From contig JAKSLL010000013.1 in NCBI GenBank assembly GCA_024401215.1, positions 1-57,902 of the forward strand: a stretch of 57,902 nt of DNA, in the 5' to 3' direction. This DNA is from Bacteroidaceae bacterium. GTDB lineage: Bacteria; Bacteroidota; Bacteroidia; Bacteroidales; Bacteroidaceae. The notes under the pieces were generated by a model. It worked only from the letters and a program-made list of their open reading frames with translations. It searched no databases and was not told the DNA's origin. How positions within the stretch are numbered: the first letter of the stretch is position 1; every line of letters starts with the position of its first letter. This document shows, in pieces, positions 1-57,902 of the stretch. Position numbers and translations under genes: made by a program.

Positions 1-714
1 TTTGGCTATCATTTTGATACCAAGGAAACGATATTGAGTCAAACAAAAAAACTTGTAGGAGTCTATATGCTGTGCATACCATTGACAGCATTCTTTTTGT
101 ATGTCGTCAATCATTTGTTCTTGCCTTTGGAAGTGAATCTGACAGTACCAGGCTATCCTGAATTCTTGCCATCTTTTGCTTTCTACTGTTCGATTGTGTT
201 CAGATATTGCATCATTTTCTTCGTAGTTGATGTCTTTGTTTATCGACACCGCAAGATGAAGCATGAGTTTGACGAGATACGTGCCATCAACGAGATGCTA
301 AATTCCTATCAGGAAGATTGGGCAACCACATCGGTAGTTCATAATGACGAAAAGGATGCTGATAATAGTATGACAATAGGACAGAATGATAACCCAAAGC
401 TGGCATTCGCTCCAGAGTCGTTAATCTATGTCGAGTCAGTGGCAAACTATGCAGAGGTATGCTATTTGTGTGATCAGGAAATAAAGAAAATATCACTTCG
501 TTCCACATTGAAACAACTCAATGAATCCCTGTCCACGCACGTCTACATCATACAATGTCACCGAGGGTTCATCGTTAATCTGAATTTCGTTGAGAAACTG
601 CAATGCGAGAATAATTCATACTTCCTCAATCTTTTCTATGTTGGCAAAAAGATTCCTGTGTCACGTAGTAAAAAAGCTGATATCAAAGCTGCGCTGTCGG
701 CATTGCAACGATGA
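1..714 (+). CDS. LytTR-domain membrane transcriptional regulator, 5'-truncated by the window
   Basis: The frame is open from base 1, so the start codon lies upstream; the TTG at 34 is only the first possible start inside the window. The visible part has two hydrophobic helices (about 20-45 and 55-80 counting from base 1), a linker of about 50 residues, and a C-terminal LytTR DNA-binding domain over roughly the last 100 residues (IYVESVANYAEV, HRGFIVNLNFV, IPVSRSKKADI). LytTR domains bind direct repeats upstream of target genes. The fusion to membrane helices instead of a receiver domain suggests a membrane-embedded regulator that may respond to the envelope or to a partner encoded upstream. 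No partner is visible. The family is clear; targets and signal are unknown. Confidence 0.85.
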   Translation, partial: FGYHFDTKETILSQTKKLVGVYMLCIPLTAFFLYVVNHLFLPLEVNLTVPGYPEFLPSFAFYCSIVFRYCIIFFVVDVFVYRHRKMKHEFDEIRAINEMLNSYQEDWATTSVVHNDEKDADNSMTIGQNDNPKLAFAPESLIYVESVANYAEVCYLCDQEIKKISLRSTLKQLNESLSTHVYIIQCHRGFIVNLNFVEKLQCENNSYFLNLFYVGKKIPVSRSKKADIKAALSALQR

Positions 715-751
715 CATCCGTCCCTAAACCAATTCCATTTGTCCCCAACTA

Positions 752-782
752 TTGCAGAAACAATTGATTTCGTGTATCTTTG
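752..782 (+). promoter_or_regulatory. Bacteroidetes-type promoter
   Basis: TTG at 752-754 and TATCTTTG at 775-782 are separated by 20 bp, fitting the Bacteroidetes consensus. The promoter points at a very short frame (815-856, 13 codons) and then a decayed gene, so it may be an orphan promoter left after a deletion. Confidence 0.6.
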
Positions 783-866
783 CAGCAGTTTTCGATTAGT
801 TAAAAAATAAAAGTATGAGAAATGAAAATGAACGTGGGAAGATGATTCTGCAATGAGACAAAAGCC

Positions 867-1193
867 TTGGAAGGGTACAGAGACGAGCTTAAACCTTCAT
901 TCAACTCTACTCCCACACAATTTCAAACAGTCATATATGCATCACCGACAGACGTGAATGTCGGAGACGGTGACGGAGACTTGTCGGAGATAAAACTCAC
1001 TGAACGTCAGCAAGTAATCCTCTATCTTATCAAGGAATCACCATCAATCACCGCCAAACAAATGTCGGAGACCTTGTCAGTGAGTCCACGAACCGTAGAA
1101 CGAGACCTTTCAGCATTGAAGGATAAGGACGTTTTGAAACGTGAAGGTAAGGATAATGCTGGCGTGTGGATAATCCTTAAAACAAAAATATAG
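867..1193 (+). pseudogene. C-terminal remnant of an AlbA/RecG-like (Schlafen-type) putative transcriptional regulator
   Basis: The frame (TTG at 867 or no real start) encodes 108 residues. They resemble the end of the widespread ATP-binding AlbA_2-type regulators: a PSFNSTPTQFQTVIY segment followed by a winged-helix domain (TERQQVILYLIKE, ITAKQMSETLSVSPRTVERD, ending GVWIIL). The N-terminal AlbA and ATPase-like domains, some 350 residues in full-length members, are missing. A promoter and a 13-codon frame beginning MRNENERGK (815-856) sit just upstream and stop before this frame, as if the middle of a gene had been deleted. The helix-turn-helix is intact, so a short DNA-binding protein is possible but unlikely. 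Confidence 0.6.
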
Positions 1194-1272
1194 CAAATTG
1201 ATACATTTAACAAAATCATTGGTATGGACAGAATTGTAAATAAACAAACTACATGGTATGTCATTAACATAA

Positions 1273-1568
1273 AAGCAAGAAGGAATCAGACACCACAACA
1301 TTGTGGCTTTTGAGGGATCTATAAATCTTCAAGAATTATTCCTGCCAGAGACAATAAGAGAAATTGGTAGCGAAGTTTTTTAGGATGCGAAAAACTCACA
1401 AAGCTTCATCTGCGTGTGGAAGATCCTAATCTTATCTCCATTAATGATTATGCATTCAACAAATTCGCACTCGACCAATGCACGCTCTATGTGCCAGTAG
1501 GTACTGGCTATGCATACCGCCACCATCCTGTATTTGGGGAATTCAAGGAGGTAATAATAGAACGATGA
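1273..1568 (+). pseudogene. BspA-like leucine-rich-repeat (LRR_5) protein remnant, frameshifted
   Basis: Reading frames 1273-1379 and about 1377-1568 together encode typical BspA-type text: AFEGSINLQELFLPETIREIG, then GCEKLTKLHL, then the usual family ending (CTLYVPVGTGYAYRHHPVFGEF). A frameshift beside the T-run near 1375-1381 separates the halves, and there is no start codon or signal peptide. Intact members are secreted surface proteins of several hundred residues with tandem LRR_5 repeats, often involved in adhesion. Only the last two repeats or so and the C-terminal cap remain. Confidence 0.7.
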
Positions 1569-1617
1569 AACGTAAAAACGCGAAACCGAATTCGAGTATA
1601 TTAGAGAGTGAATAAGA

Positions 1618-1673
1618 AAGCCCCATCTCCACAAATCTCATCTGCTGAAATGAGAAATATGGAAATGGGGCTT
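1618..1673 (-). terminator. Intrinsic terminator for the leftward fucO gene
   Basis: The inverted repeat AAGCCCCAT (1618-1626) and ATGGGGCTT (1665-1673) encloses a second stem, CTCAT/ATGAG, in its loop. Read on the minus strand the stem is followed by a T-rich stretch. It lies 25 bp past the fucO stop codon. Confidence 0.7.
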
Positions 1674-1697
1674 GCTTATGATACGTTGTGACGTTGT

Positions 1698-2852
1698 TTA
1701 CAATACAGACTTATACAATTCGATAATTTCCTCTTCTGTCACATCACGAGGGTTGCCTGGAGTGCAAACATCAGCAATAGCCTGCGCTGCAAGAGCAGGG
1801 ATGTCAGCTTCAGTGATGTTAAGGTCAGACAAATGCTGAGGGATGCCAACACGAACAGAAAGGGCGCGAACAGCATCGACAGCAGCCTGTGCAGCCTCTT
1901 CGGCTGTCATGCCTGTAGTGTCAACGCCCATAGTCTTAGCTATCACACCATATTTCTCAATGCACATTGGCATGTTGAACTCCATGATGCGTGGAAGAAG
2001 AAGAGCGTTTGCTACACCGTGTGGAATGTCGTGAAGTGAACCCATTGGGTGAGCCATGCCGTGAACCAAGCCAAGGCCAACATTAGAGAATGCCTGAGCA
2101 GCAATGTACTGAGCAAGCGCCATGCCCTCTCGTCCAACAGGATTAGTAGGTTCTTCAACTGCTAATGGCAGATTCTCTGCAATCATCTTTATTGCTTGAA
2201 TCTCATACATGTCAGACATCACCCATGCACCCTTTGTGATGTAACCTTCGATGGCGTGAGTCAAAGCATCCATACCTGTAGCAGCTGTCAAGCCCTTAGG
2301 AAGAGAGTACATCAATTCAGGGTCAACGATAGCAACAGCAGGAATGTCGTTAGGGTCAACACACACCATCTTTGCCTGACGCTTCTCGTCAATAATAACA
2401 TAGTTGATTGTCACCTCAGCACCTGTACCGGCTGTAGTAGGAAGAGCAATGATAGGCACCGACTTCTTCTTTGTTGGAGCAACACCTTCAAGACTCACAA
2501 CATCAGCAAACTCTGGGTTGTTTGCCACGATGCCGATACCTTTTGCTGTATCCATTGACGAACCACCGCCGATGGCAATGATGCAGTCAGCACCTGAAGC
2601 CTTAAATGCTTCAACACCCTGCTGAACATTTGTAACAGTAGGATTTGGCTTTATCTCGCTATAGATGTCGTATGGAAAATTCACAGCGTCAAGCACCTCT
2701 GTCACCTTGGCAGTAGTGCCAACCTTGATGAGCCCCTTGTCAGAGCATACGAGAGCTTTCTTCAAGCCCATGCGGTTAAGAACTTCAGGAAGCTCCTTGC
2801 GAGCTCCTGCACCGAAGTATGAAACTTCGTTAAGAATAAATCTTTGTGCCAT
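1698..2852 (-). CDS. fucO: Lactaldehyde reductase, iron-containing alcohol dehydrogenase
   Basis: 384 residues, the usual length. The sequence follows Escherichia coli FucO closely throughout, for example the start MAQRFILNE, the nucleotide-binding IGGGSSMDTAKGIGI (about 96-110), and IPHGVANALLLP. The four metal ligands are in place: Asp and His in GMDALTHAIEGY, His in VHGMAHPMG and His in DIPHG. The enzyme reduces L-lactaldehyde, from fucose or rhamnose breakdown, to 1,2-propanediol with NADH, using Fe2+ in the cytoplasm. No fucose or rhamnose catabolic genes flank it, so it may serve general aldehyde reduction. It lies 95 bp downstream of rarA on the same strand, with a possible promoter of its own in that gap that I could not define. 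Confidence 0.9.
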   Translation of the reverse strand: MAQRFILNEVSYFGAGARKELPEVLNRMGLKKALVCSDKGLIKVGTTAKVTEVLDAVNFPYDIYSEIKPNPTVTNVQQGVEAFKASGADCIIAIGGGSSMDTAKGIGIVANNPEFADVVSLEGVAPTKKKSVPIIALPTTAGTGAEVTINYVIIDEKRQAKMVCVDPNDIPAVAIVDPELMYSLPKGLTAATGMDALTHAIEGYITKGAWVMSDMYEIQAIKMIAENLPLAVEEPTNPVGREGMALAQYIAAQAFSNVGLGLVHGMAHPMGSLHDIPHGVANALLLPRIMEFNMPMCIEKYGVIAKTMGVDTTGMTAEEAAQAAVDAVRALSVRVGIPQHLSDLNITEADIPALAAQAIADVCTPGNPRDVTEEEIIELYKSVL

Positions 2853-2947
2853 AATAGTTGTTAGTTAATATGTTAATAAATAGTTTTGGTAGGATTATAG
2901 TTTTAGCAACACTTCAATTCTGCTTCCGTAATCTTTTGTCAGTCAGC

Positions 2948-4216
2948 TTATTTGAATCTGTCACCCCACAACATATTCATCCTCTCTTTGAGTTTGTTTT
3001 CTGCTGCATTGTTTTGTGGCGACCAGAAGCTTGCACCCACAGCGTCGTCAGGCAAGAATTGCTGTTTCACGAAATTACCTTCGTAGGCATGGGCATACTT
3101 ATAGTCCTTGGCATAGCCGAGTTGCGCCATAAGCTGAGTAGGCGCATTCCTCAGATGCAGAGGGACGTTAAGGTTTCCAGTCTGTCGCACATACTGCAAA
3201 GCAGAGTTTATAGCTTCGTAAGCAGAATTGCTTTTGGGTGATGTGGCAAGGTAAATGGTAGCTTCTGCAAGCGGAATGCGACCTTCTGGCATACCAATCT
3301 TTGTTACTGTGTCGAAACAAGCATTAGCAAGAAGGAGGGCGTTAGGATTTGCAAGCCCAATGTCTTCAGACGCAGAAATGACAAGTCGTCGTGCAATGAA
3401 GACAGGGTCTTCTCCTCCTTCTATCATCCTTGCAAGGTAGTAGATAGCAGCATCAGGGTCACTTCCTCTTATGCTTTTGATAAAAGCAGAAATGATGTCA
3501 TAATGCATTTCGCCATCTTTGTCGTAAGCAAGAGGATTCTGCTGTAATGTCTTTGTGACAATGTCATCATTTATTATGTCGGAAGTCTCGGTCACAAGTT
3601 CGAGGATGTTTAGGAACTTTCTTGCGTCGCCACCACTAAAACGCATCATAGCTTTTGTCTCCTGCACATCTATTGTCTTGTTTTTCAGATAGACATCATT
3701 TGTCAATGCATGATTGAGCAATCCGAGCAAATCGTCAACCTCAAGGCTTTTGAGCACATAAACCTGGCATCTGCTCAAAAGAGGGCGAATGACTTCGAAT
3801 GAAGGGTTTTCAGTTGTAGCGCCAATAAGCGTGACAACACCTTGCTCTACAGCACCAAGGAGTGAGTCCTGCTGTGACTTGGAAAACCTGTGAATCTCAT
3901 CAATAAATAATATTGGCGAAACGCCACCTCTAACATTAGCGAAGAAACTGCTTGCCTTGGCCTTTTCTATAACCTCTCTCACATCCTTCACGCCGCTTGT
4001 CACAGCGCTCAGCGTGAAGAAAGGAACATCAAGAGTTTGGGCTATTATGCCAGCAAGAGTCGTCTTCCCCACCCCTGGAGGTCCCCATAATATGAATGAA
4101 GAAATCCTCTTCTGATCTATCATGCGGCGAATGACAGCCCCCTCCCCTACAAGATGCTTCTGACCAATGTAATCATCAAGTTTCTGTGGACGTAATCTTT
4201 CTGCTAAAGGTTGCAT
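2948..4216 (-). CDS. rarA: Replication-associated recombination protein A (AAA+ ATPase)
   Basis: 422 residues, typical for RarA/MgsA. It starts MQPLAERLRPQKLDDYIGQKH. Walker A is GPPGVGKTT (about 45-53), Walker B is LFIDEIHR, and sensor 1 lies in GATTENPSFEV. The C-terminal half matches the MgsA tetramerisation region (SASEDIGLANPNALLLA, LRNAPT). RarA is a tetrameric ATPase that acts on stalled replication forks and single-strand DNA ends. It is the first gene of a leftward unit facing away from glyA, with a -7 box 29 bp upstream. Nothing is anomalous. Confidence 0.95.
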   Translation of the reverse strand: MQPLAERLRPQKLDDYIGQKHLVGEGAVIRRMIDQKRISSFILWGPPGVGKTTLAGIIAQTLDVPFFTLSAVTSGVKDVREVIEKAKASSFFANVRGGVSPILFIDEIHRFSKSQQDSLLGAVEQGVVTLIGATTENPSFEVIRPLLSRCQVYVLKSLEVDDLLGLLNHALTNDVYLKNKTIDVQETKAMMRFSGGDARKFLNILELVTETSDIINDDIVTKTLQQNPLAYDKDGEMHYDIISAFIKSIRGSDPDAAIYYLARMIEGGEDPVFIARRLVISASEDIGLANPNALLLANACFDTVTKIGMPEGRIPLAEATIYLATSPKSNSAYEAINSALQYVRQTGNLNVPLHLRNAPTQLMAQLGYAKDYKYAHAYEGNFVKQQFLPDDAVGASFWSPQNNAAENKLKERMNMLWGDRFK

Positions 4217-4244
4217 ATACTACACATTATAAGTTAAATCTATG

Positions 4245-4252
4245 CAAAGATA
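4245..4252 (-). promoter_or_regulatory. rarA promoter, -7 box
   Basis: On the minus strand the sequence reads TATCTTTG, an exact TAnnTTTG match, 29 bp before the rarA start. No TTG occurs at the usual spacing. Confidence 0.6.
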
Positions 4253-4273
4253 CAACTTTTTTCCAAAGTAATT

Positions 4274-4303
4274 TTGTCTATAAAGATTTTATATGTAATT
4301 TTG
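4274..4303 (+). promoter_or_regulatory. glyA promoter
   Basis: TTG at 4274-4276 and TAATTTTG at 4296-4303 are separated by 19 bp, a full Bacteroidetes promoter. It implies a leader of about 90 nt before the glyA ATG. I see no glycine or SAM riboswitch in that leader. Confidence 0.7.
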
Positions 4304-4402
4304 CACTCATAAACACAATACACGGCGTAAAAAATAGAGTATTGTGTGATATTGTATTTCTTAAAATGTAAAATAAACACTCAATATAATTAATTTTTGC
4401 AA

Positions 4403-5683
4403 ATGGAAAGAGACAACGCTATCTTCTCTCTCATTGAGAATGAACATCAGCGTCAGCTCAAAGGAATTGAGCTCATCGCATCAGAAAATTTTGTTAGCGA
4501 GCAGGTAATGGAAGCTATGGGAAGCTACTGCACAAATAAGTATGCAGAGGGTTATCCTGGTCATCGTTATTATGGAGGTTGCCAGGTTGTTGACCAGATT
4601 GAGCAGCTTGCTATTGACCGTGCTTGCCAGCTTTTTGGTGCCGAGTACGCAAATGTACAGCCACACTCTGGCGCACAGGCTAATGCTGCTGTGCTTCTTG
4701 CAGTTCTCAAACCAGGTGACTGCTTCATGGGTTTGAACCTCGATCACGGAGGTCACCTCTCTCACGGTTCACTTGTTAACACATCAGGTATCCTCTACCG
4801 TCCAGTAGGCTACAACCTCAACAAGGAGACTGGCCGTGTTGACTATGACGAGATGGAGAAGCTTGCTAAGGAGAACAAGCCAAAGCTCATCATCGGTGGT
4901 GGTTCTGCCTATAGCCGTGAGTGGGATTACGCTCGTATGCGTAAGATTGCTGACGAGGTTGGAGCTCTTCTCATGATTGACATGGCTCACCCAGCAGGAC
5001 TTATCGCAGCAGGTCTTCTTGACAACCCTGTCAAGTACGCTCATATTGTAACAACAACAACTCATAAGACTCTTCGTGGTCCTCGCGGTGGTCTTATCCT
5101 CCTTGGCAAGGATTTCGACAATCCATGGGGATACACAACTCCAAAGGGCGTAGTGAAGAAGATGTCACAGCTCCTCAACTCAGCAGTATTCCCAGGTCAG
5201 CAGGGAGGTCCGCTCGAACATGTTATCGCTGCTAAGGCTGTAGCATTCGGAGAGTGTCTCAAACCAGAATGGAAGCAGTATGCTGCTCAGGTTCAGAAGA
5301 ATGCTTCTGTACTTGCTGAAGAGCTTGTTAAGCGTGGATTCACTATCGTGTCAGGTGGTACAGACAATCACTCTATGCTTGTTGACCTCCGTTCTAAATA
5401 CCCAGACCTCACAGGTAAGGTTGCAGAAAACGCTCTCGTTGCTGCAGACATCACTATCAACAAGAACATGGTTCCATTTGATACTCGTTCTGCATTCCAG
5501 ACTTCAGGTTTCCGTCTTGGAACTCCAGCCATCACAACTCGTGGTGCAAAGGAGGATCTCATGATTAAGATTGCTGCTTGGATCGAAGAAGTTCTCAACG
5601 CACCAGAGGATGAAAATGTAATCGCTAAGGTTCGTGGCGAGGTGAACGAGACAATGAAGAACTACCCATTGTTCGCATGGTAA
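4403..5683 (+). CDS. glyA: Serine hydroxymethyltransferase
   Basis: 426 residues from the ATG at 4403; a TTG two codons upstream is a poorer start. The PLP-binding lysine lies in [14 protein letters not shown] (about 225-238). Other family motifs are [31 protein letters not shown] and [11 protein letters not shown]. It converts serine and tetrahydrofolate to glycine and 5,10-methylene-THF in the cytoplasm. Its codon use is strongly biased, as expected for a highly expressed gene. It is followed at 97 bp by rlmN in the same direction with no clear terminator between. Confidence 0.97.
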
Positions 5684-5779
5684 TAAATGGTAATAGTTAA
5701 AAAGATATGAAAGCCGCCACATCATAATACAAAGAGATTGGCACTTTTGTATGCAGTTTTTAATGATTACATCTTAATA

Positions 5780-6820
5780 ATGAAACAACCTTTATTAGGT
5801 AAGACGCTTAGTGAGTTGCAGGATTTATGCCTGCAACTCTCTATGCCAAAATTCACAGCTAAGCAGATTGCTCAGTGGATTTATGTAAAACATGTACATA
5901 CAATAGATGAAATGACCAACCTCTCAAAAGGAAACCGCGAGAAGTTGGATTTGTTGTATTGTGTGGGATGCTCAGAGCCAATAGAGGTGAATAGAAGCAT
6001 AGACGGCACAATAAAATTCCTTTTTCCTACGGAAGATGAGAAGTTTATAGAGACCGTTTACATACCAGATGGCGACCGTGCAACGCTTTGCATCAGCAGT
6101 CAAGTAGGATGCAAGATGAATTGTCTGTTTTGCCAGACAGGCAAGCAGGGGTGGAATGGTAATCTCTCAACAAGGGACATACTTAACCAAGTTTACAGCG
6201 TTGACCAGTTTCTGATGGAAGAAAAGAAGACCGCTTTGACGAATGTGGTGTATATGGGGCAAGGCGAACCGCTCGACAATATGGACAATGTCATGAAGTC
6301 ATTGGAGATTCTGACATCCGACTACGGATGGGCATGGAGTCCGAAACGCATCACGCTCTCAACTGTCGGTTTGAAAAAGAATTTGCAGAGGTATCTCGAA
6401 GAATGCGAATGTCATCTCGCAATATCTCTCCACACACCTATTCACGAACAAAGATTGCAGCTTATGCCTGCAGAAAAACAATTTGCCATTCATGACATTG
6501 TGGAGTTTCTGAAAGGATATGATTGGTCGCATCAGCGAAGAGTCACATTCGAATACACAATGTTTGGAGGCACAAATGACACGCCATTGCACTCTCGAGA
6601 ATTGGTGAAACTACTAAGTGGGCTTGAATGTCGTGTCAATCTCATCAGATGGCATAAAATTCCTGATGTGCCATTAAAAGAAGTCGAGAATAGAAGCATG
6701 GAGTCGTTCCGTGACTATCTCAACAATCATGGAATAACAACAACAATACGCGCCTCAAGAGGTCAAGACATTTGGGCAGCATGCGGATTGCTCTCAACGA
6801 GGAAGCAGATGGAGCAATAA
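5780..6820 (+). CDS. rlmN: 23S rRNA (adenine-2503-C2) / tRNA-A37 methyltransferase, radical SAM
   Basis: 346 residues starting at ATG 5780 (MKQPLLGKTLSELQD); an upstream in-frame extension of 14 residues has no family similarity. The radical-SAM cluster motif is CKMNCLFC (Cx3CxxC), preceded by SSQVG. Near the C-terminus RASRGQDIWAACGLL carries the conserved cysteine that is methylated during the reaction. GQGEPLDNMDNV and the TLSTVGL region are also standard. The enzyme methylates A2503 in 23S rRNA and A37 in some tRNAs. Its position after glyA, a supplier of one-carbon units, may be chance. Confidence 0.95.
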   Translation: MKQPLLGKTLSELQDLCLQLSMPKFTAKQIAQWIYVKHVHTIDEMTNLSKGNREKLDLLYCVGCSEPIEVNRSIDGTIKFLFPTEDEKFIETVYIPDGDRATLCISSQVGCKMNCLFCQTGKQGWNGNLSTRDILNQVYSVDQFLMEEKKTALTNVVYMGQGEPLDNMDNVMKSLEILTSDYGWAWSPKRITLSTVGLKKNLQRYLEECECHLAISLHTPIHEQRLQLMPAEKQFAIHDIVEFLKGYDWSHQRRVTFEYTMFGGTNDTPLHSRELVKLLSGLECRVNLIRWHKIPDVPLKEVENRSMESFRDYLNNHGITTTIRASRGQDIWAACGLLSTRKQMEQ

Positions 6821-6893
6821 CATCAAATTCTTCAGTTTTACTTAGCAAAGAATCATGAACTTTAGAATAGTAAATATCTAACAACCAATCTAT

Positions 6894-7940
6894 ATGAAGT
6901 ATAAGATAATAGCAATGCTTTTACTTGTTGGATTTGCTTTTGCTGCTTGCGACAGCAAATCAAACACACCGCAACGACGTCGCAGAAGCGCCAGTTTGCT
7001 TACCCCTGTTTCATCTGGTAATCCATACGAGATTATGGTTGTGGCAGATGACAGCGTTTGGAATGGCTATGCTGGCAAGGCTCTGAGGCAGATTCTTGAC
7101 AAGCATCTTATCGGTCTTCCTCAGGATGAACCTCAATTCCACAAGAGTCATATTGAGGAGAAGCATTATGACAATATCACTAATCTGTTCAGGAACATCA
7201 TACACATCGAAATCAGCAGAGAGTACACAAAAGCCAAGATGGTCATAGAAAGGGATGTCCATTCAACTCCACAACTTATTCTCTCTGTGCATGCTCCAAG
7301 CCAGTATGATGCATCGGTTTATATTACCGAACATACAAAAGCCATAGAGACATTGTTCTCTTCAGAGGAGATCAACCGAGAGGCTAATGACCTGTACTTT
7401 GAGCATAACATCAAATTCGCAAAGAAAGTGAAGGAGATGTTTGGCTGTGATTTCTACATTCCAGTTGACATCAAAAGCATGAAGATTGGCGAGGATTTCA
7501 TCTGGGCATCTGATGATGGTCTTTCAACAATACAGAACATCTGCATTTATTCACTTCCTTACGTTAGTGAGAAGATGTTCACAAAGAAGCCATACATCGC
7601 TCTTCGTGACACAATGATGAAACGCAACATACCAGGAGAGAGACCTGGTGAGTACATGCAGACGAACCCTGATTTTGTGTGGACAAAGAACATAAGTGTG
7701 AAGAACTATTATTCGTTTGAAGCTCGTGGACTTTGGGAGATGCGCAATGTTGCCATGGGCGGACCTTTTGTGAGTCATTCACGCATCGACAAGAAAAACA
7801 ATCGCGTGATTGTTGTTGAAGGTTTTGTGTATGCACCAGAAAAGATGAAGCGCACAATGATACGACGTCTTGAAGCAGCTCTTTACACTCTTCGCACACC
7901 TGACCAGATAGAGGCGGAAGACGGAGAAGGCGAAAATTAA
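6894..7940 (+). CDS. DUF4837 family lipoprotein
   Basis: 348 residues with a lipoprotein signal (lipobox FAAC, Cys19), so it is probably anchored in the inner or outer membrane. After a short Arg/Ser-rich linker the mature region resembles DUF4837, a Bacteroidetes family of unknown function: it begins SGNPYEIMVVADDSVW and continues through LPQDEPQFHKSHI and GEYMQTNPDF. It lies 73 bp after rlmN and 29 bp before the pdxA-like gene, so the three may be cotranscribed. The family assignment is from memory of its characteristic opening. No catalytic motif is evident. Confidence 0.8.
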   Translation: MKYKIIAMLLLVGFAFAACDSKSNTPQRRRRSASLLTPVSSGNPYEIMVVADDSVWNGYAGKALRQILDKHLIGLPQDEPQFHKSHIEEKHYDNITNLFRNIIHIEISREYTKAKMVIERDVHSTPQLILSVHAPSQYDASVYITEHTKAIETLFSSEEINREANDLYFEHNIKFAKKVKEMFGCDFYIPVDIKSMKIGEDFIWASDDGLSTIQNICIYSLPYVSEKMFTKKPYIALRDTMMKRNIPGERPGEYMQTNPDFVWTKNISVKNYYSFEARGLWEMRNVAMGGPFVSHSRIDKKNNRVIVVEGFVYAPEKMKRTMIRRLEAALYTLRTPDQIEAEDGEGEN

Positions 7941-7969
7941 TTTAGCAATAAATAAAATTAACACAATAA

Positions 7970-9067
7970 ATGGCAAAGATAAGAATTGGCATAACACAAG
8001 GTGACATTAACGGAGTAGGTTATGAACTCATACTGAAGACATTCTCGACTGAAGATATGCTTTCATTATGTACTCCAATAATTTATGGTTCACCTAAAGC
8101 AGCCACTTACCATCGCAAGGCAATAAATAATCAGACAAGTTTTACTGTTGTTGATTCTGCTAATGATGCTAAGGAAAATGTGCTGAACATGGTGAACTGT
8201 TATGGTGATGATGAACAGAAGATAGAGTTCGGGCAGGCAACAGAGGAGGCAGGTAAATATGCCATGACATCACTCAATTCAGCTATAGCAGACCTTCGTG
8301 AAGGCAGGATTGACGCTTTGGTAACAAGCCCTTTGAATAGGAATGTCATCAAAAATGAAGACGGTTCGGTATTTGGAGGTGAGTCAGCATATTTCGAGCA
8401 GATATTAGGTGAAGGCAAAAAAGCAGTTGATGTGTACATCAGTAACAACCTGAGAGTTGCATTGTTAACATCTAATCTCCCAATCTCGCAAGTTGCTGAA
8501 AAGATAACAAAAGAAAGCATTGCTGAGAAGATTGTGATTCTGCACAATACTTTGAAGAGAGACATGGATATTGACATTCCTCGTATTGCTGTTTTGTCTT
8601 TCAATCCAACTATGGGTGAAGATGGAAAGTTCGGCAAAGAGGAAGAAGAGGCTATTTCACCAGTCATTGATGAACTGTTCAAGAGAGGTGTGAGATGCAT
8701 GGGGCCTTATGCTGCAGACGAATTCTTCGGAACAGACAATTACAAGCATTTTGATGCGGTGCTTGCAATGTATCATGACCAAGGACTTGCGCCTTTCAAG
8801 GCCATCGCTATCGACGAGGGCATTTTGTACACGGCAGGTCTTCCTATTGTGCATACAACAGTTGTGGGTGGCACTCAATACTCCATAGCAGGAAAAGATG
8901 AAGCTGATGAGCTTGCTTTCCGCCATGCAATCTATACGGCTATTGATGTTGTTCGCAACCGCAATCGTTTTGACCATGCTCGTCAAAATCAGCTAAAGAA
9001 GCAGTATTTTGAGAAGAGAGATGATTCGGACAAACTCAAACTTGACCAAGTTACCGATGAGGATTGA
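7970..9067 (+). CDS. PdxA-like protein (4-hydroxythreonine-4-phosphate dehydrogenase family) lacking key active-site residues
   Basis: 365 residues that align along their length with PdxA: GITQGDINGVGYELI at the start, VTSPLNR, VLAMYHDQGLAPFKA and GLPIVHT. PdxA oxidises 4-phosphohydroxy-L-threonine in pyridoxal phosphate synthesis and needs a metal held by three histidines (E. coli His166, His211, His266). Here the THLPL histidine is Asn169 (TSNLPI), the NPHAG histidine is Thr214 (NPTMG), and only His269 (YHDQG) remains. The substrate-site GHTE motif is GESA (138-140) and the DHGT motif is VGGT. The protein is otherwise full length and undamaged. It may be a non-catalytic relative or have a new substrate, so I do not give it the pdxA symbol. 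A strong terminator follows. Confidence 0.85.
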   Translation: MAKIRIGITQGDINGVGYELILKTFSTEDMLSLCTPIIYGSPKAATYHRKAINNQTSFTVVDSANDAKENVLNMVNCYGDDEQKIEFGQATEEAGKYAMTSLNSAIADLREGRIDALVTSPLNRNVIKNEDGSVFGGESAYFEQILGEGKKAVDVYISNNLRVALLTSNLPISQVAEKITKESIAEKIVILHNTLKRDMDIDIPRIAVLSFNPTMGEDGKFGKEEEEAISPVIDELFKRGVRCMGPYAADEFFGTDNYKHFDAVLAMYHDQGLAPFKAIAIDEGILYTAGLPIVHTTVVGGTQYSIAGKDEADELAFRHAIYTAIDVVRNRNRFDHARQNQLKKQYFEKRDDSDKLKLDQVTDED

Positions 9068-9072
9068 TAATG

Positions 9073-9103
9073 TGAAACGGATAACATTTTGCTATCCGTT
9101 TCA
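9073..9103 (+). terminator. Terminator after the pdxA-like gene
   Basis: A perfect 11-bp inverted repeat, TGAAACGGATA (9073-9083) and TATCCGTTTCA (9093-9103), has a 9-nt loop and is followed by a short T-rich stretch. It separates the pdxA-like gene from the inositol-lipid locus. Confidence 0.75.
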
Positions 9104-9138
9104 TCAGTTTTAAATGATTAGCAGTTAACTCACAGAAA

Positions 9139-10182
9139 TTGAAGAATAAAACTCGAAACATCTTTTTCGCTTTTGGAATAATCGCGGTCATCATAATGCT
9201 CTTTACATTTAAGGTGTCATTTGTGGAGCTGTGGAATGACATTCTAAAAGCAGGTTATTGGCTGGCTGCCATACTATTGATGTGGTTTGTTCTCTATGTT
9301 ATGAACGCATGTACATGGAGAATAATTATCAAAGGTTCAGGCGACTGCCCTATCCCATTCTGGAGGCTTCTGAAAATTACCATCACGGGATTTGCTTTGA
9401 ATTATGCGACACCTGCTGGCCTCCTTGGAGGTGAACCATATAAGATTATGGAGCTAAAACCATACATCGGTTCAGAGAGGGCAACATCGAGTGTCCTTCT
9501 ATTCGCAATGATGCATATTTTCTCTCATTTCTGGTTTTGGACAACGAGCATTGTAGTGTATCTGATATTGGCATTACTTGGTTATCTGCCATTAGGAACA
9601 GGTATCATCATCGTACTTTCGTTTATGGCAGTGTTTTGTGGAGCAGGCATTTATATGTTCACAAGGGGCTATAAGAACGGCATAGTAGTCAAACTCATAA
9701 ACTTTGTAAAGAAGATTCCTTTCTTGAAAAAGTGGGCAACAAAGTTTGAGGAGAAGAACAAAAATGAACTAAAGAAGGTTGATACACAAATCGCTGAATT
9801 ACAATCTCAAAACAAGAAGAGCTTCTATGGCAGCTTCTTTTTAGAGTACATTGGAAGGCTATGCCAAAGTTTTGAAATATATTTTATGCTCATCCTCTTT
9901 GATGCAGGAGATGGTGGCTTTTTGACATTTCTGTATTCATTTCTGATTCTCTCCTACACAAGTCTTTTCGCCAACCTTCTGTTTTTTCTTCCGCTTCAGC
10001 TTGGTGGTCGTGAAGGAGGATTCGCAATGTCAGTTGCTCAGATGGGAATGACAAGCGAGATCGGAATGTTTGTCAGCATTATTTGCAGAGTGAGAGAGAT
10101 TTTTTGGACATCGTTAGGACTGTTTTTAATAAAAATAGGAAATAATAAAAATGAAGATATTAGGAATCAGCAGAGCGCATAA
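9139..10182 (+). CDS. Lysylphosphatidylglycerol-synthase-TM/flippase-like membrane protein
   Basis: 347 residues, mostly hydrophobic, with about seven to eight membrane segments. It resembles the LPG_synthase_TM (UPF0104/YbhN-like) family, with family-like motifs NYATPAGLLGGEPYK and LPLQLGGREGGFA. Relatives flip or help make modified lipids. There is no ATG before the first membrane helix, so the TTG at 9139 (MKNKTRNIFFAFG) is the best start; the next ATG would cut into helix 1. Its end overlaps the ATP-grasp gene by 32 nt, which implies translational coupling. In an inositol-lipid locus it may move or hold an inositol-modified lipid; that is inference. Confidence 0.75.
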   Translation: MKNKTRNIFFAFGIIAVIIMLFTFKVSFVELWNDILKAGYWLAAILLMWFVLYVMNACTWRIIIKGSGDCPIPFWRLLKITITGFALNYATPAGLLGGEPYKIMELKPYIGSERATSSVLLFAMMHIFSHFWFWTTSIVVYLILALLGYLPLGTGIIIVLSFMAVFCGAGIYMFTRGYKNGIVVKLINFVKKIPFLKKWATKFEEKNKNELKKVDTQIAELQSQNKKSFYGSFFLEYIGRLCQSFEIYFMLILFDAGDGGFLTFLYSFLILSYTSLFANLLFFLPLQLGGREGGFAMSVAQMGMTSEIGMFVSIICRVREIFWTSLGLFLIKIGNNKNEDIRNQQSA

Positions 10183-11002
10183 ATACTCTCCTAATCTTAC
10201 AAATAGTGACAGCGCAATATTTAATGCTGTCATTTCAGAGCTGGAGACATCTGGCAATTTTGTGGAGACAATCGGCGAGGAGGAAATGCTTCAATACGAC
10301 TACTCACCCTTTGACCGAGTGTTCACAATGGCGAGAGACACATTTAATATTGTGTTGCTCGAAAAAGATACAGATGTTGAGACACAAAAGAAATTTATTA
10401 ATTCTATAGATGGAATACTGACTGCCACAAACAAAGCGGCAGTTGCTTCCCAAATGCTTGACGCAGGCATCCCCCAGCCAGAGTTTCTTGTTGGAGAAAA
10501 GCGAAATTTGTATTTCTGTTCAGCAGAAAGTAAGAATGACATTGTCCCTCCTTTGTGGCTTAAAAATTGTGATGGCAGCGCAGTTGTTGCTGATGACACG
10601 ATTTTCTGCAATACGAAGGAAGACTTTGAGAAGGCTTTCAGCAATTTTGAAACTCGTGGCGTAAATATGTGGATGGCGCAAATGCATCAACCTGGCGACT
10701 TGATAAAATTCTATGGAGTGGAAGGAACGAATTTCTTCTCATGGAATTATGCCAGCAAGAGCCATTCAAAGTTTGGTCTTGAATCTATCAATGGAGAAGA
10801 GAAAGGCTATGCTTTCGACCCAGAAAGAGTGAAGTTGTATGCTGATATGATTGCTAAAAAGATTAATGTGCCTATTTATGGCGGAGATGCTGTGATAGAC
10901 GCAGATGGCAATTTTTATTTCATAGACTTCAACGATTTTCCTAGTTTTTCAAGCTGTAGAGAAGAAGCAGCAAAAGCCATAGCGCAAAGGATAGCCCTAT
11001 AA
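10151..11002 (+). CDS. ATP-grasp domain protein, probable kinase or ligase of the inositol-lipid locus
   Basis: 283 residues. The N-terminal part looks like the pre-ATP-grasp fold (KILGISRAHKYSPN), with NKAAVASQMLDAGIPQPE and LWLKNCDGSAVV as the ATP-binding half. The end, VIDADGNFYFIDFNDFPSF, carries the metal-binding Asp/Asn pattern of ATP-grasp enzymes. The DxNxFP-like ending also recalls inositol-phosphate ITPK-type kinases, although RimK-type ligases share it. The gene starts inside the preceding flippase-like gene and precedes the phosphatidyltransferase. A role in modifying inositol or its lipid is plausible from context but not shown by the sequence. Confidence 0.6.
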   Translation: MKILGISRAHKYSPNLTNSDSAIFNAVISELETSGNFVETIGEEEMLQYDYSPFDRVFTMARDTFNIVLLEKDTDVETQKKFINSIDGILTATNKAAVASQMLDAGIPQPEFLVGEKRNLYFCSAESKNDIVPPLWLKNCDGSAVVADDTIFCNTKEDFEKAFSNFETRGVNMWMAQMHQPGDLIKFYGVEGTNFFSWNYASKSHSKFGLESINGEEKGYAFDPERVKLYADMIAKKINVPIYGGDAVIDADGNFYFIDFNDFPSFSSCREEAAKAIAQRIAL

Positions 11003-11021
11003 TTCAGCATATTGGAATCGT

Positions 11022-11132
11022 ATGACACGCCGTCCAAAAGTGTTTGTGATTGTTTTCGGCATATTGCTTTTGGCGGCTCTCACAAATTTCCGATTTGCGT
11101 ATGTTGATTACCTACTTATAAGAAATATTTAA
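11022..11132 (+). CDS. Possible 36-residue membrane peptide
   Basis: ATG at 11022 opens a 36-codon frame, MTRRPKVFVIVFGILLLA and onward, ending YLLIRNI. It has a positively charged start and one membrane helix. It fills the gap between the ATP-grasp and phosphatidyltransferase genes in the same direction, with 19 and 6 bp spacing. Against it: the last third coincides with a copy of the end of a dispersed repeat (11104-11118). It could be a real small membrane protein or an accident. Confidence 0.3.
   Translation: MTRRPKVFVIVFGILLLAALTNFRFAYVDYLLIRNI
11104..11118. repeat. Solo end of the dispersed AAGTAGG element
   Basis: TTGATTACCTACTTA is identical to the right end of the element at 51533-51618. 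No second end is recognisable nearby. It is probably a degraded copy just upstream of the phosphatidyltransferase gene. Confidence 0.5.
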
Positions 11133-11138
11133 TTTGAA

Positions 11139-12137
11139 ATGCAAGAGAAAGTTCATTTAACAATAAAGTCTGATGACACAGAAGAGTGGCTCGATACAGT
11201 ATGGACTCGTCCCATAGGTTATCTGTGGGCTGTGTTTTTCCAGCGACTTAACATTCATCCTAATACAGTCACCATTCTCTCAATGATTATTGGTGCTGGT
11301 TCTGCATATTTTTTTGCAAGCGGTTCATACCGTATTGATGGATTGCATGGTTTGATATTCAACATTATAGGTGTACTCCTTTTGGCATGGGCGAATTTCT
11401 ATGACAGCGCAGATGGGCAGCTTGCTCGAATGACAGGGAAGAAAACACAGCTTGGGCGTATTCTTGATGGTGCAGCAGGAGATGTGTGGTACATTTTTAT
11501 ATATAATGCTCTGATTGTCAGAATGTATCTCTACCATGATATGGAATTTGGATGGTTAGGCATTGAGAATACAGAAAGAAACACCATTATTTATGTTGTG
11601 ACAATGTATTCTTTCATCGTTCTTGACGGACTTGGCTGTCATGCAGGCCAGTGTGCTTTGTCTGATTATTATCGCCAGATACACCTGCTGTTTCTGAAAG
11701 GCAAAGCCGGCAGCGAACTCGACACTTATGCCCAGCAAAAGATAAATTATGATTCAACTCCATGGAAAGGCAATTTCATAAAGAAAGTGTTTTTGTTTTT
11801 CTACACTAAATGGACCAGGAGTCAAGAGAGACGTACCCCTCAATTTCAGAAACTATTCTCTCTTCTTAAGAGTCGATACAGTTCTATTGAGAACGTGCCT
11901 CAGTCATTCCGCGATGAATTCCGCTCACAAAGTCTGCCAATGATGAAATGGACAAATATTCTCACATTCAACACAAGAGCTATTGCCCTTTATGTGGCAT
12001 GTCTGACAGACCTTCCATGGCTTGTCCTTGCTTTTGAAATCATTGTGCTTTCGGCTATTCTCATGCACATGCATCATACACACGAAGGATTCTGCAAGAA
12101 ACTTTATGAGAAGCTGAACAATGAAGTACAACAATAA
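11139..12137 (+). CDS. CDP-alcohol phosphatidyltransferase, probable phosphatidylinositol-phosphate synthase
   Basis: 332 residues with about six membrane helices. The family signature is present as DSADGQLARMTG, an 8-residue gap, then GRILD. The fourth aspartate is displaced by one residue (DGAAGD rather than DxxxD). The enzyme would join CDP-diacylglycerol to an alcohol headgroup in the inner membrane. With inositol-3-phosphate synthase and a HAD phosphatase downstream the likely acceptor is inositol phosphate, as in the inositol-lipid clusters known from gut Bacteroides. Other CDP-alcohol transferases cannot be excluded by motif alone. A dispersed repeat begins within its stop codon. Confidence 0.8.
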   Translation: MQEKVHLTIKSDDTEEWLDTVWTRPIGYLWAVFFQRLNIHPNTVTILSMIIGAGSAYFFASGSYRIDGLHGLIFNIIGVLLLAWANFYDSADGQLARMTGKKTQLGRILDGAAGDVWYIFIYNALIVRMYLYHDMEFGWLGIENTERNTIIYVVTMYSFIVLDGLGCHAGQCALSDYYRQIHLLFLKGKAGSELDTYAQQKINYDSTPWKGNFIKKVFLFFYTKWTRSQERRTPQFQKLFSLLKSRYSSIENVPQSFRDEFRSQSLPMMKWTNILTFNTRAIALYVACLTDLPWLVLAFEIIVLSAILMHMHHTHEGFCKKLYEKLNNEVQQ

Positions 12138-12450
12138 GTAGGTAATCAAAATTATCGATATGTTCATCCTCGTAGGTGCGCCCGCATAGTTCCTTCAGTT
12201 GAAGATAAGTAGATGTTCAAAATTATTTACATAATACACAAGTAGGCGTTTTCGATATTTGACACATCCTCATTGAGGCATCTTTCCATTTCATTTTCAG
12301 TCACAATGCCCGCATTGCTCCTTCAAATGAAAACGAAAATCTGCGCTCAAATAGAACGCATCAAATATTTAAATAATTATGAACACCTACATAGTAATCT
12401 GCATCAAAATAGAATATATCTATTATTAAACTACTTTTAATAACCTACAT
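12136..12450. repeat. Long copy (315 bp) of the AAGTAGG terminal-inverted-repeat element
   Basis: The left end AAGTAGGTAATCAAAATTAT is shared with copies at 48093-48173 and 51533-51618. The right end (12414-12450: TATTATTAAACTACTTTTAA then ACCTACAT) matches the opposite end of the 51533 copy. The interior is longer than in the other copies. It holds a second left-end-like unit at about 12206, a third at about 12234, and two GCCCGCAT modules near 12180 and 12308. No reading frame of note is present. It fills the whole gap between the phosphatidyltransferase and HAD genes. It looks like a non-coding mobile element, MITE- or REP-like. Confidence 0.7.
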
Positions 12451-12468
12451 AAAAAAAAGACATCGCAA

Positions 12469-13212
12469 ATGATTCAAGGAATAATATTTGATTATGGAGG
12501 CACGATTGACACTAACTCCATACATTGGAGCGAGGTTTTATGGGAGGGGTATCAGGCCATTCATATACCTGTGTCTAAAGAAGAATTCCGTGTGAGCTAC
12601 GTTTTTGCAGAAAGGACGTTGGCAAAGCATCCTTATATACAGCCAAATCACAATTTTCTTGATTTGCTGAAGATAAAATGCGACATCGAAACAGATGATC
12701 TTGTGAATAGGAAAATCTGGCTATGCGATAATGAAGAACGCAAGGAGAAAAGTAACGCCGTTGCAAAATATTGCTATGACTATGTATTAGATGTGCTGAA
12801 AATTTCTCGTCCTGTAATACAGCAGCTTTCAGAGAAATACCCTCTTGTACTTGTGAGCAACTTCTATGGAAATATAGAGACAATACTTTCTGACTTTAAG
12901 CTTGAGTACTTCAAAGACATCATTGAAAGTGCTGTTGTGAAAGTACGCAAGCCTGACCCACAAATTTTCCAATTAGGTATTGATGCTATGCGAAAGGTTA
13001 TGAATAAGACACCAGAAGAATTGCCTTCAACCGACATACTTGTTGTTGGAGACAGCTATTCAAAAGATATCATTCCTGCTGCGTCATTAGGATGCAAAAC
13101 CGTGTGGATAAAGGGTGTCGGATGGGAGGAAGAGAAACATGACGAATCTCATGCAACACATATTATTTATAACATCTCTGAACTCTTAAATATGGATTTT
13201 AGTGACCTGTAG
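12469..13212 (+). CDS. HAD-family hydrolase, probable phosphatidylinositol-phosphate phosphatase
   Basis: 247 residues of HAD subfamily I type. Motif I is IIFDYGGTIDT, with the nucleophile Asp but Gly at the usual second Asp position, as in some other active HAD groups. Motif II is LVSNF, motif III the Lys in VRKPDPQIF, and motif IV is VVGDSYSKDI. It is soluble with no signal peptide. Lying between the phosphatidyltransferase and ino1, it would remove the 3-phosphate of the inositol lipid or of inositol phosphate; the substrate is inferred from position only. Its promoter may come from the right end of the repeat just upstream (TACTTTTA). Confidence 0.75.
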   Translation: MIQGIIFDYGGTIDTNSIHWSEVLWEGYQAIHIPVSKEEFRVSYVFAERTLAKHPYIQPNHNFLDLLKIKCDIETDDLVNRKIWLCDNEERKEKSNAVAKYCYDYVLDVLKISRPVIQQLSEKYPLVLVSNFYGNIETILSDFKLEYFKDIIESAVVKVRKPDPQIFQLGIDAMRKVMNKTPEELPSTDILVVGDSYSKDIIPAASLGCKTVWIKGVGWEEEKHDESHATHIIYNISELLNMDFSDL

Positions 13213-13300
13213 CAATAGAAAACACATCAATCTTAATCAAATCTTACTTATTGACTATTTGTTGCGAACAAAAGATTACAACTATGTTGAAATAAAGATG

Positions 13301-13308
13301 TAACTTTG
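13301..13308 (+). promoter_or_regulatory. ino1 promoter, -7 box
   Basis: TAACTTTG fits TAnnTTTG exactly and lies 34 bp before the ATG. No TTG is at the standard 19-20 bp upstream position. It suggests that inositol-3-phosphate synthase can be made independently of the upstream lipid genes. Confidence 0.6.
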
Positions 13309-13342
13309 TAAGAAAATAACCAAAATTAAAAATAAGGATAAA

Positions 13343-14671
13343 ATGAAAAATTCTAACGTAAAACCAGCTGAAGGTAAGTTGGGTATTATGGTTGTAGGTC
13401 TTGGCGCTGTGACTTCTACTTTTATGACCGGCGTTCTTATGACTCGCAAAGGACTTGCGAAACCAGTTGGTAGTATGACACAGTATGATAAAATTCGTGT
13501 AGGTAAAGGTGCTGATAAGAAGTACCTCACATACTCAGAAATTGTGCCTATGGCAAAGCTCGATGATATTGTTTTTGGAGCATGGGATGTGTATCCAGCA
13601 AATGCTTTCCAAAGCGCAATGTATGCTGAAGTTCTTAAAGAGAAGGATATAATGCCTGTAAAAGACGAACTTGAGAAAATCGTACCTTTCAAAGCTGCTT
13701 TCGACAAGAACTTTGCAAAGCGTCTTGATGGTGACAACGTAAAGGATTGCGCTACACGATGGGATATGGTCGAAGAGATTCGTGCCGACATCAGAAAATT
13801 CAAGGCAGAAAACAACTGCTCACGAATTGTTGTAGCATGGGCAGCTTCAACTGAGATTTACGTAACTCCTAACATGAAGGTTCACGACACCCTCGAGCAT
13901 CTTGAAGCTGCTATGAAAGCTAATGACAAGGTGAATATTGCTCCTTCTATGTGTTATGCTTATGCTGCATTGGCAGAGGGCGCTCCTTTCATCATGGGTG
14001 CTCCAAATACCACTGTTGACATTCCTGCTATGTGGGAGATGTCAGAGAAGACAGGAATGCCAATTGCAGGAAAGGATTTCAAGACAGGACAGACACTTGT
14101 TAAGTCTGGTTTTGCGCCAATAATCGGCACACGCTGTCTTGGTCTTAACGGATGGTTCTCAACAAATATCTTGGGAAATCGCGACGGACTGGTGCTTGAT
14201 GAACCAGCAAACTTCCGCACTAAGGAGGTGAGCAAGCTTTCAACACTCGAGACAATACTCAAGCCAGATGCTCAGCCAGACCTCTATGGACATGGCAATG
14301 ATGAGGACAACCAGTATTACCACAAAGTGCGCATCAACTACTACCCTCCTCGTAATGACAATAAGGAAGGATGGGACAACATCGACATCTTCGGATGGAT
14401 GGGCTATCCTATGCAGATTAAGATAAACTTCCTCTGCCGTGACTCAATTCTTGCAGCACCTCTGCTTCTCGACCTCTGCTTGCTGAGCGACCTTGCTGCT
14501 CGTGCCGGAAGAAGCGGCATCCAGCGTTTCCTCAGCTTCTTCCTCAAAGCTCCTATGTTCGATTACACACAAGGTGAGGAACCTGTAAATCATCTCTTCC
14601 AGCAATATACAATGCTTAAAAATGCTATCCGTGAGATGGGTGGCTATGAGGCTGATGAAGAAATAGATTAA
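13343..14671 (+). CDS. ino1: Inositol-3-phosphate synthase
   Basis: 442 residues. The NAD-binding glycine motif is IMVVGLGAVTSTF near the N-terminus. The signature regions NTTVDIPAMWE, AGKDFKTGQTLVKSG, LGLNGWFSTNILGNRDG and SILAAPLLLDL are all recognisable for myo-inositol-1(3)-phosphate synthase. The cytosolic NAD-dependent enzyme isomerises glucose 6-phosphate to inositol 3-phosphate. It is the committing step for the inositol lipids that the upstream genes would build. The gene has its own promoter, is intact, and has codon use like highly expressed genes. Confidence 0.95.
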   Translation: MKNSNVKPAEGKLGIMVVGLGAVTSTFMTGVLMTRKGLAKPVGSMTQYDKIRVGKGADKKYLTYSEIVPMAKLDDIVFGAWDVYPANAFQSAMYAEVLKEKDIMPVKDELEKIVPFKAAFDKNFAKRLDGDNVKDCATRWDMVEEIRADIRKFKAENNCSRIVVAWAASTEIYVTPNMKVHDTLEHLEAAMKANDKVNIAPSMCYAYAALAEGAPFIMGAPNTTVDIPAMWEMSEKTGMPIAGKDFKTGQTLVKSGFAPIIGTRCLGLNGWFSTNILGNRDGLVLDEPANFRTKEVSKLSTLETILKPDAQPDLYGHGNDEDNQYYHKVRINYYPPRNDNKEGWDNIDIFGWMGYPMQIKINFLCRDSILAAPLLLDLCLLSDLAARAGRSGIQRFLSFFLKAPMFDYTQGEEPVNHLFQQYTMLKNAIREMGGYEADEEID

Positions 14672-14724
14672 TTGACTAATAACTTATAGTAACAGTTTTA
14701 GTATAAGAGCATAACACATTGTTA

Positions 14725-17334
14725 ATGACGAAGAAAACAATCTTCTTATTATCATTTTTTATAGCAGCTCTCGCGTCTTTCGGGCAGGTAACAGGTATCG
14801 TTATCGACTCTAAGACGCGAGAGCCTCTTGACTATGTCAATATTTATTACGAGGGGAAAAACATTGGAGAACAAAGTGATGAGGACGGAAGATTTGTCAT
14901 AATGGAAGACAGCTTGCTGAAGGAGTTGACAATATCATCTTTAGGCTATCAGACACAAAAATACAAACTCAAAGAGTTCAATAACAACAAGAACATAACT
15001 ATCCGTTTGGTTCCTGACGCACAAGTATTGTCGGGTGTCACCATTTCTGCTCGTAAAGCGAAATATAGCAGAAAAAATAATCCAGCCGTAGAACTTATGC
15101 GTAAGGTAATCGCAAATAAGAAAGGTGGAGATTTACGTTCTAAAGATTTCTTCTCATATAACAAATATGAAAAATTGACATTCTCATTGAATGAAGTAAG
15201 TGAGAAGGTATTTAATGAGGGTGAGTACAAGCGTTTTGCATTTATAAAAGATCATGTAGAGTATTCACCCAAAACAGGCAAACTCATTCTTCCTCTTACT
15301 GTTGACGAGACACTCTCATCCATATATTACCGTAAGGATCCGAAATCAGAGAAGACAGTCATTAAAGGCGAGAATAACAAGGGTGTGACTGAATTGGTCA
15401 ACACTGGTGATATTTTCACAACAACAATAAAGGATGTTTTTACCGATGTGAATATCTACGAAAATGAATGCCGCCTTTTGCAGACGATGTTTCGTTCACC
15501 AATAGCTGACAATGCCATCTCTTTTTACAGATACTACATACAAGACACTATTTATATTGACAATGAGAAAATTGTTGACTTGGGGTTCCTCCCAAATAAT
15601 CAGCAAGATTTCGGCTTCTCTGGACATCTGTACATACTTCTCACCCCCGACTCTACTTATCAAGTGAGGCGAGTCGAACTGACTATACCACGTCGCTCTG
15701 ACGTCAATTTCGTCGAGAGTATGACTATAACTCAAGATTTCACGCAAATAGATAGTGGAGAGCGCATTCCTTTTAATAATGATATGCTTGTCGAGCTAAA
15801 GCTGTCAAAGTGGCTCGGAAAATTTCAAGTACAGAAAGTAACTCGCTTGTCAGACATTTCTTTTGCAGAGATTCCAAGGTCTTTATTTAAGAATATAAAG
15901 GGTAGCACCTTGCGTGAACCAGATGCTTCAATGCATGAAGACGCTTTTTGGAATCAATATAGGCAGGTCAAACTCACGTCTTCCGAAAGCAAGATGGACA
16001 GCTTCCTTGAACGACTAACACACATAAAAGGTTTTAGATATGTGCTATTTGGCTTCAAGGCGCTGGTAGAGAATTTTGTTGAGACAGGCGACAGCTTGCA
16101 TCCGAGCAAGATTGACATCGGACCATGCAATACAATTATCTCAGCGAATCACTACGACGGGCTCCGCCTCAGAGCGTCTGCTTTGTCAACAGCTAACCTT
16201 TCACCGCACATCTTTGCTAATGGATATGTTGCCTACGGCACTCAACACCGCAATTTTTATTGGCGTGCACAGTTGCTTTATGCTTTCAATAAGAAAGCGT
16301 ATTTGCCGCGTGAGTTTCCGCAGCGTAACATATCAGTACAATGGTTGGATGATGTAATCACCCCGTTTGACAAATATGTGCCTACTGACAAAGACAATAT
16401 GTTTCTTGCCCTACGCACTTCGAAAGTCGACCATTACAGCCGTACACGCGAACTGAAACTTGACTACACATATGAATATGATGCAGGGCTGAAAACATTC
16501 GTTACTTATACTCGTACACGCAATCATCCTGTTGACGCCCTTTTCTATCAAGCATTAAACGGACAGACAACTCCTATTAACGATCCTGCTCAATGGGTGT
16601 CTGGAATCACTACAAGTGAGTTTAAAGTTGGTATGAGCTATGAACCGAATGTTACATACATCAACACTAAGCAGAGACGCATAAAACTGAATCATGATGC
16701 ACCAATATACTCTATTTCGCACACATGCGGAATAAACGGTTTCCTTGGTGGTCAATACAATTACAACCTCACAGAGGCTGGCATCTACAAGCGCATCTGG
16801 CTTGGTAAATTTGGTAAGATTGACGCAGATATTAAGGCGGGAGCACAATGGAACAAAGTACCATTCCCTCTTCTTATTCATCCTGCTGTTAACACTTCGT
16901 TTATTATTGAAGACAACACTTTCTATCTTCTTTCAAATCTCGAATTCTTGAATGACAGATACGCTTCGTTAATGACAAACTGGGACCTCAATGGTTTTGT
17001 CTTCAATAGAATCCCTCTTCTCAATAAACTCAAATGGCGTGAGTGCTTTGGGGTGAATGTGCTTTGGGGACAGTTAAGTGACAAGAATAACCCTGCTGCA
17101 TCTAATTATTCTGACTCTGATTTGTTCTATTTCCCTGGTCATTTCTTGTCAGATGGTATCTATGAACAAAATACTGTTATCATGGATAAGGAACGCCCTT
17201 ATGTCGAATGGTTTGTTGGGGTTCACAACATTTTCAAGCTTGTAGAGGTTGATTATATCCGCAGATTAAATTACAAGAATGATCCTAACACAAACAAGTG
17301 GGGTGTCCGTTTCAAGATAAGAATGACTTTCTAA
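14725..17334 (+). CDS. DUF5686 / carboxypeptidase-regulatory-like domain outer-membrane protein
   Basis: About 869 residues from the ATG at 14725; a TTG two codons earlier is less likely. It has a signal peptide (cleavage near ASFGQ). Residues about 22-105 form a CarboxypepD_reg-like beta domain (VTGIVIDSKTREPLDYVNIY, ISSLGYQTQKYKL). The remainder is rich in aromatic beta strands and ends RFKIRMTF, an outer-membrane barrel ending. This is the architecture of Bacteroidetes DUF5686 proteins, whose role is unknown, possibly transport or outer-membrane assembly. No SusD-like partner is adjacent. It lies 53 bp after ino1 and ends at a strong bidirectional terminator. Confidence 0.85.
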   Translation: MTKKTIFLLSFFIAALASFGQVTGIVIDSKTREPLDYVNIYYEGKNIGEQSDEDGRFVIMEDSLLKELTISSLGYQTQKYKLKEFNNNKNITIRLVPDAQVLSGVTISARKAKYSRKNNPAVELMRKVIANKKGGDLRSKDFFSYNKYEKLTFSLNEVSEKVFNEGEYKRFAFIKDHVEYSPKTGKLILPLTVDETLSSIYYRKDPKSEKTVIKGENNKGVTELVNTGDIFTTTIKDVFTDVNIYENECRLLQTMFRSPIADNAISFYRYYIQDTIYIDNEKIVDLGFLPNNQQDFGFSGHLYILLTPDSTYQVRRVELTIPRRSDVNFVESMTITQDFTQIDSGERIPFNNDMLVELKLSKWLGKFQVQKVTRLSDISFAEIPRSLFKNIKGSTLREPDASMHEDAFWNQYRQVKLTSSESKMDSFLERLTHIKGFRYVLFGFKALVENFVETGDSLHPSKIDIGPCNTIISANHYDGLRLRASALSTANLSPHIFANGYVAYGTQHRNFYWRAQLLYAFNKKAYLPREFPQRNISVQWLDDVITPFDKYVPTDKDNMFLALRTSKVDHYSRTRELKLDYTYEYDAGLKTFVTYTRTRNHPVDALFYQALNGQTTPINDPAQWVSGITTSEFKVGMSYEPNVTYINTKQRRIKLNHDAPIYSISHTCGINGFLGGQYNYNLTEAGIYKRIWLGKFGKIDADIKAGAQWNKVPFPLLIHPAVNTSFIIEDNTFYLLSNLEFLNDRYASLMTNWDLNGFVFNRIPLLNKLKWRECFGVNVLWGQLSDKNNPAASNYSDSDLFYFPGHFLSDGIYEQNTVIMDKERPYVEWFVGVHNIFKLVEVDYIRRLNYKNDPNTNKWGVRFKIRMTF

Positions 17335-17347
17335 TTATAACAAAAAC

Positions 17348-17391
17348 AAACACTCGGGCGAACTTTGCATTCAAAGAGCACCCGAGTGTTT
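17348..17391. terminator. Bidirectional terminator
   Basis: AAACACTCGGG (17348-17358) and CCCGAGTGTTT (17381-17391) form an 11-bp perfect stem, followed by T-rich sequence on the plus strand and preceded by A-rich sequence. It serves the convergent DUF5686-type and pseudouridine synthase genes. Confidence 0.85.
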
Positions 17392-17413
17392 GCTTTTTAT
17401 TGTAGACAAGCGC

Positions 17414-18334
17414 TTATTTCAACAAATTCGTGAATGAAGGTGGGAATGGTGTTTCAAACACGAGATTTTCTCCTGTTATTGGATGACGGAAAGCTAAGCG
17501 GAATGCATGTAAGCAGACACGACCTATAGGATCTGCATGATCGCCAAAGAAGTCGGGATGACTTCCATATTTTATGTCGCCAGCAATAGGATGCTTTAGG
17601 TCTTGCATGTGAACACGAATTTGATTCTTTCTGCCAGTATCAAGTTTTAGTTCAACAAGCGAATACCCATTCTTTCTCTTGAGGGTTTTATAGTTCGTTA
17701 TAGCATATTTTCCTCCATTGTCAACTACACTTGAGTATGTTACATACATCTTATTGTCTGTAAGCCAAGAGCGTACCGTACCGCTGTCTTGCTCCATTTC
17801 TCCTTGTACAACTGCTATATAACGGCGGTCAGAAACAATCTCCTTCCAGTTGTCTGTGAAGATTTTCTGTATGTCTCTTCTCTTTGCAAACACAAGAATT
17901 CCTGATGTTCCTTTATCAAGGCGGTGTACTGTGTTGACGGAGAAAGCGCGGCTTGTTCGCTTCACATATTCATCAAGAATAGCTTTCACATTCTCTCTCT
18001 TGTCGCCTGGTAAAGCATTTGTGAGTATGCCTTCTTTCTTTTCCACAACAATGATGAAGGCATCCTCATAAATCAGCCTAACCCATTTACTCACCAAATC
18101 ATGCTTGTGGCGGTTTTTCGCAACTTGAACAAGCTGTCCCGGTTGAAGTTTATAGTTATACTGAGTCACTATCTCCTTATTAACATACACCATGCGCTGA
18201 GAGAGAAGTTCCTTTGCTTTGGTGCGTGAAATGCCGGAGATTGTTGACATTAAGAACTGCATTAGTTCTGCAGGTTGCTTTACAGGATAATCTGTATAGC
18301 GATTTGCAGCTTTTCTATCAAAGTAAGTTGACAT
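17414..18334 (-). CDS. RluA-family 23S rRNA pseudouridine synthase
   Basis: 306 residues. An S4 RNA-binding domain (about 20-85: STISGISRTKAKELLSQRMV) is followed by the RluA catalytic domain. The catalytic aspartate lies in NTVHRLDKGTSGILVFAK (about 135-152), and ELKLDTGRKNQIRVHMQDLKHPI is the second family motif. It isomerises specific uridines in large-subunit rRNA. Which RluA-type protein it is (RluD, RluC or a Bacteroidetes form) cannot be fixed by eye. It lies 47 bp after rlmD on the same strand, so the two RNA-modifying genes likely form an operon. Confidence 0.9.
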   Translation of the reverse strand: MSTYFDRKAANRYTDYPVKQPAELMQFLMSTISGISRTKAKELLSQRMVYVNKEIVTQYNYKLQPGQLVQVAKNRHKHDLVSKWVRLIYEDAFIIVVEKKEGILTNALPGDKRENVKAILDEYVKRTSRAFSVNTVHRLDKGTSGILVFAKRRDIQKIFTDNWKEIVSDRRYIAVVQGEMEQDSGTVRSWLTDNKMYVTYSSVVDNGGKYAITNYKTLKRKNGYSLVELKLDTGRKNQIRVHMQDLKHPIAGDIKYGSHPDFFGDHADPIGRVCLHAFRLAFRHPITGENLVFETPFPPSFTNLLK

Positions 18335-18381
18335 CTATTTATATTTTAGTCGTTTATAGAGACTGTTTTTGTTGTTGCTAA

Positions 18382-19809
18382 TTATGATTGTCGCTTTTCC
18401 AAGAGAACCACATTTTCAACATGCTGTGTATGAGGGAACATGTCTACAGGTTGGACTTTAGTCACCTTGTATGCAGCATCGAGAAGTTGAAGATCACGTG
18501 CTTGAGTTGCAGGATTGCAGCTTACATATACAATTCTCTTTGGTGAAGCAAACAGTATAGTGTCGATCACATCTTGATGCATACCTGCACGTGGTGGGTC
18601 AGTAATGATTACATCAGGACGACCATGTGACTCAATGAATTCTCTGTTGAGTATGTCTTTCATATCGCCTGCGTAAAAGAGAGTGTTTGTTATTCCATTG
18701 ATTTCAGAATTAACCTTGGCATCCTCTATCGCTTCTGGTACATACTCAATGCCGATAACCTTCTTTGCTTTCTTTGATACAAAGTTGGCAATCGTGCCTG
18801 TGCCTGTATAGAGGTCATATACAAGTTCGTCGCCAGTAAGCCCAGCAAATTCGCGGGCAACCTTGTATAGTTCAAACGCTTGTTCGGTATTTGTTTGATA
18901 AAACGATTTTGGTCCCACCTTGAATTTCAGGTCTTCCATCAATTCAAAGATGTGGTCCTTACCTTTTACGACATGAACATCTTGGTCTCCAATTGTGTCG
19001 TTAGCTTTGTGATTATCAACATAAAGGAGTGATGTTATTTCAGGAAAAGTTTCAGCAAGGTGTTGCATAAGAGCATCCGCCTGTGCTTTTGCTTCATCAT
19101 CCTCAATACGGAATTGCACAAGAAACATCAACTCGCCTGAATTGCTGTTGCGAATCATAAGTGAGCGAAGCAATCCTTTGTTCTCACGAAGATTGTAAAA
19201 CTCAAGTTTGTTTTTGAGAGCATATTCTCGTATGTCGTTGCGAATGCGGTTGTTTATGTCATCCATAAGATGGCATTCATCAATGTCGAGTATCTTGTCG
19301 AAAGCTCCGCTTATATGAAAACCAACAGCGTCCATAACATCGTATTTAACATCAGCCTTGACTTCTTCTTCTGTAAGCCAGCGCTTATCTGAGAATCCAA
19401 ACTCAAGCTTGTTTCTGTAGCACTTTGTTAGTTTGCTGCCAAGGATAGGCATAAACTCAGGCAGTTCGACTTTCCCTATTCGTGACAGATTATCGAAAAC
19501 CTGTTGCTGCTTTGCTTTTAGCTGCTCTTCGTATTTCAGGCATTGCCATTTACATCCTCCGCAAACACCATAATGTTTGCAGAAAGGAGTTGCACGTAGC
19601 TCAGAATACTCATGGAATTTTACTGCGACAGCCTCCATGTATGAGTTTTTCTTCTTTTTTACTTGAAGGTCAACAATGTCACCTGGCACCACGTATGGTA
19701 CAAAAACCACTTTGTCATCTACTCTTGCAAGCGACTTTCCTTCTGCTGCAACAGCCGTAATGGTTATGTTTTCAAGCAGAGGCAGCTGCTTCTTCTTATT
19801 TCGAGCCAT
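18382..19809 (-). CDS. rlmD: 23S rRNA (uracil-1939-C5)-methyltransferase
   Basis: 475 residues. The N-terminal TRAM domain (about 10-65) is followed by the iron-sulfur cysteines (CKHYGVCGGCKWQC, about 77-90). The methyltransferase domain has YDLYTGTGTIANFV, the TDPPRAGMH motif and the catalytic cysteine in VYVSCNPATQARD. It methylates uracil in 23S rRNA using SAM and a 4Fe-4S cluster. RlmD or a close RumA-type paralogue is the best call. It is the first gene of a leftward pair with the pseudouridine synthase, and its promoter abuts that of the divergent oxidoreductase gene. Confidence 0.9.
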   Translation of the reverse strand: MARNKKKQLPLLENITITAVAAEGKSLARVDDKVVFVPYVVPGDIVDLQVKKKKNSYMEAVAVKFHEYSELRATPFCKHYGVCGGCKWQCLKYEEQLKAKQQQVFDNLSRIGKVELPEFMPILGSKLTKCYRNKLEFGFSDKRWLTEEEVKADVKYDVMDAVGFHISGAFDKILDIDECHLMDDINNRIRNDIREYALKNKLEFYNLRENKGLLRSLMIRNSNSGELMFLVQFRIEDDEAKAQADALMQHLAETFPEITSLLYVDNHKANDTIGDQDVHVVKGKDHIFELMEDLKFKVGPKSFYQTNTEQAFELYKVAREFAGLTGDELVYDLYTGTGTIANFVSKKAKKVIGIEYVPEAIEDAKVNSEINGITNTLFYAGDMKDILNREFIESHGRPDVIITDPPRAGMHQDVIDTILFASPKRIVYVSCNPATQARDLQLLDAAYKVTKVQPVDMFPHTQHVENVVLLEKRQS

Positions 19810-19889
19810 TATAAAGTTCTTTTTATGACGATAAAAATAAATATGTTAAAGTTTTAATTCGTATAGAAGTTAAATTCTCAGAATCTGTG

Positions 19890-19918
19890 CAAAGTTATTA
19901 AAAAAATCTGTAACTTTG
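19890..19918. promoter_or_regulatory. Back-to-back divergent promoters
   Basis: On the minus strand TAACTTTG lies at 19890-19897 (for rlmD). On the plus strand TAACTTTG lies at 19911-19918 (for the Gfo/Idh/MocA gene). The two -7 boxes are 13 bp apart, so polymerase bound at one would cover the other. Confidence 0.6.
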
Positions 19919-19957
19919 CATGGTATATGATTGACATTTATACTTTATTGTTGAAAA

Positions 19958-20953
19958 ATGAAATTTTTGGAAACAGTTAGATGGGGTTTTATCGGTTGCG
20001 GCGAAGTGACAGAAAAAAAAAGCGGACCTGCTTTTGGTTTGATATCTGGCAGCGAAGTTGTGGCTGTCATGAGTCGTGATATTCGTAAGGCAGAGTCTTA
20101 TGCCAAGAGGAACAACATCAAGAAATACTATTCTGATGCACAACTGCTTGTTGATGACCCCGATGTCAATGCAATTTACATTGCCACTCCCCCTTCGTCT
20201 CATGCTACATTCGCTATTATGGCAATGAAAGCAGGGAAACCGGCATACATTGAGAAACCTCTTGCAGCCAGTTATGCTGATTGTTTGCGTGTGAACAGAA
20301 TCAGCGAACTTACAGGAGTTCCTTGTTTTGTTGCATTTTATAGAAGGTATCTGCCATACTTTGACAAAGTGCGCAATATCGTGTTTAGCGGTCAGATAGG
20401 TAAAGTGCTGACTGTACAGATTCGATTTGCTGTGCCGCCGAGAGAGCTTGACTATAATGCGAACAAGGAGATGCCTTGGCGCCTTCAGCCAGAGGTGGCA
20501 GGTGGTGGAGGATATTTCTACGATTTAGCCTCTCACCAATTAGATTTCCTTCAGTATATGTTTGGCCCAATTATTCAGGCAGAAGGATTTGGCAATAATA
20601 TGGCAGGTTTGTATAAAGTTGAAGATACTATAAACGCCTGTTTTCGTTTTGCTAATGAGCTTACGGGTAGTGCTTCATGGTGCTTTGTAGCACATGAATC
20701 GGCAAGAAGAGATAGGATATCCATTGTTGGCGATAAGGGCAAGTTGGTGTTTTCGGTTTACAATTATGAACCGATAGTATTAGATACAGAGTTAGGTAAA
20801 GAATATATCGAAGTGCCAAATCCCAAGCATGTTCAGACAGGGCTCATAGAGAAAGTTGTTCAGCATTTGAAAGGGACCTATGTCTGTGATTGTGATTCAA
20901 GAAGTGCAACAGCAACAAATTGGGTGATGGATAGAATTCTTGGCAAGATATAA
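19958..20953 (+). CDS. Gfo/Idh/MocA-family oxidoreductase
   Basis: 331 residues. The N-terminal Rossmann fold starts WGFIGCGEVTEKKSGP, with YIATPPSSHATFAI and the conserved EKP motif (IEKPLA, about 98-103). The C-terminal domain has GGGYFYDLASHQLD, in which His is the usual catalytic position. Family members are NAD(P)-dependent sugar or inositol dehydrogenases, cytosolic. The inositol locus 6 kb away makes an inositol dehydrogenase tempting, but the family is too broad for that. It is followed at 39 bp by a DUF4421 gene. Confidence 0.85.
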   Translation: MKFLETVRWGFIGCGEVTEKKSGPAFGLISGSEVVAVMSRDIRKAESYAKRNNIKKYYSDAQLLVDDPDVNAIYIATPPSSHATFAIMAMKAGKPAYIEKPLAASYADCLRVNRISELTGVPCFVAFYRRYLPYFDKVRNIVFSGQIGKVLTVQIRFAVPPRELDYNANKEMPWRLQPEVAGGGGYFYDLASHQLDFLQYMFGPIIQAEGFGNNMAGLYKVEDTINACFRFANELTGSASWCFVAHESARRDRISIVGDKGKLVFSVYNYEPIVLDTELGKEYIEVPNPKHVQTGLIEKVVQHLKGTYVCDCDSRSATATNWVMDRILGKI

Positions 20954-20992
20954 AAGTGTTCTGATGATTTTGTTAAGGCAAAAAGATTTTTA

Positions 20993-22093
20993 ATGACAAA
21001 GTTCTTTCTACATAGGATTGTGGTCATGTTGGTGGCTATTTGTGTCTGTCATGATGTGTTTGCACAGAATGACTCGACATATGTATCTTGTCATCAGCAA
21101 GGCAACAAGGAAGAAGTTGGACATGAGCGTCAAAGGCCATTCTTGCTGAAAGCCTTAGATGATGTCACGGATTTCTTTATGGGATGCGACACAACCTATG
21201 TAACACCTCAGCAATATCAGTTATCAGCCGAAGCAGAAGTATCATATTGGCATGACTATTACAACCTCAGGTCATCTGAGACGAATAAAACTATGACCAT
21301 TCAGTCAGATCCTTCGGTTATACTTGGTGGAAATGTATCATACAGCATTTTCGGATATGGACTACTTTGGAATATGAATGACCTCGGAATAAAAGCGGGA
21401 AAGACAAATGGCACCTCGCTGAGGCAGACATTCTCAATACATACTGCGAAGTTTTTTGCAGAGTATTATACATTCAATTCTGGTAAAGGTGCGGAAATCC
21501 GTTCTATCACAGGGATGAGCCTTAAAGGTAAAGACCGCACATTTCACGGTCTAAACTCAAGATGCAAGGGTGGAAGTATTATTTATCTGTTCAATAATCA
21601 GCACTTTTCATGGCCAGCAGCTTTTGGAGAGAATGCTGTACAAAGGAAAAGTTGTGGGACATGGAGTATTGGCTTTCAGTATAACCATCAAAGAGTGACT
21701 TTCAATGCAGAAGAATTGCCTGACTATCTTATAGGTACAATAGACTCTACCCTGCTCTTCAACAAGGTGAATTATGATGATTTCAATGTGAGTGTTGGTT
21801 ATAGTTATAATTGTGTCCTTGGTAGAAATGTGCTATACGCCATATCAGTATTGCCTAGTATAGGTTACAGGCGTTCAAATATTACAGAAGCATCTTATAA
21901 GCATTCCATACTGAATAATGTTGCGACTGATTTGAATCTGCGTATGTCGCTGGTGTGGAACAATACCAAGTATTATTCAAGTCTTATTCTTGAAACACAT
22001 ACATACTCATACAGAAAGGACAAATTTGGTCTTACCAATACTTATGGCACACTAAAATATGTTCTTGGATTAAACTTTTGGAAAAAAACATAG
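20993..22093 (+). CDS. DUF4421 family outer-membrane protein
   Basis: 366 residues with a signal peptide (cleavage near VFAQN). The mature part begins with a linker and then DTTYVTPQQYQLSAEAEVSYW. It continues as alternating aromatic beta strands and ends LGLNFWKKT, the pattern of DUF4421, a Bacteroidetes barrel-like family with no known function. It sits 39 bp after the oxidoreductase, perhaps cotranscribed. The family name rests on the characteristic DTTYV and Y-rich start. Confidence 0.75.
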   Translation: MTKFFLHRIVVMLVAICVCHDVFAQNDSTYVSCHQQGNKEEVGHERQRPFLLKALDDVTDFFMGCDTTYVTPQQYQLSAEAEVSYWHDYYNLRSSETNKTMTIQSDPSVILGGNVSYSIFGYGLLWNMNDLGIKAGKTNGTSLRQTFSIHTAKFFAEYYTFNSGKGAEIRSITGMSLKGKDRTFHGLNSRCKGGSIIYLFNNQHFSWPAAFGENAVQRKSCGTWSIGFQYNHQRVTFNAEELPDYLIGTIDSTLLFNKVNYDDFNVSVGYSYNCVLGRNVLYAISVLPSIGYRRSNITEASYKHSILNNVATDLNLRMSLVWNNTKYYSSLILETHTYSYRKDKFGLTNTYGTLKYVLGLNFWKKT

Positions 22094-22102
22094 TCATTAT
22101 AT

Positions 22103-22128
22103 ATTGAGTAAATATGCGTTTACTCAAT
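22103..22128. terminator. Hairpin between the DUF4421 and CotH-type genes
   Basis: A perfect 10-bp inverted repeat, ATTGAGTAAA (22103-22112) and TTTACTCAAT (22119-22128), has a 6-nt loop. It is followed by only two T's, so it is a weak terminator candidate or a protein-binding site. Confidence 0.45.
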
Positions 22129-22178
22129 TTGTAAGCGACGAGATGAAATAATAACAAAAAAAGAAAACCTAAATACAA

Positions 22179-25100
22179 ATGAATAAAAAATATCTTGCCT
22201 TATTTGCATTGTTGAGTGTTGCAGGAACAGCTTGCGCTCAAGAGTGGATTGACGTTACTGATTCGTATATACAAAATCCAAGATACGATGGTAACAATTA
22301 TAGTGGTTGGCTTGGAACAAAGTTAAGTTATGCCAATCCTAAAGAGAATGCCGAGCATTACGGTAAAACCTATGATACATATCAGATTCTTTCTGGCTTG
22401 CCTGCTGGAAGATTCCGATTGAGTCTTAATGCCTTCTATCGCATAGGAGACCAAACTACAGATTATACCGTTTATAAAGATGGTAGTTATAAAGACTATC
22501 AGATTGCCCGCCTTTATGCTACCTCTTCAATTGACACCTATGATGTGGGTATTGCGCCACTTGCCAGCGGTGCTGTGAAGAATGGTCTTGGCGGTACATC
22601 TGTAGGCGTTGGCAATGTAGTTAGCAGCGGTGGCGGCTGGTGGGGCGGCTGGCAAACCTACGAATATTATGTTCCAAACGACATGGAAGCTGCATATTAT
22701 TGGTTTAATGCCGGTTACTATAAAAACAGTGTTGATTGTAAAGTTGGAGATGACGGCGAACTACGCATAGGTATAAAGAAGGATTATGTCATCAGCAGCG
22801 ACTGGACATGTATCGACAACTGGAAGCTTGAGTATTATGGCACTGTGAAACATGTTACAGGCATAGAAATATCAAAGAAGACAGCAGACATGGTCGTGTC
22901 TGAAGAAATGTATCTCTCTTGTAATGTGTCACCTTCTGATGCAACATATAGAAATGCGAAATGGTCAAGTACAAACAATAAAGTAGCAACTGTCGATTCT
23001 AAAGGTAAGGTTACTGCAGTAGGCATAGGTACTTGCTTCATAAAAGCGGCATCGGTTGACAATTCAGCAATCACCGCTACATGCAAAATTACTGTTTCTA
23101 CAAACACTCCAACATCTGAAAATATTGTCATTAATGAGATCATGGCATCTAATGTCGATACATACCGTGACCCATCTACAAACTTTGGTAGCTGGGTGGA
23201 ATTGTATAATCCTACTGACAAGGGTGTAATTCTTGGTGGTTTGTATGTCACAGATGATCCTGCTGATTTGAAGAAGCATAAGCTGGTGGATGATTATGGA
23301 GCACTTCCTGCAAAAGGCTTTGCTTTGCTAAACTTCGACCACTATGAAGTATGGACTAAAATGTCTTACAGGCAAATAGATGACAAACTCGACTGTGATG
23401 GCGGTGTCATCATAATTTCTGACGGAAAGAAAATTTTAGCACAGCAAGAGTACCCTGCAGCAATTTCTCGCTGTTCTTATGCGCGAACAACCGATGGTGG
23501 TGCAGAATGGGCTGTAACAGGAAACCCATCTGCAGGTTTGTCAAATCAAGCAGAAGGAGGTTTTGCCTCTGAACAGCTTCCTGCTCCTGTTGTTGATAAA
23601 GATGCACAGCTTTTCAAAGGAACTCTGCAGATTTGCGTAAGTATTCCTGAAGGCGCAACTCTTAAATACACAACCGACGGTACAGCTCCTTCTCTCACTA
23701 ATGGTGAAACATCCAAAACAGGAATCTTCGTGATTGATTATAATACTTGTTTCAGATTCCGAACTTTCAAGGATGGATATCTTCCTTCTCCTGTTGTTAC
23801 GCGTACATATATATATAATAGTAACTTCCCTTTCCCTATCATTAGTGTTGTTACTGACGCCAATAATCTTGATGACAATAATCTCGGTTTGTTCAAGCAG
23901 GGTGAGTTTGGTCGTCCAGGTAATGGACAAACAAGTAACTGCAACTGGAACATGTCTTGGGATAGACCTGTCAACTTTGAGTTCATCACATTAGACAACG
24001 AATGTATAGTATCTCAAGAATGCGATATGTCAACTTGTGGTGGATGGAGCCGAGCATGGCAGCCACATTCTTTCAAGCTTAAGGCAACAAAAGTCTATGA
24101 TTTCAAAAACACATTTGACGCGAAGCTTTTTGAAGAGAAGCCAAATCTGAAATTTAAGACTTTGCAGATACGAAACGGAGGAAACGACAACAACTGTCGT
24201 ATCAAGGATCCCGCATTGCAGCAGATTGTTGCTCGAAGTGGATTATATGTGGATTATCAGGCATGGCAGCCTGTGCATGTCTTCTTCAATGGTCAGCACT
24301 ATGCTGTTCTTAATATGCGTGAGGCAAATAACAAGCACTATGCTTATTCAAACTATGGAATTGATACTGACGAGATGGACCAGTTCGAAATGTCTCCTGA
24401 TTCTGGTTATGTACAGATGGAGGGAACGGATGAGTCTTACGCGCGCCTTCTTGAATTAAGTGAAAATGCTGCTGATGATGACACTTACAACGAAATTGCT
24501 CAGCTTCTTGACATAGATGAATACATCAATTATATGGCTGTTCAGATGTATATTGGCAACTGGGACTGGCCACAGAACAATGTTAAGGGATTCCGTGATG
24601 TGAATGACGGTAAGTTCCATTTCGTACTCTTTGACCTTGATGGAGCATTGTCAACAAGCACCCCATTCTCAACATTCTTTGGCAAGGAGAATTATACATT
24701 TGACACATTGCATGGTTACGACCATTCACTTGGCAAGAGTGTTGAAGGGTCAAGAAGATATAGGCAAATCAAATTTGTTACGCTCTTCAAGAATATGTTG
24801 AAGAACGAAACTTTCAGACGTAGATTCATTGACACATATTGTATTGTAGGTGGTTCTGTGTTTGATAATGCTCATGTTAAGTCTATAGTTAGTGATGTGG
24901 CAAATTATCTTGGTACAGATAATTATGTTTACCCTTCAAATACTGCCAATACTCTTATCAGCAGCTTCAACTCATCTTATAACAGCAATCTTGTAAATCA
25001 GCTCAAATCTTGTTCTTATATGAAGCTTTCTTCAAAGACAAGACAGGCTTTGACATTAGATGCAAATGTTGATGACGCTAAGATTATGATTAATGATGTT

Positions 25101-26588
25101 GAGGTTCCTTATTCAAAGTTCAATGGCTACATTTTCCCTCCTGTCACAGTTAAAGCTGTCGCTCCTGCTGGTTATCGTTTTGTAGGTTGGACTTCTCAGT
25201 CAGGCTCTTCATCAGAAAAGATTGTGTTCAGTGAAGGTACAAACTGGAAATTCTACGATTCTGGTTCGCTCGACAATACTAAATGGTACTCCTCTTCATA
25301 TAGTGATAGCAGCTGGAAGAATGGTTCTGCTCCTCTTGGCTATGGCAAAGACCAGAAAACAGTGCTTAAAGCTAACTTATCTTGTTACTATTTCAGGAAG
25401 ACATTTACGCTTAGCAATACTCCATCAGCTAAGGATGTGTATAATCTTGACATTACAATTGATGATGGAATGATTGTGTATGTCAACGGAAAAGAAGTAG
25501 GAAGATACAACATGCCAAGCGGAAATGTGGCATACAATGACGTGGCTACTACTTATGCAAATAATAATCCTGACAATACTACTTTGCAGATACCTGCTTC
25601 TCTTTTGCAGAAAGGTACAAATGTTATAGCGGTAGAAGTTCATAACAACAACACTACATCAAGTGACATATTATGGAATGCTTCGCTTACTGCATCGATT
25701 GCTAGTATAGATGCTTCTAATGTTACAGACTATATCTCTAATGAGGAAGAATATGAGGTGCCATCTTCTGGCAAAAGATCTCTCTCTGCAATTTTTGAAC
25801 CAATTGCCGAAGAGGAATTAATAGCTTCTGGTTATAGCCCTATCCGCATAAATGAAGTGTCAGCCTCAAATAGCATGTATGTAAATGACTATTACAAGAA
25901 GGTTGACTGGATAGAGCTATACAATGCTTCTGACGAAGACATTGATATCGCGGGCATGTATATTTCTGATAATATGGAAAAACTTCAGAAGTATCAGGTG
26001 CCAACTGACAATGTCAGACTTAACACAGTCATTAAGGCTCATGGCTATAAAGTTATCTGGTGTGATAAGAATGACATTATCGGTTCAGATATTCATACAT
26101 CATTCAAACTTGCTGCTGAAGGTGGTGACGTAGTTATAACAACTGACGACTTTACTGATTCAATAAAATATACAGGTCATACAAATATGCAGACATTCGG
26201 ACGTTATCCAGATGGTGCTGATGAGACTTATTTGATGAATATACCAACTATCGGTAAGTCTAACTTGCTCGGATCGTTTGACACTCCATATACTGATGAT
26301 GATTTAGATTTGGATCCAACGCCTGATGGCATTAATGGATTCGTAAAAGAAGGTGGAATCACAATTGCTTATGCACGAGGCGTTGTGAATGTAAAGAGCG
26401 AAGACTCTGACATCATATCCTTCAATGTGTATTCAACTTCTGGTGCTAAGGTAGGCAATAAGGCTATGGTTAGATGGGATAACAAGTTTGTTACTGTCAA
26501 TGTCGACAATCTGCCAAAAGGTGTATATGTAGCTAACGCTATTACTGCTTCTGGCGACGAAAAACGCATTAAATTTGTTATTAAATAG
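22179..26588 (+). CDS. Giant secreted CotH-kinase / lamin-tail-domain protein with T9SS-type C-terminus
   Basis: 1469 residues. Order of parts: signal peptide (cleaved near ACAQE); a beta-rich N-domain (about 22-225); a bacterial Ig-like domain (226-308, VTGIEISKK and VGIGTCFIKA); a lamin-tail domain (313-440, IVINEIMASN); a chitobiase-type beta domain (477-545, TLKYTTDGTAPS); and a CotH kinase domain (about 550-960) with FHFVLFDLDGAL as the metal-binding Asp motif. Then come a galactose-binding-like beta-sandwich (about 1024-1180), a second lamin-tail domain (1222-1360, IRINEVSASN) and a C-terminal beta domain ending GVYVANAITASGDEKRIKFVIK, as in type IX secretion cargo. CotH kinases phosphorylate secreted proteins in spores and pathogens. 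The substrate here is unknown. The gene stands alone. Confidence 0.85.
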   Translation: MNKKYLALFALLSVAGTACAQEWIDVTDSYIQNPRYDGNNYSGWLGTKLSYANPKENAEHYGKTYDTYQILSGLPAGRFRLSLNAFYRIGDQTTDYTVYKDGSYKDYQIARLYATSSIDTYDVGIAPLASGAVKNGLGGTSVGVGNVVSSGGGWWGGWQTYEYYVPNDMEAAYYWFNAGYYKNSVDCKVGDDGELRIGIKKDYVISSDWTCIDNWKLEYYGTVKHVTGIEISKKTADMVVSEEMYLSCNVSPSDATYRNAKWSSTNNKVATVDSKGKVTAVGIGTCFIKAASVDNSAITATCKITVSTNTPTSENIVINEIMASNVDTYRDPSTNFGSWVELYNPTDKGVILGGLYVTDDPADLKKHKLVDDYGALPAKGFALLNFDHYEVWTKMSYRQIDDKLDCDGGVIIISDGKKILAQQEYPAAISRCSYARTTDGGAEWAVTGNPSAGLSNQAEGGFASEQLPAPVVDKDAQLFKGTLQICVSIPEGATLKYTTDGTAPSLTNGETSKTGIFVIDYNTCFRFRTFKDGYLPSPVVTRTYIYNSNFPFPIISVVTDANNLDDNNLGLFKQGEFGRPGNGQTSNCNWNMSWDRPVNFEFITLDNECIVSQECDMSTCGGWSRAWQPHSFKLKATKVYDFKNTFDAKLFEEKPNLKFKTLQIRNGGNDNNCRIKDPALQQIVARSGLYVDYQAWQPVHVFFNGQHYAVLNMREANNKHYAYSNYGIDTDEMDQFEMSPDSGYVQMEGTDESYARLLELSENAADDDTYNEIAQLLDIDEYINYMAVQMYIGNWDWPQNNVKGFRDVNDGKFHFVLFDLDGALSTSTPFSTFFGKENYTFDTLHGYDHSLGKSVEGSRRYRQIKFVTLFKNMLKNETFRRRFIDTYCIVGGSVFDNAHVKSIVSDVANYLGTDNYVYPSNTANTLISSFNSSYNSNLVNQLKSCSYMKLSSKTRQALTLDANVDDAKIMINDVEVPYSKFNGYIFPPVTVKAVAPAGYRFVGWTSQSGSSSEKIVFSEGTNWKFYDSGSLDNTKWYSSSYSDSSWKNGSAPLGYGKDQKTVLKANLSCYYFRKTFTLSNTPSAKDVYNLDITIDDGMIVYVNGKEVGRYNMPSGNVAYNDVATTYANNNPDNTTLQIPASLLQKGTNVIAVEVHNNNTTSSDILWNASLTASIASIDASNVTDYISNEEEYEVPSSGKRSLSAIFEPIAEEELIASGYSPIRINEVSASNSMYVNDYYKKVDWIELYNASDEDIDIAGMYISDNMEKLQKYQVPTDNVRLNTVIKAHGYKVIWCDKNDIIGSDIHTSFKLAAEGGDVVITTDDFTDSIKYTGHTNMQTFGRYPDGADETYLMNIPTIGKSNLLGSFDTPYTDDDLDLDPTPDGINGFVKEGGITIAYARGVVNVKSEDSDIISFNVYSTSGAKVGNKAMVRWDNKFVTVNVDNLPKGVYVANAITASGDEKRIKFVIK

Positions 26589-26638
26589 AAAAAAACAAAA
26601 ATTATTGTTTATTTGATGATTATCTCAAAATAAATTCG

Positions 26639-26700
26639 TAATTTTGCTCTCGATAGTAAAATTGACGCGTGTCAAGAACTTTTGGCACGCGTTTTTTTAT
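26639..26700 (+). promoter_or_regulatory. galE promoter box followed at once by a terminator-like hairpin
   Basis: TAATTTTG at 26639-26646 would start RNA near 26653. The stem ACGCGTG...CACGCGT (26665-26692) follows, with its T-run (26692-26698), and the galE ATG is at 26734. The hairpin may simply end the CotH-type transcript, or it may attenuate galE. Confidence 0.6.
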
Positions 26701-26733
26701 CTGGTATATCTAATTATAAATAATAGACAATAC

Positions 26734-27768
26734 ATGAAAGAGACAATTTTAGTTACAGGTGGAACTGGCTTTATTGGTTCACATACAACTGTTGAGCTTC
26801 AGCAGGCAGGATATGATGTTGTTATTATTGATAACCTCTCAAATTCTAATGCATCTGTAGTAGATGGCATCGAAAAGATTACTGGTATCCGTCCTGCATT
26901 TGAACAGGTTGACCTAAATGATTTTGATGCTACAGAGGCAGTATTTAAGAAGTATCAGATTAAGGGCTGTATTCATTTTGCTGCTTCAAAAGCTGTCGGT
27001 GAGTCTGTAGAGAAGCCTTTGCTCTATTACCGCAACAACTTGAACTCTCTCATGAATGTACTTGAACTGATGGCTAAATATGGCGGTAAAGGCATTATTT
27101 TCTCATCTTCTTGTACCGTGTATGGTCAGCCTACACCAGAAAACTTGCCCGTTACAGAGCAGGCTCCTATTCAGAAGGCACTCTCTCCATATGGTAACAC
27201 TAAGCAGGTGAATGAAGAGATAATTCAGGATTACATCCATTCCGGTGCGCCATTGAAGAGTATCATACTTCGCTATTTTAATCCAATAGGTGCTCATCCT
27301 TCAGCTTTGATTGGAGAGCTTCCAAATGGCGTTCCAATGAATCTCATCCCATTTGTAACTCAGACTGCTATTGGCATCCGCAAGCAGCTCAAGATTTTCG
27401 GTAACGACTACAACACTCCAGATAAGACTTGTATCCGTGACTATATTTATGTTGTGGATCTTGCAAAAGCTCATGTCAAGGCTATGCAGCGAGTGCTTGA
27501 ACAGGAGACAGAGGCTGTTGAGGTGTTCAATATCGGTACTGGTCACGGCTACTCTACTCTCGAAATTGTTGAAGGATTTGAGCGTGCAACAGGCGTGAAG
27601 CTCCCATGGGAATATGCTCCTCGCCGTGAAGGTGACATCGAGGCTATTTGGGGCAATGTTGACAAGGCAAATAAAGTTCTTGGATGGTCTGCTGATACTC
27701 CTCTTGATGAGATTCTTGCTTCAGCATGGAAATGGCAAGAAAAGCTTCGTGCTGACGGTATTCAGTAA
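26734..27768 (+). CDS. galE: UDP-glucose 4-epimerase
   Basis: 344 residues from ATG 26734 (MKETILVTGGTGFIGSH); the frame extends 30 codons upstream into the hairpin with no homology. The NAD-binding GGTGFIGSH, the catalytic Ser region FSSSCTVYG and YxxxK as YGNTK are all present, with the RDYIYVVDLAKAH and FNIGTGHGYS motifs of GalE. It interconverts UDP-glucose and UDP-galactose for surface polysaccharides and the Leloir pathway. No gal genes are adjacent. A promoter and hairpin lie in its leader. Confidence 0.93.
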   Translation: MKETILVTGGTGFIGSHTTVELQQAGYDVVIIDNLSNSNASVVDGIEKITGIRPAFEQVDLNDFDATEAVFKKYQIKGCIHFAASKAVGESVEKPLLYYRNNLNSLMNVLELMAKYGGKGIIFSSSCTVYGQPTPENLPVTEQAPIQKALSPYGNTKQVNEEIIQDYIHSGAPLKSIILRYFNPIGAHPSALIGELPNGVPMNLIPFVTQTAIGIRKQLKIFGNDYNTPDKTCIRDYIYVVDLAKAHVKAMQRVLEQETEAVEVFNIGTGHGYSTLEIVEGFERATGVKLPWEYAPRREGDIEAIWGNVDKANKVLGWSADTPLDEILASAWKWQEKLRADGIQ

Positions 27769-28098
27769 TTGTTTAGTAAAGTATTATACTAAATGTAGTG
27801 TTTAGTATATCTTAAATATATAATACCGACATCTCGTGGGATATGCATCTTCACGATGGTTCCCAAAGATGTTTGTCGTGTTTTATTTTGTGTTTGTGTT
27901 GTGGCTATTCTTTTTCGTGAGAAACGGAGTAGCCCATTTTTTTGTTTAAAATCAACGTGTTCTTTTCGGAGCATCTGTTTCTATTGCAAGCTTTGTACAT
28001 ACTGCGATTTATGCTTGATTTTTTATGCTTTTCCATACAAAATTGTTGAGATGTTAGAGGAAAGAACTTCATTTAGTTCAAAAAAAGTACAAACATCT
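27769..28098. other. Gene-free AT-rich spacer between galE and rpsA
   Basis: No convincing coding frame. It contains a short AT-rich inverted repeat (TTTAGT near 27774 with ACTAAA near 27790) and T-rich stretches. No terminator with a GC-rich stem was found after galE, so read-through toward rpsA is possible. The 94-codon frame across 27856-28140 has no recognisable protein character. Confidence 0.5.
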
Positions 28099-28128
28099 TT
28101 GTCAATTGACGGAAAATCACTAACTTTG
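28099..28128 (+). promoter_or_regulatory. rpsA promoter
   Basis: TTG at 28099-28101 and TAACTTTG at 28121-28128 are separated by 19 bp, a full consensus promoter, with GAAAATCAC just before the -7 box. The leader is about 100 nt and holds a small AAGG/CCTT hairpin (28145-28157), room for autoregulation by S1. Confidence 0.75.
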
Positions 28129-28237
28129 CAGCCGTTTTGAGTGTAAGGTGTGTCCTTGCTCTCTAAATAGGGAAATTAGATTTTTATCAACATAATGTCT
28201 AACTTTATTAATTAAACAAAACTTTTTATTAACATTT

Positions 28238-30025
28238 ATGGCAATTAAAGAAATTAATCCGCTGGTAGATTTCGATTGGGAAGCATTCGAGAACGACGGC
28301 GTGAGCGCTTCTGACAAAGCTGCTCAGACTGCTGCCTACGAAGGCACTCTCAACAATGTAAACGACAACGAGGTAGTTGATGGTACAGTAACTGCAATCA
28401 ACGATCGTGAAGTTGTTGTTAACATCGGTTACAAGAGCGACGGTATCATTGCAAAGAGCGAATTCCGTTATGCTCCAGAACTCGCTGTTGGCGACACAGT
28501 TGAAGTTTATATTGAGAATCAGGAAGACAAGAAAGGTCAGCTTGTACTCTCTCACAAGAAAGCTCGTCAGAGCCGTTCTTGGGAGCGTGTAAATGCAGCT
28601 CTTGAGAATGATGAAATCATAAAGGGCTTTGTTAAGTGCCGCACAAAGGGTGGTATGATTGTTGACGTTCTTGGTACAGAGGCATTCCTCCCAGGTTCAC
28701 AGATCGATGTTAAGCCTATCCGCGACTACGATACATTTGTTGGCAAGACAATGGAATTCAAGATTGTTAAGATCAACCAGGAATTCCGCAATGTTGTTGT
28801 TAGCCACAAGGCTCTTATTGAGGCTGAGCTCGAGCAGCAGAAGAAGGAGATTATCTCTAAGCTTGAGAAAGGACAGATTCTTGAGGGTACTGTTAAGAAC
28901 ATCACTAACTACGGTGTATTCATCGACCTCGGTGGTGTTGACGGTCTCATCCATATCACAGACCTCTCTTGGGGTCGCGTAAGCGATCCAAAGGAGATTG
29001 TTGAACTCGATCAGAAGCTTAATGTCGTTATCATTGACTTCGATGACGAGAAGAAGCGTATCGCTCTTGGTCTCAAGCAGCTTACTCCACACCCATGGGA
29101 TGCTCTTTCTGACGACCTCAAGGTTGGCGATAAGGTTCATGGTAAGGTTGTTGTTATGGCTGACTACGGAGCATTCATCGAAATCGCTCCAGGCGTAGAA
29201 GGTCTTATCCATGTTTCTGAGATGTCTTGGAGCGCTCACCTCCACTCAGCTCAGGAGTTCATGAAGGTTGGCGACGAGGTTGACGCAGTTATCCTCACTC
29301 TTGACCGTGAAGAGCGTAAGATGTCTCTTGGTGTTAAGCAGCTCAAGGATGATCCATGGGAGAATATCGACACTAAGTATCCTGTTGGTTCTCAGCATAC
29401 AGCAAAGGTTCGTAACTTCACTAACTTCGGTGTATTTGTTGAGGTTGAGGAAGGTGTTGATGGTCTCATCCACATCTCTGACCTTTCTTGGACAAAGAAG
29501 GTTAAGCATCCATCAGAGTTCACTCAGATTGGCGCTCAGATTGATGTTCAGGTTCTTGACATCGACAAGGAGAACCGTCGTCTTTCACTCGGTCACAAGC
29601 AGCTTGAGGACAATCCTTGGGATAACTTCGAGACAGTTTACACTCAGGATTCTATCCACACAGGTAAGGTTGCTGAAGTTCTTGACAAAGGTGCAGTTAT
29701 CGCACTCGAAGGTGGCGTAGAAGGTTTTGCAACTCCTAAGCACCTCGTTAAGGAAGACGGTTCACAGGCACAGCTTGGTGAGACACTTGAGTTCAAGGTA
29801 ATCGAGTTCAATAAGGATGCAAAGCGTATCATCCTCTCTCACTCTCGTATTTTCGAGGATGTAGCTCGTGCTGAAGCTAAGGCTGCTAAGAAGGCTGAGA
29901 CTGCAGCTAAGAAGGCTGCTCGTCCTGCTAAGGAGCAGAGTCCTGCAATCGTAAACGTTGCAGCTTCTACAACTCTCGGTGACCTCGACGCTCTCGCAGC
30001 TCTCAAGGCTAAGATGGAAAAGTAA
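28238..30025 (+). CDS. rpsA: 30S ribosomal protein S1
   Basis: 595 residues. Six S1 RNA-binding repeats are visible, at about 44-115, 123-190, 208-275, 293-362, 380-450 and 467-535. The last is the most divergent, and repeats 3-5 carry the classic GVFIDLGGVDGLIHITDLSW-type core. The C-terminus is Ala/Lys-rich. S1 brings mRNA to the 30S subunit. Codon use is highly biased, as expected for a ribosomal gene. It stands alone with its own promoter and terminator. Confidence 0.97.
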   Translation: MAIKEINPLVDFDWEAFENDGVSASDKAAQTAAYEGTLNNVNDNEVVDGTVTAINDREVVVNIGYKSDGIIAKSEFRYAPELAVGDTVEVYIENQEDKKGQLVLSHKKARQSRSWERVNAALENDEIIKGFVKCRTKGGMIVDVLGTEAFLPGSQIDVKPIRDYDTFVGKTMEFKIVKINQEFRNVVVSHKALIEAELEQQKKEIISKLEKGQILEGTVKNITNYGVFIDLGGVDGLIHITDLSWGRVSDPKEIVELDQKLNVVIIDFDDEKKRIALGLKQLTPHPWDALSDDLKVGDKVHGKVVVMADYGAFIEIAPGVEGLIHVSEMSWSAHLHSAQEFMKVGDEVDAVILTLDREERKMSLGVKQLKDDPWENIDTKYPVGSQHTAKVRNFTNFGVFVEVEEGVDGLIHISDLSWTKKVKHPSEFTQIGAQIDVQVLDIDKENRRLSLGHKQLEDNPWDNFETVYTQDSIHTGKVAEVLDKGAVIALEGGVEGFATPKHLVKEDGSQAQLGETLEFKVIEFNKDAKRIILSHSRIFEDVARAEAKAAKKAETAAKKAARPAKEQSPAIVNVAASTTLGDLDALAALKAKMEK

Positions 30026-30046
30026 TTTCTGCTAAATAATCCAATT

Positions 30047-30079
30047 AAGGGGTATATCATTTGATATATCCCTTTTTTT
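30047..30079 (+). terminator. rpsA terminator
   Basis: AAGGGGTATATC and GATATATCCCTT form a 12-bp stem with one mismatch around a short loop, followed by a run of seven T's. Confidence 0.85.
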
Positions 30080-30122
30080 GTTTTTTATAGTTGATGAAAT
30101 GCCATTTTTAGTTACTTTTGTA

Positions 30123-30152
30123 TTGTATTTTTAATAATTATTAGTAAATTTG
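30123..30152 (+). promoter_or_regulatory. Promoter of the His-tail protein / lipoprotein pair
   Basis: TTG at 30123-30125 and TAAATTTG at 30145-30152 are separated by 19 bp. The leader to the ATG at 30304 is about 145 nt, long for this genome, and AT-rich without a clear fold. Confidence 0.65.
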
Positions 30153-30303
30153 CAAAGTAATACTGATTCTTTGTCAAGTTTCTGCAGCAATCTTGCTTGG
30201 CAAATTGAATTGTTAAAGTGATAAGAACATTTTCATTATATTCTATTTCTGAATTTTATAAGAAAAACTTTAAATAGGTTTAATATAAAAACACATAATA
30301 ACG

Positions 30304-30513
30304 ATGGCGAGAAATTTTTTAGATTCCAGCAATAGGTGGATTTATATCAAAATAGCTATTCTTAACAGTACAACTCCTTGGCGTGTATATCGCCTTGCCC
30401 ATGGAGCGGAAGAATTCCACGAGAAGGATCAGAAGATTATGCACGACCTTAAAGAAGCAAAGATTATTCACCACCATCACCATCATCATCATTCTGGGCA
30501 TGATGAAAAATAG
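30304..30513 (+). CDS. Small protein with natural octahistidine tail
   Basis: 69 residues, no signal peptide. It starts MARNFLDSSNRWIYIKIAIL and has a charged middle (EEFHEKDQKIMHDLKEAK). It ends with eight consecutive histidines followed by SGHDEK. The codons alternate CAC and CAT, so it is not a simple trinucleotide run. The family is not recognised. A His-rich tail suggests binding of nickel, zinc or copper, but no metal transporter is adjacent. The gene has a good promoter, and its end overlaps the start of the next lipoprotein gene, so it is probably real and coupled to it. Confidence 0.65.
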   Translation: MARNFLDSSNRWIYIKIAILNSTTPWRVYRLAHGAEEFHEKDQKIMHDLKEAKIIHHHHHHHHSGHDEK

Positions 30514-31135
30514 CATCAAAATAGTCAGTTTTTTCTCCCTACTCTCTTGTTTGTTTATCATATCGTCATGCAATTCAAACAATAGTGACTCAAGCGTTAT
30601 AGCTGAAGAGGATGCCGATGACTATGAATATATCACCGACTTGATTAGTGACAGCGTTGAAGGTGACAAGGTGAGCAAAGAATGTGCAGTCATTTGTTAT
30701 CGCGTCGAACAAGTGTCTGACAGAGTAAATACGGTACACTCCCCTCAACAGCTCATGGAATTGAAGAAAGAGTATTCAAAGAAGATTGGAGAGGCGACAA
30801 AAGGCACCGAAGAACTTGATAAATCTGAAAAGCAGCTGGTGGCTAAACATGCCGAAGAAGTTGAAGAATCCTATAGGAATGCTTGCTCTGAATTCGAAGT
30901 GCCTGCTGTAGGAGTAATACAGAATTTGTCAAGCCTGATAAAAAGGATTGATCAGATAAAGACCAAGGATGAATTCTACCGTTTTCAAGATTGTCGATAC
31001 GGAATGTTGCAAGACCTTGATTATATTCATCTCTGTGTTGAACATAATGATAAAAGAATCAATGAAGTAAAGCGACTTGCTCAGGTGCTGAAAAGTAAGT
31101 ATGAAAGCAAAAAGCACGAGTTGGGTGTCAACTGA
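30500..31135 (+). CDS. Lipoprotein of unknown function, coiled-coil
   Basis: 211 residues from ATG 30500 (a second ATG follows immediately). The start lies inside the end of the His-tail gene (14-nt overlap). The signal peptide ends with lipobox FIISSC, followed by an acidic Ser/Asn-rich linker typical of surface-exposed lipoproteins. The rest is alpha-helical and charged (about 70-210), with heptad-like stretches such as LMELKKEYSKKIGEATKG. No family recognised. The upstream frame continues without a stop to 30383, but that stretch only reads the histidine codons in another frame. Confidence 0.7.
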   Translation: MMKNSIKIVSFFSLLSCLFIISSCNSNNSDSSVIAEEDADDYEYITDLISDSVEGDKVSKECAVICYRVEQVSDRVNTVHSPQQLMELKKEYSKKIGEATKGTEELDKSEKQLVAKHAEEVEESYRNACSEFEVPAVGVIQNLSSLIKRIDQIKTKDEFYRFQDCRYGMLQDLDYIHLCVEHNDKRINEVKRLAQVLKSKYESKKHELGVN

Positions 31136-31158
31136 ATGTTTGTCCATACAGTTTTAAG

Positions 31159-31335
31159 TAATGGTGAAAAAATAACTTCCCAAAGTTTCATAATCAATAT
31201 CAACAGCTTTGACTTGTCTTTTAGGCTCTTTTGCACCAATTCATCGGTCATGATGCCCACATCACTCCCTCTTCATTATGGCAAATTAGTCTAATAATAC
31301 AAACCAAATCTTCCGAAGTTAGTATTTCACCATTA
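31159..31335. repeat. 177-bp element with terminal inverted repeats
   Basis: The left end TAATGGTGAAAAAATAACTTC (31159-31179) and the inverted right end (31315-31335) match at 19 of 21 positions. The interior carries ATGCCCACATCACTCCCTC (about 31256), related to modules inside the 12136-12450 element. No coding frame. It accounts for most of the 438-bp gap between the lipoprotein and the peptidase gene. Confidence 0.65.
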
Positions 31336-31467
31336 TTAAGAATAAAAACAGAGTCAATAGTTTACCATTTACCACATACTTTTTCTTCTTTCCATCGTAT
31401 TTGAGTAAATACAATGTTCTAATTCATTTTTCCTTTTCAATAATTTTTAGAAATCAAGCATTTTCAT

Positions 31468-31475
31468 TAAATTTG
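31468..31475 (+). promoter_or_regulatory. Aminopeptidase P gene promoter, -7 box
   Basis: TAAATTTG fits the consensus and lies 98 bp before the ATG. No TTG is at the normal spacing. Confidence 0.5.
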
Positions 31476-31573
31476 CAATAAGTAGATAAGTTGTATTAAT
31501 GTCTGGTACTTCTGTGATTCTTATACAGTGACTTATCTGTTTCAATATATATAATTTACTAACTCATCTAAAT

Positions 31574-32971
31574 ATGTTTACTAAAGAAATCTATATTGCA
31601 AGACGTGCTTTGCTCAAACAAAAAGTTGGTGATGGTTTGATACTGCTATTTGGTAATAATGATTCGCCAAATAACTACCCCGCTAACACTTACAGATTTC
31701 GTCAAGACAGCAATTTCCTTTATTATTTCGGCTTGAGGCGTGAAGGACTTGTAGGAGTTATCGATATAGACAATGATAAAGAATACATTTTCGGAGATGA
31801 CATTGACATAGATGACATCATCTGGTATGGATTTGTCCCTTCTGTAAAGGAACTTGCAGAAGATGTTGGTGTCTCAAGCTCCGCTCCTACGAGTCAGTTG
31901 AAAGTCATCATTGATTCTGCCATAGCACAAAAACGTAAAATACATTTTGTACCGCAATGCAGGCATGATTTGATGATTCAACTTTCTGACCTTATAGGCA
32001 TTCATCCTTTGTCCACTAAGGAGAATGCGTCGGTAAAGCTCATTAAGACCATTGTTGAAATGCGTGCAATCAAAAAGCCAGAGGAAATTGCAGAGTTGAA
32101 GGATGCGGCAGAGATTGGCTACCTCATGCATACTGCAGCGATGAAGACATGCCGACCTGGCGTTTCTGAAAAATATGTGGCAGGAATCATTGAAGGCATT
32201 GCCATGAGTCTTGGCGATAGGTATTCTTTCCAGTCAATACTGTCTATGCATGGCGAAATTCAGCATGGCTACCCAAGTCACACTCCTATGGAGGCCGGGC
32301 GACTTATGTTATGTGATGCTGGTGCCGAAAGTAAGGAAAATTATTGCTCTGATAATACACGAGTTACACCTATTTCTGGAACTTTCACTTCAATGCAGAG
32401 AGATATTTATGCCGCAGTAGAGTCAGCCCACGATTGGGTGATAGAGAATGCTAAGCCAGGAGTGAAATGGTTGGACATGCATTTAGGCGCTTGTACTATC
32501 ATCACAGAGCATCTAAAGGCTATTGGACTCATGAAAGGCAATACTGAGGATGCTGTTCGTGCAGGAGCTCACGCTATGTTTATGCCTCACGGACTTGGCC
32601 ACATGATGGGCATGGATGTGCACGACATGGAAGGTCTTGGTCAAAACTATGTCGGTTTTGATGACGAGGTACAGCCATCTACTCAGTTTGGTTTGAATTG
32701 CCTCAGATGTGGTCGCAGGTTGCAGAAAGGCTTTGTAATGACTGATGAACCAGGCGTCTATTTTATTCCCCACCTCATCGATCTTTGGAAAAGTCAGGGC
32801 ATGCATAAGGATTTCATTAATTATGATTCAGTCGAACCATTCAGAGATTTTGGTGGCATCCGTCTTGAGGATGACATAATAATTACAGAGAATGGATGTG
32901 AGATTGTAGGAGATAAGATTATCCCTTACCACATCAATGACGTTGAAGAATACATTAAAAATAATAAATAA
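31574..32971 (+). CDS. Xaa-Pro aminopeptidase (M24B, aminopeptidase P family)
   Basis: 465 residues. The N-terminal creatinase-like domain (1-165) is followed by the pita-bread catalytic domain. Metal ligands are visible: Asp in MLCDAGAES, Asp in CSDNTRV, His in PHGLGHMMGMDVHD, Glu in MTDEPGVYF and Glu in GIRLEDD. It removes an N-terminal residue before proline, using two Mn2+ ions. No signal peptide, so cytosolic. A C1-type peptidase follows at 15 bp, suggesting a peptide-degradation operon. Confidence 0.92.
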   Translation: MFTKEIYIARRALLKQKVGDGLILLFGNNDSPNNYPANTYRFRQDSNFLYYFGLRREGLVGVIDIDNDKEYIFGDDIDIDDIIWYGFVPSVKELAEDVGVSSSAPTSQLKVIIDSAIAQKRKIHFVPQCRHDLMIQLSDLIGIHPLSTKENASVKLIKTIVEMRAIKKPEEIAELKDAAEIGYLMHTAAMKTCRPGVSEKYVAGIIEGIAMSLGDRYSFQSILSMHGEIQHGYPSHTPMEAGRLMLCDAGAESKENYCSDNTRVTPISGTFTSMQRDIYAAVESAHDWVIENAKPGVKWLDMHLGACTIITEHLKAIGLMKGNTEDAVRAGAHAMFMPHGLGHMMGMDVHDMEGLGQNYVGFDDEVQPSTQFGLNCLRCGRRLQKGFVMTDEPGVYFIPHLIDLWKSQGMHKDFINYDSVEPFRDFGGIRLEDDIIITENGCEIVGDKIIPYHINDVEEYIKNNK

Positions 32972-32986
32972 ATCATATATTTTGTC

Positions 32987-34180
32987 ATGAAAAAGGCATT
33001 TGTTTCAGCTTTTATAGTAGCACTTTTAGCTCAGTCTGCGTTTGCAGAAGACAAGAATGAGGGGTTCAATTTTACTGTCGTTAAAGAAAATCCAATAACA
33101 TCAACCAAAAATCAGAATCGTTCAGGCACATGCTGGGCTTATTCTTCTCTTGGCTTTTTTGAAGCAGAACTTCTGCGTATGGGTAAGGGAGAATTTGATT
33201 TTGCAGAGATGTTCGTGGCTCATAAGACATATCAGGATAGAGCGAAAGCTTCTGTACGCCTTCATGGTGACATAAGTTTTTCTCAGGGAGGTTCTTTCTA
33301 CGATGTTGCTTACTGTATGAAGAATTATGGTATTATTCCACAGTCTGCAATGCCTGAACCAGGCACTCTTTACGGCGATTCGCTTCCAAACTTCAATGAG
33401 TTTTTCTCTGTTCTTGAAGCTCAGGTTTCGTCTTTCGCCAAAGGAACTCAGAAAAAACTTTCACCAATATGGTTCAGTTCCATCAACTCTACTCTTGACA
33501 ACTATCTCGGACAATGCCCAACCGAATTCACCTATAAAGGCAAAAAGTACACTCCTCAGTCTTATATGGAGTCAACAGGGCTTAACATGGATGACTATGT
33601 GTCACTTACATCTTATACCCACCACCCTTTCTATTCGCAGTTTATTCTTGAGATTCAAGACAACTGGAGATGGGCATCTTCCTACAATCTTCCGCTCGAC
33701 GAATTTATGGAGGTTATGGATTCAGCTGTGCGTAATGGATATACATTTGCTTGGGGTGCTGATGTGACAGAAGAGGGTTTCTCTCGTGAAGGTTTAGCTG
33801 TTTGTCCAGATGTCAAGGCAATTGAAAACGAAGACGGAAGTGACTATTCACGTTGGTTTGGTAAATCATCTAAAGCAGACGACCGTAAGAAGCTGTTTGC
33901 ATCAAAGCCTCTTCCTGAGATTGCAGTAACACAGGAGATGCGTCAGGAAGCATACGATAACTGGGAGACTACAGATGACCATGGCATGGTGGTGTACGGA
34001 ATTGCCAAAGACCAGAATGGCAAGGAGTATTTTATGGTAAAGAATTCATGGGGGACAGATTACAAGTACAAGGGCGTTTGGTATGCTTCAAAAGCCTATG
34101 TTGCTTATAAGACAATGAATATCCTCATCAACAAGAATGCCATTCCATCAAACATTGCAAAAAAGCTAAATATCAAATAA
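32987..34180 (+). CDS. C1 peptidase, aminopeptidase C / bleomycin hydrolase type, secreted
   Basis: 397 residues with a clear signal peptide (cleavage near AFAED). The catalytic Cys lies in NRSGTCWAYSSLGFFE (about 44-59), the His in DDHGMVVYGI and the Asn in MVKNSWGTD, in the PepC/BlmH order. Classical family members are cytosolic hexamers. The signal peptide points to a periplasmic role here, as in many Bacteroidales. It is coupled to the aminopeptidase P gene upstream and ends with a strong terminator. Confidence 0.9.
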   Translation: MKKAFVSAFIVALLAQSAFAEDKNEGFNFTVVKENPITSTKNQNRSGTCWAYSSLGFFEAELLRMGKGEFDFAEMFVAHKTYQDRAKASVRLHGDISFSQGGSFYDVAYCMKNYGIIPQSAMPEPGTLYGDSLPNFNEFFSVLEAQVSSFAKGTQKKLSPIWFSSINSTLDNYLGQCPTEFTYKGKKYTPQSYMESTGLNMDDYVSLTSYTHHPFYSQFILEIQDNWRWASSYNLPLDEFMEVMDSAVRNGYTFAWGADVTEEGFSREGLAVCPDVKAIENEDGSDYSRWFGKSSKADDRKKLFASKPLPEIAVTQEMRQEAYDNWETTDDHGMVVYGIAKDQNGKEYFMVKNSWGTDYKYKGVWYASKAYVAYKTMNILINKNAIPSNIAKKLNIK

Positions 34181-34206
34181 ACTCTTAATATAGTCTTCAA
34201 AATAAA

Positions 34207-34237
34207 GAGGCGGGATTCTCAAATCCCGTCTTTTTTT
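34207..34237 (+). terminator. Terminator after the C1 peptidase gene
   Basis: AGGCGGGATT and AATCCCGTCT form a stem with a 4-nt loop, followed by seven T's. Confidence 0.85.
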
Positions 34238-34267
34238 GTATATAAGGATAAAAATGTATTAAAAGAT

Positions 34268-34298
34268 TTGTTGAATAAAAAAATTTCTTGTAAATTTG
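34268..34298 (+). promoter_or_regulatory. tRNA-Asp promoter
   Basis: TTG at 34268-34270 and TAAATTTG at 34291-34298 are separated by 20 bp, ending 39 bp before the tRNA. Confidence 0.65.
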
Positions 34299-34337
34299 CA
34301 TCAGTAAATAAGATGACAGATAAAGTCTTCATTTCTT

Positions 34338-34411
34338 GGTGCGTTAGTTCAGTAGGTTAGAATACATGCCTGTCACGCATGGGGTCACGAGTTCGAGTCT
34401 CGTACGCACCG
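34338..34411 (+). tRNA. tRNA-Asp (GTC anticodon)
   Basis: A full cloverleaf can be drawn. Acceptor GGTGCGT/ACGCACC, D stem GTTC/GAAT, anticodon stem CATGC/GCATG around loop CTGTCAC (anticodon GTC), and T stem ACGAG/CTCGT with TTCGAGT loop. The discriminator is G. The 3' CCA is not encoded, as is common in this group. It is followed by its own terminator. Confidence 0.95.
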
Positions 34412-34414
34412 CAA

Positions 34415-34446
34415 AGAGTTTCAGTAAGCGCTGAGACTCTTTTTTG
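34415..34446 (+). terminator. tRNA-Asp terminator
   Basis: AGAGT and TCAG pair with CTGA and ACTCT, followed by seven T's. Confidence 0.8.
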
Positions 34447-34498
34447 TTATCTGTAGGTCTGAAGCTTGTTTGTAGAAAAGAAACGATAAGAACAAAGC

Positions 34499-35413
34499 AT
34501 GGAAAAGTTCGAAATAGACATTTTAGGATGTGGAGCCGCTCTGCCCACCCCCAAACACATGAGCAGCACTCAGGTAGTGAATATTCGCGAAAAGATATTT
34601 ATGCTTGATTGTGCTGAAGGGTGCCAGATGGCTCTTCGCCGCTCTCGTATAAAATTTTCTAATATCCAAGCTATATTTATCACCCACCTGCATGGCGACC
34701 ATTGCTTTGGACTTATCGGACTAATCTCTACACTTGGACTTCTAGGTAGAACAAAAGAACTGAATATCTATGCGCCAACAGGAATTGTAAAGATTTTTCA
34801 ACCGCAAATTGACTTTTTCTGTAGTGAATCGCCATTCAAGATTCTGCTTCACGAGGTGGATAGCAGAAAGCAGAGCGTTATCTATGATGACCGTAGTGTG
34901 GAGATAAGCACTATCCCACTTTCTCATCGTGTTCCCTGCTGCGGTTACCTGTTCAGGGAGAAACCGACGCTTCTTCATATCAAGCGTGACGTGATAGATG
35001 CCTTTCATATCCCTATTTCACAGATAAATAATATCAAGGCTGGTTTGGATTGGATTTCTCCAGATGGCGAAGTGATAAAGAACTCTCTGTTGACTCTTCC
35101 TCCTGATCCTGTGCGTTCATATGCTTATTGTACGGATACGATGTATAGTAGCCAAGTATCTGACATTCTTAAAGATATTACTTGTCTCTATCACGAAGCA
35201 ACATTTACTGATGAGCACTCGTTGTTAGCAAAGAAGACTGCACATTCCACCGCCAAGCAAGCAGCAAAAGTTGCTCTCGATGCCAATGTCAAGCGTCTTG
35301 TCATCGGTCATCTTTCGTCAAGATATAAAGACGAAAGCGTCCTTCTTAAAGAGGCAAAGACTATCTTCGAGAATACTGAACTTGCAAATGATGGGATGAA
35401 AATTAAATTGTAA
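34499..35413 (+). CDS. rnz: Ribonuclease Z
   Basis: 304 residues of the metallo-beta-lactamase fold. The zinc motif is THLHGDHCFGL (about 61-71), with later ligands in CTDTMYS, HEATF, the conserved His in AHSTAKQAAKVA and VIGHLSSRY. The exosite-type insert lies around 155-185. It trims the 3' end of tRNA precursors, which matters here because tRNAs lack encoded CCA. It sits just downstream of tRNA-Asp. Confidence 0.94.
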   Translation: MEKFEIDILGCGAALPTPKHMSSTQVVNIREKIFMLDCAEGCQMALRRSRIKFSNIQAIFITHLHGDHCFGLIGLISTLGLLGRTKELNIYAPTGIVKIFQPQIDFFCSESPFKILLHEVDSRKQSVIYDDRSVEISTIPLSHRVPCCGYLFREKPTLLHIKRDVIDAFHIPISQINNIKAGLDWISPDGEVIKNSLLTLPPDPVRSYAYCTDTMYSSQVSDILKDITCLYHEATFTDEHSLLAKKTAHSTAKQAAKVALDANVKRLVIGHLSSRYKDESVLLKEAKTIFENTELANDGMKIKL

Positions 35414-35477
35414 GCAAACATGCCATTAGCTAAAGCCAAGTTACACAATTAACATACCGCATGTAACACATGCAACA

Positions 35478-35530
35478 TGCCCGATGTTACACTTGCAACA
35501 CAAGACTTGTAACAAGTGTAACATCGGGCA
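35478..35530. repeat. Perfect 18-bp inverted repeat between convergent genes
   Basis: TGCCCGATGTTACACTTG (35478-35495) and its exact complement (35513-35530) flank a 17-nt loop that itself holds an ACAAG/CTTGT pair. No T-run follows on either strand. GTAACA-type words recur through 35450-35525. It may still stop convergent transcripts or may bind a protein. Confidence 0.7.
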
Positions 35531-35557
35531 GACACTCGAAGTCACTAAAACTCAGAA

Positions 35558-37048
35558 TTACTCTTCTTTGGCTGCAGGAGCAGGAGCATTGACAAGGACA
35601 AGAGACGAAATCTTGAATGAACTATTCAGCACAGCCTCGCCCTTGAAGTATTTGACAGAGCCTGCAGGTTTTACCTCATCCTCTTCTGACTTAAGTTCGA
35701 TGTCATCATCTTGATGTGCAGCTGGAGAAGAAGTGAATGTAGTCTGTTCAAGGTTGAACTTCACATTATAAATATCCCTGCTGCCAGCAGACTCTTTTGT
35801 CACAACAGCCTTCTTAACTTCGAAAGACATATTTCTGCCATTGCTATGCACCTTTTGCATATAGTCACAGATATCTTCTGTTGTGGCATCCTTCTTTCCT
35901 ATGTAAGTATTTATGTTGTCAGCAAGAGTTGCAAGCAATCCACTCTGGTCATTATCTGCCATCGAATTGAAATGTTTAGCAACAGCTCGTACAGCATCAG
36001 ACTTCTCCTCTGCCGAAATCTCCTTCTTATCAAGATTTTCGATAGCCTCATCAGCATCTTTCACATACTTTCCTTCTGAGAACTTGTCCATATACTGTTC
36101 ATAAGCCTCAACTGTATTCTGTTCCTTTGCCTCCTCAAAAGAAAGAGAATCAAGTTTGTCATAAGCCACATCTTTGAAGAATCCATCAGGATGTATATTG
36201 ATGAAATTATTCATGCTCTCAATAGAAAGAGACTTAGTAGCAGCCTGCCAATCAGTATTCTCAGCAAAGAATCTATCACTGAGACTCTTAACCTGCTGAT
36301 AATGAAACGCGTCACTATTGTAAGTATCAAGATACTCACTAAGCGCTATTTCGAGAGAGTCATAATTCCTCTGCTGTTCATAACGAGTTATTGACTCAAA
36401 AACTTGTCGCTCCGAGTTGTCATCACTTCCCTTGAAGAAGATATACCAAACAGCAGCACCAGCAAGAACAATAATCAACAATGAGATTGTGATGATAGTG
36501 CCTATCGCCCCACTCTTTCCTTTAGACTTCTGTGATTCATCAAGAATAGGAGCAGTAATAGCAGCAACCTTTTCGTCTGAAATATGAGGTACATCAGTTT
36601 TTGAAGGAGAAGGCTCAACGCTATCAACAACCTTGGCTGGTTCTGGTTCAACTATCGTCTCTGATGGCTGTGTTGAAACAATGACAGGTTCAACATCTAC
36701 ACTCGCAGGCTTAGAATTGAAAGACTCCTCTGTAGTGGTGATAGTTTCCTGTTCAACAACTGAGTCTGATTTTACATCATCAAGCACAGTTTTCGCTTCC
36801 GGCTGGAAAACTATTCGTTCTGCACTATTGTCAATAATTGCAGCATCAGGCTCCTCCTTAGGAGAAGAAGTATTCATATTAGAAGACGAACCTTTAAACG
36901 ATGCATTTTCGGCAGCCACTTTATCAGGGTTCAAAATGCCTTTTTTCAAATTCTTCACATAATCTCTTATTGGGTAACCGCAGTTAGGACATATTTCTGC
37001 TTTGTCGCTCACATCACGATTACACTCCGGACATTTTATGAGTGCCAT
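35558..37048 (-). CDS. Zinc-ribbon, single-pass membrane protein of unknown function
   Basis: 496 residues. The N-terminal zinc ribbon is CPECNRDVSDKAEICPNCGYP (residues 5-25). A long acidic, Ser/Thr/Pro-rich linker follows (about 50-185), then one membrane helix (about 187-210, IGTIITISLLIIVLAGAAVWYIFF) and a C-terminal domain rich in helices (about 215-440) before a beta tail. The orientation would place the ribbon in the cytoplasm and the large domain in the periplasm. No enzyme motif seen. It follows the 37170-37649 membrane protein gene on the same strand, possibly as one unit. Confidence 0.75.
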   Translation of the reverse strand: MALIKCPECNRDVSDKAEICPNCGYPIRDYVKNLKKGILNPDKVAAENASFKGSSSNMNTSSPKEEPDAAIIDNSAERIVFQPEAKTVLDDVKSDSVVEQETITTTEESFNSKPASVDVEPVIVSTQPSETIVEPEPAKVVDSVEPSPSKTDVPHISDEKVAAITAPILDESQKSKGKSGAIGTIITISLLIIVLAGAAVWYIFFKGSDDNSERQVFESITRYEQQRNYDSLEIALSEYLDTYNSDAFHYQQVKSLSDRFFAENTDWQAATKSLSIESMNNFINIHPDGFFKDVAYDKLDSLSFEEAKEQNTVEAYEQYMDKFSEGKYVKDADEAIENLDKKEISAEEKSDAVRAVAKHFNSMADNDQSGLLATLADNINTYIGKKDATTEDICDYMQKVHSNGRNMSFEVKKAVVTKESAGSRDIYNVKFNLEQTTFTSSPAAHQDDDIELKSEEDEVKPAGSVKYFKGEAVLNSSFKISSLVLVNAPAPAAKEE

Positions 37049-37169
37049 ATCTTTATACCTCTAAATATATAATATGAGTAATTTCAATAACTCATTTCAT
37101 AGTTGATGCTTGAGAACATATACACCAACATTGAATTAATGAAAGTTTAATTTGTTATTTCTTATTCTT

Positions 37170-37649
37170 TTAGTTTACATCAGCAGAATCTGCAGACACA
37201 GCATTGCCGCCATCTCCAACTTCATCGCTTTCTATTGATTCAACAGACCTCTCTGCCGTTGTATCCACCACTGCAGTATCAACTACCGTTGTGTCGAGCA
37301 CATATGGAATATACTCCTCTACAGGCGGTGCTTCTTCTACGATGTGAACATCCTGTATTGTGTCGCCAGTACCAGCAAAAGCATGAAGCTCTGGAGTAGC
37401 CTTACGATCAAACAGCACAACTGAAGTAGCGACAACAACCGAAAGAATGAGATATGTTGTAGTGGAATGCTTGACAACCTTGCCTTCTGATGGATACTTA
37501 AAAGACAGGAAGAAATATACAAGTGTGATTACAAGCCACACTATTCCACCCCAAGTGGGTCCAAACAAAACACACTTTGTAAGAATGCATATAAACACAC
37601 TTATAGATATTACAAGACCAAGGTCGCTGTACGAATTTCGCCGTTTCAT
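37170..37649 (-). CDS. Small membrane protein with acidic C-terminal tail
   Basis: 159 residues from the ATG at 37649 (MKRRNSYSDLGLVISISVF). The frame can be extended to a TTG at 37691, but that codon lies inside the -7 box, so the ATG is chosen. Three hydrophobic helices occupy about 10-85. The tail is acidic and low-complexity (repeated VVDT, then ESIESDE). Family not recognised. It is divergent from the DUF3298-like lipoprotein gene and upstream of the zinc-ribbon gene. Confidence 0.65.
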   Translation of the reverse strand: MKRRNSYSDLGLVISISVFICILTKCVLFGPTWGGIVWLVITLVYFFLSFKYPSEGKVVKHSTTTYLILSVVVATSVVLFDRKATPELHAFAGTGDTIQDVHIVEEAPPVEEYIPYVLDTTVVDTAVVDTTAERSVESIESDEVGDGGNAVSADSADVN

Positions 37650-37688
37650 TGATGCTTTATTTGTGGCAGTTTTTTGCTTTTTATTTTG

Positions 37689-37696
37689 CAAAATTA
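37689..37696 (-). promoter_or_regulatory. Promoter of the 37170-37649 gene, -7 box
   Basis: The minus strand reads TAATTTTG, 39 bp before the chosen ATG. It decides against the longer TTG start. Confidence 0.5.
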
Positions 37697-37732
37697 TATA
37701 TTCTTAACGTAATAAAAGAATGTTAAGCGGGA

Positions 37733-37747
37733 AAATCACTATCTTTG
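37733..37747 (+). promoter_or_regulatory. Promoter of the DUF3298-like lipoprotein gene
   Basis: TATCTTTG at 37740-37747 is preceded by GAAAATCAC, a word shared with the rpsA and pheS promoters. It lies 19 bp before the ATG, so the leader is very short. Confidence 0.6.
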
Positions 37748-37766
37748 CGCCCTAAAACAAAAAAGG

Positions 37767-38591
37767 ATGGCAAAAAAGCTTAGAATACATTACATATTAC
37801 CCGTTATAATCGGTATAATATTACTGTTTACAGCATCATGCAACTCAAGCACAAATTGGAGCGACATTGAATTCTACAAGATAGAGAAAATCGAGCAAAT
37901 GAAGGAAGAAAAAACAGCCTCATCAGAAGACGACGCTTTTGCAAATCTGTTAGACACTTGCGACCGTACTTTGGATGTGGAAGTCAACCTTCAGTTTCTC
38001 AAATCTGACAATGAAGAACACGCTAGAGTATGTAAACTCATCAACGAACAGCTTGTTGAAATCATTTTGAAGCAGTCAAGCAAGCTGTCTATTGACGAAG
38101 CAATCTCAAATTTCATTGAAGAGAAAAAGCAAGAGTTTCGAAGCGAGGAGATGGCGTCAGAAATGTACGACCATCTTACAGGCATTGCTGAATACGGAAA
38201 AGAAGGTATTATAAACTACTACTTCACAGAAGACATATTTACAGGTGGAGCACATCCATGCACTCTCAGCACATATTTCTGCTTCGACTCCGAAACAGGT
38301 GAGTTTCTCTCCATCGACAAGGTATTCCCTTCAGCATCCAGTTCTGGGTTGGCGAACTTGCTTGTCGAGAAACTCATGAAGGATGAAGGCGCAAAAAGCA
38401 TGGACGAACTTCATGAAATGGGATTTCTAGAGATGATGGATATGTTTGTCAGCACAAACTTTGCCCTTCGTGAAGACAGCATCGAGTTTTATTATAATGT
38501 CTATGACATCGCGCCTTACGCCGTTGGTCCTACATCAATAAAAATCAGCTATGAGAGTGCTGCGCCTTATATTTCCAACAAATTTCAATAA
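37767..38591 (+). CDS. DUF3298/RsiV-like lipoprotein
   Basis: 274 residues. The signal peptide ends in lipobox FTASC. The mature part begins with a charged helix (about 35-55) and then the DUF4163/DUF3298-type pair: FTGGAHPCTLSTYFCFDSETGEF, then LSIDKVF, and a final DIAPYAVGPTSIKISYE. Relatives include the anti-sigma factor RsiV, whose domain binds lysozyme; here the protein is a plain lipoprotein without the cytoplasmic anti-sigma part. Its 3' end overlaps the convergent flavoprotein gene by 47 bp. Confidence 0.85.
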   Translation: MAKKLRIHYILPVIIGIILLFTASCNSSTNWSDIEFYKIEKIEQMKEEKTASSEDDAFANLLDTCDRTLDVEVNLQFLKSDNEEHARVCKLINEQLVEIILKQSSKLSIDEAISNFIEEKKQEFRSEEMASEMYDHLTGIAEYGKEGIINYYFTEDIFTGGAHPCTLSTYFCFDSETGEFLSIDKVFPSASSSGLANLLVEKLMKDEGAKSMDELHEMGFLEMMDMFVSTNFALREDSIEFYYNVYDIAPYAVGPTSIKISYESAAPYISNKFQ

Positions 38592-39684
38592 AGCTGTCAA
38601 GGCAGCCTTCCTCTATGCGCTTTGAATAGAAGTATTCCATAAACTTGGTGTGGCGGGGTGCGTACTTATAAAAGATCTTCATTGCCCAAGGCTTTGATAG
38701 GAATTTCTGATAGTATTCACCTTTGTCAATCATAACACGCAAATACTTAGTCTTTTCCAAGTATTCCTCCACAGAATGTGATTCACCAGCATAAACACCA
38801 CTCTGCAAAGCGTAATAAATACCTTCGCCTGTCAGCGGTTCAACAAAACCTGCCGCATCACCAACAAACATCACCTCACTTTTCTCTATGACAGGTTTCG
38901 GTATCACATTCTCAAAAGGAATCATCGCCCCGCGAACAGGGTATTTATCTATATTCTTCACACCTAATTGACGCATGAAGTCAAGTAACGCATTTTGAAC
39001 AGAGAATTCTGTGCCAAGCATCTTTACAAGCCCCAGGCATACTTTCTTGCCTTTAGCAAACGCCCAAGCATACGAACCTGGCACTATATTAAGATAGACA
39101 TTTACACCTTCCATGTCTAAATCCTCCCTGTCAACATTCACCTCAAGACACAGGCTGCTCTCTGTTTTTCGTTTAAAGCCATCAACCTGAACGGAAGCAG
39201 CTTTTTCCACTACACTATTAGCACCATCAGCAGCAATAAGGTGATTGTATTCTATAGTATCACCTGCCATCAAAGTCACATTCTTATTATTGAAATCAAT
39301 GGCTTTAAGTCCGTTGCCTTCTATTACTTCACCACCTAATGTCATAAAGTGCTTGACCAAGAAATAATCGAACTTAGGACGGTCGATAAGTATTATTGGC
39401 TTGTCTAAATTGCATGAGGGAAAAGGTTCATAGCCATTCCACATAACAAATTTTGACTCCTTGCTCATCAAGCATTGAGAATAGCACTCCTTTAATGTCG
39501 CCTCATCAAGAATATGTTCAAGCACATTCTGTGATTTACGAGTGAACAATCCAGCACATAGTTTAGTGCGAGGCAACGCATTCTTCTCTACTATCACACA
39601 CTCCTTGCCTCTCTTTCGTAAAACTATACCTGCAGCGCATCCTGCTGGACCGGCACCAATAATTAAATAATCTATCTTTCTCAT
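38545..39684 (-). CDS. Geranylgeranyl-reductase-family FAD-dependent oxidoreductase
   Basis: 379 residues. The N-terminal FAD motif is YLIIGAGPAGCAAGIVL (about 5-21), a second dinucleotide region is HLIAADGANSVVEK, and the FAD-ribityl motif MFVGDAAGFVEPLTGEGIYYA (about 278-298) is typical of geranylgeranyl reductases. These enzymes saturate isoprenoid chains, for example of menaquinone or polyprenols. The substrate is not determinable here. It follows the Lrp-type regulator by 14 bp on the same strand, so the pair is probably an operon. Confidence 0.85.
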   Translation of the reverse strand: MRKIDYLIIGAGPAGCAAGIVLRKRGKECVIVEKNALPRTKLCAGLFTRKSQNVLEHILDEATLKECYSQCLMSKESKFVMWNGYEPFPSCNLDKPIILIDRPKFDYFLVKHFMTLGGEVIEGNGLKAIDFNNKNVTLMAGDTIEYNHLIAADGANSVVEKAASVQVDGFKRKTESSLCLEVNVDREDLDMEGVNVYLNIVPGSYAWAFAKGKKVCLGLVKMLGTEFSVQNALLDFMRQLGVKNIDKYPVRGAMIPFENVIPKPVIEKSEVMFVGDAAGFVEPLTGEGIYYALQSGVYAGESHSVEEYLEKTKYLRVMIDKGEYYQKFLSKPWAMKIFYKYAPRHTKFMEYFYSKRIEEGCLDSFIEICWKYKAQHSHS

Positions 39685-39698
39685 TGTATTCTCATCGT

Positions 39699-40178
39699 TT
39701 AAAGTGGAAGTCCATATGTCAGTTTCAATGTGTCCATAACAAACACAGAACGAACATTAGCAACATACTCAAACTCGCCAAGTTTGTTAAGAATAAACTG
39801 CTGATACTGATACATCGAACTCACACACACCTTCAAAAGGTAGTCGCCATCACCAGATGTGTTATAACACTCTGTCACCTCCTCCCATGAATTTACTGTC
39901 TCCATGAATTTTGCAGCTATAGACTTATTAATCTGCTTCATCGACACATTGCAGAACACCATAAATCCCCTTCCAAGCTTATTTGCATCAAGAATTGCCA
40001 CATAGCCTCTTATATAGCCCATGCGCTCAAGTCTCTTCTGGCGTTCATAAGTAGGAGTCACAGAAAGATGAATTTTCTGGGAAATCTCTTTGGTTGTCAA
40101 TCGACTGTTGTCTTGTATGATTCGCAGAATTTTGATATCTATATCGTCAAGATCATGCATTACAGCATCCATAGCCAT
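39699..40178 (-). CDS. Lrp/AsnC-family transcriptional regulator
   Basis: 159 residues. The N-terminal winged helix-turn-helix (about 9-60) starts DDIDIKILRIIQDNSRLTTKEIS, with SVTPTYERQKRLERMGYIRGY as the recognition part. The C-terminal RAM/AsnC ligand domain has TSGDGDYLLKVCVSS. These proteins sense amino acids. It may control the flavoprotein gene 14 bp downstream. Several ATGs near the start (1, 3 and 7 codons in) leave the exact start uncertain. Confidence 0.92.
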   Translation of the reverse strand: MAMDAVMHDLDDIDIKILRIIQDNSRLTTKEISQKIHLSVTPTYERQKRLERMGYIRGYVAILDANKLGRGFMVFCNVSMKQINKSIAAKFMETVNSWEEVTECYNTSGDGDYLLKVCVSSMYQYQQFILNKLGEFEYVANVRSVFVMDTLKLTYGLPL

Positions 40179-40188
40179 CTTCTAATTA

Positions 40189-40354
40189 ATAATTCAACTT
40201 CCTCAAGTTTGCAACTTGCCTTGTTTGGGTGAGTTAAAGCGGAGTTATCGCTTCGCTCAGAGTTAAAAGGACGTTTGCCATATACAATCATTTGTCACTT
40301 TAACTTCTCTTTAACTCCCCTTTACTCCACAACAAGTGGAGTTTGCGAAACTTG
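40189..40354. repeat. Dispersed repeat, long copy (ATAATTCAACTT ... GCGAAACTTG)
   Basis: The ends ATAATTCAACTT (40189-40200) and GCGAAACTTG (40345-40354) recur, in the opposite order and strand, at 53137-53195. The interior has GAGTTAAAG (40231-40239) pairing with CTTTAACTC (40309-40317), and a CAAGTTTGCAACTTG near-palindrome (40204-40218). No coding frame. It fills the 248-bp gap between the lrp-type gene and maf. Confidence 0.6.
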
Positions 40355-40426
40355 TTTTAATAAAATATTGTGAAAATAGTAAAAGTACTGAACTCTCAGC
40401 TTTAGTCGAACTTTGAAACCTAACGT

Positions 40427-41011
40427 TTAGAACTTTTTTAGCTCAGTAAACAGTCTCTGAACAGGCAGCCCCATGACATTGAAATACGACCCTTCTATGC
40501 GTGACACACCGACAAAGCCAATCCATTCTTGTATTCCGTATGCGCCGGCCTTGTCGTAAGGGCGATAATTGTCAACATAGTATTCTATCTCTTCATCCGT
40601 GAGGTCAGAGAAAAACACCTTTGAAGTAGAAGCAAACTGCACAGTCTTCTCCTTTGTGACAATGCTCACACCTGTTATTACATCATGAGAATGCCCTGAC
40701 AGCTGTCGCAGCATACGAATCGCATCTTCTCTGCTTTGTGGTTTACCTAAAACCTCATCAGCATCATACACAATAGTATCTGCAGTTATGTACATTTCAT
40801 CATTTCTCATAACATCACGATACGCTTCTGCCTTCTTTGCTGAGATATATTTGGGGATTTCCTCTCCTCGAAGAGTTTCAGGATATGACTCATCTATTCC
40901 CGGCATTGTTTTCACTTCAAAACTCAAGCCAAGCCCACCAAGCAATTCCTTTCGACGAGGAGAATTGCTCGCAAGAATTATTTTGTATTTCGATATATTT
41001 TCTATCATCAT
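40427..41011 (-). CDS. maf: Maf-family nucleoside triphosphate pyrophosphatase
   Basis: 194 residues. The N-terminal motif KIILASNSPRRKELLGGLGL and the later ITADTIVYDADEVLGKPQSREDA, YDKAGAYGIQEW and GSYFNVMGLP are all hallmarks. Maf proteins hydrolyse dTTP, UTP or modified nucleotides to the monophosphate and are linked to septum control. It is the last gene of a four-gene leftward operon (nitroreductase, DUF2520, kdsC, maf). Confidence 0.95.
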   Translation of the reverse strand: MMIENISKYKIILASNSPRRKELLGGLGLSFEVKTMPGIDESYPETLRGEEIPKYISAKKAEAYRDVMRNDEMYITADTIVYDADEVLGKPQSREDAIRMLRQLSGHSHDVITGVSIVTKEKTVQFASTSKVFFSDLTDEEIEYYVDNYRPYDKAGAYGIQEWIGFVGVSRIEGSYFNVMGLPVQRLFTELKKF

Positions 41012-41046
41012 TAGGAAACATTATTTAGTGGATACTATATTGGCAT

Positions 41047-41565
41047 TTACCAGCCAAAAGCTTTATTGCTTTGCATCCACAGCCCCTGCGCTTTGAGCAC
41101 CTGCTCTACGACATCTCTGCCGCATCCCATGCCACCTTTCTTTTCACTTACATAAAGAGATATGCTTTTTATCTCGTCGCATGCATCAGTTGGGCAGCAT
41201 GGCAATCCACACACTTTCATAACCTCATAGTCAGGAATATCATCACCCATGTAGAGTATCTCCTCATCTTTGAGCCCATACTTAGCTTTCAGCTCTTCAT
41301 AAGTGCGAATCTTAACAGCTGCGCCAAGTATGACATCCTTTATGCCAAGTCCTTCATAGCGCACGCGCACCGCCTCCGACTTGCCACCAGTTATTATGGC
41401 AAGCACAAGACCACACTTAACAGCAAATTGCATTGAATATCCATCTTTGATGTTGACAGTCCTCATTGGTTCGCCATTTGGATGCTGAGTTATTGTCTCA
41501 CATGACAGCACACCATCAACATCAAAGAAGATTGCCTTTATCTTTGTCAAATCATAATTTATCAT
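41047..41565 (-). CDS. kdsC: 3-deoxy-D-manno-octulosonate 8-phosphate phosphatase
   Basis: 172 residues, the usual length of this cap-less HAD type. Motif I is [11 protein letters not shown], motif II the Thr in AIITGGKS, and motif IV is [14 protein letters not shown]. The C-terminal GGxG loop appears as [16 protein letters not shown]. It removes phosphate from Kdo 8-phosphate, giving Kdo for lipid A. The start overlaps the end of the DUF2520 gene by 14 nt and the stop is 35 nt before maf. Confidence 0.92.
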
Positions 41566-42319
41566 TGTGAATACTTTTTGAGAGAATAGAATAAATTTCC
41601 TGCATTTCTGGATTGTCTTCCAAAAGCGCCATCTGCTTGCCTATCACATTCTCATCCCATCTCACAGCAGGTCCTGTCTGCGCATCACTTGGCAACATGG
41701 TATGTAGTTTTGAGGCCGTTTCATCAATAAGAGGAAGCATCACCTCAAAAGGTATATCTCCATGCTCCTTTAAGAGTTTAGCACCCAGAGCAAAACATCT
41801 ATTTGCAAAATTGCAGCAGAAAACAGCAGACAGATGAAGGTATTTCCTATTTTCTGATTCCAGTTCATATACAGACTGACTTATTGAATCGGCAAGAAGT
41901 TTTATAACCTCCAAATCTGCTTTATCTTTTGCTTCAATAAAACACGGAATAGTTTTGAAATTCACATCCTTATGCTTTGAAAAAGTCTGCATCGGATATA
42001 ACACTCCGCGCCTATTTGAAGGGAGTGTATCCAAAGGCATACTGCCTGCTGTATGCAAAAAAAGGCAATCCTCTCTTCCTCTCAAGACAGCGTGAGCGAC
42101 ATTTTCAAGTACGCTGTCTTTAACAGATATAACATAACAGTCAGCATCACAAACAATATCCTCAAATATGTTTGTGGCATCACAGTTAAGTCGAGATGCA
42201 AGAGCGTCAGCCGACTCCATTGTTCGGCTATATACCTGTTCAATACTGTGGCCTGCCTCACAAAGTGCCTTGCCTAAGTTTGTAGCAAGATTACCAGCGC
42301 CAATAAGCACTATTCTCAT
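41552..42319 (-). CDS. Rossmann-fold and DUF2520 domain protein
   Basis: 255 residues from the ATG at 42319 ([19 protein letters not shown]), chosen because it overlaps the nitroreductase stop by 4 nt (ATGA). An upstream in-frame ATG would extend it by 14 residues with no homology. The N-terminal NAD(P) domain (1-110) resembles NADP oxidoreductases of the F420 type, and the C-terminal DUF2520 helices (about 125-250) contain [17 protein letters not shown]. Function is unknown but the gene is widespread in Bacteroidetes, usually next to kdsC and maf. Confidence 0.88.
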
Positions 42320-42858
42320 TCTTCGCTGATATTGAAAGAACCGATATGAACATTCTCCCATTTAAGGTTGTCTTCGCTCTGAGGCTTACGCTCTATTGCA
42401 GGATATCCAAATCCTATCACGCATTCACAAGCGAGATTTTCAGGATAGCGGAGCAACCAGCGAAGGATATTGTCAGAAGGTTCGCCATTATCCATAAATC
42501 TATTGCGAATCTGGCACCAGCATGATCCTAAACCAAGGTCTGCCGCCTGATACTGCATTGTCACAGCAGCTATTGATGCATCCTCGCACCATGCGTCAGT
42601 CACTTCACGATCGCCAAGCACAGCAACAGCAACTTTTGCATCTGCTATAAACTGGCTTCCCATAGAACGGCAGAGAGACATCTTCTCAAGAATCTCCTTG
42701 TCTTCAATAACAACAAAATGCCATGCGCGAGTGCCTTTGCTTGTTGGTGACATCAATGCCGCACGAAGTATAAGCTGCAAGTCTTCAGGGTTGATATCTT
42801 GTTCTGTAAACTTTCTAATACTGCGGCGCTTCTGCACCAAATCCTTGAAATTTTCCAT
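42316..42858 (-). CDS. Nitroreductase-family FMN protein
   Basis: 180 residues. The FMN-binding start is VQKRRSIRKFTEQDI (about 8-22), with MSPTSKGTRAWHFVVIED as the second motif and the ECVIGFGYPAIERKP tail. This family reduces nitro groups, quinones or flavins. It is the first gene of the overlapping operon, with its stop codon in an ATGA overlap with the next start. Confidence 0.9.
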   Translation of the reverse strand: MENFKDLVQKRRSIRKFTEQDINPEDLQLILRAALMSPTSKGTRAWHFVVIEDKEILEKMSLCRSMGSQFIADAKVAVAVLGDREVTDAWCEDASIAAVTMQYQAADLGLGSCWCQIRNRFMDNGEPSDNILRWLLRYPENLACECVIGFGYPAIERKPQSEDNLKWENVHIGSFNISEE

Positions 42859-42940
42859 TATTTTATTCTTTTATTCATTTAAATTCCGTGTAAAGTTAAA
42901 AAACTTTATCGAGACTACACCTATCTTTCTTGATAATTCA

Positions 42941-42948
42941 TATCTTTG
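42941..42948 (+). promoter_or_regulatory. Possible mltG promoter, -7 box
   Basis: TATCTTTG matches the consensus. It lies 192 bp upstream of the ATG, so the leader would be unusually long. No TTG is at the normal spacing. Confidence 0.35.
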
Positions 42949-43140
42949 CTTTTACTATTATTAATTATCGCTACATTTTTTCGTAATATAATCTGTCAAA
43001 AGCACATTAATGCATTTGAGTTTGAGACAAAACAGCCATCGGAGATATAACGATTGAAGATTGGCAAGACAAAAAAACGATTAGTCTTAAGTCCCAACCC
43101 ATAAAGATGATTTACCATTAGAAATTAAAAACAAAGCAAG

Positions 43141-44181
43141 ATGTCAAAACAAGGAACAAAAGCTGTCAGCATCATCTGCGGTGTTGTCGCATTAATACTA
43201 ATATGTGGTGCTGCATTCTACAAAAGCGGTTTTAAAATCGACAAAACTGTATATATCTACATTGACAATGATGATAATCTTGATTCCGTGAGAAGCAAGG
43301 TTGTCAGCACATGCAATCCACAGATTCCTGCGTCTTTCGACGCTTTTGCCACCGTTTTGTCACTCAATGAAGAGTTGCGCACAGGCAAATATGAGATTAG
43401 TCCGGACATATCAATGTTCAGCCTCTTGCGCAACATACGCAATCACTATCAGGTGCCAGTAAAGCTTGTCATCGGTTCGGGTACAAGAACAAACGAAGAC
43501 ATAGCAGGCAAACTTAGCCGCAACATCATGCTCGACTCAACAGCTATAGTATCACTACTCAACGATGAGGGCAAGCTTGAAAAATATGGCTATAATGTAA
43601 ACACTATACCAGCTCTCTTCATTCCTAACACATACGAGGTATGGTGGGATATGAGCATTGAAGGACTTATGGAGCGTATGATAAAGGAGAACAACAACTT
43701 CTGGAATGAAGAGCGCACAGCAAAGCTCAAGGAAGTAAGTGAATACTCCGGTACGCAGTTCACAAAAGAGAGGCTCATCACTATGGCGTCTATTGTAGAT
43801 AGCGAGACTGCCAACAACGGTGAGAAACCAACTATCGCAGCCCTTTATCTCAACAGACTAAAGATACACATGCCTCTACAAAGCGACCCTACTGTAAAAT
43901 ATGCATTGAAAGAGTTTGGTCTGCGACGCATCCTACATGAGCATCTTGAAGTGGAATCTCCATACAACACATACAAAAAGCAAGGACTGCCTCCTGGACC
44001 TATCTGCATACCAAGCATTTCAAGTATCGACGCTGTTCTTAATCACGCCCACAACGACTACATATATATGTGCGCTAAAGAAGATTTCTCTGGCACACAC
44101 AACTTTGCTGTTTCATACAATGAGCATCTTAAAAATGCCAAGCGCTATACTGATGCTCTTAACAAACGAAACATTCATTAA
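43141..44181 (+). CDS. mltG: Endolytic murein transglycosylase
   Basis: 346 residues. A single N-terminal membrane helix (about 8-28) is followed by a LysM-like region and the YceG catalytic domain. The catalytic glutamate, equivalent to E. coli Glu218, lies in MASIVDSETANNGE (about 220-233). The family motifs SDPTVKYAL, YNTYKKQGLPPGPICIPS and HNFAVSYNEH are present. It cuts nascent peptidoglycan at the inner membrane and sets strand length. No partner gene is adjacent. Confidence 0.93.
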   Translation: MSKQGTKAVSIICGVVALILICGAAFYKSGFKIDKTVYIYIDNDDNLDSVRSKVVSTCNPQIPASFDAFATVLSLNEELRTGKYEISPDISMFSLLRNIRNHYQVPVKLVIGSGTRTNEDIAGKLSRNIMLDSTAIVSLLNDEGKLEKYGYNVNTIPALFIPNTYEVWWDMSIEGLMERMIKENNNFWNEERTAKLKEVSEYSGTQFTKERLITMASIVDSETANNGEKPTIAALYLNRLKIHMPLQSDPTVKYALKEFGLRRILHEHLEVESPYNTYKKQGLPPGPICIPSISSIDAVLNHAHNDYIYMCAKEDFSGTHNFAVSYNEHLKNAKRYTDALNKRNIH

Positions 44182-44281
44182 TCCCCAAAAACAATAACAG
44201 CACTCCTATACATACGCTGAGCGCAGCGATTAAACTACATAGAAGAATACTAACTATCAAATAGACGGAAACGACTAACTT

Positions 44282-47149
44282 ATGAAAAGAATCTTACTTT
44301 TATTCTTGATTTTGTCTTCCTTGGGTGCTAATGCACAAAGAAAGACAACAAGGGAATATGTGCCATCGCCTGTCAAAGGCACCGCATGGAACACCCCAGG
44401 AAACATCAACCCTTTCATTCCTGGATATTTTGCCGATCCGACAATTCGTCAATTCGGAGACACATATTATGTATATTCGACCACAGACGGCACAGGTAAT
44501 GGCTACGGTCCTGCTCAAGTGTGGATGTCAAAAGACTTTGTCAACTGGAGAAATTTTGTCATGAACTGGCCAACAACAGAAGTGGTTTGGGCACCAGATG
44601 TTGTACAGCAGCCAAATGGCAAATACCGATATTACTACTGCGAACCATGCAATGTCAACATCGGTGAAAGCGACTCGCCTATCGGTCCATGGAAGAACAT
44701 CCTCGGGAAAGAAGATGCAGTGATGGTGCCTGACCGTTTCATTCATAATGTGATAACCCTTGACCCAATGCTTTTCAAGGACGATGACGGCAGCCAATAT
44801 CTCTACTTCACCACATGGGGTATATACAAAGGTTTCGGCTGCGGAGTGGCAAAGCTCAAAGACGGAGATTTCGACATAAAAGACCTCGCCACTAAATATC
44901 AAGACGCACGCAGATGGAACGAAAACAACCCATATCCTATTGCTGCTGATAAGTTTTTCACAGAAAAGAAACTTATCCTTAACGACGAATTAAAAGACAT
45001 ATTTGAAGCGCCTTTCGTATTCAAGAAAGACGGCATATATTATTTCACTTATTCGTCAGGCTCATGCCATACTGATACTTACCGAGTACAATATGCAACA
45101 AGCAAAATAAGCCCTATGGGACCATGGGAATACAAGGGAGAACTGCTAACTACCAACGAAGACGGCACTATTCACGGACCTGGTCATCACTCCATCCTCG
45201 AAAAAGATGGCAACTACTATATCATCTACCATCGTCATAATATAGCAAAATCCGTACATGGATTCAATCGTCAGCTATGCATCGACAAGTTGGAATTTGA
45301 CAATGAAGGCAACATCATCAAGATCACCCCTACCCATAACGGAATAAACCCTCTCCCTGCTAAATTGCAGAAGAGAGCGTTACAGCACGTCAATCTTGCT
45401 TATGGAGCAAGCGTTACAGCATCAAGCTATTATGACGGTATGCACAAGCCCGAATATGCTGTTGACGACAACAATGCCACTCTTTGGAAAGCACGCCACA
45501 CGAACTGGGATTCACCACAAGGGAAGCATAATACAGAATGGATTCAGATAGACCTTGGCAAGCCACAGGTTTTCAATGAGATATGGACTCAATTTGAATA
45601 CCCAACCTTTTTCTATCAATATAAAATAGAAACATCTACAGACGGCATTGATTGGCGTTTGTATTCAGACAAGACCAGCAATACAAAGCAAGGTTCTCCA
45701 ATGATCGACTCAGGTTCGACAAAAGCCCGCTATATTAGATTATCTGTAACCGACACGCAGAAAAATGGTCATTTGCCAGCAATATGGAATGTAAAGGTAT
45801 GGAAGAATGCCCCCGAATTGCCATCTGTTACAGAAGACACTAACGATGCATCATACCCAGGCATGCACAAGAAAGATGTACAAGAGAACCAGCGCAACAA
45901 CTTTGCTTTCGCATTCGACATGAAAGCTATTGCAAGAGACGCACGAAAGCCTTTCGACATAGAGTCTGTGCCATGCCAAATGCCAGATGCTGCCAACACA
46001 GCAAACATCACTTTCTCTGCCAACAAGCCTATTCACGCTCGTGTAAAAAACGGCAGATGGGCGTTATTCTTTAACGGCACACAAAATCTCACAAGCAGCG
46101 TCACTCTTCCTGATAATTATAGATATAATTCCCCATACACAATATCTGCATGGATTCTGCCAACGAAGCTGGGCCCCGTATCAACAGTCGCATCACTCTC
46201 TTCATCACGCAATGACCTTGCAACTACAGAATTTCGTATCGGCACAGACCCTTCAACAGGACTTGTCAACCATAATGGTTCTTTCGAAAGCTATGGATGC
46301 CCTAAAGAGATAAAAGAGAACGAAGGCAAATGGCAGTTTTGGACCATCACCTATGACGGATGGAAAGAAAAAGCGTATCTGAATGGGCAACTCGTTCATG
46401 AACAAAACAATTTCATCATGATTCGCCCTGAAGGTAAAATAAAAATCGGGTCTGATGCGTTCGATACTAACTTCTTTATGGGTTATATCAGCAGCATATC
46501 CATCTCTCCTGTGTCATTGGATGACAATGCCATTAGAGAAATCTACGTGAATACGAACAAAAACACCGAACCATCGCTCGGTGACGATGACTTTGAAGAG
46601 ATTGACCCTGACAGCAAGTTTGAGATAAGCGAAACAATGAAAGTGTCTTTTGAGAAAAAGGATGTATTCACCCTTTCTACTTCATCCTCAGACTTCAACA
46701 ATGCCCCACTCACCAATGGAGGGGTAATATATGAAGAAGTCAGCGGAGATTTCGCTGTTATCGCCAAGATTGAGGACATGGAAGGGCTTTCTCAACATAG
46801 TGTCAAAGGCTATAACGAGGGAGGAATACTCATTGCGGACAGCACTACATATTATCAGATAGGTGCATTTCCGTTATATAACTGTGGAAACATGCTTACA
46901 ATACTTAGCAGACATGGCCGTCCACAATATCCAAACTACAAAGGATACAACTTCGATCCATACATACAGTTTGAGCGAAAGGGTGACCTTCTATATGCTC
47001 GAACAAGCCAAGACCTCAAGACATGGAGCAACATGCCAGGTTCACCTATTAAAATCAAAAGCAGCAAATTACAGATTGGTGCTTACCAAACAACATACTC
47101 AGAAAATACATCTTGGGTAAAAATAAGCAATTACACAATCTACAAATAG
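44282..47149 (+). CDS. Multidomain GH43-family glycosidase (GH43, F5/8-type, LamG, C-terminal beta domain)
   Basis: 955 residues with a signal peptide (cleaved near ANAQR). The GH43 five-blade domain (about 38-365) has its catalytic acids as Asp52 (FADPTIR), Asp about 160 (TLDPMLF) and Glu about 242 (DIFEAPFVF). A discoidin/F5-8-type domain follows (about 375-515, DNNATLWKARHT, WIQIDLGKP), then a LamG/concanavalin-like domain (about 580-760) and a C-terminal DUF1349-like domain (about 790-955). GH43 enzymes release arabinose or xylose from plant glycans. The exact subfamily is not identifiable by eye. It is a solitary gene, not inside a SusC/SusD locus. Confidence 0.88.
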   Translation: MKRILLLFLILSSLGANAQRKTTREYVPSPVKGTAWNTPGNINPFIPGYFADPTIRQFGDTYYVYSTTDGTGNGYGPAQVWMSKDFVNWRNFVMNWPTTEVVWAPDVVQQPNGKYRYYYCEPCNVNIGESDSPIGPWKNILGKEDAVMVPDRFIHNVITLDPMLFKDDDGSQYLYFTTWGIYKGFGCGVAKLKDGDFDIKDLATKYQDARRWNENNPYPIAADKFFTEKKLILNDELKDIFEAPFVFKKDGIYYFTYSSGSCHTDTYRVQYATSKISPMGPWEYKGELLTTNEDGTIHGPGHHSILEKDGNYYIIYHRHNIAKSVHGFNRQLCIDKLEFDNEGNIIKITPTHNGINPLPAKLQKRALQHVNLAYGASVTASSYYDGMHKPEYAVDDNNATLWKARHTNWDSPQGKHNTEWIQIDLGKPQVFNEIWTQFEYPTFFYQYKIETSTDGIDWRLYSDKTSNTKQGSPMIDSGSTKARYIRLSVTDTQKNGHLPAIWNVKVWKNAPELPSVTEDTNDASYPGMHKKDVQENQRNNFAFAFDMKAIARDARKPFDIESVPCQMPDAANTANITFSANKPIHARVKNGRWALFFNGTQNLTSSVTLPDNYRYNSPYTISAWILPTKLGPVSTVASLSSSRNDLATTEFRIGTDPSTGLVNHNGSFESYGCPKEIKENEGKWQFWTITYDGWKEKAYLNGQLVHEQNNFIMIRPEGKIKIGSDAFDTNFFMGYISSISISPVSLDDNAIREIYVNTNKNTEPSLGDDDFEEIDPDSKFEISETMKVSFEKKDVFTLSTSSSDFNNAPLTNGGVIYEEVSGDFAVIAKIEDMEGLSQHSVKGYNEGGILIADSTTYYQIGAFPLYNCGNMLTILSRHGRPQYPNYKGYNFDPYIQFERKGDLLYARTSQDLKTWSNMPGSPIKIKSSKLQIGAYQTTYSENTSWVKISNYTIYK

Positions 47150-47160
47150 GTCTTATGTAT

Positions 47161-47206
47161 AAAAACTCTGCCTTGCAAAACTTACGTTTCACAAGGCAGA
47201 GTTTTT
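47161..47206. terminator. Bidirectional terminator overlapping a stop codon
   Basis: AAAAACTCTGCCTTG (47161-47175) and its perfect complement (47192-47206) have a 16-nt loop and flanking A and T runs. The right arm covers the stop codon of the leftward PhnP-like gene, so one hairpin ends both convergent transcripts. Confidence 0.9.
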
Positions 47207-48089
47207 AGAATTCTATTACCTCACCGTCATAAGCAAGATGTATTCCCTCTGGCAAACACTTTTCTTCTTCAGCATGAGGCTTTATATGATGACTCATGTG
47301 AATAAGCCAAGTTTCCTTCGCCCCTATCTTTCTGGAAAATGATATTGCATCTTCTATTGTTTGATGACTCGGATGCTCCTTATGTCTCAAACCATTAACA
47401 ATCAGATAATCTACACCTTGAAGATACTCAAACTCATCTTCTGGTATTGACTTCATGTCAGTAATATACACAAAATTCTGTATTCTGAAGCCAAGTATTG
47501 GCAATTTGCCATGCATCACTCGCAACGGCATGATTTCCACATCATAGACTCCACTTCCATCATCAACCCTCTTCATCTCCTCTAATTCTTTAATCACCTC
47601 TGTTCGCTTCTGCAAGACAGAAGCGTCGAGATATTCTGCAGCCATCATGTCTTTCCCATTCCCCTTTATGAAAAATGGCACATGAGGTACAACTTCATTA
47701 AGATTGATTGCAGGCACTCCAGGGTATCGCTTATCCTTAGGTGTGAAGCAATAAGGAATGCGTTCTATAAGATGGTCGCAGCAAAACTTCTCCGAATACA
47801 CATCCACATCTCCAAATATGCTGTATGGTCTCAAGTCATCCAACCCTCCTACATGGTCATAATGCTCGTGTGTAATGAGGACTGCATCCAAAGGCTTGAA
47901 ATTCACTCTCAGCATCTGTTCTCTAAAGTCTGGTCCGCAGTCAATGAGAATAGACTTGCCACCTACTTCAACCAGAGTAGAGCATCTGAGTCTCTTGTCC
48001 TTAGCATCTTTAGACGCACAAACCTCACAAGAGCAGCCTATTTGAGGCACTCCGCAAGATGTTCCTGTTCCAAGTATCGTTATCTTCAT
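47205..48089 (-). CDS. Metallo-beta-lactamase-fold hydrolase, PhnP-like
   Basis: 294 residues. The N-terminus has TGTSCGVPQIGCSCEVCAS, the cysteine pattern of a PhnP-type structural zinc site. The active-site motif is ITHEHYDHVGGLDDLRP (about 74-90). Later ligands occur in LRVMHGKLPILGFR, ITDMKSIP and LIHMSHHI. PhnP cleaves phosphoribosyl cyclic phosphate in phosphonate breakdown, but no other phn genes are present, so the substrate is open. The start codon is preceded at only 3 bp by a dispersed repeat whose end offers a -7 box. Confidence 0.88.
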   Translation of the reverse strand: MKITILGTGTSCGVPQIGCSCEVCASKDAKDKRLRCSTLVEVGGKSILIDCGPDFREQMLRVNFKPLDAVLITHEHYDHVGGLDDLRPYSIFGDVDVYSEKFCCDHLIERIPYCFTPKDKRYPGVPAINLNEVVPHVPFFIKGNGKDMMAAEYLDASVLQKRTEVIKELEEMKRVDDGSGVYDVEIMPLRVMHGKLPILGFRIQNFVYITDMKSIPEDEFEYLQGVDYLIVNGLRHKEHPSHQTIEDAISFSRKIGAKETWLIHMSHHIKPHAEEEKCLPEGIHLAYDGEVIEF

Positions 48090-48092
48090 CGT

Positions 48093-48173
48093 AAGTAGGT
48101 AATCAAAATTATTTATATGTTCATCCTCGTAGGTGTGATCTTAATATCTATACTCCCTTTTGACCACCTACAT
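48093..48173. repeat. Short copy (81 bp) of the AAGTAGG element
   Basis: The first 45 bp are identical to the 51533-51618 copy (inverted there) and differ at few positions from the 12136 copy. The right end is degenerate (GACCACCTACAT). On the minus strand the left end reads TAATTTTG 14 bp upstream of the PhnP-like gene's start codon. Confidence 0.7.
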
Positions 48174-48248
48174 ATTTCAAAAAACATGCCAAAGTTATCA
48201 GGCAATATTCTTGTTGTTGAGGATTAAGAAAAATAAGAATGACAAATT

Positions 48249-49247
48249 CTATATGAAATTCACTTCTGGACGGATTACAATGCCAAACGTATCCATAACA
48301 TCCTTACAAACAGCCTCACATAAGGCAGCGATTTCTGCAGGCGTTGCTCCACCAAGATTCACAATCACAAGAGCTTGCTTCTCATAGACACCTGCCTTGC
48401 CAACAGACTTGCCTTTCCATCCACATTGCTCTATCAACCAGCCGGCAGGAATTTTCACTCCACCACTCACCTCATAGAAAGGCATTTGGGGATAATCTTT
48501 CTGTATCTCAAGGAACTTCTCCTTATCTACAACTGGATTCATGAAGAAACTTCCTGCATTGCCAAGCACTTTAGGGTCAGGAAGTTTTGAATTTCTTATT
48601 TCAATAATAGCATTTCTCACATCGGCGATTGTAATCTGCTCCATGCCTTCAAGCACAGAACGAAGATTGCCATAGTCAAGCTTCAGTTCATAATTCTTTT
48701 TCAGCCTGTAGGTAACATAAGTTACCGCATATTTCCCTTTCAGCTGATCTTTGAAAATGCTATGTCTATAAGAGAAATCACATTCAACATTACCAAAGCA
48801 CCTCTTAATACCACTTGTCAACTCTATAGCTTCAACAAGCACTATCACATCTTTAGCTTCCGAACCGTATGCACCGATATTCTGTACAGCACTCGCTCCC
48901 ACCTCGCCTGGCACTATAGAAAGATTCTCAACACCTCCCCATCCTCTCTCTACAGCATAGGCAACAAAATCATCCCACACAACACCAGCACCGACTCTCA
49001 CAAGCACATCATCTGCCGTCTCATCTACAATTTCATACCCTTTGATTCCGCTATGCAGCACAGTACCATTATAGTCTGATTGAAAAAGCAGATTAGAACC
49101 TCCACCAATATGAAGCACGTCACCACAAAGCTGAGGAATAATGTTGATTAGTTCTTCTTCCGACTCATATTCAATGAAAGTATCAGCACAAACATTCATG
49201 CCGAAAGTATTATTATTCAGAAGATTATAATTATGATATTTCTTCAT
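48249..49247 (-). CDS. murB: UDP-N-acetylmuramate dehydrogenase (UDP-N-acetylenolpyruvoylglucosamine reductase)
   Basis: 332 residues from the ATG at 49247 (MKKYHNYNLLNNNTFG); the frame runs 20 codons further upstream without homology. FAD-binding motifs are LHIGGGSNLLF and VPGEVGASAVQNIGAYG. YRHSIFK carries the conserved arginine, AGSFFMNP the proton-donating serine, and IRPEVNFI the final glutamate. It makes UDP-MurNAc with NADPH for peptidoglycan. It is the long Gram-negative (E. coli-like) type. Confidence 0.95.
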   Translation of the reverse strand: MKKYHNYNLLNNNTFGMNVCADTFIEYESEEELINIIPQLCGDVLHIGGGSNLLFQSDYNGTVLHSGIKGYEIVDETADDVLVRVGAGVVWDDFVAYAVERGWGGVENLSIVPGEVGASAVQNIGAYGSEAKDVIVLVEAIELTSGIKRCFGNVECDFSYRHSIFKDQLKGKYAVTYVTYRLKKNYELKLDYGNLRSVLEGMEQITIADVRNAIIEIRNSKLPDPKVLGNAGSFFMNPVVDKEKFLEIQKDYPQMPFYEVSGGVKIPAGWLIEQCGWKGKSVGKAGVYEKQALVIVNLGGATPAEIAALCEAVCKDVMDTFGIVIRPEVNFI

Positions 49248-49343
49248 AAGTATTAAAAGACATACTGATAACAAGATGCCCACATCTGATTGTGAGCAAT
49301 CTGGCACGCTACGAATTATTATAAGTTAATTTTTACACGTTAC

Positions 49344-50228
49344 TTAATAATCAATGCCAATAAGCTTCCAATCAGAACCGACCTTGTCAAAATGGAACTT
49401 AATCTCCATTCCATTTGCCACGCCCATCATAAGAAGAGTCTTCCTGTTATTGCTTAAACATGACTGTCCGTAATCTATGTTCACAAGTTCATTTTTTGGA
49501 AGCGGCATATCCTTGCACATCTCAAACCAATCATCAGGACCGATTTCACCGATGCCCTCGTCTTCGCCATCTTCACCCTCTCTCACCTCAACATTAACTT
49601 TCAGCGGACAAGCCAGAGACTCACGCTGGAACACGCTGTCGCTTGCGAACTTTGAATAGAAATGAAGGAAGTCCCCATTAGGGGTGTCGGTGCTCTTACA
49701 TTTGTTTATTTCAGAGAGGATCCATGTACCATTCAAGCGTTGGAAATGATATTTCTCCACACTGCAGGCTGCAAAGTCATTCTGAGTATCAGCATCTTCT
49801 CTCTTGTTCAAATGTATCCATTCAACGCCAACCTGACACACCGAAGTATCTTTCTTCAGAGCCACATCAGACTCTCGTTCATAGATGACAGCAAATAATT
49901 CCTGATTTTTAAACTTGTTGAAAGACTCCCATTCTTGACGAGAAAGTTTAGTCTGCGTTCCTTGTTCATTGCAAACAAGAGGGAAATGGATACGCTGTTT
50001 CTGAAAGCGTGGATTATCGGCAAAGTCAAAAAAGAAGTCGTCAAAAAGCTCATCCACAGCCTTTGGAGGCTCTTCCTCTTCAAACAGGTGAAGAGTGTCA
50101 CCAACAAAAGCCTCAACGGAATCCTCATCAACTTCCTCATCGTCAAACAGCGACCCAGAATCTTTGCCACCATTACATGCAGAAAGAACGCAAGCAACCG
50201 CAACGGCGATAACAAAACCTTTTCTCAT
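49344..50228 (-). CDS. DUF4348 family lipoprotein
   Basis: 294 residues from ATG 50228 (MRKGFVIAVAVACVLSAC); a longer reading from 50279 puts 17 extra residues before the signal peptide. Lipobox LSAC, then an Asp/Glu-rich linker, then VDELFDDFFFDFADNPRFQKQRIHFPL, the opening of the Bacteroidales DUF4348 family. No function is known. It is upstream of murB by 96 bp and divergent from pheS. Confidence 0.78.
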   Translation of the reverse strand: MRKGFVIAVAVACVLSACNGGKDSGSLFDDEEVDEDSVEAFVGDTLHLFEEEEPPKAVDELFDDFFFDFADNPRFQKQRIHFPLVCNEQGTQTKLSRQEWESFNKFKNQELFAVIYERESDVALKKDTSVCQVGVEWIHLNKREDADTQNDFAACSVEKYHFQRLNGTWILSEINKCKSTDTPNGDFLHFYSKFASDSVFQRESLACPLKVNVEVREGEDGEDEGIGEIGPDDWFEMCKDMPLPKNELVNIDYGQSCLSNNRKTLLMMGVANGMEIKFHFDKVGSDWKLIGIDY

Positions 50229-50290
50229 ATACATTAACATAAGAACTGCCCATATAACATAAAGCAAGCCCTTCAACACTTAATTTTCTG

Positions 50291-50298
50291 CAAATTTA
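50291..50298 (-). promoter_or_regulatory. Promoter of the DUF4348 lipoprotein gene, -7 box
   Basis: The minus strand reads TAAATTTG, 62 bp before the ATG at 50228. This also favours the shorter start, because the longer one would leave a leader of only a few nucleotides. Confidence 0.5.
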
Positions 50299-50333
50299 GG
50301 AGTTTATTTTTTTCTAAGCGTTAAAATTGAATG

Positions 50334-50349
50334 AAAATCACTATCTTTG
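50334..50349 (+). promoter_or_regulatory. pheS promoter
   Basis: TATCTTTG at 50342-50349 is preceded by GAAAATCAC, shared with two other promoters here. The leader is about 60 nt, without a T-box or attenuator that I can recognise. Confidence 0.6.
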
Positions 50350-50417
50350 CCGTAAATTTGTTTTTCAACAACACAAATTGATTAATTATAATAAGAAAAC
50401 ATAATACATTATAATAT

Positions 50418-51437
50418 ATGCTACAAAAAATTCAAAGCATGCTTCAGGAGGTTGACGGTCTCACAGCAGGTTCTGCAGAAGAGATTGAAGCCCTCCGCAT
50501 CAAATACCTTTCAAAGAAGGGATGCATTACTGCCCTTATGAATGACTTCCGCAATGTGCCAGCGGATCAGAAGAAAGAAATTGGCATAAAAATCAACGAA
50601 CTCAAAAACAAAGCAACAGAGAAAATCAACTCTCTTCGTGATGCTTTTGCTGTACAAGAGACTGACAGCGCCTCAATCGACATCACTCGTACTGCTTATC
50701 CTGTAGGTCTTGGCACTCGCCACCCGCTTACAATAGCAAAGAACGAAATTATAGATATCTTCTCACGTCTCGGATTCTCTCTTGCAGAAGGTCCAGAAGT
50801 TGAGGACGACTGGCATGTGTTCTCTTCTATGAACTTTGCTGATGATCATCCTGCTCGCGATATGCAGGACACATTCTTTGTTGAGGCACATCCAGATGTA
50901 ATCCTCCGCACACACACAAGTTCTGTTCAGGCTCGTGTGATGGAGAAGCAGCAGCCACCTGTTCGTGTTCTCTGTCCTGGTCGTGTGTATCGCAACGAGG
51001 CAATCTCTGCTCGTGCACATTGCTTCTTCCATCAGGTTGAAGGTCTTTATGTTGACAAGGATGTTAGCTTTACTGACCTCAAGCAGGTTCTTCTTCTTTT
51101 TGCAAAGGAGATGTTCGGTGAAGACACTCAGATTCGCCTCCGCCCATCATACTTCCCATTCACAGAGCCATCAGCAGAGATGGATGTGAGCTGCACACTT
51201 TGTAAAGGTACTGGTTGCAACATGTGTAAAGGTTCAGGATGGCTTGAGATTCTCGGCTGTGGTATGGTTCACCCAAATGTACTCGAAGCAAATGGCATTG
51301 ACTCAACAAAATACAAAGGTTATGCATTCGGCATGGGAATCGAGCGTATTGCCAACCTCAAATACCAAGTTAAGGACCTCCGCCTCTTCTCTGAGAACGA
51401 TGTTCGTTTCTTGAAGGAATTTGAAGCTGCAAACTGA
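50418..51437 (+). CDS. pheS: Phenylalanyl-tRNA synthetase alpha subunit
   Basis: 339 residues. A coiled-coil N-terminus (about 1-80) precedes the class II core with HPLTIAKNEIIDIFSRLGF, motif 2 RVYRNEAISARAHCFFHQVEGLYVD and motif 3 FGMGIERIANLKY. A Cys-rich CTLCKGTGCNMCKGSGWLE segment (about 257-275) looks like a zinc-binding insert, found in some bacterial PheS. It charges tRNA-Phe with PheT, which is not adjacent. Strong codon bias, own promoter and terminator. Confidence 0.96.
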   Translation: MLQKIQSMLQEVDGLTAGSAEEIEALRIKYLSKKGCITALMNDFRNVPADQKKEIGIKINELKNKATEKINSLRDAFAVQETDSASIDITRTAYPVGLGTRHPLTIAKNEIIDIFSRLGFSLAEGPEVEDDWHVFSSMNFADDHPARDMQDTFFVEAHPDVILRTHTSSVQARVMEKQQPPVRVLCPGRVYRNEAISARAHCFFHQVEGLYVDKDVSFTDLKQVLLLFAKEMFGEDTQIRLRPSYFPFTEPSAEMDVSCTLCKGTGCNMCKGSGWLEILGCGMVHPNVLEANGIDSTKYKGYAFGMGIERIANLKYQVKDLRLFSENDVRFLKEFEAAN

Positions 51438-51464
51438 TTTTAGGAAAAATATATAATGATATAC

Positions 51465-51497
51465 AAAAAGCTTGGTTTCATTGGAACCAAGCTTTTT
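51465..51497 (+). terminator. pheS terminator
   Basis: AAAAAGCTTGGTT and AACCAAGCTTTTT form a perfect 13-bp stem with T's after it. Confidence 0.9.
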
Positions 51498-51532
51498 TAT
51501 TTGACTATGCTGATTGATTATGACAATTTTAT

Positions 51533-51618
51533 AAGTAGATGATCAAAATTAGTTTAATAATAGATATTAAAAACACACCTACGAGGATGAACATATAAAT
51601 AATTTTGATTACCTACTT
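51533..51618. repeat. Short copy (86 bp) of the AAGTAGG element, inverted
   Basis: Its two ends, AAGTAGATGATCAAAATTA and the inverse of AAGTAGGTAATCAAAATTA, match at 17 of 19 positions, so this copy best shows the terminal inverted repeats. Both ends contain an outward-facing TAATTTTG. It lies between convergent genes, where neither box faces a nearby gene. Confidence 0.75.
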
Positions 51619-51651
51619 ACTAAGAACCTAACAACGACAAGGTGAGCCACC

Positions 51652-52128
51652 CTACTTCTTCATTCCATGGCACAAAGCACCAGAATCTTTATTAACAATA
51701 TCGAATGAATTATCGTTTACATCTTTCACAAAATACACCATCTCAGCGATTTCTGAAGCGCGCACTTTCTCCTTTATAGGATCTGCAAGCTTACGAAGCT
51801 GAGACTCGATAGCCTGCCTTTTTGTGATGTCAACACTATTGGGGTCAGAAAGAGCTATTGACACATTCGCTTTCTTCTCATCCATATCCACATAAAGGCT
51901 GTCACCTTCATGTTTCCATACACCAGGCAAGCTGATAGACATTATGTATTCAACTCCTTGTACAATTTGTTTCGAGTGACTGACACTCGTACAAGAACCA
52001 TCCTTCTTATATGTCATGATACTGAGGTCATCCAAAACCCACTTGCCAACAAACTCTGACTTTGACTTTTGAGCAAAAGCGCTCAATCCTATTGCCGCAA
52101 ATGCTAATAGTAAAAAAGATTTTTTCAT
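51652..52128 (-). CDS. Secreted lipocalin-like protein
   Basis: 158 residues from ATG 52128 (MKKSFLLLAFAAIGLSAFAQ); an upstream in-frame extension of 33 residues has no signal. The signal peptide is followed by FVGKWVLDDLSIMTYKKDGSC, a start resembling small lipocalin-like or calycin domains, then alternating beta strands and a helix. The family is not certain. It is a single gene between a repeat copy and a divergent carbonic anhydrase. Confidence 0.65.
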   Translation of the reverse strand: MKKSFLLLAFAAIGLSAFAQKSKSEFVGKWVLDDLSIMTYKKDGSCTSVSHSKQIVQGVEYIMSISLPGVWKHEGDSLYVDMDEKKANVSIALSDPNSVDITKRQAIESQLRKLADPIKEKVRASEIAEMVYFVKDVNDNSFDIVNKDSGALCHGMKK

Positions 52129-52277
52129 AATTATAATAGGTATGTTAAAATAAACAAGATGATACAAAGATACATAATTATCGTTTATAGTAACTCTTCT
52201 TTCATCATTTTTTTCAAAAAAACACATATAAACGAAAAATACGCCCTCACAAAGAATAGTATATTATTGTTTTACCT

Positions 52278-52285
52278 AACTTTGC
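52278..52285 (+). promoter_or_regulatory. Carbonic anhydrase promoter, -7 box
   Basis: TAACTTTG, followed by a leader of about 100 nt before the ATG at 52393. No TTG at the normal spacing. Confidence 0.55.
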
Positions 52286-52392
52286 AGGCGTTTTCAGGTA
52301 TTAAGAAACAGAAGCCAAGTGAAAAAAGAGCTTGTAAATAACATTAACACAAATTCACAGCCCACATTATATTAATAATAAGGTAAAAAATC

Positions 52393-53130
52393 ATGAACAA
52401 AAACATTCTTTACGCTTCTGCCATCATGATGGCAGGTGTATTCGCAGCTTGCGACAACAGGCAGCAGACAGCAGCAGAAACTGCATCAACAGATTCAACA
52501 AATGTAGAAACTCATGTGCTTCATGCTAAAGATGTTGATCCTCTCACTCCAGACGCTGTTATTGACATTCTCAAGAAAGGCAACGCAGCATTTGTTGAGC
52601 ATCACACACAGAATCGCGACGCTGTTGCTCAGTTGAAAGAGTCATCACACGACGGTCAGCATCCTTTGGCAATTGTACTCTCATGTATCGATGCGCGTGT
52701 GCCTGTTGAGATCCTCTTCGACAAAGGTGTAGGTGACATTTTCGTGACTCGTGTTGCAGGTAATGTTGTCAGCGGTGATGTTCTCGGTTCAATGGAATAT
52801 GCATGTGAGCATTCTGGTTCAAAAGTCGTTGTTGTTATGGGCCACAAGCAATGCGGAGCTGTTCACTCAGCATGCGCTGATGTTCAGGCAGGCAACATGA
52901 CAGCCATGCTTGCAAAAATCAAGCCAGCAATAGAAGAACTCAAGACAGACAGCACAAATATTGAAGACGAAGCTTTCCAGAACGAAGTATCTCGCCAGAA
53001 CGCACTCAACATGGTCAAGGCAGTACGCGAAGGCAGCGAGATTCTTAGCGAGATGGAGAAAGAAGGCAAGATAAAGATTGTAGCAGCCCTCTTCGACCTT
53101 GAGACTGGCGAGGTAGAGTTCCTCAAATAA
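52393..53130 (+). CDS. Beta-class carbonic anhydrase, lipoprotein form
   Basis: 245 residues. An N-terminal lipoprotein signal (lipobox FAAC, Cys20) is followed by a Thr/Ser/Ala-rich linker (about 21-50). Zinc ligands are Cys in VLSCIDARVP (with the Asp/Arg pair), His and Cys in MGHKQCGAVHSA. The enzyme interconverts CO2 and bicarbonate. Most beta enzymes are cytosolic, so this one probably works in the periplasm or at the outer membrane. It stands alone and ends in a pair of hairpins. Confidence 0.92.
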   Translation: MNKNILYASAIMMAGVFAACDNRQQTAAETASTDSTNVETHVLHAKDVDPLTPDAVIDILKKGNAAFVEHHTQNRDAVAQLKESSHDGQHPLAIVLSCIDARVPVEILFDKGVGDIFVTRVAGNVVSGDVLGSMEYACEHSGSKVVVVMGHKQCGAVHSACADVQAGNMTAMLAKIKPAIEELKTDSTNIEDEAFQNEVSRQNALNMVKAVREGSEILSEMEKEGKIKIVAALFDLETGEVEFLK

Positions 53131-53136
53131 GTAATA

Positions 53137-53195
53137 CAAGTTTCGCTCCACTTTAACTATCCAAACTGAGCAAGTTAAAGTGAAAGTTGAATTAT
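53137..53195. repeat. Dispersed repeat, short copy (CAAGTTTCGC ... AAGTTGAATTAT)
   Basis: The ends are the reverse complement of the ends of the 40189-40354 copy. Inside, CACTTTAAC (53149-53157) and GTTAAAGTG (53174-53182) form a 9-bp perfect stem. It begins six bases after the carbonic anhydrase stop. Confidence 0.6.
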
Positions 53196-53211
53196 CATAT
53201 TGCAATTACTT

Positions 53212-53258
53212 AGTGCGCAGAAAACACGGAGACATTTTATCCGTGTTCTCTGCGCACT
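53212..53258. terminator. Long hairpin after the carbonic anhydrase gene
   Basis: AGTGCGCAGA-AACACGG and CCGTGTT-TCTGCGCACT form an 18-bp stem with one mismatch and an 11-nt loop. Only short T-runs follow. It probably ends both convergent transcripts. Confidence 0.7.
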
Positions 53259-53319
53259 TTATGTTATCAAGCTATACGACGTCGGCAATAGCAATCTTAA
53301 TTAGACAGCGATTATCTCA

Positions 53320-53973
53320 CTACTTTTCGCTCTGAAAATCCAGAATCTCCACATTCCCCCTTCTTGACAAATCACCTGGATTGCTTCCAGGTTCACCCTC
53401 GGGCACCTCCATATTCCGCTTCTCGTAATACCGAAACCAATAAGGTAGAATGCGTCCTTCTTCATCATGGAAAGACATAGGTATAGGTTCAAAAAGCAAA
53501 TCGCCATTATTCTTCACATACGACTTCTGGACCAGTTCTGAACAATACATCTCATCATCAGTAGGACTGAACACGAAATCATACTTACGTCCGATGAACG
53601 ACTTCGCCTTCATTATCGAAGACTCTATATCCACATCACCTTTCACCCTTCCTACAAGGAGAAGTGGCTTTCCGTCTTCACCCTTGTCTGCATTTTCCAC
53701 AAACTCTGAAAGGCTGCACTTCCACACTCCATGCTTCGCTGTTGCTTCTATTATATATGTGCCATCATCTTCGACACTCACAATTGCCACATGATCAATT
53801 TTCTTTTGTTCAACCCCTTTCGTAGAACCGACAATAGAGCGAGCAAATTCAGTTGCAGAAGCTGTGTCAGAAACACAGAAAAGCAAATCCCCATTCTTCA
53901 ATGTTGTTTGGGCAACAGTATTCATAGCGGTCGCACCGATAGCAACAAGAGACAATAATCTATTCTTCATCAT
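53320..53973 (-). CDS. YiiX/YebB-like permuted papain-fold (NlpC/P60 superfamily) protein
   Basis: 217 residues with a signal peptide (cleavage near TVAQT). The circularly permuted NlpC/P60 order is seen: LKNGDLLFCVSD, His in KKIDHVAIVSV (about 58-68), a central region with VGRVKGD, then the catalytic Cys in MYCSELVQKSY (about 140-150). Relatives cut amide or ester bonds in lipids or peptides; the substrate here is unknown. A perfect palindrome sits just upstream of the start. Confidence 0.85.
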   Translation of the reverse strand: MMKNRLLSLVAIGATAMNTVAQTTLKNGDLLFCVSDTASATEFARSIVGSTKGVEQKKIDHVAIVSVEDDGTYIIEATAKHGVWKCSLSEFVENADKGEDGKPLLLVGRVKGDVDIESSIMKAKSFIGRKYDFVFSPTDDEMYCSELVQKSYVKNNGDLLFEPIPMSFHDEEGRILPYWFRYYEKRNMEVPEGEPGSNPGDLSRRGNVEILDFQSEK

Positions 53974-53982
53974 ATGTTTTAA

Positions 53983-54003
53983 ATTGATGCACTATGCATC
54001 AAT
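53983..54003. promoter_or_regulatory. Perfect palindrome, possible operator
   Basis: ATTGATGCA-cta-TGCATCAAT: 9-bp perfect half-sites with a 3-bp centre, 9 bp upstream of the YiiX-like start codon. That placement fits repression at the transcript start, but no regulator is known. Confidence 0.4.
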
Positions 54004-54230
54004 GTATCGTGATTATTCGTATTGACAAAAACAAATGAAACTTTTGGATTCATCTAACGCAATATTTTTCCACTGCCATATTGAAACCAATTTGTATTCA
54101 CCAGCAAATTTAGGCCTTTTTTTAGAAAAACGGCATACAATAATAGTAAAAAACGGCGTCCTTAAATTTTCTTGCAGATGTTTACGACAGCTTTTTTCAC
54201 ATATAAACATTACTGTTCAATTATTATCAC
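54004..54230. other. Gene-free region upstream of bdhA
   Basis: The 362-bp gap between the YiiX-like gene and bdhA holds the palindrome, AT-rich sequence with several A/T runs and a promoter box at 54231. No coding frame or repeat was recognised in it. Confidence 0.4.
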
Positions 54231-54238
54231 TATCTTTG
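54231..54238 (+). promoter_or_regulatory. bdhA promoter, -7 box
   Basis: TATCTTTG preceded by ATCAC, resembling the rpsA and pheS boxes. The leader is about 90 nt. Confidence 0.5.
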
Positions 54239-54335
54239 TATCATTGATTCAACGTGTTAAAGGGAAAATAATGCACAGTTCTTCCGAAACCCGCACCCGA
54301 AACATTCATAACCAAAAATAAACAATTACGACGCA

Positions 54336-55523
54336 ATGAAGAATTTCAATTTTTATGCACCAACACAAGTTGTGTTTGGTCGTGATGCAGAGAATGAGCT
54401 TGCATCATTAGTAAAGAAATATGGTGGTACAAAAGTACTTGTACATTATGGAGGCCAGAGCGCTATCAAATCTGGTCTTATGGCAAAAGTTGAGAAGCAG
54501 CTCAGCGATGCAGGCATCAGCTACGTCAAGCTTGGTGGTGTAGTGCCAAACCCTCGCCTATCTCTCGTACGAAAAGGTATCGAGCTCTGCAAGGCAGAAG
54601 GCATAGACTTCCTTCTTGCTGTTGGTGGCGGTTCAGTCATCGACTCATGCAAGGCAATATCTTCAGGTCGTTTCTTTGACGGTGACGTATGGGACCTCTA
54701 CCTTCACAAAACCTTTGCAACAGAATATCTGCCAATAGGCTGCATACTCACTATTCCTGCAGCAGGCAGCGAGATGAGTAACGGATCGGTCATCACAAAC
54801 GACGAAGTTGACGGATGGCTAAAGAAAGACTATTGTGTTGATGAGTTCCGTTGCAAATTTGCCATCATGAATCCAGAACTCACCTTCACCCTTCCAGCAT
54901 GGCAGACAGCATGCGGTATCACCGACATGATGATGCACACAATGGAGCGTTACTTCAGCAAAGACGACGACATGGAAACAACAGACGCTATAGCAGAATC
55001 CATACTTCGTACATGCATGACTGAAGGTCATAAGGTAATGGAGAATCCTACCGACTATATAAGCCGTGCCAACATAATGTGGGCAGGAAGCGTTGCACAC
55101 AACGACATCACAGGCTGCGGCACAACAGGCGACTGGGCTACACACAACATTGAGCACGAACTCTCAGGCATGTTCGATGTGAGCCATGGTGCTGGACTTG
55201 CTGCTGTATGGGGAAGCTGGGCTCGCTATTCACGCGAAGAGAACATGCCACGATTTGCACGTTTCGCTCGCAATGTCATGGGTATCGATACTACAGGAAT
55301 GAGCGACATTGAAGCAGCAGAAGCAGGCATTCAGGCAATGGAGCGCTTCTTCTCATCTATAGGAATGCCAACAAACATCCACACACTCGTCGGCAAAGAA
55401 ATATCCGATGCTGAGATTGAAGAGATGGCTGACAAATGTACAACAGGCGACACACAGACTATCGGCGGATTGAAGATACTCAAGAAAGCCGATATAATAA
55501 AGATTTATCAGATGGCAAAGTAA
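54336..55523 (+). CDS. Iron-containing alcohol dehydrogenase, BdhA/YqhD type
   Basis: 395 residues. It begins NFNFYAPTQVVFGRDAENELA, as in butanol dehydrogenases and YqhD. The NADPH-binding motif is AVGGGSVIDSCKAI (about 93-106). Metal ligands are Asp and His in GITDMMMHTMERY and His residues in NIEHELSGMFDVSHGAGLA. It reduces a range of aldehydes with NADPH. It differs from the FucO-type enzyme at the left end and is not in an operon with it. Confidence 0.9.
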   Translation: MKNFNFYAPTQVVFGRDAENELASLVKKYGGTKVLVHYGGQSAIKSGLMAKVEKQLSDAGISYVKLGGVVPNPRLSLVRKGIELCKAEGIDFLLAVGGGSVIDSCKAISSGRFFDGDVWDLYLHKTFATEYLPIGCILTIPAAGSEMSNGSVITNDEVDGWLKKDYCVDEFRCKFAIMNPELTFTLPAWQTACGITDMMMHTMERYFSKDDDMETTDAIAESILRTCMTEGHKVMENPTDYISRANIMWAGSVAHNDITGCGTTGDWATHNIEHELSGMFDVSHGAGLAAVWGSWARYSREENMPRFARFARNVMGIDTTGMSDIEAAEAGIQAMERFFSSIGMPTNIHTLVGKEISDAEIEEMADKCTTGDTQTIGGLKILKKADIIKIYQMAK

Positions 55524-55540
55524 CTCGTGCGTATATATAA

Positions 55541-55580
55541 AAAGAGAGCAAGGCATACAAACTGCCCTGCTCTCTTTTTT
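55541..55580 (+). terminator. Terminator after the BdhA-type gene
   Basis: AAAGAGAGCA and TGCTCTCTTT arms with inner GGCA/TGCC, followed by T's. The reverse also has A's, so it may serve both directions. Confidence 0.85.
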
Positions 55581-55622
55581 GTAGAGACACACCCCACTTT
55601 CTTCTATATACAAACCAGCATC

Positions 55623-56414
55623 CTACTGGGCTGCAACAATCTTCTGCATAAGAGCATTCAAGAAATTAGGCAGATCAGCAATAATAGCATCTGCTGACTT
55701 TATATATCCGCCATAGAAAGGTTCCTTTTGTATTGCACTTACCGTCTCATAATCACCAACATCCACTTTTCCCACCATTTTATTAAAGATAATTGCAGGC
55801 ATATTCTGCTTCACATAATCAATCATTGAACCTAAAAATCTATTCATATTCTCACGCCCTTCAGCATCATTATCAGAAACTTGCTCTTCAAACATCTTCT
55901 TAAGCATTATCATAACAGACTCCGTTGACTCATTCAGATGAATCACTTCCGCATACTTATCAAAAGCCTTTTTGTAATCAGTACTACTCTCTATCGGCGC
56001 AACTGCCTCAGGCTTGCCACCAAGCGCAATCATCAAGGCTGCTGCGACAACAATTTCCGACATTTCATTATTAGCAGCAACCTGTGCCTTTGCAATCTTT
56101 TGCATAGATTCTGCATAATCAGGATTGTTAGATACATAATCCATCAACAGAGCAAAATCTCTTTCACTCATATTATCCCGATAATAAGACGCCAGCAATT
56201 CAGCGACATCAGTCTTAAACTTACCATTAAGATATTCCTCGCTCACATTTACACCCGACTTCTTAAATTGCTCTTGCAAGTCAGCAATATCAATATTGGA
56301 GACAATACCAGAGTCCAACAGCTTAGTCAAACCTTCTGAATAAACATCCGCCTTAACCGTTGTAAAACAAAACAACATAGTCATCAAGACGGCAAAAAAC
56401 ATTTTCTTATTCAT
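55623..56414 (-). CDS. Secreted helical protein, DUF2059-like
   Basis: 263 residues with a signal peptide (cleavage near VKADV). The mature protein is almost entirely alpha-helical. LLASYYRDNMSERDFALLMDYVSNNPDYAESMQK resembles the DUF2059-type motif, in which a helix pair precedes a position of the form Y-x-S/N-P. Function is unknown. It stands between the bdhA terminator and tcdA. Confidence 0.6.
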   Translation of the reverse strand: MNKKMFFAVLMTMLFCFTTVKADVYSEGLTKLLDSGIVSNIDIADLQEQFKKSGVNVSEEYLNGKFKTDVAELLASYYRDNMSERDFALLMDYVSNNPDYAESMQKIAKAQVAANNEMSEIVVAAALMIALGGKPEAVAPIESSTDYKKAFDKYAEVIHLNESTESVMIMLKKMFEEQVSDNDAEGRENMNRFLGSMIDYVKQNMPAIIFNKMVGKVDVGDYETVSAIQKEPFYGGYIKSADAIIADLPNFLNALMQKIVAAQ

Positions 56415-56553
56415 AATTTATAGTGATTATATACTATTAGGCAAATAGAAAATAAGAGAAAACGTCAAGCACAACTAACACGAGTTGTTACTGCTTTCGT
56501 ATTAAGGTGTTTTATATGTTTAGTTATGATATATTTGGGGTATTACTTAGAGG

Positions 56554-57405
56554 CTATCCCTCCTTCTTTTCAATCAAGCTATTGATAACCAGCCCTGCTA
56601 TAGACATACCAAAGATGGAAGTGATATGGCAGAGCGAACCGTTGATTTGAGCCTTTGAAGCATTCCAGTCATGTTCAACAACATTCTGACCATCCTCCTC
56701 TGCAGAAACAACTCCTACCTGTCGATTAGCATTATGGCAAACACAAACATCCGTGCCACAAGAATGATTCTCGCCCATATTCAGCATTGGTGGCTCCTCG
56801 CTATACACACATTGGAATTTTCTTGCAGGATACATCTTCTGTCGCTTAAACTTATTTCTCAAAGCACGCGCAAGCGGATCGCCCTTAACCTTCCAGAACT
56901 CAGCCTTTCTCACCATGAACGGATCTGTGCGCAGGGCGGCCCCCATCGACGATATGAACGTAATGTTTTTAGGCAGACTCGTTGCACGAAGAATGAGATC
57001 AGCCTTTTCGGAAAGAGAATCAATAGCATCAATGATGAAATCATAATCCTCCATATGGAACGAATCAGCATTCTCAGCATTATAAATCATCTGCAACGCC
57101 ACGACCTCCGCATCGGGGTTTATTTCAAGCAGTCGTGAGCGCATTGCCTCTACCTTCACAGCACCGATGGTCTTGCTTGTTGCCATCAGCTGTCTATTAC
57201 AGTTAGTCACGCACACCCTGTCGGAATCGACCATAGTGATATGCCTGATACCATTTCTAACCAAAGCCTCAGCGCACCATGAACCCACACCTCCAACACC
57301 GAAAATCAGCACCTTAGCATCATGTATGCGTTTCAAGCATTCATTACCCAACAGCAATTCAGCCCTTCGCTGCATTCCCCTCTCCAAAACTGTCACGTTA
57401 CTCAT
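56554..57405 (-). CDS. tcdA: tRNA threonylcarbamoyladenosine dehydratase
   Basis: 283 residues of the ThiF/E1 family. The ATP-binding motif is VLIFGVGGVGSWCAEALVRNG (about 32-52), then TMVDSDRVCVTNCNRQLMA and the conserved acidic DFIIDAIDSLSEK. The C-terminal part matches TcdA/CsdL (SMGAALRTDPF, SLCHITSIFGMSIAGLVI). It closes the t6A side chain to cyclic t6A in tRNAs that read ANN codons. The second Met (residue 11) is an alternative start. Confidence 0.92.
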   Translation of the reverse strand: MSNVTVLERGMQRRAELLLGNECLKRIHDAKVLIFGVGGVGSWCAEALVRNGIRHITMVDSDRVCVTNCNRQLMATSKTIGAVKVEAMRSRLLEINPDAEVVALQMIYNAENADSFHMEDYDFIIDAIDSLSEKADLILRATSLPKNITFISSMGAALRTDPFMVRKAEFWKVKGDPLARALRNKFKRQKMYPARKFQCVYSEEPPMLNMGENHSCGTDVCVCHNANRQVGVVSAEEDGQNVVEHDWNASKAQINGSLCHITSIFGMSIAGLVINSLIEKKEG

Positions 57406-57421
57406 ATATATATTTAATTTT

Positions 57422-57599
57422 TCAGTAATTATGAAATAAAAACTTCATGAGAATTATTAAAACACATTGGAAGTAAACCCTAAATGTATTGCAAAGCAAA
57501 GACTTACCAAAACGACGAGGACGAGCCAAAAACATATAATTATACTTATCAACAATGTCATACCTCATATCAGTCTTGTTTAGTCTATATGTTATCAAT
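57422..57599 (-). pseudogene. AAA-ATPase-like (DUF1703-associated) N-terminal remnant
   Basis: The minus strand encodes NKTDMRYDIVDKYNYMFLAR followed by PRRFGKSLLCNTFRVYFQ. This is the Walker-A region of the AAA-ATPase-like proteins abundant in Prevotella and Bacteroides. The frame opens only at the preceding stop and ends about 20 residues after the motif. Intact members have about 500 residues, so this is a fragment. It directly follows the Rpn-family gene end. Confidence 0.7.
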
Positions 57600-57902
57600 T
57601 CATTCTACTTCATTAATGGTCTCAACACTTACTCCAAGAGCTTTTGCGATGACATCAATTGGTATATTCTGTGAAAGCATTAGCTTTATGGAAGCTGTTA
57701 ACTGCAACTGCTTCTCTGCAAGCTGATTCTTCTGCTCGTCCAGCTGATTCTTCTGCTCGTCCAGCTGATTCTTCTGCTCGTCCAGCTGACTCTTCTGCTC
57801 ATCCAGCTGACTCTTCTGCTCATCCAACTGACTCTTCTGTTCATCCAGCTGACTCTTCTGCTCATCCAACTGACTCTTCTGCTCATCCAACTGACTCTTC
57901 TG
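57600..57902 (-). CDS. Rpn-family (PD-(D/E)XK nuclease/transposase) protein, C-terminal part only
   Basis: The frame is open to the window edge, so the N-terminal nuclease domain is outside. The visible part starts with tandem DEQKSQL or DEQKNQL heptads (a coiled coil) and ends with AEKQLQLTASIKLMLSQNIP and an HTH-like IDVIAKALGVSVETINEVE. This ending is typical of Rpn recombination-promoting nuclease relatives in Bacteroidales. The assignment rests on this tail alone, without the catalytic domain. Confidence 0.65.
   Translation of the reverse strand, partial: QKSQLDEQKSQLDEQKSQLDEQKSQLDEQKSQLDEQKSQLDEQKNQLDEQKNQLDEQKNQLAEKQLQLTASIKLMLSQNIPIDVIAKALGVSVETINEVE
57721..57902. repeat. 21-bp coding minisatellite
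   Basis: At least 8.7 tandem copies of a 21-bp unit, each encoding one heptad (DEQKSQL or DEQKNQL), reach the window edge. The three copies nearest the gene end share one variant (GATTCTTCTGCTCGTCC) and the rest another (GACTCTTCTGCTCATCC). Confidence 0.95.

Follow-up and report, generated by a model that had tools for sequence, protein, structure and literature searches.

The window, a stretch of 57,902 nucleotides from a genome of the Bacteroidaceae, encodes a PdxA homologue that has lost catalytic residues of its active site. The gene is nevertheless full length and under purifying selection. In the same genome pdxJ was not found and the pair pdxS-pdxT is present, and PdxA proteins degraded in this way occur in 11 families of the Bacteroidales. 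We think it likely that the protein is a pseudoenzyme under selection, and that the PdxA of this order has a second, non-catalytic role that outlives its role in vitamin B6 synthesis and is kept after a switch of pathway.

The gene, its active site and its neighbours

The gene (Table 1) starts with ATG and encodes 365 amino acids without an internal stop; thus, it is full length and in frame, as a first-pass annotation of this DNA had stated. Residues 33-324 of the protein match PF04166 (E 9.7e-90) over positions 2-286 of the 286 in the profile. The score against TIGR00557, the model for PdxA (4-hydroxythreonine-4-phosphate dehydrogenase), which annotations usually assign to vitamin B6 synthesis, was 276.5 bits. 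This is below the curated cut-off of 290.35, and an intact relative (L044) scored 364.5 bits. With the model for D-threonate 4-phosphate dehydrogenase (NF002891), whose cut-off is 583 bits, the protein reached 141.

We compared the active site with that of E. coli K-12 PdxA (from NC_000913.3) by alignment, and we use E. coli numbering throughout unless stated. K123, H136, T137, H166, H211, N283, R292 and H297 are all replaced in the window protein (Table 1). In E. coli PdxA, H166, H211 and H266 are the metal ligands, and H136, N283 and R292 are substrate residues. D247, H266, D267 and K274 are retained as D250, H269, D270 and K277, and the C-terminal motif IAGK is present. The alignment confirms the earlier claim that two metal histidines have become Asn169 and Thr214, leaving only His269. 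The motif changes reported with it (GHTE to GESA, TTHLPL to TSNLPI, NPHAG to NPTMG and DHGT to VGGT) are also correct, except that the step from D to V in the last is partly ancestral, because intact Bacteroidales PdxA proteins of named loci mostly have AHGT.

Table 1. Positions of the features discussed (window coordinates unless a locus is given)
Feature	Location	Strand	Basis
rlmN; neighbours intact as well as degraded pdxA on the upstream side in many mapped loci	5738..6820	+	TIGR00048, 346.6 bits, cut-off 290
DUF4837 gene, direct upstream neighbour of pdxA	6894..7940	+	PF16125, E 3.6e-97
pdxA-derived gene, catalytically degraded PdxA homologue	7970..9067	+	ORF; PF04166; TIGR00557
Codon N14 of GDINGVGYE (Ala15 in E. 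coli); 28/28 genus, 21/21 other degraded sequences	8009..8011	+	
Codon R124, in place of Lys123	8339..8341	+	alignment to E. coli PdxA
GESA for GHTE (H136 to E138, T137 to S139)	8378..8389	+	alignment
Codon N169, in place of metal ligand His166	8474..8476	+	alignment
Codon D198 (Lys195 in E. coli); 28/28 genus, 21/21 other degraded sequences	8561..8563	+	
Codon T214, in place of metal ligand His211	8609..8611	+	alignment
Codon H269, equivalent to His266, sole metal histidine left	8774..8776	+	alignment
Codon L286, in place of Asn283	8825..8827	+	alignment to E. coli PdxA
Codon H295, in place of Arg292	8852..8854	+	alignment to E. coli PdxA
Codon G300, in place of His297	8867..8869	+	alignment to E. 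coli PdxA
Codon R331; 28/28 genus, 95% of 21 other degraded sequences	8960..8962	+	
C-terminal tail KRDDSDKLKLD	9014..9046	+	common to intact PdxA of Bacteroides, Phocaeicola and relatives
PdxA of genus g43 with C-terminal extension	L163:3873-5363, L164:6116-7651, L165:5983-7488	-	

These changes are neither an error of sequencing nor the damage of one isolated gene, because each of the 28 sequences of the genus that we analysed retains no more than two of the four catalytic histidines. We also rejected a horizontally acquired paralogue beside a true pdxA. The window's genome, which is 93.55% complete and 7.04% contaminated, gave no second PF04166 gene in a profile search, and the neighbours of the single copy are the same as in intact relatives.

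In Bacteroides-like loci and in family f38, the order rlmN-DUF4837-pdxA is seen whether the pdxA copy is intact or degraded. The DUF4837 gene immediately precedes pdxA of either kind in families f1, f38, f67 and f101 (it is missing from this place in L102 and L160). An M17 aminopeptidase gene precedes intact and degraded copies in other families, and several degraded loci have neither neighbour. The common gene order of intact and degraded copies argues for descent in place and for no particular function, and we dropped the neighbours as a clue to function because adjacent genes vary between families. Directly behind pdxA (9139-14671) the window carries an inositol-lipid-like gene set with an LPG_synthase_TM protein, a CDP-alcohol phosphatidyltransferase, a HAD phosphatase and a myo-inositol-1-phosphate synthase; an ATP-grasp-like open reading frame within it (10151-11002) has no Pfam match.

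Pocket, selection and vitamin B6 route in the genus

Statistics on the genus rest on 28 of its 43 genomes with a PF04166 match, because 30 of the 43 genes were retrieved and read. Rows left out of the alignment were L025 and L083 (contig end), L028 (X residues), L212 and L213 (fragments), L124 (another type of PdxA) and L176. Merging 10 rows with identical cores reduced the alignment from 175 to 165 rows. As a reference we used 69 sequences from part of the PdxJ-positive genomes (69 and not 70, as L184 was misaligned after trimming and left out). The active site was followed at ten positions: H136, T137, H166, H211, H266, D267, K274, N283, R292 and H297.

The ten residues were exact in 67 of the 69 PdxJ-positive sequences and in none of the 28 from the genus. 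None of the 69 is degraded; two have one substitution each (L103 and L171). Even the histidine that the window protein retains, that equivalent to His266, is present in only 8 of the 28. Mean pairwise identity in the genus was 0.58 at the ten sites and 0.67 elsewhere, and the corresponding values for 21 other degraded sequences of the order were 0.20 and 0.37, whereas intact proteins were 0.99 identical at the ten sites. We drew 500 sets of ten columns at random, matched for conservation, and none of them was as low as the active site in either degraded group.

The genus is not uniform. Seventeen sequences (L010, L012-L024, L026, L027 and L029), not including that of the window, share one altered pocket, Q-T-K/N-x-Y-D-K-N-R at the first nine sites (Q138, T139, K/N169, Y269, D270, K277, N286 and R295 in window numbering), and are more alike at the ten sites (0.86) than elsewhere (0.77). 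The other 11, to which the window belongs, show the reverse, with 0.41 at the ten sites and 0.60 elsewhere. The window pocket, ESNTHDKLHG, equals that of its nearest relative, QTSKHDRNRM, at 2 of 10 sites, as against 71% identity over the rest of the protein. No common altered set was found among the 11 or among the 21 other degraded sequences. Judged from these comparisons, the pocket in the window's group looks released. That of the 17 may still be in use and bind something, or it may merely have been inherited through recent shared ancestry.

Across its full length, the gene evolves under strong purifying selection in this genus. Among the PF04166 matches listed for the genus (43 of 45 genomes), none has a stop inside. 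The median dN/dS (NG86) was 0.073 (0.028-0.144; 73 usable of 88 pairs) in the genus and 0.046 (75 usable of 285 pairs) in intact PdxA, for pairs of different identity ranges (74-99.5% and 80-99.5%, respectively) in which many synonymous distances are near saturation.

Vitamin B6 appears to be made by another route in these bacteria, because pdxS-pdxT is present in the window's genome and pdxJ was not found there. The search for PdxJ (PF03740), which does detect PdxJ in Bacteroides ihuae, gave no match in any of the 45 genomes of the genus, including the window's own, whereas PdxS was found in 41 of 45. In the window's genome pdxS lies on another contig than pdxA and is directly followed by pdxT (L218); the two scored 506.8 bits (TIGR00343) and 224.3 bits (TIGR03800). 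The first-pass annotation had suggested that the species obtains vitamin B6 otherwise, and these results support it; it had also advised a search for a second, intact pdxA and for pdxJ, neither of which was found in this genome. In one other member of the genus, a gene upstream of pdxS-pdxT (L222:3543-4430, minus strand) joins the N-terminal half of a ThiD-like kinase to an AraC-type helix-turn-helix C-terminus and, from this composition, is possibly a B6-sensing fusion.

Named genomes show the same pattern. We sought PdxS in the genus and in 50 named genomes, out of 80 named loci. The 14 named genomes with a degraded PdxA had PdxJ in 0 and PdxS in 11 cases, and the 36 others had PdxJ in 34 (counting L105, where it is in two pieces with a stop) and PdxS in none. 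These counts are not independent, as 12 of the 14 degraded loci (L031-L040, L045 and L083, but not L087 and L097) are near copies of other loci of the genus. Single gene absences are also weak, because most named relatives are metagenome-assembled genomes; the pattern rests on many.

Recurrence across the Bacteroidales

Retention of PdxA in genomes without a PdxJ match recurs in the order. In a sample of 238 Bacteroidales genomes, for which at least 90% completeness was requested, PdxJ was found in 209 and PdxA in 235. All 29 genomes without PdxJ retain PdxA (nine of them were identified by their absence from the PdxJ-positive list), and PdxJ is present in each of the three that lack PdxA. Besides the window gene we retrieved the PdxA genes of the other 28 PdxJ-less genomes. 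Including that of the window, 20 of the 29 genomes carry a degraded, open PdxA, and they belong to 11 families (f1, f2, f4, f5, f15, f38, f50, f83, f91, f96 and f101). In the remaining nine (L115-L123) PdxA looks intact or almost so. In eight of these PdxJ may be unassembled, because the genomes are 90-95% complete. The other, G252, is 99% complete and differs at the ten sites by H136Q alone, a change also present in a PdxJ-positive genome (L171). Degradation does not always reach the metal site: 4 of the 21 other degraded sequences (L126, L130, L131 and L137) have all three metal histidines, with H136 and other sites changed. In a table inspected by eye, the 15 weakest PdxA best matches (7.2e-90, that of the window, and weaker) come without exception from genomes that lack PdxJ; no PdxJ-positive genome has a best match weaker than 2.3e-98.

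The state appears to have arisen several times. On a tree of 87 rows, made by a quick method from an alignment without the active-site columns and with L123 and L171 (H136Q alone) counted as intact, the degraded state required 13 changes, at least 4 of which are forced by well-supported branches. The window's genus forms one clade (SH-aLRT 97). Inner branches are weakly supported in 41 of 84 cases, and the positions of the long rows L142, L143, L137 and L135 are unsure.

Two genomes are instructive. G177, one of the 20 with a degraded PdxA, is Candidatus Azobacteroides pseudotrichonymphae, as its 37,111-base replicon is 100% identical to NC_011561.1 over the 6,000 bases searched. The genome of this endosymbiont, of about 1.225 Mb in agreement with a table in PMC4285135, has no PdxJ match but retains an extremely diverged PdxA-derived open reading frame of 326 amino acids with 44 bits to PF04166 (L142:1411-2388). 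G195 has a degraded PdxA next to a DUF4837 gene (L143:1408-2445; tail RGRDDYKLDLTKDEE). A second PdxA of this genome (L124), on a different contig, is of the GDPAGIGPE type and looks intact. Thus, G195 retains the degraded copy although an intact-looking member of the family is at hand.

We rejected a spread beyond the Bacteroidales. The sample of the class comprised 296 genomes, 288 of them with PdxJ, and gave five PdxJ-less genomes from outside the order. Four of the five have the exact ten-residue set; the sequence of the fifth, G605, is fragmentary.

The degraded proteins are not conserved evenly. G11, D12, N14, E19, P36, D198, F199, P204, I206, A207, N212, G245, P246, D262, Q271 and R331 (window numbering) are among the residues that are near-invariant in them, although the window itself has Met199 at the F199 column. 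Some of these residues differ from their E. coli counterparts (N14 is Ala15, D198 is Lys195 and A207 is Leu204). In contrast, the columns lost in both degraded groups are mostly shared with E. coli (K123, H136, H166, H211, G213, H266, S294, H297 and others). The conserved non-catalytic residues may serve folding or dimerisation only.

The tail KRDDSDKLKLD was rejected as a general key to a second role. It did not appear in most of the sequences that we read in other families. Our pattern for it missed 70 of the 165 rows, and these include all but two of the 21 other degraded sequences; diverged forms occur in L125, L139 and L143. At the same end of the protein, the intact-site PdxA of genus g43 has a low-complexity extension of more than 100 residues that ends in FKDYSDLT or YDDYKDMT.

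A proposed second role for PdxA and its alternatives

Our model addresses where the window gene came from, how it lost catalysis and why it persists. We propose that the gene is a vertical descendant of an ordinary Bacteroidales pdxA. Catalysis would have been lost after the lineage moved vitamin B6 synthesis from PdxA/PdxJ to PdxS/PdxT, and the gene would have persisted because the protein has a second job that requires a folded protein and not the catalytic pocket. Most probably, the protein would bind a partner, either another protein or an RNA, or serve as a scaffold for it. We infer that it is non-catalytic, that it is older than the losses and that it acts through such a partner. The presence of broken copies in close relatives and in many distant lineages that lost PdxJ suggests that the second job exists across the order. 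The first-pass annotation had left the choice between a pseudoenzyme and an enzyme with a new reaction. We favour the pseudoenzyme for the window protein, because its ten catalytic positions drift while purifying selection acts strongly on the gene overall; of the two proposals, a new function in binding or catalysis is the less favoured. The genus-wide state and its recurrence in 11 families go beyond what that annotation had claimed.

The stable altered pocket is the main reason to consider a neofunctionalised protein, which would carry out another reaction with different residues or act as a sensor of a phosphorylated ligand. As 17 of the 28 genus sequences share this pocket and conserve it better than the rest of the protein, ligand binding is possible, and this counts against a purely non-catalytic role; the strong purifying selection also speaks for neofunctionalisation. 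However, the window pocket has little in common with that of its nearest relative, the 11 sequences outside the stable group are less alike at these sites than elsewhere, and the 21 other degraded sequences keep T137, K274, N283 and R292 in only 24%, 38%, 19% and 29% of cases, respectively. We therefore regard neofunctionalisation as unlikely, if worth bearing in mind. It is also doubtful, and to a greater degree, that the protein became a lineage-specific regulator or partner in B6 metabolism after the pathway switch, for example a partner of PdxS/PdxT or a carrier of PLP. Degraded PdxA and PdxS mostly co-occur in the genus, and the same pair is found in KHT7 (L087). Yet the degraded PdxA of RGIG5947 (L097) stands in a metagenome-assembled genome with neither a PdxJ nor a PdxS match, L033 and L040 (both from metagenome-assembled genomes) also lack a PdxS match, pdxS is on another contig in the window's genome, and one late invention is insufficient to explain retention that recurs in many families.

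The two remaining explanations fit the data poorly. If the protein were a working PdxA, or another dehydrogenase of the PdxA family, with an unusual metal site, the conserved fold family and the C-terminal IAGK would be accounted for, but the enzyme would have to work without two of three metal histidines, H136, N283, R292 and H297. No use of its product in B6 synthesis is known where PdxJ is missing, and the D-threonate 4-phosphate dehydrogenase score is below the cut-off of that model. On the sequence data we consider such an enzyme very improbable. That the gene is a decaying relic without function is scarcely credible: the ruined active site and the failure to find PdxJ would fit, but the gene is kept in 43 of 45 genus genomes with no stop in the listed matches, dN/dS is about 0.07, and retention extends to 29 of 29 PdxJ-less Bacteroidales and to an endosymbiont of 1.2 Mb.

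The preferred reading, a pseudoenzyme kept for a second role, can be taken one step further. We lean slightly towards the view that PdxA of the Bacteroidales is an obligate two-function protein, in which a core role is added to the B6 reaction. This role would be exerted through regions away from the active site (those of N14, D198, D262 and R331) and would explain, where the B6 reaction by itself does not, the near-universality of the gene; the switch to PdxS/PdxT would have laid it bare in the window protein. According to PMC3547785, pdxA of Porphyromonas gingivalis was classed as essential on blood agar; this agrees with a second role but does not prove it. The route table of a vitamin survey gives PdxA in brackets beside PdxJ (PMC6593275). 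No description of a retained, degraded Bacteroidales PdxA turned up in the titles and abstract openings of the papers searched, and those listed for PdxA together with pseudoenzymes or moonlighting contained nothing on PdxA itself.

If the Bacteroidales keep PdxA for something else, it would be an error to call B6 prototrophy in this order from PdxA alone, and the essential-gene call for pdxA in P. gingivalis may have been misread. A dominant gut order would then have an unrecognised, near-universal protein function. The 11 families in which the pathway was lost, the gene kept and the pocket changed offer ready-made separation-of-function proteins.

Three known systems can be compared with the window protein. 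It is like PdxA (PF04166, TIGR00557; E. coli structures 1ptm and 1ps7) along the whole domain and keeps the motifs GDxNG, NP, GP and DQ, and its gene shares the order rlmN-DUF4837-pdxA with the intact pdxA of Bacteroides and Phocaeicola. It differs from PdxA in having lost H166, H211, H136, K123, N283, R292 and H297, in scoring below the TIGR00557 cut-off and in standing in a genome where no PdxJ was found. PdxA2, the D-threonate 4-phosphate dehydrogenase (2hi1, 6e85, NF002891), belongs to the same superfamily and is detectable by sequence search, but the window protein matches it more weakly than PdxA and its lineage groups with intact Bacteroidales PdxA on the tree. Pseudoenzymes are catalytically dead relatives of enzymes that are kept for binding roles. 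The window protein has likewise lost catalytic residues while its gene is under purifying selection; it differs from pseudoenzymes in general in that no other PdxA copy was found in the genome and in that the state arose several times in one order.
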